Both the position numbers and the translations under genes were made by a program. A stretch of DNA of 34,814 nucleotides from contig JAFUPK010000012.1 of the NCBI GenBank assembly GCA_017481265.1, positions 1-34,814 of the forward strand, written 5' to 3'. Origin of the DNA: Clostridia bacterium (GTDB taxonomy: Bacteria > Bacillota > Clostridia > Oscillospirales > CAG-272). Shown here piece after piece: positions 1-34,814 of this stretch (position 1 is the stretch's first letter; each line of letters begins with the position of its first letter). Under the pieces are notes generated by a model. The model saw nothing but the letters and a program-made list of their open reading frames with translations, ran no database searches and was not told the origin of the DNA.

Positions 1-240
1 ATTTCGTAAGAAATCCACGGAGCGAGGTGCTTTGCACCTCGACGCAGTTTGTGCCACAGTTGTGCCTCTTTGAGGCGCAAATAATTTGGCAAAACTGCTA
101 ACTTCGGCATTTGAGATGGTTTCTTCGAAAGATTATAGGTATAATATAATATTGCGATAATCCAACGAAACGGGAGGAGCAATCCCCCCTCCCCTACCAA
201 ATGACATTTGATACAGTTCTAATAAAATTAGAACAGCACT
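1..240. repeat. Gene-free left edge with stacked hairpins
   Basis: I see no credible gene here. Several inverted repeats are visible: an 8-bp stem at 23-30/34-41 with a TTT loop, a small stem around 65-77, a GGGAGG/CCTCCC stem near 171-196, and an 8-bp perfect stem GTTCTAAT/ATTAGAAC at 216-223/227-234. The dense hairpins resemble dispersed intergenic elements of gut Clostridia, but the window shows only this one copy. The element is probably cut by the window edge. Confidence 0.4.
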
Positions 241-330
241 TCAGACCGGCTTCGCGGCAAAAACCAAACTCGCGACACCCACTGTGCAATATACACAAAA
301 ATACAGGTATAAATTTGGCTGAAAAGCCTC

Positions 331-359
331 TTCACAAACGAAAGAAAATCTGTTACAAT
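331..359 (+). promoter_or_regulatory. Sigma-A promoter of the msmK-like gene
   Basis: TTCACA at 331-336 and TACAAT at 354-359 are separated by 17 bases. This predicts a start near 366 and a leader of about 100 nt. A small GCCGC/GCGGC stem at 438-450 lies just before the GGAG ribosome binding site. Confidence 0.6.
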
Positions 360-465
360 ATATATACATCAAATTGACCCGGTGTGCCTTCCTGCCCATT
401 TTCAGGTGGAAGAAACACAAAAAATCATATTTTAACGGCCGCAATGCGGCAGAACGGAGATAAAT

Positions 466-1578
466 ATGGCAAGCCTTTCTCTTAAGCACATTTATAAGAA
501 ATACCCCGGCGGAGTAACCGCTGTATCCGACTTCTGTCTCGACATTAAGGACAAAGAGTTCCTTATCTTCGTCGGACCTTCCGGATGCGGTAAGTCCACA
601 ACTCTTCGTATGATCGCAGGTCTTGAGGAGATCACCGAGGGTGAGCTTTTCATCGGCGACAGACTCGTAAACGACGTAGCTCCTAAGGACCGCGACATCG
701 CGATGGTATTCCAGAACTACGCTCTTTATCCTCACATGTCCGTGTTTGACAACATGGCATTCGGACTTAAGCTCCGTAAGGTTCCCAAGGAAGAGATCAA
801 GCGCCGCGTTGAAGAGGCTGCTCGTATCCTTGACATTTCTCACCTTCTCGACAGAAAGCCTAAGGCTATGTCCGGTGGTCAGAAGCAGCGTGTTGCGCTG
901 GGTCGTGCTATCGTTCGTAATCCTAAGGTATTCCTTCTTGACGAGCCTCTCTCCAACCTCGATGCTAAGCTCCGTGCAACCATGAGAACTGAGCTTACAA
1001 AGATCCACCAGAGACTCGGTACAACATTTATCTACGTTACTCACGACCAGGTCGAGGCTATGACCATGGCTACACGTATCGTAGTTATGAAGGACGGTAT
1101 CATCCAGCAGGTAGATACTCCTCAGAACCTCTACGACAACCCTGTAAACCTCTTCGTTGCAGGCTTTATCGGAACACCTCAGATGAACTTTGTAACTTGT
1201 GTTCTTGATAAGAGAGCTGACGGCGTTTACGCTACATTCGGCGCTAACACAGTTAAGCTTCCCGCTGACAAGGCAAACGCTCCCGAGCTTCAGGAGTACA
1301 TAGGCAAGGAAGTTGTTCTCGGTATCCGTCCCGAGTGTATCCACGACGACGAGGCTCACATCCGTGCAATGGCTGACTCCATCATCGAGGCAGACGTTGA
1401 GGTTACTGAGCTTATGGGTGCTGAGATCTATCTCTACCTCGTTGCTGACGAGACAAACCTCATCGCTCGCGTATCTCCCAGAAGTAAGACACGCGCAGGT
1501 GACATCGTTAACGTTGCGTTCGATATGTCCCGCGTTCACATCTTCGACAAGGAAACAGAGCGCTGCATCATCCACTAA
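466..1578 (+). CDS. msmK: Sugar ABC transporter ATP-binding protein (MsmK/UgpC/MalK family)
   Basis: A 370-residue ATPase that would power import of sugars or oligosaccharides together with separate permease and binding proteins at the membrane. Walker A GPSGCGKST is at residues 37-45, the Q-loop glutamine at 83, the signature MSGGQ at 135-139 and Walker B ending LLDEP at 157-161. The C-terminal ~100 residues fit the TOBE/OB regulatory domain of carbohydrate CUT1-type ATPases. Length is normal for the family. ATG 466 follows GGAG at an 8-nt spacing. No permease or solute-binding gene adjoins it, and it has its own promoter and a strong terminator. It is therefore probably a monocistronic shared ATPase, as known for MsmK in streptococci. 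Codon use is strikingly biased towards a few codons, suggesting high expression. The family is certain; the exact substrate cannot be told. Confidence 0.93.
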   Translation: MASLSLKHIYKKYPGGVTAVSDFCLDIKDKEFLIFVGPSGCGKSTTLRMIAGLEEITEGELFIGDRLVNDVAPKDRDIAMVFQNYALYPHMSVFDNMAFGLKLRKVPKEEIKRRVEEAARILDISHLLDRKPKAMSGGQKQRVALGRAIVRNPKVFLLDEPLSNLDAKLRATMRTELTKIHQRLGTTFIYVTHDQVEAMTMATRIVVMKDGIIQQVDTPQNLYDNPVNLFVAGFIGTPQMNFVTCVLDKRADGVYATFGANTVKLPADKANAPELQEYIGKEVVLGIRPECIHDDEAHIRAMADSIIEADVEVTELMGAEIYLYLVADETNLIARVSPRSKTRAGDIVNVAFDMSRVHIFDKETERCIIH

Positions 1579-1590
1579 TAACAAAAAATG

Positions 1591-1621
1591 CTCCATCTTC
1601 TTCGGAAGATGGAGTTTTTTT
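1591..1621 (+). terminator. Rho-independent terminator after msmK
   Basis: A perfect 10-bp stem (1591-1600/1605-1614) with a TTCG tetraloop is followed by a run of seven T. It begins 12 nt after the stop codon. Confidence 0.93.
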
Positions 1622-1625
1622 GTTT

Positions 1626-1919
1626 AGGTAAAAGGTAACAGTGAAAAAGTAATAGTTGAGGAACATTTCCGTGAACGGAAATGAATTTATTTGAAAAAAC
1701 AGGTTTTGGGTGAGACAAATCCTGTGTTCAAACGACTAATAAGTGAAAGAGGAAGAACCCCCTTATTTTCGGGAATGGAGACCGGCGTGAAAGGGACGAA
1801 AAACCATCACGTAATGTTTTGCTTTTTCACGTGCAAACAAACACTAAAAATCAAAAGTCCGATTTTTATTGTTTGTTTCATAATTTTTTGTGCAGCCGTA
1901 GGCTGGAATGGAGATTTTT
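1626..1919. other. Gene-free stretch with a dispersed repeat and a palindrome
   Basis: No gene is supported. At 1626-1655 lies a GGTAACAGTGAAAAAGT-type short repeat that recurs near 11318 and 33281. A 9-bp perfect inverted repeat CATTTCCGT/ACGGAAATG with a 2-nt loop sits at 1664-1683. The 78-codon frame through the region lacks recognisable domains and runs into the sigma-factor start, so I treat it as leader sequence. I could not place a convincing promoter for the sigma factor. Confidence 0.4.
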
Positions 1920-2477
1920 ATGGATAACGGTGCAGACAGCTACCGCCGTTTTCTTGAAGGTGACGATAAAGGATTATCCGAGATAGTCGAGTTGTATAAG
2001 GACGGACTTATACTTTATTTGGTCGGATACGTGAATAATATCTACGTTGCCGAAGATTTGACGGAAGATACTTTTTTCAGACTTATCACGAAAAAACCGT
2101 CATTCTCAGGGAAATGCACCTTCAAGTCGTGGCTTTATGCCATAGGCAGAAACGTGGCTGTGGACTACATAAGGCATGAGTCAAAGTGTATCAGCACGCC
2201 TCTTGAGGACATTGAGAATGGGGCTTCGGAGGAATATGATCTGGAGTGCGCATACATAAAAGAAGAGGGGCGGATGAAAGTCCATCGGGCTATGCGGGAG
2301 CTTTCAGCGGATTATAAAAGTGTACTTTGGCTTGTGTACTTCGAGGGGTTTTCGAACACAGAGACCGCACGGATAATGAGAAAAAGCGAGCGGCAGATAA
2401 GAAATCTCCTATACAGAGCAAAGCAGTCTTTGAAAACAAAACTTGAAATGGAGGGATTTACACGTGAAAAGCTGTGA
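1920..2477 (+). CDS. RNA polymerase ECF sigma factor
   Basis: A 185-residue extracytoplasmic-function sigma-70 factor that directs RNA polymerase to a small regulon in response to an envelope or other signal. Region 2 is visible around DLTEDTFFRLI and FKSWLYAIGRNVAVDYIRH. Region 4 with its helix-turn-helix spans roughly the last 55 residues, including FSNTETARIMRKSERQIRN. I chose ATG 1920 because GGAG at 1910-1913 is 6 nt upstream; an in-frame ATG at 1908 lies on top of that ribosome binding site. Its end overlaps the next gene by 14 nt, implying translational coupling to its likely anti-sigma partner. Its targets cannot be told from sequence. Confidence 0.9.
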   Translation: MDNGADSYRRFLEGDDKGLSEIVELYKDGLILYLVGYVNNIYVAEDLTEDTFFRLITKKPSFSGKCTFKSWLYAIGRNVAVDYIRHESKCISTPLEDIENGASEEYDLECAYIKEEGRMKVHRAMRELSADYKSVLWLVYFEGFSNTETARIMRKSERQIRNLLYRAKQSLKTKLEMEGFTREKL

Positions 2478-3048
2478 TGAGATGGTAGACAGTCTCCTTG
2501 AAAGGAGAGAAAAATATGTTTTGGCGAGGACACGGAAAAGAAAAAGGACGGCGCGCATTCTGTCTGTATGCTGTATGTGTCTTGCTGTGGGACTTTGCAC
2601 GGTAGTGTTAATTGTGAAGGACAGCTTGCGCAGTGTCAGCGGAAATAATGAACTGCCCATAGTATCATTTTACGCAGATATAGATATGTACCCCCAGTAC
2701 CCGCTTCCGTCTGCCGGCGAAATACGGATGACTTACCGACTTGAGTGTGCCGTGAAGGAATACGGAAGCGGCGCCTTGTACCGCATATATATTGACATTC
2801 TTGACGGCGATAAGGTTCTGCCTGCTGACAGCGAAATCGTAAAGGCTGAGCTTGAAAGACTTTCGGAAAATGGATACGACGTTTCCGTTGAGAATTATAC
2901 TATCATGGATGCGGAATACTCCGGAGTTGTCGCTCTCGTTGCTTTGGAGCAGCTTGAGAGCTTTGATGCAAACGACAACTATGGGTACTATATTCATCTG
3001 CACGATGAGTGTATCCCGCCGAATCTTTTGCCGGATCCTATAGCATAA
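2464..3048 (+). CDS. Single-pass membrane protein, probable anti-sigma partner
   Basis: I do not recognise a named family. From the GTG at 2464 (GGAGG at 2450-2454, 9-nt spacing) the protein has 194 residues. The N-terminal cytosolic part begins with KSCDEMVDSLLERR, which resembles anti-sigma N-termini, and is followed by a basic stretch. One hydrophobic segment at about residues 33-53 precedes an outward domain of ~140 residues. The start lies inside the sigma gene, an overlap typical of sigma/anti-sigma pairs. The role is inferred from this position and topology, because the cysteine/histidine pattern of a classical zinc finger is not complete. Confidence 0.7.
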   Translation: MKSCDEMVDSLLERREKYVLARTRKRKRTARILSVCCMCLAVGLCTVVLIVKDSLRSVSGNNELPIVSFYADIDMYPQYPLPSAGEIRMTYRLECAVKEYGSGALYRIYIDILDGDKVLPADSEIVKAELERLSENGYDVSVENYTIMDAEYSGVVALVALEQLESFDANDNYGYYIHLHDECIPPNLLPDPIA

Positions 3049-3067
3049 GCAGATCAATACCGACCAG

Positions 3068-3096
3068 TGGAAATGTTCATATTTGCGCTGTATAAT
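3068..3096 (+). promoter_or_regulatory. Possible sigma-A promoter of the 3123 gene
   Basis: TGGAAA at 3068-3073 and TATAAT at 3091-3096 are separated by 17 bases. This suggests the downstream membrane gene can be transcribed independently of the sigma operon. Confidence 0.5.
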
Positions 3097-3122
3097 AGGA
3101 TTTGGAAAGGTTGGTGATCTGT

Positions 3123-3683
3123 GTGACGAAGAAGTTTGCTGTTACTTCGCGGGAGATCGGAAAGGATATAGTCCGCACGGCAGGGCAGGCTGACCGTCTT
3201 ACGAAGAAGTCCTACGAAAGCTGGCGTATACCTGCAATCATTATTGCACTTGTTTCCCTTGTCGTGACGTATATTTATCCCCTTGCTTTTATTTACGCTG
3301 TCCTTGCAGTGGCGGTCATTACGGTAATAGCCGTTTTGGGAAAATATCTGAGGCTCCGCCGCTTTGCCGTGAAGTTTTCCATTGATGATTACGAGATAAA
3401 GACAGACACGCTGTCGCACGTCGATCTTGAAAGCTTTGAGGTGAGACGCGGCAAATGGAGGCGAGACAGGGTTGAAAATTATATGCTCTGCTTTGAAGAG
3501 CTGGGCACGTATTACATACCTGAGGACAACTACCTTTGGAACGTGGATGCCCGAATGTCTGACCGTGCGGTCTTTGAAAAGGCTCACCGCGGAGACAAGT
3601 TTATCGTAGCAGTACATAGAAAAAGCGGTAAGCTGTCAGCCGTATATCACGCGGATTATTTTGAATATAAGGCAGACCGCTGA
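3123..3683 (+). CDS. Hypothetical two-helix membrane protein
   Basis: A protein of about 186 residues of unknown function. Two adjacent hydrophobic segments (about residues 36-54 and 56-72, starting IPAIIIALVSLVVTYIYP) are followed by a basic LRLRR stretch and a soluble C-terminal domain with alternating polar/hydrophobic strands. This layout is seen in bPH/YcxB-like membrane proteins, though I see no decisive motif. The start is uncertain: GTG 3123 follows an AAAGG/GGTGAT region, and TTG 3102 and GTG 3114 are in frame. The stop codon lies inside a 16-base sequence found again at 34670-34685, so the last residues may come from a dispersed repeat. Confidence 0.65.
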   Translation: MTKKFAVTSREIGKDIVRTAGQADRLTKKSYESWRIPAIIIALVSLVVTYIYPLAFIYAVLAVAVITVIAVLGKYLRLRRFAVKFSIDDYEIKTDTLSHVDLESFEVRRGKWRRDRVENYMLCFEELGTYYIPEDNYLWNVDARMSDRAVFEKAHRGDKFIVAVHRKSGKLSAVYHADYFEYKADR

Positions 3684-3740
3684 CAAAGTAATTAATTTGA
3701 AATACAGTTGGCAAATTAAACAAAAAGGCAAAATAACAAA

Positions 3741-3870
3741 GCCTCCCTCCGAGAGGGAGGGGGACCACGTAAGTGGTGGAAGGAGCCTGCGCAACTAAAA
3801 GCTTAGTTAATTTTACTGCTTACGCACTCTCCTTCCCCCGCTTCGCGGGAGCTCCCTCTCGGAGGGAGCC
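3741..3870. repeat. MITE-like element with terminal inverted repeats
   Basis: About 130 bp bounded by ~20-bp imperfect terminal inverted repeats (3741-3761 and 3850-3870, core CTCCCTCCGAGAGGGAG). Internal short hairpins include CCACGT/AAGTGG and CCCGCTTCGCGGG. No transposase is encoded. The structure matches the GC-rich miniature elements scattered through gut Clostridia genomes. Confidence 0.75.
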
Positions 3871-3929
3871 TTGTTCTTTGTACACTTTGACAATGGTGTT
3901 TTCAAAACAAGGGTTTGTCATCAAGCTGA

Positions 3930-3960
3930 CCCCTCCCGAATTTCGGGAGGGGTATTTATT
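3930..3960 (+). terminator. Strong hairpin between convergent units
   Basis: An 11-bp perfect stem, CCCCTCCCGAA/TTCGGGAGGGG at 3930-3952 with a 1-nt loop, is followed by TATTTATT on the plus strand. On the minus strand no T-run follows, so it best serves plus-strand transcription ending between the two sigma operons. Confidence 0.6.
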
Positions 3961-4682
3961 CAGTGAAGCTCATGCTTGTTCCCATTTATTACTACAGTAT
4001 TTTCATCTGTCCAGCTTATGCTGACACGCTCCTGCCACCTGCCTGTGTAAAGACCTTTCGGTTCTTTTGTCACCTTGACGAGCCCAAGGTGAACGAGGGA
4101 CTTTTCGTAATGCAGTCGGACTACGGTGGATCCTCCGAGCGCTCCTTGATCTACGTCTATGACTTCGATCCTGTATGATTCTTCGGGAGAGGTATACGTT
4201 TCGCGCAGTGTGCTTGAAGTGAGCGGCATAAGCGTAACGAAGGCAGCAATAGCAATTGCAAAGGCGGAGAAAAGCAGGGGAACAGCGGAAACCGCAGAGA
4301 ATATGAGGCGCAGGTTGAGGCGCGGCAGTATGACGATACAGCAGACAAATAAGCAGACCGTGTTTACGGCGGAGAGCACTATGGGAATTACAGATCACGA
4401 GCTTTTTATAATGCAAAAGGGCAGATAGAGCACCATAGATATTGCAAAGTCGGCGAAGTACAAAACGGCGACTGCTCCCTGTATCTCTTTGCGGTTCAGT
4501 ACGGTTAAGGCGGCGGCACCGAGCGTCAGAATGGATGTGACGATCATGTTTACTGTGGAGGAAGGAAGTACAAAGCTTATGCTTCCTGCGAGAGCTATCG
4601 AGACTCCCGTAAAATCAAGCAGGATCGGAATAACGTACAATGCACCGAGGACGAAGGGAATGGCTTTCTCGCGCTTTGCCAT
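3960..4682 (-). pseudogene. DUF5412-like membrane protein split by an in-frame TGA
   Basis: Two minus-strand reading frames, 4682-4395 and 4379-3960, are the same frame separated by one TGA codon (4397-4395) and five sense codons. Read through, they give about 240 residues: a DUF-like N-terminal half with three or four hydrophobic helices, then a helix that spans the junction region, one more helix, and an outward C-terminal domain containing YRIEVIDVDQG and ending WTDENTVVINGNK, a pattern I associate with DUF5412. ATG 4682 has GGAG about 10 nt upstream inside the end of the anti-sigma gene. A GTG at 4379 could allow reinitiation. It is the third gene of the sigma operon. Read as a recent nonsense mutation (W or R codon to TGA) or a sequencing error; TGA is a normal stop elsewhere in the window. 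Confidence 0.7.
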
Positions 4683-4689
4683 CGCGCTG

Positions 4690-5307
4690 TCACTCCTTTC
4701 CCGTGAGCTTTGCATATATGCTTGACATTACAGCCGAAGCTGCGGTCAGGACAGCCGTTGTTACAAGTCCTCTTTGGATATACAGACGGAACAGCCTCGC
4801 TAAAGAGTCGGCGTATGCGGGAAACAGCTCATAGTGGTGTATGCACCAAAGCCACAGGCAGACCGTGAGAATGGCGCAGAGTGCGGCTGTGGCACATACA
4901 AAATTGCGGCGGCTTTCGTAAAAGCGGACGAAATGCCAGTTCAAAAGTGAGAGAAGAAATCCCGTGGCGGGTGCTACCGTCCAAAACGCCATACTGCCGT
5001 TTGTGAGTCCTGTGGGGATATAGGCTTCCTTATATACGCCCCATGTGATGATCAAAAATGCCATGAGCATACATACGGTCTGGAGTACGGAGGCTTTGAG
5101 CAGTCCGATCCTGCCGCGGGTCTTTTCGGTGATGGTACGTATTGCGGCTTCGTCCGTCTTTTCGGGAAGCTTTGCACCCATGGACTCAAGCTCGGCTCGG
5201 CAAGAGTTGCAGTGTGAAATGTGTTCTTCAACCGCTTTGGCGCTTTCGTCGGAGCAGGCTTCATCGGCGTATAAAGGGAGAAGATCTTTGATTATTTCGC
5301 AGTTCAT
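4690..5307 (-). CDS. Anti-sigma factor with N-terminal zinc finger
   Basis: A 205-residue membrane anti-sigma factor expected to sequester the ECF sigma encoded immediately upstream. The N-terminus carries a zf-HC2 pattern: C3, then H30 and the C33/C36 pair in HISHCNSC, spaced as in ZAS-domain proteins. Four hydrophobic segments follow between about residues 70 and 200. ATG 5307 overlaps the sigma stop codon by 4 nt (ATGA), so translation is coupled. Its 3' end runs to 9 nt before the start of the split membrane gene. Family assignment is firm; the signal it senses is unknown. Confidence 0.87.
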   Translation of the reverse strand: MNCEIIKDLLPLYADEACSDESAKAVEEHISHCNSCRAELESMGAKLPEKTDEAAIRTITEKTRGRIGLLKASVLQTVCMLMAFLIITWGVYKEAYIPTGLTNGSMAFWTVAPATGFLLSLLNWHFVRFYESRRNFVCATAALCAILTVCLWLWCIHHYELFPAYADSLARLFRLYIQRGLVTTAVLTAASAVMSSIYAKLTGKE

Positions 5308-5804
5308 ATACTTATATCCTTTCTTGAGTCTCGGAGCTTATCTGCGATCTTTTGCTTCGCTCTGTAGAATACGACTCTTGCCCAGCTTTCGCTTTTGCCG
5401 AAGGCGAGGCTTATGTCCTTTAACGATATTCCTTCCATAGCGTGAAGGAGGAACACTTCTGTCTGTATCCGTTCAAGGCGTAACGCTTGCTCCACGATCT
5501 GCTCGGCGAGGACTTTTCGTTCCACGGAGAGGGCTACGTCGGTGCCGCAGGGAAGTTTTTCGTCAAGGGAGTCAAACTTGCTTTCGTGCTTAATGTGGGT
5601 GAAATACAGATTCTTTGCAATGGAGCACAGCCAAGTGGGGCAGAGTGCAGGATCGCGAAGCCTTGCGAGATTTATGTAAGCACGGTAGAAGGTCTCGGCG
5701 GTGAGCTCTTCGGCTAAGCTTTCATCCCGCCCGAGAGAAAGAAGAAATCTGTATACGTAGGTATAGTAGTCGCTGTATATCTTTTCGAAGTCCACCTGCC
5801 TCAC
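5304..5804 (-). CDS. RNA polymerase ECF sigma factor
   Basis: A 166-residue ECF sigma-70 factor. Region 2 is recognisable in ESLAEELTAETFYRAYINL and the following Trp/Cys-Ser-Ile-Ala-Lys-Asn segment. Region 4 is in the last 55 residues, with LKDISLAFGKSESWARVVFYRAK as recognition helix region. It heads a minus-strand operon with the zinc-finger anti-sigma and a membrane protein. The annotated start reads M-R-Q-V-D-F; the in-frame GTG (residue 4, 5795) follows a GGTGAGGCAG stretch and is a real alternative. An ECF-type promoter lies just upstream, which suggests autoregulation. Confidence 0.9.
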   Translation of the reverse strand: MRQVDFEKIYSDYYTYVYRFLLSLGRDESLAEELTAETFYRAYINLARLRDPALCPTWLCSIAKNLYFTHIKHESKFDSLDEKLPCGTDVALSVERKVLAEQIVEQALRLERIQTEVFLLHAMEGISLKDISLAFGKSESWARVVFYRAKQKIADKLRDSRKDISI

Positions 5805-5815
5805 CCCTTTCTGTA

Positions 5816-5846
5816 TATTAGACTGCCGTGCGGCTAAAACGTTACA
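5816..5846 (-). promoter_or_regulatory. Probable ECF-type autoregulated promoter
   Basis: Reading the minus strand, TGTAACGTTT begins at 5846 and GTCTAATA ends at 5816, with 17 bases between TGTAAC and GTCTAATA. This matches the AAC-type -35 and GTC-type -10 of Gram-positive ECF promoters, placed directly before the sigma gene. A TATAAT further upstream near 5870 could be a second, sigma-A start, but its -35 is poor. Confidence 0.6.
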
Positions 5847-5902
5847 ACTTATTTTTAAATATTATACCATGTCTGTCAAGGACTGTCGTAATAAATTTTC
5901 TG

Positions 5903-5931
5903 TGGAAAAATTGCTTCGGTTGTGATATAAT
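5903..5931 (+). promoter_or_regulatory. Sigma-A promoter of the ClC gene
   Basis: TGGAAA at 5903-5908 and TATAAT at 5926-5931 are 17 bases apart, ending 35 nt before the chosen start codon. Confidence 0.6.
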
Positions 5932-5966
5932 AAGGGACGGAAATTAGATGGACATTGGAGACCGTT

Positions 5967-7571
5967 ATGAAGAAAAAAACATTTTCACACATAAAAGCTC
6001 TCGCGCCTGCTATCGGTATTTCCGCTGTTTGCGGATGTGCTGTCGGGGTGCTTATATTTCTATTTAAGCTTGTGTCCGGAAAGGTCATTTCCCTTTCGGC
6101 ACAGCTTTACGCCTTCGCGCGGCAGGATATCGGATATCTTCCCGTGCTGATTGCGGCGGCTGCCGCTGTGGGGCTCGTTGCCTCGCTTCTTCTCTTTATT
6201 GAGCCGAACTGCCGCGGCGGAGGAATTCCTACTGCCGTAGCCACGGTTCGCGGGCTTTTTGAGTTCCGCTGGCTTCGCAGTATACTTATGATATTCCCCT
6301 CAGCACTTCTTACATACCTTTGCGGAGTTCCTCTCGGAAACGAGGGACCCAGCGTCCAGATGGGAAGCGCTCTCGGACGTGGAACGGTGTCGCTGTTCGG
6401 AAGTTCTGCCAGACCTCTTGACAGATATATCATGACCGGAGGCGCTTGTGCCGGCTTTGCGGCGGCGACGGGAGCTCCGCTCAGCGGGATCATCTTCGCT
6501 TTTGAGGAGGCTCACCGCAAGTACACTCCCATGCTGTTCGTTACATCGTCGGTCAGCGTTGCCGCATCAATGATAGTTTCGGCGATCCTTGAGCATTTCA
6601 CCGGCGTGTCGGCAACTCTCTTCGCCATCTCCGTTTCCGCAGCTCTTCCTCTCGGAAGCATATGGTACGCCGCAGTACCCGGGCTGGTCTGCGGAGCTGC
6701 CGCTATCATCTTTACTCGCTTCTACAGATGGGTAGGTGCTGTACTTTCGGGACGCCTTGCGCGTGTTCCCCTTGCGGTCAGAACGTCTGTCATCTTTGCG
6801 CTTGTTGCGCTGTGCGGATACTTTGTGATCTCGGCTACCGGCTCGGGGCACGATCTTGTCCACGCGGCTATGGAGTCCCACATGACGTGGGGCGTTATGG
6901 CGGCGGCGCTCATTTTCCGTGCTGTTATCCTTGTTGTTGCCAACAACAGCGGTGTGACGGGAGGTCTGTTCCTTCCCACACTTGCCATAGGTGCACTTAT
7001 CGGCTCTCTTTGTGCCAAGTGCTTTATGAGCGCAGGGCTTCTCGGTGAGGAGCATTACGCCCTGACGGTAGCCCTCGGCATGGTGGCTTACATGAGCGCG
7101 GCATCGCGGACTCCCATTATGGCTATCGCCTTCGGTGCGGAGGCTCTGCTTTCCGCTTCGTCACTTCTGCCCACCGTTATCGCCGCTGTGACTGCGTTCC
7201 TTGTGATCGAGCTGTCGGGAGAGGCTTCCTTCAGCGACACTGTCATCGAGAAGAAGGTCGCCGCAGAACGTGCGGGGAAGAGGTGCGAGATCGTTGATGC
7301 ATTCCTTGAGGTAAAGGCGGGATGCTTCGCCGAGGGACGCGAGATACGTGATCTGCCGCTGCCGCCTGCGTGCGTTGTGCTGTCGGTAAGGCGGGACAAT
7401 TCCAAGGCTGTGACTCTCCATGTGAATGAAGGGGATATCCTCCACGTCAGGTACCAGACCTATGAGCCTGCCTACACGTCCCGAAGACTCAGCGATATTT
7501 TCGGAGAACAAACGGACACTCGTGAAAGCTCCTTTGAAGGAAGCGAGCGCCACAGTGTTCCCGAAGCATGA
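5967..7571 (+). CDS. ClC-family chloride channel/transporter with C-terminal RCK_C-like domain
   Basis: A 534-residue integral membrane protein moving chloride (or a similar anion), probably by H+/Cl- exchange. ClC landmarks occur in order: the selectivity loop GGGIPTA near residue 83, GNEGP near 123 with the gating glutamate present, and GGLFLP near 331. Ten or more hydrophobic helices cover residues 10-420. The last ~90 residues form a soluble domain resembling the TrkA-C/RCK_C fold rather than CBS domains. ATG 5967 was chosen because GGAG at 5957-5960 is 6 nt away; the upstream in-frame TTG 5955 precedes that site. It is monocistronic and convergent with pyk. The transporter-versus-channel question depends on the proton glutamate, which I did not place. 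Confidence 0.92.
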   Translation: MKKKTFSHIKALAPAIGISAVCGCAVGVLIFLFKLVSGKVISLSAQLYAFARQDIGYLPVLIAAAAAVGLVASLLLFIEPNCRGGGIPTAVATVRGLFEFRWLRSILMIFPSALLTYLCGVPLGNEGPSVQMGSALGRGTVSLFGSSARPLDRYIMTGGACAGFAAATGAPLSGIIFAFEEAHRKYTPMLFVTSSVSVAASMIVSAILEHFTGVSATLFAISVSAALPLGSIWYAAVPGLVCGAAAIIFTRFYRWVGAVLSGRLARVPLAVRTSVIFALVALCGYFVISATGSGHDLVHAAMESHMTWGVMAAALIFRAVILVVANNSGVTGGLFLPTLAIGALIGSLCAKCFMSAGLLGEEHYALTVALGMVAYMSAASRTPIMAIAFGAEALLSASSLLPTVIAAVTAFLVIELSGEASFSDTVIEKKVAAERAGKRCEIVDAFLEVKAGCFAEGREIRDLPLPPACVVLSVRRDNSKAVTLHVNEGDILHVRYQTYEPAYTSRRLSDIFGEQTDTRESSFEGSERHSVPEA

Positions 7572-7582
7572 GACCACAACGA

Positions 7583-7632
7583 AAATAAAAGAGACCGCCT
7601 CGGAGCTTAACCGAAGCGGTCTCGTGTCTTTA
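7583..7632. terminator. Bidirectional terminator between ClC gene and pyk
   Basis: A stem with arms at 7591-7604 and 7610-7623 (outer arm GAGACCGC/GCGGTCTC) is flanked by TTTTATTTTC on the minus strand and GTGTCTTTATT on the plus strand. It serves both convergent genes. Confidence 0.85.
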
Positions 7633-9060
7633 TTAAGAGCGTGAGTGTACAGTTTCCACCTTGATGATGTTGGTGTTTCCGGGAGTGTCGAGGGGCAGAC
7701 CGCCGACGATGACGACACGGTCTCCCTCGGAGACGATGTCGATCTGCTTTGCACAGTCGATGGCGTGACGGAACAGGTGGTCAAAATCCGACTGATTAAG
7801 TGCAAGCACGGGATATACGCCCCATGAAAGTGCAAGCTGGTTGTAGGTCTTGATGCTGGGAGTTGCCGCCACGATGGGAGTTACGGGACGGAACTTTGAC
7901 ATACGGCGGGCACTTCTTCCCGTCATGGTAAGTGCAACGATGGCCTCTGCGCGGATATCTCTTGCAGTGGTGCAAGCAGCATCGCACATGGCGTTGGTGG
8001 TGTCGGAGAAGTCCATGACGTAGTCGGAGCCGTAGCTCTTCATCTCAAAGGCGTCGCGCTCAGCCTGATGAGCTACCTTCGCCATGACCTCGATGGCACG
8101 GAGGGGGAATTTTCCCACTGCGGTCTCGCCGGACAGCATGACCGCAGAGGTACCGTCGAATACGGCATTTGCCACGTCGGTGATCTCAGCACGGGTGGGG
8201 TTGGGATGCTCGATCATGGATTCAAGCATCTGTGTAGCGGTAATGACCATCTTGCCGGCTCTGTAGCATTCGGTTATGAAGCGCTTCTGGAGTCCGGGGA
8301 GGCGTTCGAAGGGGATCTCAACACCCATGTCACCTCTTGCTACCATGATACCGTCGGACAGGTCAAGGATGCGGTCAAAATCCTCTACACCCTCGTTGTT
8401 CTCGATCTTTGAGATGATACGGATGGCGTGTCCGCCGTGGTAATCAACGAACTTGCGCATATTTATGACATCCTCGGCACAGCGGACGAAGGATGCGGCG
8501 ATAAAATCAATATCGTTTTCGATGCCGAACAGTATGTCGTACTTGTCCCGCTCGCTGAGGTGTGGCATATCAAGATGAACATTTGGAAGGTTGACGCCCT
8601 TGCCGTTTGTGACACGTCCGCCCTCGGTAACGGTGCAGATAACATCGGTATCCGTGAGCTCCTTGACTACCAGCGAGATGTTTCCGTCGTCAATAAGCAC
8701 CACATTGCCCACAGAAAGCTGACTCGGGAGCTCCTTGTAGCTTACGCTGACCTCGCAGGCGCTTCCTTCCACATCGCGGGAGGTGAGGATAAAGCTCTTA
8801 CCGTTTTCAAGATAAGCCTCGCCGTCCTTAAAGCTTCCCACTCTGACCTCGGGCCCCTTAGTGTCAAGCATAATGGCGACGGGACGTGCAAGCTTCTCAC
8901 GAGCTGCCTTGATGTATTCGATTGTCTTGGCGTGATCCTCATGAGTTCCGTGTGAGAAATTGAGGCGCGCCACATTCATGCCGCTTTCTATCATTTTTTC
9001 GATCATCTTGGGGCTGTTTGTCGCAGGCCCGATGGTGCATACTATTTTGGTTTTTAACAT
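7633..9060 (-). CDS. pyk: Pyruvate kinase
   Basis: A 475-residue glycolytic enzyme converting phosphoenolpyruvate and ADP to pyruvate and ATP in the cytosol. The N-terminus KTKIVCTIGPAT and the NFSHG substrate-binding segment are standard. The active-site region MVARGDMGVEIP and the ATQMLESM motif are intact. The C-terminal allosteric domain ends in VVGGLPLDTPGNTN. There is no extra PEP-utiliser domain, which some clostridial enzymes carry. I prefer ATG 9060 because homologues begin this way; an in-frame ATG at 9093 adds 11 residues, and neither has an ideally spaced ribosome binding site. Its own promoter lies at 9162-9190. Confidence 0.96.
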   Translation of the reverse strand: MLKTKIVCTIGPATNSPKMIEKMIESGMNVARLNFSHGTHEDHAKTIEYIKAAREKLARPVAIMLDTKGPEVRVGSFKDGEAYLENGKSFILTSRDVEGSACEVSVSYKELPSQLSVGNVVLIDDGNISLVVKELTDTDVICTVTEGGRVTNGKGVNLPNVHLDMPHLSERDKYDILFGIENDIDFIAASFVRCAEDVINMRKFVDYHGGHAIRIISKIENNEGVEDFDRILDLSDGIMVARGDMGVEIPFERLPGLQKRFITECYRAGKMVITATQMLESMIEHPNPTRAEITDVANAVFDGTSAVMLSGETAVGKFPLRAIEVMAKVAHQAERDAFEMKSYGSDYVMDFSDTTNAMCDAACTTARDIRAEAIVALTMTGRSARRMSKFRPVTPIVAATPSIKTYNQLALSWGVYPVLALNQSDFDHLFRHAIDCAKQIDIVSEGDRVVIVGGLPLDTPGNTNIIKVETVHSRS

Positions 9061-9161
9061 TATACCGTCATGCCTTTCTTTGGTTTGTGACATTTATCTT
9101 TCTGATGAAGGTAAAGCAATGCTTGCTTTCGGCTCCTTCGGGGACATCATATCATAATAAT

Positions 9162-9190
9162 ATTATAATACCCTTTGCGTATAAGTTCAA
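9162..9190 (-). promoter_or_regulatory. Sigma-A promoter of pyk
   Basis: On the minus strand TTGAAC (9190-9185) and TATAAT (9167-9162) are separated by 17 bases, giving a leader of about 95 nt to the ATG at 9060. Confidence 0.7.
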
Positions 9191-9272
9191 GACGCGTGGC
9201 GAAAAATCGGTGTAAATTTTTGCTTTTTGGGTACTTGCTGCAAGGTGAGAGGGTGAGTTTGCCGCCTTTGAC

Positions 9273-9301
9273 TTGCTTTTTTTCGCAATGTGTGTTATAT
9301 T
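9273..9301 (+). promoter_or_regulatory. Probable promoter of holA
   Basis: TTGCTT at 9273-9278 and TATATT at 9296-9301 are 17 bases apart, just ahead of the holA ribosome binding site. Confidence 0.5.
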
Positions 9302-9330
9302 ATTTGTATGAAGCAAAAACGGAGGCGGAT

Positions 9331-10350
9331 ATGACTGAAAAGGAACTGAAGGATTCTGTGAAAGCTCCCGCGGGAGGCTATTTCTTCTATGGTGAAGAGG
9401 ATTACCTGAAGGAGCATTATATATCCATTATACGTCGTGCCGTTATCACTGACGAGAGCGTAGCCGAGTTCAACGAGTTCTCATTTGATGACGAGAGCTT
9501 TTCTGCCGCTTCCCTTGAGGATGCTGCAGCGGCGCTTCCGCTGATGTCGGACAAGAAGCTGATAAAGATAAAGCTTTCCTCCTTTGATGCTGTTCCGGAA
9601 AGGGAGAAAAAGGCGCTTTATGAGATACTGTCATCCCTTCCCGAGGATACGGTGCTTGTCCTGAGCATTGCCGCAGGCGGATTTGACAGCGGTACGGAGA
9701 AGAAGCCCAGTGCTGCCATGAAGGCGCTTTCCTCTGTCATGAGCTGTGTGGCTTTTCCACTCGGGCAGGAGGCAAAGCTTGTCCGCTGGCTGTACAGGCA
9801 TTTTGCCGAGCGCGGAGTTGCATCCGACGAGGTGTCCCTGCGCCATATGATAAGTCTTTGCGGACGCAGTATGCACCGACTTGCCCTTGAAGCGGAGAAG
9901 GTGGCATCACGCGCTCTTTCGTCGGGCATGAGCGCTATCTCCGTTCCTCTTGTGGAGTCTACAGTAACTGTCACCGTGGAGGAGGACGCGTTCCGCCTTG
10001 CCAATTCCGTCCTTGAGGGGAACACAGCCGCGGCTCTTGACTGTATCGGACGGGCAAAGCGCCGAAACGAGAACCCCGTGAAGCTCCTTGCATCCGTAAC
10101 GGCAACATTCTGCGATCTTGCTGCGATCGCACACCTTGCCGCTGAGGGCGCTGACAAAAAGGAGATAAGCCTTGCGCTGAAGATTCATGAGTACCGTGTG
10201 GGGCTTTACATGAGGGCGGCATCGAGAGTATCCCTTGATGTGCTTGACGATGCTGTCGCCATGTGTGCCGAGGCTGATGCGAAGATGAAGTCTATGTCTC
10301 TCGGATATGTGCCCCTTGAGCGGCTTATATGCTCTGTAAGGCTGAGATAA
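9331..10350 (+). CDS. holA: DNA polymerase III subunit delta
   Basis: A 339-residue clamp-loader subunit that opens the beta sliding clamp at the replication fork. The family pattern is clear: an N-terminal GYFFYGEEDYLKEHYI segment, a LVLSIAAGG Walker-B-like strand without an active ATPase, and a C-terminal helical collar domain containing LANSVLEGNTAAAL and KLLASVTATFCDL. ATG 9331 follows GGAGG at 9321-9325 with a 5-nt spacing; a longer frame from 9175 has no good start. Length matches the usual ~340. The radical SAM gene starts 23 nt downstream, so the two are probably cotranscribed. Confidence 0.9.
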   Translation: MTEKELKDSVKAPAGGYFFYGEEDYLKEHYISIIRRAVITDESVAEFNEFSFDDESFSAASLEDAAAALPLMSDKKLIKIKLSSFDAVPEREKKALYEILSSLPEDTVLVLSIAAGGFDSGTEKKPSAAMKALSSVMSCVAFPLGQEAKLVRWLYRHFAERGVASDEVSLRHMISLCGRSMHRLALEAEKVASRALSSGMSAISVPLVESTVTVTVEEDAFRLANSVLEGNTAAALDCIGRAKRRNENPVKLLASVTATFCDLAAIAHLAAEGADKKEISLALKIHEYRVGLYMRAASRVSLDVLDDAVAMCAEADAKMKSMSLGYVPLERLICSVRLR

Positions 10351-10372
10351 AAAGAAAGGCATTTTCAAAGCT

Positions 10373-11341
10373 ATGGCAACACAGGCACAGACGAATCCAT
10401 ATAAATATTCCGATACAAACAAGCGCTACCAGACCTACGACTATTTTACAAAGCACGCCTTCGGAGGCAAGTGCGCAAAGGTGCCTCTTGATGCGGGCTT
10501 TTCCTGTCCCAACAAGGACGGAAGGTGCGGGCGTGAGGGGTGCATATACTGCCTTTCCGGAAGCGCCGCCGCTCCTTCGGGAACCATCCGAGAGCAGTAT
10601 GAAGCGGCGGTGAAAACAGCAAAAAGCAAGTGGTCTCCCGTGGGGTACATTCCCTACCTTCAGGCGAATACCAACACCTATGCCGAGCCATCGGTACTGA
10701 GACAGGTGTACGAAGAAGCGGCAAGCCTTCCGGGTGCCGTGATGCTTGACATCGCAACACGTGCTGACTGTCTTTCCGATGAGGCTGTTTCGGAGATCGT
10801 ACGGATCTCGGAGCACCTGCCCGTTACCGTGGAGCTGGGACTCCAGAGCTCGTCGGACAGAACAGCCGAGCTTATCGGCAGGGGGCACGATTTTGAGACT
10901 TTTGTGAGAGGCTACGAAAAGCTGAGATGTGCAGGCGGGAATATCCGTATCGGGGTACATATTATCAACGGACTTCCCGGAGAGGGATATGACCACATGA
11001 TAAAAACTGCGCGGGACGTTGCCGCGCTTGCGCCGGACCAGGTTAAGATACACCTTATGATGGTGCTCTGCAGTACGGGACTTTACCGCCTTTATGAGTC
11101 CGGCGAATATACTCCCATGGAGAGGGAAGAGTACGTGCGTGTCGTATGTGATCAGATCGAGCTGATGCCCGAGAAAGCTGTGATCGCCCGTGTGACAGGC
11201 GACAGCCCTTCCGATGTTCTTGTTGCGCCGCTGTGGTGCAGGCGAAAGACCGAGGTCACAAATATGATCGACCGTGAGCTGTTCCGCCGCGGAACGTATC
11301 AGGGGATGAGATATAAAGTAACAGGTAATAGTGAAGAGTGA
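10373..11341 (+). CDS. Radical SAM protein, YhcC family (TIGR01212)
   Basis: A 322-residue cytosolic iron-sulphur protein of unknown reaction. C45, C57 and C60 (C-x11-C-x2-C, ending GCIYC) are the expected 4Fe-4S ligands for this family, which has a wider first gap than classical CxxxCxxC. The conserved N-terminus KRYQTYDYFTKHAFGGK and later ELGLQSSSD and GLPGE motifs also fit YhcC. It follows holA by 23 nt. The last residues, VTGNSEE, and the stop are encoded by a short repeat (11318-11345) that recurs elsewhere, so the native C-terminus was apparently replaced or trimmed. Confidence 0.9.
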   Translation: MATQAQTNPYKYSDTNKRYQTYDYFTKHAFGGKCAKVPLDAGFSCPNKDGRCGREGCIYCLSGSAAAPSGTIREQYEAAVKTAKSKWSPVGYIPYLQANTNTYAEPSVLRQVYEEAASLPGAVMLDIATRADCLSDEAVSEIVRISEHLPVTVELGLQSSSDRTAELIGRGHDFETFVRGYEKLRCAGGNIRIGVHIINGLPGEGYDHMIKTARDVAALAPDQVKIHLMMVLCSTGLYRLYESGEYTPMEREEYVRVVCDQIELMPEKAVIARVTGDSPSDVLVAPLWCRRKTEVTNMIDRELFRRGTYQGMRYKVTGNSEE

Positions 11342-11345
11342 AGAG
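11318..11345 (+). repeat. Dispersed GTAACAGGTAATAGTGAAGAGTGAAGAG-type repeat, copy A
   Basis: This short repeat supplies the final codons and stop of the radical SAM gene. Related copies lie at 1626-1655 and 33281-33313. It contains direct GTGAAGA iterations. Confidence 0.6.
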
Positions 11346-11402
11346 CTTCGGTGCGTTTTCGCCGGACGAAAACGGAATTTTAAAAAAGTCAGGAAAACAC
11401 TA

Positions 11403-11732
11403 ATGGATACAAAAAGATTTACCAAAAATGACAGCGGCTTTGTTTGCGCCGCCTGCGGCAGAGAAGTAGAGCCCCTCGGATACACCTCAAGGAATCACTG
11501 TCCTTACTGCCTCGCATCCCTTCATCTTGATATAAACCCGGGGGACCGCGCATCGGATTGCGGTGGCATCATGGATGCGGTCAAAGCCGATCCCGATCCG
11601 AAAAAGGGATTTATAATCTATCACAAATGCCGCAAATGCGGTGAGATCCGCCGAAACCGCGCCGCTGTTGATGCACGCGGTCAATGCGACGATATGGAGC
11701 TTCTTATCGCCCTTACCGCAAAGGAGCTTTGA
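11403..11732 (+). CDS. RNHCP domain protein
   Basis: A 109-residue zinc-binding protein of unknown function. It carries the defining TSRNHCPYCLASLHLD segment, plus CAACG near the N-terminus and CRKCG later, giving three cysteine pairs for metal. ATG 11403 follows AGGA at a spacing of about 9 nt; the longer frame from 11331 overlaps the dispersed repeat. It is probably in the holA transcript. Family assignment is firm; the role is unknown. Confidence 0.87.
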   Translation: MDTKRFTKNDSGFVCAACGREVEPLGYTSRNHCPYCLASLHLDINPGDRASDCGGIMDAVKADPDPKKGFIIYHKCRKCGEIRRNRAAVDARGQCDDMELLIALTAKEL

Positions 11733-11792
11733 CGCATTTTTCTTCCGAACTCGGGAATAATATGAAAAATATTATTTCTCGGGAGAGCTGAT

Positions 11793-11915
11793 ATGCGTTT
11801 TTGGTATTTTTTCCATAAGATAACCTCCACCTTCCTTCTTGGATTTTTGTCGGGCACCGTTGCCGCTGTGCTGATTATTGTAAGTGCCATTATTTGCGGC
11901 GTGGTGTTTACCTGA
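11793..11915 (+). CDS. Small 40-residue single-pass membrane protein
   Basis: A short frame with strong start signals: GGGAG at 11781-11785, 7 nt before ATG 11793. The peptide starts MRFWYFFHKI, then has one long hydrophobic helix (about residues 13-38) and ends VVFT. I recognise no family. A hairpin-forming AATAATAT/ATATTATT repeat lies just upstream (about 11755-11775). It sits 33 nt before the pseudouridine synthase. The ribosome binding site and composition support a real gene; without homologues this stays tentative. Confidence 0.55.
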   Translation: MRFWYFFHKITSTFLLGFLSGTVAAVLIIVSAIICGVVFT

Positions 11916-11948
11916 CATAAGGAGAATAACAGAAAGGCACCGCTTTAA

Positions 11949-12644
11949 ATGAGACTTGACAGATTTTTTACTACCGTGGGCAAGCTTTCCCGAACTGAAT
12001 GTGACACAGCAGCAAGACGGGGACGTATTACCGTAAACGGAAAGGTCGTAAAGCTTGTAAAGACGCACATAAACGAGCTTGAGGATATAGTCACTCTTGA
12101 CGGAGAGCGTGTATATTTCCGCACGGAGTTTTACGTTATGCTGAACAAGCCCGAGGGGTATATCAGCTCCACAGAGGATTCGGAAAGAACGGTCATGCGC
12201 CTTCTTCCCGATGAGTACAGCCGTGCAGGAGGCTTCCCCTGCGGCAGGCTCGATATTGATACCGTGGGACTTCTGCTGATCACCAACGACGGAGACACGG
12301 CTCACAGGCTGCTTTCTCCAAAGCACCACGCAGAAAAGACTTACCGTTTCCGCGGCTCCGTTCCGCTGAACAGCGAGATGATAGCATCCCTTGAATCGGG
12401 CATTGAGCTGGGGGATTTCGTATCCGCGCCCGCTAAGGTGAAAATGGTCTCCGAGTGCGAAGGGGAGCTCACCATAACCGAAGGGAAATTCCATCAGGTG
12501 AAGCGTATGCTTTCAGCCGTGGGAAGCGAGATCTTGTTCCTTGAGCGCATCGCCTTCGGCCCGCTGAAGCTTGACGCATCCCTTGAACGGGGTGAGTGGC
12601 GCGAGCTGACCGAAGCGGAGATCGACAGCCTCAAAAGCTGCTGA
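11949..12644 (+). CDS. 16S rRNA pseudouridine synthase, RsuA family
   Basis: A 231-residue enzyme isomerising a uridine in ribosomal RNA, most likely U516 of 16S rRNA. An N-terminal S4 RNA-binding domain (residues 1-~58, MRLDRFFTTVGK... DGERV) is followed by the catalytic domain with GRLDIDTVGLLLITNDGD, where the Asp of RLD is the catalytic residue. The C-terminal KFHQVKRML motif is typical of RsuA/RluB/E/F enzymes. Length suits RsuA. RluB, RluE and RluF cannot be excluded without alignment. Confidence 0.9.
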   Translation: MRLDRFFTTVGKLSRTECDTAARRGRITVNGKVVKLVKTHINELEDIVTLDGERVYFRTEFYVMLNKPEGYISSTEDSERTVMRLLPDEYSRAGGFPCGRLDIDTVGLLLITNDGDTAHRLLSPKHHAEKTYRFRGSVPLNSEMIASLESGIELGDFVSAPAKVKMVSECEGELTITEGKFHQVKRMLSAVGSEILFLERIAFGPLKLDASLERGEWRELTEAEIDSLKSC

Positions 12645-12661
12645 CACACGGCAGCACATAT

Positions 12662-12675
12662 CGAACGTACGTTTT
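12662..12675 (+). promoter_or_regulatory. Probable LexA/DinR box upstream of uvrA
   Basis: CGAAC-GTAC-GTTTT matches the Gram-positive SOS box CGAAC-N4-GTTYK. It lies between the rsuA-like stop and the uvrA promoter, and uvrA is a classical SOS gene. A possible TTGAAT -35 (12675-12680) begins at its last base, with TATTCT at 12699-12704. Confidence 0.65.
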
Positions 12676-12689
12676 TGAATATATATAAC

Positions 12690-12734
12690 AATATCGGATA
12701 TTCTATTGAAAATATCCGATATTTGTGTTATAAT
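12690..12734 (+). promoter_or_regulatory. uvrA promoter overlapping a 13-bp palindrome
   Basis: TTGAAA (12706-12711) and TATAAT (12729-12734) are 17 bases apart. A perfect inverted repeat AATATCGGATATT/AATATCCGATATT (12690-12702 and 12711-12723, 8-bp spacer) covers the -35 and most of the spacer, as an operator would. Confidence 0.65.
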
Positions 12735-12772
12735 GGACAAAAAGAAACATTTGTTTGATTGGAAATATATTT

Positions 12773-15604
12773 ATGCAAAAAAACATTACCATCCGCGGTG
12801 CACGCGTAAATAATCTAAAAAATATTGACGTAACTATCCCGCGCGACAAGCTTGTTATCCTTACGGGGCTTTCGGGCTGCGGAAAGTCCTCTCTCGCCTT
12901 CGACACCCTCTATGCAGAGGGGCACAGACGCTTTGTGGAGAGTCTTTCGTCCTATGCACGTATGTTCCTCGGTCAGCTTGACAAGCCCGACGTGGACACT
13001 ATTGAGGGTCTTTCCCCTGCAATCTCCATCGACCAGAAGACCACCTCAAAGAATCCCCGTTCAACGGTAGGTACTGTGACTGAGATTTACGACTATCTCA
13101 GGCTTCTCTACGCGAGACTCGGTGTGCCTCATTGCCCTGTCTGCGGCAAGGAGATAAGGCAGATCGCTCCCGAACAGATCGTGGATCGCATCACAGCCCT
13201 TCCCGAGGGCACGCGCTTTATGATCCTCTCCCCCGTTGTGAGAGGCAAAAAGGGACGCCACGAAAAGGTCATCGCAGACGCGAGAAAGAACGGCTATGTG
13301 CGCCTTCGCGTTGACGGAGTTATCTACGGCGACGGCGAGGATATTGAGCTTGATAAGAATTTGAAGCACACTGTGGAGATAGTGGTGGACCGTCTCGTCA
13401 TGAAGGAAAACCTTCGCACACGCGTTACGGATTCCGTTGAGTGCGCGCTCCGCGAATCCGACGGATACGTGATCTGCGAGACCGTCCCACGGGAAGGCGA
13501 GGCTGAAAAAATGGAGTTCTCCACCAACTACGCCTGCGAGGAGCACGGTATCAGCTTCGGTGAGCTGGAGCCCCGTATGTTCTCCTTCAACAATCCCTTC
13601 GGAGCCTGCCCCAAGTGCGCAGGTCTCGGAAGCCTTCGCAGTATCTCCCCCGACAAGATTATCCCCGACAAGACCCTCTCTCTTTCCGAGGGAGCCATTG
13701 CAGTAAACGGATTCAAAAGTCTTACCGAGGACTCATGGAACGGTCCTCTCGTTATGGCGGCAATGGAGTCTTACGGTGTTGACCTGCACACCCCTGTGGA
13801 GAATTTTCCAAAGGAAGCTCTGGATGCACTCCTTTACGGCACTGACAGGCGCTTTGATGTCGTGCGCTATTTCGGCGGCGAGTCTACCCGCCAGCCTACA
13901 GCGAAGTTCGAGGGACTTATCAAAATCATCAACGAGCGCGCTTCATGGGGCGGCGAGCAGAACGAATACTACGACCAGTTTTTCCTTGACGTGCCCTGCC
14001 CCGAGTGCCACGGGCACAGACTGAAAAAAGAAGCCCTTTCAGTCACCGTCGGCGGACTCAATATCTCGGAATACTGCAATATGTCCGTAACAGAGGCGCT
14101 CCGCTTTACTGAAAGCCTTCACTTTGAAGGCGGAGAGGCTGTTATAGCCGCCGAGATCATCAAAGAGATAAAGGCACGCCTCGGATTTCTTTCCTCCGTC
14201 GGACTTGAGTACCTTACCCTGTCGCGGAAGTCAGGCTCGCTGTCGGGCGGAGAGGCGCAGAGAATACGCCTTGCAACTCAGATCGGCTCAGCCCTCACGG
14301 GAGTACTCTATATTCTTGACGAGCCATCTATCGGTCTCCATCAGCGGGACAATTCCAAGCTTATCGCAACCTTGAAGGAGCTCCGCGATCTCGGAAACTC
14401 CGTTATCGTGGTAGAGCACGACGAGGAGACCATGCTCGAATCCGACTACATCGTGGACATCGGTCCCGGTGCGGGTATTCACGGCGGCGAGATCGTTGCG
14501 GCAGGCACTCCCGCAGAGGTGGCTGCAAATGAAAACTCGATCACAGGCGCTTTCCTTTCGGGAAGGCGGAAGATCCCCGTTCCCACGGTCCGCAGAGGCG
14601 GAAACGGCAAGTTCTTAAGGATCGTAGGCGCCGCCGAGAACAACCTCAAAAACGTGAACGTCAAGATTCCTCTTGGCTGCTTCGTCTGCGTAACGGGAGT
14701 ATCGGGTTCGGGAAAGTCCTCACTTGTGAACTCAATTCTTTTAAACACCCTTGCATCAAAGCTGAACCGTGCTGTGACCTACCCCGGCAAGCACAAGCGC
14801 ATTGAGGGAATCGAGCATCTTGACAAGGTTATCGCCATCGACCAGAGCCCCATCGGGCGTACGCCGCGCTCAAATCCTGCGACCTACACGGGACTTTTCA
14901 CGGATATACGGAATCTTTTCGCAAAGACACCGAGTGCGAAGGTGAGAGGATACAATTCCGGGCGCTTCAGCTTCAACATCCGCGGCGGCCGCTGCGAGGC
15001 TTGCGAGGGTGACGGCGTGAAGAAGATCGAGATGCACTTCTTACCCGACGTTTACGTCGCCTGCGACGTGTGCCACGGAAAGCGCTACAACCGCGAGACT
15101 CTTGACGTAAAGTTCAAGGGCAAGAGTATTGCCGACGTCCTTGAGATGACCTGCGAGGAGGGTGCTGAGTTCTTCGCGGACATCCCCAAGATCGCATCCC
15201 GCCTGCGCATGATGTGCGACGTAGGTCTCGGATATATAAAGATCGGTCAGTCCTCCACCACCCTTTCGGGAGGTGAGGCGCAGAGAGTGAAGCTGGCGAC
15301 GGAGCTGTCAAAGCGTCAGACGGGCAAGACCGTGTACATCCTTGACGAGCCCACCACGGGACTTCACACAGCCGACGTTGAACGCCTTATAGAGGTGCTG
15401 AACAGACTTATCGAAAGCGGCAACAGCGTTATCGTAATCGAGCACAATCTGGATGTCATCAAGACCGCCGACCACATAATCGACCTCGGCCCCGAGGGAG
15501 GCGACGGCGGAGGCACAGTAGTTGCCGAGGGAACTCCCGAGGAGGTTGCCGAGGTAGAAGGCTCCTACACGGGACAGTATCTGAAGAAGATATTGGGAAA
15601 GTGA
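12773..15604 (+). CDS. uvrA: Excinuclease ABC subunit A
   Basis: A 943-residue damage-recognition ATPase of nucleotide excision repair, acting with UvrB and UvrC, which are not in this window. Both ABC ATPase modules are complete: Walker [10 protein letters not shown] and GVSGSGKSS, and signatures [11 protein letters not shown] and [11 protein letters not shown]. Cysteine pairs of the zinc modules are present ([23 protein letters not shown] and CEACEGDG with CDVCHGK). ATG 12773 has GGAA 8 nt upstream; a TTG six codons earlier is unlikely. Length is normal. The leader carries an SOS box and a palindrome, so damage induction is likely. Confidence 0.97.
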
Positions 15605-15695
15605 TAGTAAAGCAGAGCTTATTTGATACGGATGGTACTATGTAATATCGAGCGCTTTGCAAAAAAACTTTTTTGGGTAATATTTAAAAATCCTC

Positions 15696-15724
15696 TTGAC
15701 ATTGCGTGACGACTATGGTATAAT
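15696..15724 (+). promoter_or_regulatory. Promoter of tRNA-Cys
   Basis: Consensus TTGACA (15696-15701) and TATAAT (15719-15724) are 17 bases apart, with the tRNA starting 14 nt after the -10. Confidence 0.9.
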
Positions 15725-15737
15725 ACCATCTGTTAAC

Positions 15738-15812
<75 letters not shown>

Positions 15813-15820
15813 GAAACATG

Positions 15821-15855
15821 AAAGACACACAGAAATGTGTGTCTTTTTTGCGTTT
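15821..15855 (+). terminator. tRNA-Cys terminator
   Basis: A stem AAAGACACAC/GTGTGTCTTT (15821-15850) is followed by further T residues, 12 nt after the tRNA. It would lie on the inserted element rather than on the original chromosome. Confidence 0.85.
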
Positions 15856-15923
15856 ATACGGTTGTTTCTTATGGAAATTCGTTGAGTATGAAACTTTTCC
15901 GACTTTGCTTTATAAAGTTCTCA

Positions 15924-15951
15924 AAACAAAATTGGTTTCCAAATTGGTTTC
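15924..15951. repeat. Integrase arm-type repeat, left copy
   Basis: Contains two tandem copies of AAATTGGTTTC. The same 28 bases recur at 23343-23370 at the other end of the element, in the same orientation. The position just inside both ends is that expected of binding sites for an integrase N-terminal arm domain. Confidence 0.7.
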
Positions 15952-15975
15952 TAAATTTGGGAAGGGAATCATGCT

Positions 15976-17136
15976 ATGACAAGTACAAGAAGGCACAACG
16001 GAGAAGGCTCCGTTTGCCGTGTGTCGGAGAATAAGTGGATAGCCAAAATCAGCCTTGGTACAGGCCCCGACGGCAAAACTATCATGAAGCAGTTCTCAGG
16101 TAAGACCGAGACCATAGTGAAAAAGAAGCTGCGGGAATTTAAGAAAAGCCACGACTTCACCGAAAAGCACAAGCCCTGCAGCGACACTGTGGAAGCATAC
16201 TTCTCTAAGTGGCTTAGAGAGTATCAGTATAACAAGCTGAAGCCCGTGAGCTTCGACCGCCTTGAAAGCACGGTGAGAAACCACATTACCCCGAACCTCG
16301 GAAAGCTAAAGATGGACAAGGTGACAAGAGACCACGTTCAGTCTCTCATAAATCAGCTTTACAATAAGAAGGGCCTCTCGTATTCCACAGTCAAGAAGGT
16401 CTACGTCGCACTGAACTCATGCTTTAAGCATGCTATGATAGCTGATGTGATATTGAGAAACCCTTGCCTCGGTGTGGTGCTTCCTTCACAGAGTGAACGT
16501 ACCAGGCAGGTGACGTCGCTGTCGGCTGAAGAAGTGGAAATATTGAAGCGCGAGATCGTCAAGACCACCTCCACCGGCTCCCAGGTGTATCTCTACGGTC
16601 AGGCTTACCTGCTAATACTCAACACCGGACTCAGAATGGGCGAGGCTCTGTCGCTCCGTTGGGAGGACGTGGACTTTGAAAATAGGCTCATCACGGTGAA
16701 CAAGAACAGCGTCATGGCAAAGAAACGCGACGATGATGGGAATACAGTGGGCGGGTACGAGTTCAAGACTCAGAACAGCACTAAGACCTCAAGCGGTATG
16801 AGAACGATCCCAATGAACCGCTCAGCGGAAGATGCTCTGCTGAAGATGAAGAAGAGTAGCGACAGCACCTTTGTGATAGCGAACAAGAACGGAAAGCAGG
16901 TGCTTCCCGCTAACTTTGAGCGCTCCTTCCGTTCCATACTTGAGAACGCGGGCATCAAGAGTGATTGCACGATCCACACCCTGAGACATACCTTTGCCAG
17001 CCTGCTCTTTGCTAAGGGAGTTGACGTAAAGATCGTCAGCCGCCTCCTCGGCCACTCAACGGTGAAGGTAACATATGATATATACGTGCATCTGTTTGAT
17101 AAGGATGTGAGTATGGTGACAATGGTGTTGGATTGA
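15976..17136 (+). CDS. int: Tyrosine recombinase/integrase
   Basis: A 386-residue site-specific recombinase that would integrate and excise the element at tRNA-Cys. The N-terminal ~55 residues (RRHNGEGSVCR...) resemble the AP2-like arm-binding domain. Next comes a SAM-like core-binding domain (about 65-165) and the catalytic domain. Catalytic residues are all present: Arg near 220 in TGLRMGEAL, HTLRH near 334-338, LLGHS near 358-362 and Tyr near 370 in TYDIYVH. ATG 15976 follows a GGGAAGGGA stretch. It reads away from the tRNA, as in most tRNA-borne integrative elements. The enzyme appears intact, so mobility is possible if an excisionase is supplied. Confidence 0.95.
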   Translation: MTSTRRHNGEGSVCRVSENKWIAKISLGTGPDGKTIMKQFSGKTETIVKKKLREFKKSHDFTEKHKPCSDTVEAYFSKWLREYQYNKLKPVSFDRLESTVRNHITPNLGKLKMDKVTRDHVQSLINQLYNKKGLSYSTVKKVYVALNSCFKHAMIADVILRNPCLGVVLPSQSERTRQVTSLSAEEVEILKREIVKTTSTGSQVYLYGQAYLLILNTGLRMGEALSLRWEDVDFENRLITVNKNSVMAKKRDDDGNTVGGYEFKTQNSTKTSSGMRTIPMNRSAEDALLKMKKSSDSTFVIANKNGKQVLPANFERSFRSILENAGIKSDCTIHTLRHTFASLLFAKGVDVKIVSRLLGHSTVKVTYDIYVHLFDKDVSMVTMVLD

Positions 17137-17192
17137 GGTACCACACTTCAGTACTCATTGCAAACTTTCCGCTAATTCCTACTTATCCCCCA

Positions 17193-17221
17193 TTCGCAAA
17201 CACACCGTTCCGCGATATAAT
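17193..17221 (+). promoter_or_regulatory. Promoter of the DUF6809 gene
   Basis: TTCGCA (17193-17198) and TATAAT (17216-17221) are separated by 17 bases, followed by AAAGGA and the start at 17255. Confidence 0.55.
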
Positions 17222-17254
17222 TATCCTATAACCAACAAAGAAAGGACAATTATC

Positions 17255-17521
17255 ATGAGAAAATCTATACTTGAAGAGCTTTATTACGGTAACGTCTGCC
17301 CGTGCACAGACTGCAGGAACACCAGCGATGAAACAACTGAGCTTATGAGTTACCTTGCTGCACATCATAAGACTCTCTCGGATGGACTCACGGACAAGCA
17401 GAAGGAGACTTTAGTAAAATTCGATGACTGTCAGTGCGAGCTTATTGATATCAATGAACGTGAGTTGTTCATATATGCGTTCAAGCTTGGAATGCGTTTT
17501 GCTATAGAAACGCTAGCGTGA
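17255..17521 (+). CDS. DUF6809 family protein
   Basis: An 88-residue soluble protein of unknown function. The N-terminal ILEELYYGNVCP and the later FDDCQCELIDINERELFIYAFKLG region are what I recognise as DUF6809, a family frequent on clostridial mobile elements. ATG 17255 has AAAGGA about 8 nt upstream. The DUF1810 gene starts 9 nt after its stop, so the two form a small operon. No catalytic residues are evident. Confidence 0.75.
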   Translation: MRKSILEELYYGNVCPCTDCRNTSDETTELMSYLAAHHKTLSDGLTDKQKETLVKFDDCQCELIDINERELFIYAFKLGMRFAIETLA

Positions 17522-17530
17522 GGTAATATC

Positions 17531-18055
17531 ATGGACATCAATTCACTCGAGCGCTTTGTTCAGGCGCAGGCGCTTATGTATCATGTAGCTCTTGAAGAAA
17601 TCAAATCAGCTAAAAAACAGTCTCATTGGATGTGGTATATGTTTCCTCAGCTCCGTGGACTTGGCACGAGCTTCATGGCTCACACGTATGGCATTTCGGA
17701 TCTCGATGAAGCTACACGCTATCTTGAACATCCGGTGTTGTCTGGGAGACTCCGGGAGCTTTGTGGTGAGTTATTAAAACACAAGGGCAGGAATGTTGTT
17801 GATATTTTTGGAGATACAGATTCAATGAAGCTAAGATCTTCGATGACTCTGTTCTCACTCACAAGTGAAGACTATACCATATTTGACGAGGTTCTTGAAG
17901 CATTCTTTGACGGTGAGATGGATGAGATGACTGTAGATTTAATAAACTGCACCGAACATTTAGCGCGCTCTATGAAAGATATTAAAAACAACAAACTTCT
18001 AGATGAAGATGAAATTTATAATGAGATAATCAGAAATCTAGAACATCTGGAATAA
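17531..18055 (+). CDS. DUF1810 family protein
   Basis: A 174-residue soluble protein. The first ~140 residues match DUF1810: LERFVQAQ near the start, SHWMWYMFPQLRGLG and YLEHPVLSGRLRELC. The family is widespread and sometimes encoded with macro-domain or other ADP-ribose-linked proteins, but its activity is not known to me. An extra acidic C-terminal tail of ~30 residues (KNNKLLDEDEIYNEI...) is present. Cotranscribed with the DUF6809 gene; the start is chosen at ATG 17531, with AGGTAATATC as weak ribosome binding site. Confidence 0.85.
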   Translation: MDINSLERFVQAQALMYHVALEEIKSAKKQSHWMWYMFPQLRGLGTSFMAHTYGISDLDEATRYLEHPVLSGRLRELCGELLKHKGRNVVDIFGDTDSMKLRSSMTLFSLTSEDYTIFDEVLEAFFDGEMDEMTVDLINCTEHLARSMKDIKNNKLLDEDEIYNEIIRNLEHLE

Positions 18056-18068
18056 CACTTGTACTTGA

Positions 18069-18230
18069 TTCTATAAAGGTTCAAGTCTCACTACCAAGAA
18101 ATCGCTAGAGTGCAAGGCTATTATCCAGAAACACTCCAAGGATTTCGGTGGCAGTCTTGATGATCCGGATGTTATTAAGCTTTGTGGGTGTAGTAGAAAT
18201 AGCTATTATAAGTATAAGAGAGAAGTGTAA
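18069..18230 (+). pseudogene. C-terminal remnant of a serine recombinase
   Basis: A frame without a usable start reads ...SSLTTKKSLECKAIIQKH, then KDFGGSLDDPDVIKLCG and SRNSYYKYKREV before TAA. This is the characteristic tail of resolvase-type serine recombinases of Clostridia, whose catalytic N-terminus (~150 residues) is absent. The upstream side is closed by an in-frame TGA at 18066. It marks a deletion or an older insertion inside the element. Confidence 0.65.
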
Positions 18231-18277
18231 GGGAGATGAATCAAAAAAATATCGGCAACTACAATACAGATTTAATC

Positions 18278-18484
18278 CTATTTATCTTCGCTTGTAGTAA
18301 CTTCAATGGTTTTGGAAAGTTCTATGTAACAATCCTTCTCTTTAAAGCCTCTACGCAAATAATCTCGTCCTCCATCTACAGAACAAGCGCCACATTTACA
18401 CTGAACATAATCATGGCGATAGGTAGATTCTATAACATCACCACACAACTTGCACTGGATAGCATTTTTTATGATTTTAACCAT
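18278..18484 (-). CDS. Small zinc-ribbon-like protein (DUF7695-like)
   Basis: A 68-residue protein with CKLCGDVIES and CKCGACSVDGG, i.e. two cysteine pairs suited to one zinc ion, and a conserved DYLRRGF segment. I recall this pattern as DUF7695; function unknown. GAGG lies 6 nt before ATG 18484. It is the last gene of the restriction-modification operon, 9 nt after the metallopeptidase stop. Confidence 0.75.
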   Translation of the reverse strand: MVKIIKNAIQCKLCGDVIESTYRHDYVQCKCGACSVDGGRDYLRRGFKEKDCYIELSKTIEVTTSEDK

Positions 18485-18493
18485 GTACTTACC

Positions 18494-19213
18494 TCATTCA
18501 ATAAAAGAATTGTTTTTCTCAAGAAGTCGTTTTCGTTCTTCCCAGTCTGGCATAAACATAGCGAGCTGTTGATAAAACTTTTTGGAATGATTAGGCTGAA
18601 GGAAATGTGTAAATTCATGAACAACAACATATTCAATGCAAGATATAGGAGCTTCTACCAAAGCATAATTGAATGTCAAAACATAACGTTTGGGTTGACA
18701 ACTACCCCAGCGAGAAATCATATTTCTGTATCGAATAGTTGGATATGTGACCCCGTATTTTTGAAATTTGGGATAAATAGAATCACATAAAGATTGAATC
18801 GTATCTTTGCAAATACTCATTAACCATCTATCTATCAGTTTCTTTTTCAGAGTGAAATCACTTGAGTTCTTGACAGTCAATGTAATATATGACTCATCAT
18901 ATTCCACCTTGTTTCCCTTACCCTCAATAACCGTTAATCTTCTGTCATGGCCCAGTACTCTGAAAGTTTCACCATCCACATATTGCTTGGGTTTCGGAAC
19001 ATATTTCGCAAGCTCTTCATAATGAGCAAGTGCTTTTAAAATATACTCTGATTTAGACTCAATAAATTCATCAATTATTTCATCAGACACATGAGGATTG
19101 GCAGAAATAAAGATTGTTCTATCTGCTTTAATTCTTAAGTTGATATTTTTAACATCTTTTCTTTGCAGGTCATATTCAATTGCCTTGCCATTCAAAACTA
19201 TTTCTTTGATCAT
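18494..19213 (-). CDS. YgjP-type (SprT-like) zinc metallopeptidase
   Basis: A 239-residue protein with the zincin motif HEFTH near residue 199 and the third-ligand region LQPNHSKKFY shortly after, as in the YgjP/DUF45 family. The preceding RWGSCQPKRYVLTFNYAL segment is also family-typical. It is cytosolic with no signal peptide. ATG 19213 has GGAG 6 nt upstream, and the ATG overlaps the hsdR remnant's TGA (ATGA). YgjP-like genes often accompany type I restriction systems, but what they cleave there is not established. Confidence 0.88.
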   Translation of the reverse strand: MIKEIVLNGKAIEYDLQRKDVKNINLRIKADRTIFISANPHVSDEIIDEFIESKSEYILKALAHYEELAKYVPKPKQYVDGETFRVLGHDRRLTVIEGKGNKVEYDESYITLTVKNSSDFTLKKKLIDRWLMSICKDTIQSLCDSIYPKFQKYGVTYPTIRYRNMISRWGSCQPKRYVLTFNYALVEAPISCIEYVVVHEFTHFLQPNHSKKFYQQLAMFMPDWEERKRLLEKNNSFIE

Positions 19214-19839
19214 TTGAATCTCCTAAGGGCAACTGTTATTACATTCTCAATGATCTTATCAATAGAATCAAAGTCAACTTGAATGCCTTTTTCTTTTTCA
19301 AGTTCATAGAACATATCATCGATATCTTGTGCAATCTTATTGTGAATATCTTTATTGGTCTGCCAATCAACCATATTGTGTTCATCTACAATTTCGGTAA
19401 TTTGAATTGAAATGTCGGATATAACATCAATGTTGGCACTAATGTCCATTACATCATCCAAAATTGCAGTAATAACACCGTAAAATGCCTGTGCATGCAC
19501 ATTACCCTTGATCTTTTCGGGATAGGTAATATTCGTTGTGCCTTTGCGATAGTCTTCCATAATGGACTTCATCTTGGCAAGGTATTCAGCTTCTGTGATG
19601 ACTCTGTTCTTATATTCTTCAAGAGCATCTTTGATTCTTTTAGAGAAAGCATCGTAGTAAGCGGGATTTTCATCTCTGTTTACTTTAATACTCTTTGTCA
19701 TATGCGAAACAATTGCATCAGCCTTTGATCTCATTGTTCCGAGCTCGTGAAGCTCTTTTTCCAATTCATCGCGGTCAAGAATATCTACAGGATTGGTAAT
19801 TTGTTTGATACCAGCAACAGACATATGTGTATCAAGCAA
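19210..19839 (-). pseudogene. hsdR: hsdR remnant: C-terminal domain of type I restriction subunit R
   Basis: The frame encodes about 205 residues beginning SVAGIKQITNPVDILDRDEL and continuing with the helical C-terminal domain of type I R subunits, including AFYGVITAILDD and ending VALRRFK. Full HsdR proteins have about 1,000 residues; the PD-(D/E)xK nuclease and the helicase motor are missing. The only ATG-like starts (TTG 19839, ATG 19824) have no ribosome binding site, and a TAG lies just upstream. The downstream overlap with the metallopeptidase start is preserved, so roughly 2.4 kb was probably lost from an ordinary operon. A surviving standalone protein is possible but cannot restrict DNA. 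Confidence 0.75.
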
Positions 19840-19933
19840 ATAAAACTTCTAAACATCTATTACTTCTCCTTTTTCGTCTTCTCCACCGGTTTGTCAAAAT
19901 CACTCTGATAGAACTGATTAAATATCATCAACC

Positions 19934-19960
19934 GAACTATCCGGAAATTCCGGATAGTTC
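19934..19960. repeat. Perfect 13-bp palindrome after the DinD-like gene
   Basis: Arms GAACTATCCGGAA and TTCCGGATAGTTC have a single-base loop. On the plus strand AATTTTT follows; on the minus strand, where the genes lie, no T-run follows. It may be a terminator, an RNA-processing stem or a recombination scar. A 22-codon frame (M-I-F-N-Q-F-Y...) lies between it and the hsdR remnant and is unassigned. Confidence 0.6.
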
Positions 19961-20798
19961 AATTTTTCTCAGCCAGTTTTTTCTTTTCTTGCTCGCGCTC
20001 AATCTGCTTGATGCTCTTTTCGGGTGTAGGGAGGTCCTCAGGCATTGTGCCGCCAAGTTCTTTGATGGTCTGGCGGACTTTTGCACCGACTTCATAATGA
20101 GTCCTGTTGGCTTCGGCTTTGCCTTGAACATTATCCCTACGAAGCTTTTCCTCTGTCTGCGTAGCACGGAAGAGGTTAGCAGCAAGTTCCGTACTTCCCA
20201 TATGGTCAAGGATTTTCTGGCTCTTTTTCAGACCTTTGTGCTGATGGATGGCTCTCATATCCATTCCACCGTACAAACCTTTATATCCCCAATTCTGAAA
20301 AACTGCATATTCTACGGGTTCGGTAATACCAGCCTGCTTTGCGGCTTCCGCAAGAGCCTTGTTATGAGCTACTATTTCATTACGGATTGCTAAACGCTTT
20401 TGTTCTTCAGTAAGAACATCATAGTTTTCAATGATTTCTTGCTGTCTTGTCTTAACTGCAAAATAGGTTTGTCCAATAGCAATGACTTCTTTGCGAGGAT
20501 CGCCGTTTTGCATAATTAAGTAGCACGCGTATCGTGACAACTGAACATCATCGATAATTCTTGTACCACCATTAGGCATGGGCGATGATTTGTTGACGTC
20601 AACGAAATGTTCCTCTACTAATATTCCACTGTTTTCACAAGCAATTTTAGCTTTGTCAACAACTTTAAGGAAATTTCTCCAATCGGTGTATTCCAATACA
20701 TGCTGCAGTTCACGAGCATTCCAGTATTCTGTTCCGTCCTCGAGGATATGCTTTATATTTTCAAAAATACTTTCATCTTTGTCAAAAAAGAAAAACAT
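19959..20798 (-). CDS. dinD: DinD-like DNA-damage-inducible protein
   Basis: A 279-residue protein matching the DinD family. Residues ~15-100 form a BRO-N/antirepressor-like domain (EYWNARELQHVLEYTDWRNF, then ARYACYLIMQNGDPRK-type segment). The C-terminal half has GMDMRAIHQHKGL and KILDHMGSTELAANLF followed by a basic coiled tail. E. coli DinD (PcsA) is SOS-induced and inhibits RecA filament activity; genes of this family often sit inside type I restriction operons. AAAGGAG is 6 nt before ATG 20798; it begins 12 nt after the hsdM stop. The function in this setting is inferred. Confidence 0.87.
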   Translation of the reverse strand: MFFFFDKDESIFENIKHILEDGTEYWNARELQHVLEYTDWRNFLKVVDKAKIACENSGILVEEHFVDVNKSSPMPNGGTRIIDDVQLSRYACYLIMQNGDPRKEVIAIGQTYFAVKTRQQEIIENYDVLTEEQKRLAIRNEIVAHNKALAEAAKQAGITEPVEYAVFQNWGYKGLYGGMDMRAIHQHKGLKKSQKILDHMGSTELAANLFRATQTEEKLRRDNVQGKAEANRTHYEVGAKVRQTIKELGGTMPEDLPTPEKSIKQIEREQEKKKLAEKN

Positions 20799-20810
20799 TT
20801 ATAGCTCCTT

Positions 20811-22367
20811 TCAAAGTCCCAATTCTTCCATATACTTCTTCATCTGCGCCTGCACCTCGGCAAGCTCCGCCTCAATATTAGCAATGTTCTGTTTCACCTC
20901 ATCGATGTCAATGAGTTCTTCCTCTTCGAAGGTGTCCACGTAGCGAGGAATGTTGAGATTGTAGTCGTTTTCTGCGATCTCCTCAAGCGTAGCAACGTGA
21001 CTAAACTTCGGCTCGTCCTCGTAGTGAATATCGGTCTTATACTGAACGTAGGTATCTACGATTTTTTTCACATCACACTCGCGCAGGATATTCTGATTCT
21101 TGCCCTTTTCATATCTACCTTCGCCGCTTGCATCGATAAAGAGCACCTTATTGTTCGTCCCACGATCTTTGCGGAAGATAAGAATACAAGCAGGAATACC
21201 TGCACCATAGAAAAGGTTAGCGGGAAGACCGATAACAGCATCAAGGAAGTTGAAATTCTCGATAATAGTACGACGAATCTTTCCTTCTCCAGCACCACGG
21301 AAAAGTACGCCATGAGGAAGGATGATGCCCATACGTCCGGTAGTGTCGTCCAAACTATGAAGCATATGCATTACGAATGCGTAGTCGCCCTTTGATGTGG
21401 GGGGAATTCCCCAGTCGAAGCGTCTGAAAGGATCAAGCTCCGCAGACATCTTTTCCTTGGGCTTTCCTTTTTCATCCACTGCGCCGGAAAGGAATCCACT
21501 GTCCCACTTATCAAGTGAGAACGGAGGATTCGCACAGATACACTGGAACTTCATCAACTTATCATCCTTGATGTTTCCGGGGTTAGAGAGGGTGTCGCCT
21601 TGCCAAATGGTAGCATCATCTACATTGTGGAGGAACATATTCATACGACAGAGAGCCCATGTCTGCATATTCTGCTCCTGGCCGTAAAGTGCAACCTTTC
21701 GGCTTTCTACCTGCTTATACGCCTTGAGAAGGAGGCCTCCGCTTCCGCATGTAGCGTCATAAATACGGTCATTTTCCTTTGGAGCAATCAGTCTTGCTAC
21801 CAGCTCAGACACTTTGCTCGGGGTATAGAACTCGCCGCCTTTCTTTCCTGCGTCGGAGGCGAAGTTAGCAATCATATACTCGTAAGCATCGCCGATGATG
21901 TCAGCATTATCAAGCTGATCGGGAGAGAGGTCAAGATCTTTGAAGTCCTCAAGGAGATTTTTGAGGATTGCATTCTTTTCCTTTACTTCGCCAAAATCAA
22001 CGGTGGAGTTAAAGTCAATGGCGCGGAATACGTTGTGAAGCTTTGCACTGTTGTTTTTTTCGATATTAGCAAGGGCAATGTTAATCTTTTCACCAATAGC
22101 AGTATCGTTTCTGTTTTCATAGAGGTAATCGAAAGTGGAGGTTTTGTCCATAACAAAACGCTCGCGACTCATAGCACGGGCAATACGCTCTTCGTTTCCG
22201 TTGTACTGCTCACTGTACTTTTTTCTGGTGTATGCATATACGTCGCTCAGGTATTTTACAAAGAGCATAGAGAGGATGTAGTCTTTATATCGAGAACTGT
22301 CTATCTTTCCACGGAAACTATCGCATGCGTTCCAAAGTACCTTTTCAATATTCTGTTTAGTCGTCAT
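20811..22367 (-). CDS. hsdM: Type I restriction-modification methyltransferase subunit
   Basis: A 518-residue DNA adenine N6-methyltransferase. The helical HsdM N-terminal domain (residues ~5-150) is complete. Motif I DATCGSGGLLLKAY lies near residue 203 and catalytic NPPF near 279. The C-terminus is coiled (IANIEAELAEVQAQMKKY), where HsdM contacts HsdS. Length is normal and no key residue is missing. ATG 22367 overlaps the HsdS stop (ATGA). With HsdS it should form an active methylase that modifies host DNA. Confidence 0.95.
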   Translation of the reverse strand: MTTKQNIEKVLWNACDSFRGKIDSSRYKDYILSMLFVKYLSDVYAYTRKKYSEQYNGNEERIARAMSRERFVMDKTSTFDYLYENRNDTAIGEKINIALANIEKNNSAKLHNVFRAIDFNSTVDFGEVKEKNAILKNLLEDFKDLDLSPDQLDNADIIGDAYEYMIANFASDAGKKGGEFYTPSKVSELVARLIAPKENDRIYDATCGSGGLLLKAYKQVESRKVALYGQEQNMQTWALCRMNMFLHNVDDATIWQGDTLSNPGNIKDDKLMKFQCICANPPFSLDKWDSGFLSGAVDEKGKPKEKMSAELDPFRRFDWGIPPTSKGDYAFVMHMLHSLDDTTGRMGIILPHGVLFRGAGEGKIRRTIIENFNFLDAVIGLPANLFYGAGIPACILIFRKDRGTNNKVLFIDASGEGRYEKGKNQNILRECDVKKIVDTYVQYKTDIHYEDEPKFSHVATLEEIAENDYNLNIPRYVDTFEEEELIDIDEVKQNIANIEAELAEVQAQMKKYMEELGL

Positions 22368-22966
22368 TTGATATTACCTCTTTTCATGTTATCGTAGATT
22401 TGATTTAAAAGTAGTGTGTTATAGACCTTCTTTTCTACTGCTAACTTATTAAGAAGCTCTTGTTCTCGTTCTGCGAGTCTAAGAAGATTTCCCATAATAT
22501 TTTGCTCGTTCAATGGCAGAAGGGTAATTGGAAGTGATGCGATCAACCCAGAACTTATTGTGCCGAATGCGGTACTTCCACTGCTGTTCTGCATCATTGT
22601 GATTCTATTTTTATCACGCTTCAAAGACCAATATATATATTCGGGAGATGCAAACCGTTTATCAACACGAATAATTACAAAATGTGAAGGAACAACTATA
22701 CCACACAGTTCTGGACGTTCTATCAAAACCGCAGTGTACGGGGCACTCAATCTGACGAGGATATCTCCCATTTGAGTCAAATAATCTTCTTTAAGTTCTG
22801 AAGATAATTTGTAAGACTCAATATAAGATTCATTTATATATCCTTCGTTTGAGATGCATTTCAAATTTAACAATCGATAATTATATGTACATGAAGAAGA
22901 TGCTTCTTTCTTTTTTCGTGCGGTAACAAGACCTGTTCTCACGGACGCTATTTCACCTATAGTCAT
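22364..22966 (-). CDS. hsdS: Half-size type I specificity subunit
   Basis: A 200-residue HsdS with a single target-recognition domain, about half the usual ~400. The TRD occupies residues ~1-150, with the typical GDILVRLSAPYTAVLI, SPEYIYWSLK and GSTAFGTISSGLIASLPI elements. One coiled spacer with ILPLNEQ-like LLPLNEQNIMGNLLRLAEREQELLNK follows. ATG 22966 is chosen because GGAGG lies 5 nt upstream; the TTG at 23011 is not needed. Half-size HsdS proteins can dimerise and then recognise a palindromic bipartite site. The gene heads the operon. Confidence 0.87.
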   Translation of the reverse strand: MTIGEIASVRTGLVTARKKKEASSSCTYNYRLLNLKCISNEGYINESYIESYKLSSELKEDYLTQMGDILVRLSAPYTAVLIERPELCGIVVPSHFVIIRVDKRFASPEYIYWSLKRDKNRITMMQNSSGSTAFGTISSGLIASLPITLLPLNEQNIMGNLLRLAEREQELLNKLAVEKKVYNTLLLNQIYDNMKRGNIK

Positions 22967-23045
22967 ACTCTCCTCCGAATATTTTGTCATGGAAGTTTTG
23001 TGATGGTTCAACTTATACCAATAACCTATATTTCCACTTTCTTAT

Positions 23046-23074
23046 ATGATACCATGTTTAATCCTTTTTGTCAA
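23046..23074 (-). promoter_or_regulatory. Promoter of the hsdS-hsdM operon
   Basis: On the minus strand TTGACA (23074-23069) and TATCAT (23051-23046) are 17 bases apart. An inverted repeat GTGACA/TGTCAC with a 7-bp spacer at 23107-23125 lies about 33 bases upstream of the -35 and could bind a regulator. Confidence 0.75.
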
Positions 23075-23125
23075 GGTCTAAAAAAGTTTTTTGTCATGAT
23101 AAATTTGTGACAGCGATGATGTCAC

Positions 23126-23428
23126 TCGTATTTGGATAGATTTTTGTATAGTGTTATAATCAATGTTTATACAAACTTATCATGTATATCGCCCTCAAAA
23201 TTCCGACGCCAACGCCTTATAGTAAAACTATCTAATGCACTTGAACAAAAAACATTCCCAACATCAATCGCAAACATCTTCCGAACTTCTCCCAAAGCCT
23301 ATGTACGAACGACTCCAAACACGATATAATTCATCAAAAATGAAACAAAATTGGTTTCCAAATTGGTTTCCTTTGAGCTTTGTGTCGAGTAAGAAGTGTG
23401 AAAAAGCCCAATAAAATAAGGGGTAATT
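23126..23428. other. Gene-free right end of the integrative element
   Basis: I see no credible gene. A 65-codon frame here has no ribosome binding site and no family features. The stretch holds the second arm-type repeat (23343-23370) and ends at the attachment repeat. Confidence 0.6.
23343..23370. repeat. Integrase arm-type repeat, right copy
   Basis: Identical over 28 bases to 15924-15951, with two tandem AAATTGGTTTC units. It lies 58 bp inside the right attachment repeat. Confidence 0.7.
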
Positions 23429-23501
<73 letters not shown>

Positions 23502-23509
23502 AGAATAAA

Positions 23510-23544
23510 AAATCGCTCATCGAAATGGGCGATTTTTGTTTTTA
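23510..23544 (+). terminator. Hairpin terminator downstream of the right att site
   Basis: A 10-bp stem (23511-23520/23525-23534) with a CGAA loop is followed by T-rich sequence. It is repeated almost exactly at 23749-23783 together with the preceding CGCCTTTAAGAATAA. Probably the original chromosomal terminator of tRNA-Cys. Confidence 0.75.
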
Positions 23545-23900
23545 AAGATAAAGTGACAAGCAGAATCGAACGGGTCGATAGGAGGGGAGTCCCATTGGAC
23601 GAGCCTCCGTCTGATTGGCGCCTTTGTAGACAACAAAAGGACTTCCGAAGAAGTCCTTTTGTTGTCTACAAAGCTTTGATGAGATGCAAGAATCGAACTG
23701 GTTTCGATAGCCGCTTGCGGCGTCTGACCCACGCCTTTAAGAATAAGAAAATCGCTCATCGAAATGGGCGATTTTTGGTTTTTGAGATCTAATGACAGGC
23801 AAAAGTCGAACTGCTTCGAGAGGAGTGGTGTTCCACCGCACAGCGTTCCGTCCGACCTGCGCCTTGTAAACAAAAAAGTCGGGCGCATGACACCCAACAA
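23545..23900. repeat. Cluster of three tRNA-3'-like units with strong hairpins
   Basis: Three diverged units start at about 23545, 23675 and 23790. Each contains an AATCGAAC/AGTCGAAC box (like the reverse complement of a T-arm), a variable middle, and a GCGCCTT or ACGCCTT end like the tRNA-Cys 3' end. The first unit ends in a perfect 24-bp stem with CGAA loop (23622-23645/23650-23673). The second ends in a copy of the att-site terminator (23749-23783). No protein gene is present. Confidence 0.55.
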
Positions 23901-24013
23901 CACTACTATTATACCATACTTTCACCCGGTTTGTCAAGATATCTGTTCGTCATAGTGCCGAAATTCTCCCTATTGAACAAAAATAAAATATAAACTTTGT
24001 ACAAAATTACATC

Positions 24014-24042
24014 TTGCAAAAACTAAAAATGTGTGGTACAAT
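24014..24042 (+). promoter_or_regulatory. Sigma-A promoter of the large ncRNA candidate
   Basis: TTGCAA (24014-24019) and TACAAT (24037-24042) are separated by 17 bases; transcription should begin near 24049. Confidence 0.7.
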
Positions 24043-24048
24043 ATAGAC

Positions 24049-24555
24049 ACAAGAAAGGAAGGTACACTCCAATGAACAAGTAACCTTCAAGGCTCCGAAA
24101 GCAAACCTCTACGGAACAGCGGATCCTGACTTAAAGCAAAGAGATAAGTAGGAAGTCAAAGATACGTAAAGAATCAGCCTGAGTGCTGTTGCAGCATGAA
24201 TGAGGACAGACCAATGGGCAATTAAAACTCATACAAGCAAGTTCCATGGTAGAAAGTTAGAAGTCGTTTAAAAGTTTCATATTCCCTGTTGATTATAGTA
24301 TAGATAAACGTCAGGAGCTGTAAACGGAGCCAAAATAAGAACTCAAGCTTTTTCGAAGCATAACACCAACGCAAATAGGGATCCTGCATACAGGATGTGG
24401 TTTAAAGTGCAAGTTGACGGTGACTGATCGAAAAGGCAATTTAAGAAAGAGAGGTAAACAAAAAGATGTTAGATATCAAGAGTGAACAGAAATGACCCTT
24501 GCCTGCAACAAAACTGTGTGAAGAAACAGTGCAGCCAAGGGTCATTTCATTTTTT
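24049..24555 (+). ncRNA. Large (~500 nt) structured non-coding RNA candidate
   Basis: A transcription unit of about 507 nt with a good promoter, a compound terminator and no open frame of useful length on either strand. Local stems are visible: TGCTG/CAGCA around 24190, ATCCTG/CAGGAT with loop CATA near 24380-24395, and a 12-bp closing stem AAATGACCCTTG/CAAGGGTCATTT (24490-24501/24536-24547) enclosing CTGC/GCAG and ACTGT/ACAGT pairs. It is purine-rich with many short A-rich linkers, the look of an ornate folded RNA. Its size and place beside tRNA-related and mobile sequences recall ROOL- or GOLLD-class RNAs, but I cannot confirm a family. It is not tmRNA, RNase P RNA, 6S RNA or a group II intron by any motif I can see. 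Confidence 0.6.
24490..24555 (+). terminator. Compound terminator of the ncRNA unit
   Basis: A 12-bp perfect stem with an internal branched hairpin is followed by CATTTTTT. A second short hairpin CGCC-GAGA-GGCG with TTTTTTT follows at 24568-24586 as a back-up terminator. Confidence 0.8.
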
Positions 24556-24687
24556 AGGGGAAGCTTGCGCCGAGAGGCGTTTTTTTGTTTTTGTGGGGAT
24601 CTGTGATGCCTGATTTAACTGCAAAGAAGCTGTCACATTAAGTGTCAAACAAAAAACCACCGTTTACGAGTTCTTGTACTTGTCTAT

Positions 24688-25002
24688 CTACAAAAGCAAA
24701 TTGTATAACCGGAGCTGTTCTGCCTTCGGCTTTGTGAGAAAAAGCTCATAGCAAGAAATCGGAATGTCATCGGAATTGTCGTGAGATCCATCCAATTTCT
24801 CAAACAGCTTTGACAGAGGAATATTCAAAGCTGTAGCAATACGCTCGATACTTTCAAGTGTTGCGTTCTTTTCTCCTCGTTCAAGCTGACCGATATAGGT
24901 TGGATGACATGAAGAAAGCTCCGCCAGCTTTTCTTGGCTCAAGCCCTTACTTGTTCTATAGTTTCTGATTCGCTGTCCGACAGACTTTGCAATATTGCTC
25001 AT
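24688..25002 (-). CDS. XRE-family transcriptional regulator
   Basis: A 104-residue DNA-binding protein. The Cro/C1-type helix-turn-helix spans residues ~5-65, with GQRIRNYRTSKGLSQEKLAEL, recognition region HPTYIGQLERGEKN and IERIATALNIPLSKLF. The last ~35 residues (SCYELFLTKPKAEQLRLYNLLL) are a short C-terminal extension. ATG 25002 has an AGGATGG ribosome binding site about 9 nt upstream; a frame extended to 25155 runs through the operator and is unlikely. It is divergent from the SLOG-like gene and probably represses itself and perhaps that gene. Confidence 0.88.
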   Translation of the reverse strand: MSNIAKSVGQRIRNYRTSKGLSQEKLAELSSCHPTYIGQLERGEKNATLESIERIATALNIPLSKLFEKLDGSHDNSDDIPISCYELFLTKPKAEQLRLYNLLL

Positions 25003-25016
25003 AAAATATCCATCCT

Positions 25017-25042
25017 TTATAGACTGTGCATATAGTCTATAA
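25017..25042. promoter_or_regulatory. Probable operator of the XRE regulator
   Basis: A perfect inverted repeat TTATAGACT/AGTCTATAA with an 8-bp spacer lies 15 bp upstream of the regulator's start codon. A partly matching half site, ACTATAAATATCAT, occurs near 25097-25112, closer to the divergent gene. Confidence 0.6.
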
Positions 25043-25192
25043 ATATTATGCCGAATATTCCACATACTATTGATATTATTGCAGTCGGGTGGTATACTAT
25101 AAATATCATCGTTGGAAATTCTGTGCTCATAGTAGCTTATGTGCACCGAAATCACCTAAAAAATAAGGCTAAGCTTATGGAGGGAATCGGTA

Positions 25193-25666
25193 ATGGACAT
25201 ATTAACAGTAGCATTTTTCGGACACAGGCTTATTGAAAATCCTTTTAGAATCGAAAAGCTTTTGGATAAATATATAAGAGATCTAATAACAGCGAATGAA
25301 TACGTGGATTTTCTTGTAGGACGTAACGGAGACTTTGATCAATATGCCGCTTCAGCGATATTACGTATGAGAAAACAATGTGGCGAAGAAAACAGTGCAT
25401 TGGTGCTGGTACTGCCGTATCTTACTGCCGAATATCTTAAAAACGAGTCAAGCTTCCGTAATTATTATACCGATGTAGAAGTTTCTCTAAGGGCGCAAAA
25501 AGCACATCCCAAATCAGCAATCCGGATAAGAAACCGCGAAATGGTTGACAGAGCGGATTTAATAATATGCTGTATCGAGCATAAAAACGGAGGAGCATGG
25601 TAAGCTGTGCGGTACGCAATGCATCAAGGGAAAAAGGTAATAAACCTTGCTGAAAATTCTATGTGA
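25193..25666 (+). pseudogene. SLOG/DUF1273-like protein interrupted by in-frame TAA
   Basis: The frame begins MDILTVAFFGHR after a GAGGGA ribosome binding site and continues with FLVGRNGDFDQYAAS, LPYLTAEY and IRIRNREMVDRADLIICC, the Rossmann-like nucleotide-binding pattern of SLOG family proteins. It stops at TAA 25601-25603 straight after GGAW. The same frame then reads AVRYAMHQGKKVINLAENSM to TGA at 25664-25666, exactly the C-terminal helix and strand that family members have after GGAY. One base change of an AAA/CAA/GAA codon would explain it. The 136-residue product lacks its last strand, so it is probably inactive. Confidence 0.75.
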
Positions 25667-25681
25667 AATGTGTATCCTGCA

Positions 25682-25710
25682 TTGCATATCGTGTGGCGGT
25701 GTGCTATAAT
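25682..25710 (+). promoter_or_regulatory. Promoter of the HAD phosphatase gene
   Basis: TTGCAT (25682-25687) and TATAAT (25705-25710) are 17 bases apart. Confidence 0.65.
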
Positions 25711-25745
25711 AAAATGTAATTATTTCATACAAGGAGCTTGCCCAT

Positions 25746-26567
25746 ATGACACACTCACGCACGCTTTATGTCAGTGATCTTGACGGAACCTTACTGAGAC
25801 ACGACGAGACGCTATCCCCTTACACGGCTGAAGTGATAAACTCACTTTCCGCGAAGGGGATGCTTTTTTCTTTTGCCACGGCAAGGAGCCGTATTACCTC
25901 CGTCAAGGTGACAGGTGCAATTACAGCGAACATTCCCATGGTGGTGTATAACGGTTCATTCGTTATGGAGAAGGTGTCGGGACGGCATCTTTATTCAAAC
26001 GAGTTTTCCGCAGACGATGCTTACGGGATACTCGATCTTCTGATTGAGCGTGAGATCTACCCCATCGTGTATTCACACATAGACGGAGTAGAGAAGTTCT
26101 CCTATGTGCCGCACCTTGAGAGCCGTGCTATGAAGATATTCGGTGATACCCGCCGCGGAGATGTGCGCGAGCGCAGGGTAGATACTGTGGAGCGGCTCTA
26201 TGACGGTGACATATTCTATTTCACCTGCATCGACGAGGAGGACAAGCTTTTGCCCGTGTATGACATGCTCCGCAAGCGGTATTACTGCATTGCCCACAGG
26301 GATGTTTACAGCGGAGAACAGTGGCTGGAGATATTACCAAGAGGGGTATCGAAGGCGGCAGCGGTGGCAGAGCTGAAACGGATCCTCAGCTGCGACAGGC
26401 TAATTTGCTTCGGCGACGGTGTTAACGATATTCCGATGTTTGAGCTGGCAGACGAGTGTTACGCGGTAGGCAATGCCCACGAGGACCTGAAGCGCATTGC
26501 CACGGGAGTCATCGGCACGAACGAGGATGACGGCGTGGCGCGCTGGCTTCTTGAAAATTACAGGTGA
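25746..26567 (+). CDS. Cof-type HAD family phosphatase
   Basis: A 273-residue hydrolase of the haloacid dehalogenase superfamily, subclass IIB, probably dephosphorylating sugar phosphates or flavin-type metabolites in the cytosol. Motif I is DLDGT at residues 11-15, with the nucleophilic aspartate first. Motif II is in SFATARS, and motif III/IV is FGDGVNDIPMF near residue 225. The cap domain lies between about residues 85 and 190. AGGAG is 9 nt before ATG 25746. The substrate cannot be told from sequence. Confidence 0.92.
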   Translation: MTHSRTLYVSDLDGTLLRHDETLSPYTAEVINSLSAKGMLFSFATARSRITSVKVTGAITANIPMVVYNGSFVMEKVSGRHLYSNEFSADDAYGILDLLIEREIYPIVYSHIDGVEKFSYVPHLESRAMKIFGDTRRGDVRERRVDTVERLYDGDIFYFTCIDEEDKLLPVYDMLRKRYYCIAHRDVYSGEQWLEILPRGVSKAAAVAELKRILSCDRLICFGDGVNDIPMFELADECYAVGNAHEDLKRIATGVIGTNEDDGVARWLLENYR

Positions 26568-26614
26568 AGAGTGGAGCTCAAGTTATGGAGTCCTATAATT
26601 TGAGACAATAAACA

Positions 26615-26660
26615 AAAAGACACGGCATATCTCAAAAGAGGTATGCCGTGTTTTTTAAGG
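26615..26660. terminator. Bidirectional terminator between HAD and HD genes
   Basis: A 13-bp stem (26621-26633/26638-26650) with an AAAA loop has T-runs on both strands: TTTTTT after it on plus, TCTTTTTGTTT on minus. Confidence 0.88.
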
Positions 26661-27236
26661 TGTGACCCTTGTGCCTGATTCATTTTCGATTTTTTTGATG
26701 CTGTCCTCTTTCAGAACACTGCGGAGATTCCGTGTCCATTCGGACCACTCCGAATTTTTCTCACCGTAGGTGAGGTTTTCCGTGTATTCGCGTTCGATCC
26801 AGCTTGATATATCCGCTTCGTTGTGGGATATCACGCCTTCGAGGTTATCGAGCGCCTTATAGAGCTTGGCTTCATCACTTTGAAGCTCTTTCATTTCACA
26901 GAAAAGTGCCGAAAGCTCGTCTTTGGTGTCAGCCGTCAGTAAGGAGAGCAGCTTTTCCACCGCATTCTCCTCCACCTTTTCGTCAACCTCGGTCTTCCAA
27001 AACGCGGGTATATCTCCCGTTATGGCTTCTCCGAAGTCGTGGATAAGACACATCCTTATGACCTTGTTTGTGTCAAGGCTCGGGTATTCGTCGGCACACA
27101 GCATAGCCATGACCGCAAGTCGCCACGAATGCTCGGCTACGGATTCCTGCCTTCCGCTTGATGTCCAGGAATGGCGGGTGTTGCACTTGAGCTTTTCGAT
27201 GATGCCGAGAAAGTCAATAAATCTTCTTGCGTCCAT
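26655..27236 (-). CDS. HD-domain hydrolase (YfbR/HD_3-like)
   Basis: A 193-residue metal-dependent phosphohydrolase. The HD metal ligands are visible as H in AEHSWRLAVMAM, the doublet in LIHDFGEAITGD, and a later Asp in ALDNLEGV. The pattern fits HD_3/YfbR-type nucleotidases that remove phosphate from deoxynucleoside monophosphates, but that substrate is an inference. I chose ATG 27236 (MDARRF); the longer frame from 27353 overlaps the upstream gene in another frame. The ribosome binding site is weak. It follows the acyltransferase gene by 22 nt and is likely cotranscribed. Confidence 0.85.
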   Translation of the reverse strand: MDARRFIDFLGIIEKLKCNTRHSWTSSGRQESVAEHSWRLAVMAMLCADEYPSLDTNKVIRMCLIHDFGEAITGDIPAFWKTEVDEKVEENAVEKLLSLLTADTKDELSALFCEMKELQSDEAKLYKALDNLEGVISHNEADISSWIEREYTENLTYGEKNSEWSEWTRNLRSVLKEDSIKKIENESGTRVTP

Positions 27237-27258
27237 TGTTATTTTCTTGTGTCCAAGC

Positions 27259-28176
27259 TTATCTTCTTGTGAGGAGCTTTTCGCCGTCGAAGATGAGAAT
27301 TCCGTCACCTTCTCCGACCCTGCCTCCCTCGAGAAGATACTTCTTGAAAGCACGTCTCATAGAGGTGTCCTCGGGGTATTCTTCCACGGGAAGTCTGTGA
27401 TACTTTCCGAACAGACGCCAGTTGTCGCCGAAATGGTCCTCGTCTCTGCGCTTGACCATATCGAAATCGTGCATGAAGGAACGGATGTTGGAGTTCTCGG
27501 GCAGGATATCCTCGTAGCCCTGATAGAGAAGCCATGAACCGCATTCGCAGACAAGATAGTCAAGTCCGGTTTCCTTTGTGTAGAACTCGTACGCCATACG
27601 GTAGGACTCAAGTCTGGCTTCAAGGTCGAAGGGCTCGCCGCTTGAGGGAATATGTATGCCCTTTATAGGTGTGCCGCGGGGAACGGAAATGTCGCCGCAA
27701 ACGTAAGTTGGGGGATTCTCTCTGTCGTACTCGCCATCCTCATACTCAAATCTGCCGAATTTGATGATGCGGCAGGAGTAGAAAAGTCCGTACCAGCCTG
27801 CAACGAAGGTGCCCCAGATGCCGTACTCCTCCATACATTCGAGAGCCTTTGCGCGAAGGTCGGAGAAGGTATCAAAGAATACCTCGTCACTGACGCCGCG
27901 CTTGTCGTAGAGGGGCTTTGCACGCTCTGCGGCAATGAGAAGATGAAGCATCCACATAGAATATACACTTACGCCCATCTTCGCGCTGAGTACCTTGAGG
28001 CGGTCCTCGGTCTTGCCGGTGTCAAGGCCTGAGCTGAAATAGAAATCATTGATAAAGAGGAACTCTTCCTCATGGCCTTCACTTATTACTCTGTCCGCAA
28101 GGTCATTGAAGAACACCTTTGCTTCCTCGGGGAAGCGGCAGCTGTCGAGCAGAAGATTCATAAAATTAAGATTCAT
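27259..28176 (-). CDS. Acyltransferase-domain protein (NAT_N/GNAT_C, DUF5596)
   Basis: A 305-residue cytosolic protein with the two-part layout I associate with NAT_N followed by GNAT_C. The helical N-terminal half (residues ~1-140) includes YSMWMLHLLIAAERAKPLYD and YGIWGTFVAGWYGLFYSCRIIKFGR. The acyltransferase-like half contains GIHIPSSGEPFD, LVCECGSWLLYQGYEDILPENSN and HRLPVEEYPEDTSMRRAFKK. The acyl acceptor is unknown. GGAGG lies 6 nt before ATG 28176. Length is normal for the family. Confidence 0.8.
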   Translation of the reverse strand: MNLNFMNLLLDSCRFPEEAKVFFNDLADRVISEGHEEEFLFINDFYFSSGLDTGKTEDRLKVLSAKMGVSVYSMWMLHLLIAAERAKPLYDKRGVSDEVFFDTFSDLRAKALECMEEYGIWGTFVAGWYGLFYSCRIIKFGRFEYEDGEYDRENPPTYVCGDISVPRGTPIKGIHIPSSGEPFDLEARLESYRMAYEFYTKETGLDYLVCECGSWLLYQGYEDILPENSNIRSFMHDFDMVKRRDEDHFGDNWRLFGKYHRLPVEEYPEDTSMRRAFKKYLLEGGRVGEGDGILIFDGEKLLTRR

Positions 28177-28220
28177 AACGTACCTCCAAAGTTAGATCAT
28201 GAATATATTATAATAGATAT

Positions 28221-28249
28221 ATTATATCAAAAAAGTAATATCAAGTCAA
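28221..28249 (-). promoter_or_regulatory. Promoter of the acyltransferase/HD operon
   Basis: On the minus strand TTGACT (28249-28244) and TATAAT (28226-28221) are separated by 17 bases. Confidence 0.75.
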
Positions 28250-28253
28250 GGTG

Positions 28254-29012
28254 TCAAAGGTCAAAGCAAGCGCCGAGAAGCGATGGTGCTTTGCCTTCGG
28301 TGAAACGGCGGTACATGGCACGCTTTTCCCCGTTTTCGGTGAAAAATCTGCCGCAGGCATATCCGAGACTTACGAGCACCGACGGCATTTTTGACTTGTT
28401 GCCGAAAAATTCAGAGGCAACGAAGCTGTCAGCGGCTTTCACACGGGCAAAGACGAAATCATCTCCCGCGTAAAGCTCAGCATATCGTTCAAGGAAGGCT
28501 GTCATGGCATCTCCCATGACTACAGCTCCGGTGGGTAGGTGCTTCTGCCTTTCTTCGGAGTATTCGGCGGCATTTACACGTCGGAGAACTGTCTTTTCGG
28601 CTCCGCTTGCAAGGACTGTCGCCCCGGTAAGTCCCTCGAAAGGAAGAAAACCGAGCTTTTCGTACATTTTGGCAAGACCTGCATCCCCCGGGACGAGGAT
28701 CATCCCCGCGTACCCTTCGGAGATTAGGTATTCTTCCGTATCCCTCATGAGACTTCGGAAGATACCGCGCCCTCTATAAGCTTTGCTTGTAGCCGCTGCG
28801 TATACGTAGGCGTACTTTTCGACCTTTACACTGCAGTCCATGAGGTGAAGTGCGGCTACGATACGGTTATCTTCGATGGCACATCGGCAGGCTTTTGCTG
28901 AGTACGCACTTTCCATGTAGGAATCTATAAACTCATCGGTGTCGCCGAAGGCTTCTTTCCAGAGTGCCTTTAAGCTTCCTGCCATATCGGGTGTCGGAGA
29001 GGTAAAAATCAT
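28254..29012 (-). CDS. GNAT family N-acetyltransferase
   Basis: A 252-residue acetyl-CoA-dependent acyltransferase. The acetyl-CoA pyrophosphate loop is YRGRGIFRSLM, preceded by the beta-4 strand YVYAAATSKA; the second conserved block is DAGLAKMYEKLGFLPFEG. The C-terminal ~100 residues form an additional domain, as in Eis-like two-domain GNATs. ATG 29012 is chosen although AAGGAAAGG is about 13 nt upstream; TTG 29060 overlaps the previous gene's stop and is less likely. It is the second gene of a pair with the DUF2156 protein. Confidence 0.87.
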   Translation of the reverse strand: MIFTSPTPDMAGSLKALWKEAFGDTDEFIDSYMESAYSAKACRCAIEDNRIVAALHLMDCSVKVEKYAYVYAAATSKAYRGRGIFRSLMRDTEEYLISEGYAGMILVPGDAGLAKMYEKLGFLPFEGLTGATVLASGAEKTVLRRVNAAEYSEERQKHLPTGAVVMGDAMTAFLERYAELYAGDDFVFARVKAADSFVASEFFGNKSKMPSVLVSLGYACGRFFTENGEKRAMYRRFTEGKAPSLLGACFDL

Positions 29013-29052
29013 TTTTATTATCAAGCCTTTCCTTGATTTGTGGTGTTTTTTA

Positions 29053-29946
29053 TCAGTCAATGGCTGAGAAAACTGCCTCCGCTGTGTATTTCTCGATCAT
29101 ATGATGGGGATACCAGCTTTCCTTGGCGCGTCGGAGACCTTCGATCCCCATATCATCCTCGCGGTTGAGGTATACAGCCTCGGGATGATTTGCCCGTACG
29201 TATTTTGCAAGCTCAACGGCAATGGCAGTGTAAGCAGTCGGAACACTTGAAGAAGCCTTTTCAAAGTGCACGTCAAAGGTGTCGGCGCCGCTCATGCTTC
29301 CGAGAGAGAAGGCTATAACTTCTTCGCCGTTTTTAATACATACCCCGTCGGCACCGAGAGAGTCCATGTTGTCAAGAAGTCTTGCGATCGCCTCACGTTC
29401 GAGGGTAAAGCTGTCCCGGTCACGCTCCGCGTACCATATGTCGAGCATTTCCCCGATACCTTTTACGCTGTGCTTTGAAATGCGGCTCACACTGCAGGAC
29501 GGATATTCACTGAAGAATTTTGCGTAATGTCCCCGCTTGCCGTGGTAGTGCTTGCCCTTCAGCTCGCTGAGCGCTTCCGTCAGGTACACATAGTCAAAGC
29601 TGTCGCGGTCAGCCTTTACGGTAAATACCGTACCGAAAAGCTTTTCTGTAAGCTTTGCTTCCTCTGCAGTCATAGATTTTATTATGCACTTTCTCCCTCT
29701 TTCACCGGCGTCCTTCAGTATCTCACTGAGCGCGCAAGCGGCATCTCCGTCGCCTACAGGGAACAGATAGCAGCCTTCTCCTCCGAGATAGCGCAGTATG
29801 AGCATCCCATGAATCAAAGCATATTCGTGATGTCCCCATGATACAAGATTGGTAAAGCTGTAGTCGCATCCGCGGGGAGCTCGCCCCGAAAGGTAACTTT
29901 CAAGGATATCTCTTTCTTTAGCGGTGACTTCTTTAAAATCTATCAT
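29053..29946 (-). CDS. DUF2156 protein (LPG synthase C-terminal-like)
   Basis: A 297-residue soluble protein with the double GNAT fold of DUF2156, the family of the catalytic half of lysyl-phosphatidylglycerol synthase and FemX-like aminoacyl transferases. Visible elements are RGCDYSFTNLVSWG, KGKHYHGKRGHYAKFF, DTFDVHFEKASSSVPTAY and the closing NREDDMGIEGLRRAKESWYP. There is no membrane segment, so it is not a full MprF. GGAGG is 6 nt before ATG 29946. It is cotranscribed with the GNAT gene; the donor and acceptor are unknown. Confidence 0.87.
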   Translation of the reverse strand: MIDFKEVTAKERDILESYLSGRAPRGCDYSFTNLVSWGHHEYALIHGMLILRYLGGEGCYLFPVGDGDAACALSEILKDAGERGRKCIIKSMTAEEAKLTEKLFGTVFTVKADRDSFDYVYLTEALSELKGKHYHGKRGHYAKFFSEYPSCSVSRISKHSVKGIGEMLDIWYAERDRDSFTLEREAIARLLDNMDSLGADGVCIKNGEEVIAFSLGSMSGADTFDVHFEKASSSVPTAYTAIAVELAKYVRANHPEAVYLNREDDMGIEGLRRAKESWYPHHMIEKYTAEAVFSAID

Positions 29947-30049
29947 CGGCTGCCTCCGTGTACTTTTTATAAGGTGATTATATAACGCTGACGGCTCTTT
30001 GTCAAGTGCGGTGATCTGAAAAACTGTTTATGAAAAGAGACAGTCGTGA

Positions 30050-30078
30050 TTGACAAACGCAGAAGGATATGTTAAAAT
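30050..30078 (+). promoter_or_regulatory. Strong promoter of the small membrane protein
   Basis: Consensus TTGACA (30050-30055) and TAAAAT (30073-30078) with a 17-base spacer. Confidence 0.8.
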
Positions 30079-30117
30079 TAAAATGTAATATTAAAACCAA
30101 TGAAAGGAGATTCAGTT

Positions 30118-30357
30118 ATGAACTTTTTAAAGAAATTCTGGCCCACTTCCTTTAACGTAAAAAAGGGAGATGCAGTTTCTCTCGTTATCCAGCTTCTTAT
30201 TCTCATCGTAGTATGTGCAGTTATCGGAATTCTTATCGGAGTGCTTGCAAAGATCCCCGTTCTCGGCATTATTTTCGGTATTGTAGGTGCTCTTGTTGAG
30301 GCATATGGCATTATCGGCATCGTGCTTTGTGTGCTCAAATTCCTCGATATCGTGTAA
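30118..30357 (+). CDS. Small two-helix membrane protein, hypothetical
   Basis: A 79-residue protein with two hydrophobic helices, about residues 19-45 (ending GVLAKI) and 47-74, with glycine-rich faces. I recognise no named family with confidence. AAAGGAG lies about 9 nt before ATG 30118. It has its own consensus promoter and a strong terminator, and uses the same narrow codon set as the msmK gene, so it is probably abundant. The first ~18 residues are basic and amphipathic. Confidence 0.75.
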   Translation: MNFLKKFWPTSFNVKKGDAVSLVIQLLILIVVCAVIGILIGVLAKIPVLGIIFGIVGALVEAYGIIGIVLCVLKFLDIV

Positions 30358-30370
30358 AATCATATTATAG

Positions 30371-30408
30371 GCATCGGTAGCTTTACGGCTGCCGATGCTT
30401 TTCTGTAT
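30371..30408 (+). terminator. Terminator after the small membrane protein
   Basis: A stem with arms GCATCGGTAGC and GCTGCCGATGC (30371-30381/30388-30398) is followed by TTTTCTGTATT. Confidence 0.85.
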
Positions 30409-30445
30409 TATTTTGTAAAACTACTGTAACATATTCGTAACTTCC

Positions 30446-30474
30446 TTGACACCTGCGGCAACATGATGTATAAT
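30446..30474 (+). promoter_or_regulatory. Consensus promoter of the SLH phosphoesterase
   Basis: TTGACA (30446-30451) and TATAAT (30469-30474), 17 bases apart; full consensus in both hexamers. Confidence 0.88.
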
Positions 30475-30509
30475 ATTATTGATATTTTAGAGTCGGAAAG
30501 GAAAATATA

Positions 30510-33236
30510 ATGAAAAAGATCATATCTTTTCTCCTGATCGCAGCAATGCTTATTTCAAGCCTTGCTATTGTTGTCGGTGCCGAGCTTGATGCCGACAATA
30601 ACTGGTATCCCGTAAATGACAAATGGGATGCTATTTCCCGTGATGGAGTTACTGCCAGATTTGTTATCGGCGGCGACATCCATTTCAGCTATTACAATGC
30701 TCAGCATAAACTGACGGCTGTGTATGACGCAATGAAGCAGATCGGCGGGGTTGACGCCCTTATGATCGCCGGTGACCTTACTCACTACGGCTATAAGGAG
30801 CTCTACGGTGAGCTTATGGACGTGGTCAATGCAAATACACAGAAAAGCGATATCACACCAAATGCTACGGGTGATTCAGTAGGTACTACGATCCTTTCCA
30901 TGGGCAACCACGAATATTGGGATATGGTCGAAAACGGAAACGGCACCGGAGAATCTCTCCAGGAAAGATTCACCGAGTGTACCGGCTATGACCCCTGCGA
31001 TCTTTACTGGATCTCCGGTATTCCCGTGATCGCTCTCAGCCCCACGGGAGACGTGCCTGCGCGTGTACCCGATATTGAGCCCGGAAACAATTACGACGGC
31101 AGACTTAAGTTCCTTCAGGACACTTACAAGACTATTGATGATTCCGGCTACAACGGCCCCATCGTGATGATTGCCCATCACCGTACTCCCACAGACGGCA
31201 AGGCAAACGATTACTATTCTCAGGAGATCGTTGATCTTATGAAGGCTCATCCCAACACGGTGGTCTTCACGGGTCACTCTCATACATGGATCTGGAACAA
31301 TAAGGAATTCGTCATTCAGGACGCAGGCTTTACTCAGGTCCGTGCAGGAAGCCTCGGAAACAACTACGGAGGTGTCGGCAGCGGATTTATCAATCCCAAC
31401 ACCGGAAAGCCTCAGGATCCCTTCAAGCTCGATGGAGATATCAACTGCTCCTGCGTTCTCGTGGACGTTATGTCGGACGGAACAGTCAAGCTTCGTCCTA
31501 TGGACATCGCAAAGGGCAAGTATATGTTCCCCGAGGATGAATTCATAATTGATCCCTCATCACCCGACTACTATATGCACGAAAGCAGTGAAGAAGGAAC
31601 ATACGCAAGTGATGCTCAGGCTCCCTCCTTCCCCGACGGTGCAAAGGTAACGGTCGAAGATGTCGGAAATTTCTCCTCCGTTTACGTATCCTTCCCCCCT
31701 GCCGTTCCCGCAACATCTCTTGCCAAGGACTTCGTTGCCGAATATCGCATCCGTTTTAAGAATACGGAAACGGGAGCATATCTGAAAAACGGCTCGAAGA
31801 ATTATTTCCGCGTGGGCAATTACAGACGTGACGAGGACAACAACAAGGATTGGAAGGTGCTTATCAACGGTCTTTACTGGGATACGAACTATCAGGTAGA
31901 GCTGCGCGCCGTAAGCGCATACGGCAAGGCAACTCCCTGGACTCCCTGTGACACGATCATCAATATCGGACACGGCGTGCCGGCATATCCCCCGATTCCC
32001 GTAGTCGACTTCGACTTTGTTGACGGAAGCATCAAGGATCAGACCGGCGACCATAAGCTTGCATACACGACTACCTACGTTGAAGATGAAGTAAACGGCC
32101 GCAAGGCTGCCAAGTTCCGTGCACCGACCGACACCAGCATTGCATACGAATTCCGCGAGGAGGACTTCAACAGGATCAGAAACTCCTTCACGATGGAGTG
32201 CTACTTTAACTTAAACAATACTATGTCTGAGCAGGTGATCTTCGGCGGTTGGGATGCCGCAAGACTCGGCTTCAAGGTTCAGGACGGTCAGCTCCACGTT
32301 TGGGCTAACATCCTTTCCCTTGCCGTAGGCAGCAGCGAGGACCGACTTATTGCCAGCGCCGATATCGAAGTTCGCACCTGGTATCACGCAGTAGCGGTAT
32401 GCGACGGTAATTCCGTAAAGCTTTACCTTAACGGCGAGCTCGTTGACGAGAACACCGGTGCAAGAGGCGGACTTGACATTGTTCCCTACGAGCCCGAGGA
32501 AGACGATCAGTCCGAGGTCGTTCAGTACTTCTGCGTAGGTGGTGCAAACCCCGAAACACTCACTCCCGTTTACTCGATCGGCGTAAACAGCATGATCTCC
32601 AAGGCTACTCTTTACGAGGGTTATATGACCGATGCTGACGTCAAGGCTGCATACAAGGCAGTAACTGAGCCCGAAGAAGTGACTCTCCCCTTCACCGATG
32701 TCAAGGCAAAGAGCTGGTTTGCAGACGCTGTAAAGTACGTTTATAAGAAAGGACTTATGAACGGCAAGAGCGACGACAAGTTCGTTCCCAACGAAGCAAC
32801 AAACAGAGCTATGCTCGTTACTATCCTCTACAGAATGGAGGGCTCACCCGAGGTTACAGTCGATGTGCCCTTTACAGACCTCAAGCAGTCATGGTACAAG
32901 GATGCCGTAGCCTGGGCGTATGAGAATGAGATCGTAAACGGAACAAGTGCTACCACATTTGATCCGAACGGTGCTATCACCCGTCAGCAGATGGCGGCGA
33001 TCCTTTACCGCTACAACACTTTCAAGGGATATGCAGCGGCTGAGCGTGCCGAGCTCTCCTCTTTCCCCGACGGCGGTAAGGTTCAGGCATATGCGAAGGA
33101 GGCTATGTCATGGGCGAACGCTGTGGGACTTATTACGGGCTCTGAGACAGGCGGACAGGTTCTTCTCCAGCCGAGAGGAAACGCTACCCGTGCTCAGGTT
33201 GCAACGATCCTTCAGAGATACGACCTTAAATACTAA
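30510..33236 (+). CDS. Secreted metallophosphoesterase with SLH cell-wall anchor
   Basis: A 908-residue surface protein. A signal peptide (about residues 1-24, KKIISFLLIAAMLISSLAI, cleaved near VVGA) is followed by a calcineurin-like phosphoesterase domain with all metal motifs: GGDIHFS near 54, GDLTHYG near 88, GNHEYWD near 131, HHRTP near 225 and GHSHTW near 253. Residues ~370-490 look like a fibronectin-type-III region. Residues ~495-720 look like a LamG/concanavalin-type domain (FTMECYFNLNN, RTWYHAVAVCDG). Three SLH repeats (~729-780, ~788-840, ~848-907) would bind secondary cell-wall polymer. It probably hydrolyses phosphate esters or nucleotides outside the cell while held on the wall. 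AAAGGA precedes ATG 30510. The substrate is unknown. Confidence 0.92.
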   Translation: MKKIISFLLIAAMLISSLAIVVGAELDADNNWYPVNDKWDAISRDGVTARFVIGGDIHFSYYNAQHKLTAVYDAMKQIGGVDALMIAGDLTHYGYKELYGELMDVVNANTQKSDITPNATGDSVGTTILSMGNHEYWDMVENGNGTGESLQERFTECTGYDPCDLYWISGIPVIALSPTGDVPARVPDIEPGNNYDGRLKFLQDTYKTIDDSGYNGPIVMIAHHRTPTDGKANDYYSQEIVDLMKAHPNTVVFTGHSHTWIWNNKEFVIQDAGFTQVRAGSLGNNYGGVGSGFINPNTGKPQDPFKLDGDINCSCVLVDVMSDGTVKLRPMDIAKGKYMFPEDEFIIDPSSPDYYMHESSEEGTYASDAQAPSFPDGAKVTVEDVGNFSSVYVSFPPAVPATSLAKDFVAEYRIRFKNTETGAYLKNGSKNYFRVGNYRRDEDNNKDWKVLINGLYWDTNYQVELRAVSAYGKATPWTPCDTIINIGHGVPAYPPIPVVDFDFVDGSIKDQTGDHKLAYTTTYVEDEVNGRKAAKFRAPTDTSIAYEFREEDFNRIRNSFTMECYFNLNNTMSEQVIFGGWDAARLGFKVQDGQLHVWANILSLAVGSSEDRLIASADIEVRTWYHAVAVCDGNSVKLYLNGELVDENTGARGGLDIVPYEPEEDDQSEVVQYFCVGGANPETLTPVYSIGVNSMISKATLYEGYMTDADVKAAYKAVTEPEEVTLPFTDVKAKSWFADAVKYVYKKGLMNGKSDDKFVPNEATNRAMLVTILYRMEGSPEVTVDVPFTDLKQSWYKDAVAWAYENEIVNGTSATTFDPNGAITRQQMAAILYRYNTFKGYAAAERAELSSFPDGGKVQAYAKEAMSWANAVGLITGSETGGQVLLQPRGNATRAQVATILQRYDLKY

Positions 33237-33242
33237 AAATCA

Positions 33243-33275
33243 CCGCCTCGGAGCAGCTCCGAGGCGGATCTTTCA
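33243..33275 (+). terminator. Terminator-like hairpin after the SLH gene
   Basis: A 12-bp perfect stem CCGCCTCGGAGC/GCTCCGAGGCGG (33243-33254/33256-33267) lies 7 nt after the stop; the T-run on the plus strand is weak (ATCTTTC). Confidence 0.7.
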
Positions 33276-33280
33276 GTATA

Positions 33281-33313
33281 GGTAACAAGTAAAAGTGAAG
33301 AGTGAAGAGTGAA
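33281..33313. repeat. Dispersed GGTAACAAGT...GTGAAGAGTGAA repeat, copy B
   Basis: Related to 11318-11345 and 1626-1655, with three GTGAAGA-type iterations. Intergenic here. Confidence 0.6.
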
Positions 33314-33468
33314 TAAGTTAGTTGTTTTCTGTTCGAAAGCAAATATTCATATAAAAACCTCCGATTTTTCCTGAAATCTGTGTAGAAGTACACATTGACA
33401 AGAGGGCAGTATCGGAGGTATAATTGTATGGTTTTTTCAAGAATGGGTAAAGGGTGGTCAGATAACGG

Positions 33469-34635
33469 ATGAACAGAGCAATAGTTAAGCATTTTCCCCG
33501 TCGCGCGGAGCTTTTGCGTCCGCTTATGCAGTTCGATTTAAAAGCGTTCGTAAAAAAGAATATCGTAATGGTCATCGCTATGGCGGCGGCGCTTATAACA
33601 TCTCTCGCAGTTCCTGTTGACGCTGAGTATCTCGGATACTTCGATTTTAAGACGCTTACCTGCTTATTCTGTGTTCTTGCGGTGGTATGTGCGCTCAAAA
33701 ACATCAGCTTTTTCTATATTCTTGCCCGCAAGGTGGTAACAAGCTTCAAAAATGCCCGCAACAGCGTCATCGCACTTGTTTACATAACCTTCATCGGTTC
33801 CATGCTTATTGCCAATGACATGGCGCTTCTCACCTTTTTGCCCCTCGGATACTTCGTCCTTTCCGCAACCGGGAAGGAAAAGTATATGGCGTTCACCTTT
33901 ATCATGCAGAACATCGCCGCAAATCTCGGCGGAATGCTCACTCCCTTCGGAAATCCCCAAAATCTCTACCTTTACACCAAGTTCGGCATCCCCACGGGTG
34001 AGTTTATGGCTATCATGGCTCCGCCCTTCGCGCTGTCCATCGTACTTATTACCGTTTGCTGTATCGTGTTCGTGAAGGCAGAGCCTCTTGAGCTTCACGA
34101 CGAAGAGATAAACCTTGATTCGAAGCGCTGTGTGTTCTATCTTGCGCTCTTTGCTCTCGCTATTGCAATAGTGTTCCGCGGCATCCCCTATCAGCTCGGG
34201 CTGTTGGTCATCCCCGCGTGCCTTATTTTTGCCGACCGCCGCGCACTGAAAATGGTTGATTATCCGCTGCTTCTCACCTTTGTATTCTTCTTCATTTTCT
34301 CGGGAAACATGGCGCGCATCGGCTTTGTCCGCGATTTCTTCTCCATGCTTCTTGAAAAGAGCACCCTTCTTTTCAGCGTAGTGTCCTGTCAGGTCATCAG
34401 CAATGTACCCTCAGCGATACTTCTTTCGCAGTTTACTGAGAATTACAGAGAACTTCTCGTGGGTGTGAACATCGGTGGCGCGGGAACGCTTATTGCTTCT
34501 CTTGCAAGCCTTATCACCTTCCGAGAGTACGTAAAGCACAACCCCGGATGCGCTGTGAAATATATCGTGAAATTTTCCCTTTTCAATTTCGCTTTCCTTG
34601 GAATACTTACCGTATTTATGATGATCGTGATGTGA
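33469..34635 (+). CDS. SLC13/CitMHS-like anion permease
   Basis: A 388-residue membrane protein with about ten hydrophobic helices, resembling the ion-transporter superfamily (SLC13, CitMHS, ArsB). Two half-repeats each carry the re-entrant substrate motif: GGMLTPFGNPQNLYLY in the first and VISNVPSAILLSQF in the second. Such proteins move dicarboxylates, citrate, sulphate or arsenite; the substrate here is not resolved. ATG 33469 has a GGGTGG stretch about 13 nt upstream; another in-frame ATG at 33526 lacks a ribosome binding site. It stands alone with its own terminator. Confidence 0.87.
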   Translation: MNRAIVKHFPRRAELLRPLMQFDLKAFVKKNIVMVIAMAAALITSLAVPVDAEYLGYFDFKTLTCLFCVLAVVCALKNISFFYILARKVVTSFKNARNSVIALVYITFIGSMLIANDMALLTFLPLGYFVLSATGKEKYMAFTFIMQNIAANLGGMLTPFGNPQNLYLYTKFGIPTGEFMAIMAPPFALSIVLITVCCIVFVKAEPLELHDEEINLDSKRCVFYLALFALAIAIVFRGIPYQLGLLVIPACLIFADRRALKMVDYPLLLTFVFFFIFSGNMARIGFVRDFFSMLLEKSTLLFSVVSCQVISNVPSAILLSQFTENYRELLVGVNIGGAGTLIASLASLITFREYVKHNPGCAVKYIVKFSLFNFAFLGILTVFMMIVM

Positions 34636-34640
34636 ACAAT

Positions 34641-34670
34641 AAAACTCCCCGCGTTCGGGGAGTTTTATTC
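34641..34670 (+). terminator. Terminator after the permease gene
   Basis: An 11-bp perfect stem AAAACTCCCCG/CGGGGAGTTTT (34641-34651/34656-34666) with a CGTT loop, followed by ATTC; the arms themselves supply the A and T runs, so it can work in both directions. Confidence 0.85.
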
Positions 34671-34814
34671 AGACCGCTGACAAAGGTCTTGCGCTGACAA
34701 AATGCACAAAAGTTTTGATCGACCTTTTTTAAAAGGGCGCAGGGTCTTGGGACAGAGTCCCGAGTCGCCCTCCGCAGAGGGCGAAATTCCCCTTATTCGT
34801 CCAAAAAGCGACCC
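34670..34814. repeat. Gene-free right edge with dispersed-element features
   Basis: Starts with the 16 bases CAGACCGCTGACAAAG also found at 3673-3688. Then come a T/A-rich arm around 34711-34735 and two hairpins, GGGAC/GTCCC near 34748-34761 and CGCCCTC/GAGGGCG at 34766-34772/34777-34783. No gene. Probably a dispersed repeat cut by the window end. Confidence 0.45.

Follow-up and report, generated by a model that had tools for sequence, protein, structure and literature searches.

A patchily distributed RNA family of Clostridia with tiny, probably translated reading frames near both ends

The window, the whole stretch of 34,814 nucleotides from a Clostridia bacterium that was analyzed, holds a probable tRNA-Cys-linked island with integrase and type I restriction-modification genes at 15738-23499, and just beyond it, from about 23868 onward, a predicted RNA unit with two promoters facing away from each other (Table 1). 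Behind the second tRNA-Cys, at 23490-23860, we noted repeated blocks in which the 13-bp hairpin AAATCGCTCATCGAAATGGGCGATTTTT occurs twice, together with tRNA-like remnants; these blocks are perhaps old attachment-site copies. A preliminary description of the locus had placed the RNA beside a tRNA-linked mobile locus. The island is indeed nearby in the window, but the link is a local one, as 23 of 31 loci have no tRNA gene within the 2-3.5 kb that were fetched. ARAGORN finds tRNA genes in the other eight, the window's own among them, and the association with tRNA thus looks incidental.

Table 1. Positions of predicted features in the window
Feature	Position	Strand	Basis or remark
tRNA-Cys	15738-15809
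Phage-type integrase	15976-17136
Type I restriction C-terminal-like ORF	19210-19839
Bro-N protein	19959-20798
HsdM	20811-22367
HsdS-like	22364-23011
Second tRNA-Cys	23426-23499
Terminator hairpin and T-run of tiny divergent transcript	23868-23898	-	9-bp stem, then TTTTTTGTTT
Divergent promoter TTGACA-18-TATAAT	23908-23937	-	promoter scan; 12/12 matches
Region between the promoters, conserved, with possible sites for a regulator	23938-24013	.	copy consensus
Forward promoter TTGCAA-17-TACAAT, TG before -10	24014-24042	+	promoter scan
RNA	24049-24556	+	predicted, from start site through T-run of terminator
Very strong Shine-Dalgarno (SD) of 5' minigene	24057-24063	+	dG -17.1 against an assumed 16S tail
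Three-codon minigene ATG AAC AAG TAA (MNK-stop)	24072-24083	+	identical in paralogue G000:C10
Second three-codon minigene ATG GGC AAT TAA (MGN-stop)	24214-24225	+	weaker, ordinary SD, dG -9.5; absent from paralogue
3' structured arm	24347-24437	+	P1: GCTTTTTCGA 24347-24356 with TCGAAAAGGC 24428-24437
Inner hairpin of 3' arm, ATCCTG-CATA-CAGGAT	24381-24396	+
Second SD GAAAGAGAGG	24445-24454	+	dG -14.6 in window (16S tail assumed)
Nine-codon ORF MLDIKSEQK-stop	24466-24495	+	stop inside terminator stem
Intrinsic terminator	24489-24556	+	stem with compensatory changes
Backup terminator	24567-24587	+	scan
HTH_3-type regulator	24688-25155	-	just downstream of RNA

The forward promoter of the preliminary description was recovered by the promoter scan at 24014-24042, and its stems and two terminators by folding (stem at about 24489-24556) and by scanning (second terminator at 24567-24580). 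The predicted fold of the RNA, which is about 507 nt long, is more stable than those of dinucleotide shuffles (z = -2.61, with one of 100 shuffles equally good), and the 5' SD of the window copy is partly paired in it. The statement that neither strand holds a usable frame was half right, because the frames are tiny, yet look real: long frames are absent, the sole ORF of at least 50 aa that overlaps the RNA being a minus-strand one at 24222-24389 with 55 aa, but three tiny ORFs on the plus strand, MNK at 24072, MGN at 24214 and MLDIKSEQK at 24466, had been missed.

The existence of homologues, both in the same genome and elsewhere, shows that the region is not a chance arrangement. A second copy in the genome (G000:C10:32714-33164) shows hardly any differences over the stretch that starts at the divergent hairpin and reaches some 85 nt into the RNA; it aligns poorly in the middle and realigns over the 3' arm, the ORF and both terminators. 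The collection of homologues by BLASTN that had been proposed returned relatives in 33 genomes of the 196 searched, the source genome among them, and most match the two ends of the query, at approximately 383-508 (3') and at 1-46 (5'); none of the 11 listed congeners gave a match by BLASTN, and the distribution is patchy even inside the genus. An exact pattern for the 3' part yielded 86 stretches in a collection of 84,980 species genomes, under titles that name Oscillospiraceae, Clostridia, Pseudoflavonifractor and Faecousia and in many cases a ruminant gut. Note that much of the 3' ORF is fixed by this pattern, which biases the ORF conservation among the copies found with it, and that the copies found by covariance model form a separate set.

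The fetched loci contain 113 unique copies. Under strict filters, which lose weak matches, the covariance model R1, built for the 3' module, matched 72 of the 396 genomes in the order, about 67 of which are left when terminator-only matches are removed; 12 of 292 genomes at class level, namely the source genome, nine strong matches (best E 8.5e-14 or better) and two weak ones; and two of 299 at phylum level, the source genome and G582. The match in G582 is terminator-only, and those in G127, G266, G268, G293 and G437 likewise consist of a terminator-like hairpin that lacks both SD and ORF. Of 80 model matches 54 were listed, the others being copies with higher scores or echoes of the same hairpin on the opposite strand, and 48 of the 54 were kept for a count of 161 copies after six terminator-only matches (L189-L194, from five order genomes and G582) had been removed by eye. 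Copies with a start-to-ORF distance above 600 were left out of the counts given below for the middle, the divergent promoter, the promoter-anchored minigenes, the 3' ORF, the inter-promoter region and the second terminator. In five inspected class-level loci, and in a copy from Vescimonas fastidiosa, both a 5' minigene of two or three codons and the 3' ORF are kept. One genome (G480) gave seven model matches, five of which lie inside about 3 kb (L143:5972-8982), where the 3' modules are mostly separated by apparently intergenic sequence.

At the gathering thresholds of Rfam 15 the whole window yielded two tRNAs alone and nothing in the RNA. The Infernal search suggested in the preliminary description gave no match to ROOL, GOLLD, HEARO, OLE or raiA in 23900-24750 even at E 10, the matches obtained up to that value being three unrelated ones below threshold. 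Neither ROOL nor GOLLD was matched in 20 homologous loci at E up to 1; above threshold these contained tRNAs and one Gut-1 RNA, and their sub-threshold matches, some on or near the 3'-module hairpin, were mostly to miRNA families (best E 0.028 besides a second Gut-1 match) and were taken as chance. The Gut-1 RNA (Rfam RF01706) is located at L011:2071-2145, close to one homologue.

Phage records contained no match to the RNA, and plasmids a single one, in the 0.86-Mb replicon of V. fastidiosa between a TetR-family gene and spoVAC, at a site where no gene is listed. Viral scans returned zero and four stretches, and of the four only one has a model match, a partial one of 36 positions at a contig end; the other three look like chance matches. 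The partial match (L212:6161-6194) covers the first 36 positions of the 3'-module model, that is, the SD and ATGTTAGATATCA, looks to sit inside a phage tape-measure gene and may reflect chance or a chimeric assembly. With no phage match, one plasmid match and no convincing phage copy, we rejected the view of the RNA as a phage or plasmid element.

These searches bear on the preliminary proposal of a ROOL-like RNA or a new large RNA class. ROOL and GOLLD, ornate RNAs that form homo-oligomeric cages and are encoded in phages or prophages, often close to tRNA islands, are large orphan RNAs as well, and the size of the present RNA, the tRNA gene near it in the window and the many homologues with ruminant-gut titles would fit a member or relative of these classes; cow rumen is also the source of ROOL env-120 (PMC12286853). 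Such a kinship is nevertheless scarcely credible, given the lack of any covariance-model match within the limits stated above, a tRNA or phage setting that is inconsistent among the copies, and best-conserved parts that, unlike those of ROOL and GOLLD, are translation-initiation sites. The first half of the proposal hence lost its support, and the second half gained it from a conserved family with covarying helices and no Rfam match to the RNA. The family is named in no source searched, no description of it was recognized among the literature matches listed, and a literature search with the peptide and a DNA string found no match. It is apparently undescribed, and supplements on candidate RNAs (e.g. 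PMC8040213, PMC11109978) could hold an overlapping unnamed motif.

Both promoter and 5' minigene were located in 95 of the 113 copies, the remaining 18 having no 5' end under the promoter rule used. The minigene consists of an SD, an ATG, two variable codons and a stop (ATG-N-N-stop). Among 84 distinct promoter-anchored minigenes 77 have three codons, six have two and one has eleven, and 83 thus show the SD, ATG, one or two sense codons and stop of a lambda bar-type minigene; the frame controls gave 2% (+1) and 0% (+2), and ATGs elsewhere in these RNAs 10.7% (n=375). Three-codon minigenes end in TAA (64), TGA (11) or TAG (2), and the tripeptides vary freely, with 37 different dipeptides encoded after Met. 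When searched by motif only, 119 of 135 minigene matches had three codons and nine had two; duplicate sequences were removed from these counts as from those of the 3' ORF. By this motif 15 of the 113 copies have no 5' minigene, and 26 have two to four matches, some of which belong to an adjacent tandem copy; tandem minigenes were seen in L013, L022, L026, L029 and L173.

The 5' SD of the window copy begins some 8 nt after the predicted start of transcription and is thus a strong SD near a 5' end, as in leaders of the STAB-SD type. Calculated against an assumed 16S tail, which a pattern search with one mismatch located in none of 20 genomes, the median SD energy is -17.1 kcal/mol for the minigene (n=95) and -14.3 kcal/mol for the 3' ORF (n=113), against -9.1 kcal/mol for the first ATG of mechanically called ORFs of at least 250 aa (n=495) and -6.0 kcal/mol for random controls (n=495).

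The 3' ORF follows an equally regular layout, with the SD GAAAGAGAGG, a spacing of 5-13, a start, mostly 8-10 codons and a stop at the terminator stem. A script found it in 156 of 161 copies, including two mis-scored rows (L181, which reads an upstream ATG, and VNRNNPQL, L099 by its sequence, which reads an internal GTG), and copies from public contigs and from other genomes were only partly deduplicated against each other in these counts. Nine codons are found in 106 cases, ten in 38, eight in eight, and seven, five, eleven and twelve in one each, where many ten-codon ORFs open with ATGATG and either start is possible; the stops are TGA (97), TAA (54) and TAG (5). Where the usual ATG is lost (L012, L017, L032, L151, L165), an ATG or GTG is present one codon upstream, in frame. 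Off-pattern cases are the first copy in L027 and L183, which are shifted, and L181, which is without the usual stop and reads 15 codons.

These data bear on whether the RNA could be an mRNA for secreted or intracellular signal peptides, either MLDIKSEQK or formylated tripeptides. The nonapeptide is identical in 77 of 113 copies, but most of these came from the 86 stretches retrieved by the pattern that fixes much of its sequence. Diverged copies encode unrelated peptides (MIEPKSFGK, MSDPKETEE, MLEPNNFIG, MKTDFKSEQN) in an unchanged start-stop layout, and with the free variation of the minigene dipeptides a signal peptide is very improbable. At the nucleotide level the opening half of the 3' ORF, GATGTTAGATATCAAGA, is conserved beyond the need of a throw-away peptide, and may therefore overlap a motif for RNA or protein binding. 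A hairpin within GATGTTAGATATC was considered and discarded, as its variants, inspected by eye, fail to keep the pairing.

A fixed stop behind free codons, the in-frame replacement of lost starts, the SD spacing and the SD strength are together hard to explain without translation. The start-stop frames appear to be selected and the peptides, judging from their sequences, mostly not. The preliminary description had counted an open frame conserved by homologues against an RNA gene, and this point was borne out by half, as frames of three and about nine codons are kept but no protein is. The region is very probably a copy of a patchily distributed Clostridia RNA family with translated tiny ORFs.

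Compensatory changes, for which the preliminary description had proposed to look, were found in the terminator stem and in the 3' arm. In the terminator 12 of 16 predicted pairs changed on both sides among 52 sequences, and 45 of 111 copies, compared with one of 111 shuffled, have a second terminator no more than about 80 nt away. The P1 helix of the arm terminates about 9 nt ahead of the second SD. With the best pairing picked in each copy and shuffled controls handled identically, 57 of 109 copies reach a P1 score of at least 18 against three of 109 shuffled; four of the 113 copies, with no recognized SD or too little upstream sequence, were left out. A model of the arm (R2) matches the window at 24344-24454 (45.5 bits, E 3.4e-8) and 28 of 43 sources at E 0.1. 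Thirty copies chosen for containing the hairpin motif as well as P1 were aligned; in this alignment 88% of cells pair, double-sided changes occur in 26 cells compared with 7.7 in shuffles, and the covariation of 0.258 (shuffled 0.182) was reached by none of 500 shuffles. When the partner strand was slid, pairing fell to at most 58%, although a slide of -1 equalled the number of pairs with double changes (10). One of five measures, the count of further pair types, was no better than in shuffles (26 against 24.5; 151 of 500), and the middle helix of the arm pairs in merely 70% of cells.

The middle of the RNA is variable and cannot be aligned even between the two copies of the source genome. For this reason a consensus fold (alifold) of 35 whole type-A copies recovered little besides the terminator. 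The motif CACGGCGGTGTTACGC..ATATAGAT or a close variant is found in 35 of 91 middles, the window copy being without it, and could form a tight pseudoknot; two copies switch GCG/CGC to ACG/CGT in this pseudoknot-like motif. A trans-acting structured or antisense RNA, with the 3' arm, the 3' ORF sequence and the middle as effector and the minigenes as mere stabilizer, would make use of the covarying arm, the nucleotide-level conservation of GATGTTAGATATCAAGA and the pseudoknot-like motif, but a middle that differs beyond alignment within one genome speaks against it, and we regard it as rather unlikely.

An ORF that ends in a terminator also resembles leader-peptide attenuators, and the RNA might accordingly be a regulatory leader of downstream genes. 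Against this, the nearest downstream ORF is co-directional in just 29 of the 64 copies having one, and 45 of 111 copies have the second terminator. No neighbour recurs widely: in a survey with mechanically called ORFs, 242 ORFs flanking 79 copies fell into 179 clusters, the ten largest of which comprise at most nine loci each. In the absence of a regularly co-directional gene and a recurrent family we rejected the attenuator as an explanation, its probability being very small.

Since a lack of translation and a functional peptide seem equally unlikely, a stand-alone structured RNA with ribosome-docking sites is the best view of the locus. The arrangement of a divergent promoter, 5' minigene or minigenes, covarying arm and second ribosome binding site with an ORF of 7-10 codons supports, as far as sequence comparison goes, a stand-alone transcript. 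Taken as a whole, a regulatory RNA of this kind clamped by ribosomes at both ends is the explanation that we tentatively put forward, with confidence somewhat short of even. In the mechanism that we envisage, itself a slightly less secure possibility, ribosomes would go through repeated rounds of initiation and termination on the minigenes and so hold the RNA by its 5' end, and the 5' minigene would act as a self-renewing ribosome cap against 5'-3' decay by RNase J1. In this way the RNA could be long-lived although it has no long coding region. The 3' ribosome binding site, in the gap between the P1 arm and the terminator, would offer a second docking site, and the RNA may act in trans via its arm or its variable middle or, alternatively, occupy initiating ribosomes together with initiator tRNA whenever the divergent promoter is activated. 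With similar reserve, it may represent a new RNA class that has ribosome-docking sites as its working parts, is clamped and stabilized at both ends and senses or restrains translation.

To our knowledge the design of this minigene-bearing RNA is without precedent. RNAIII, SgrS and SR1 are dual-function regulatory RNAs with ORFs for functional peptides some tens of residues long; they share with the present family the combination of a regulatory RNA and a short ORF, but here the ORFs have three and about nine codons and the peptides vary. In Gram-positive bacteria, long untranslated RNA is shielded from 5' attack by RNase J1 where a strong SD or an initiating ribosome sits close to its 5' end, and in Bacillus a ribosome bound there blocks 5'-3' decay (PMC3997798). 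The STAB-SD, ermC, hbs and aprE leaders resemble our RNA in this protection of downstream RNA by a strong 5' SD (PMC3997798). Those leaders stabilize mRNAs, whereas here the SD is joined to a stop conserved after three codons in an orphan RNA. The two-codon ORFs of lambda bar and axe-txe are likewise mini-ORFs that act by being translated (PMC8012679, PMC8708949), that of axe-txe raising txe expression in cis, possibly via mRNA stabilization (PMC8708949). They belong to phage or to a protein-coding operon, in contrast to a stand-alone RNA without protein gene that usually has three codons, a 3' ORF and covarying structure.

Lambda bar, which codes for fMet-Ile and is toxic to E. coli deficient in Pth (PMC8012679), is the precedent for a further alternative. 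An abundant minigene RNA might throttle translation by sequestering initiating ribosomes, fMet-tRNA and, via peptidyl-tRNA drop-off, other tRNAs, so that translation slows upon induction of the promoter. Very strong SDs joined to ORFs of 2-3 codons, the tandem minigenes of some copies and the several genes per genome, as in G480, are in favour of this idea. One or two RNA genes would, however, require an abundance like that of rRNA, an informal look at codons 2-3 revealed no obvious choice of rare codons, and neither the covarying arm nor the 3' ORF would be needed. We regard such a throttle as rather unlikely. If the ribosome-clamped RNA is real, it would provide a natural system for asking whether initiation-termination cycles without a protein product serve as a regulatory or stabilizing device. 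Three-codon ORFs fall under the usual cut-offs of gene finding, yet are conserved here across several families of gut Clostridia, and RNAs without long frames may thus still be directed at ribosomes.

The divergent side of the locus is conserved as well. A divergent promoter followed by a terminator within 75 nt is present in 67 of 90 copies, as compared with 1.2 per shuffled set, and its -35 box is in most cases located 108-123 nt ahead of the forward start site, with outliers at 84-102 and 157. The 62 of 91 copies that share the common spacing class have the inter-promoter consensus AatTTCT.c.ttTT..AcAAAA...ttgt.aa.TTtT.a.Aa.TTgcc.ATTG.AAa, and the two copies of the source genome differ at two positions in this region. 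A likeness of the divergent hairpin (GTTGGGC/GCCCAAC) to the consensus of integron attC sites was dropped because many copies lack these sequences. In the window the divergent transcript, driven by a promoter of perfect consensus, would stop after about 35-40 nt and thus be an RNA of little more than a terminator, in a layout that is conserved.
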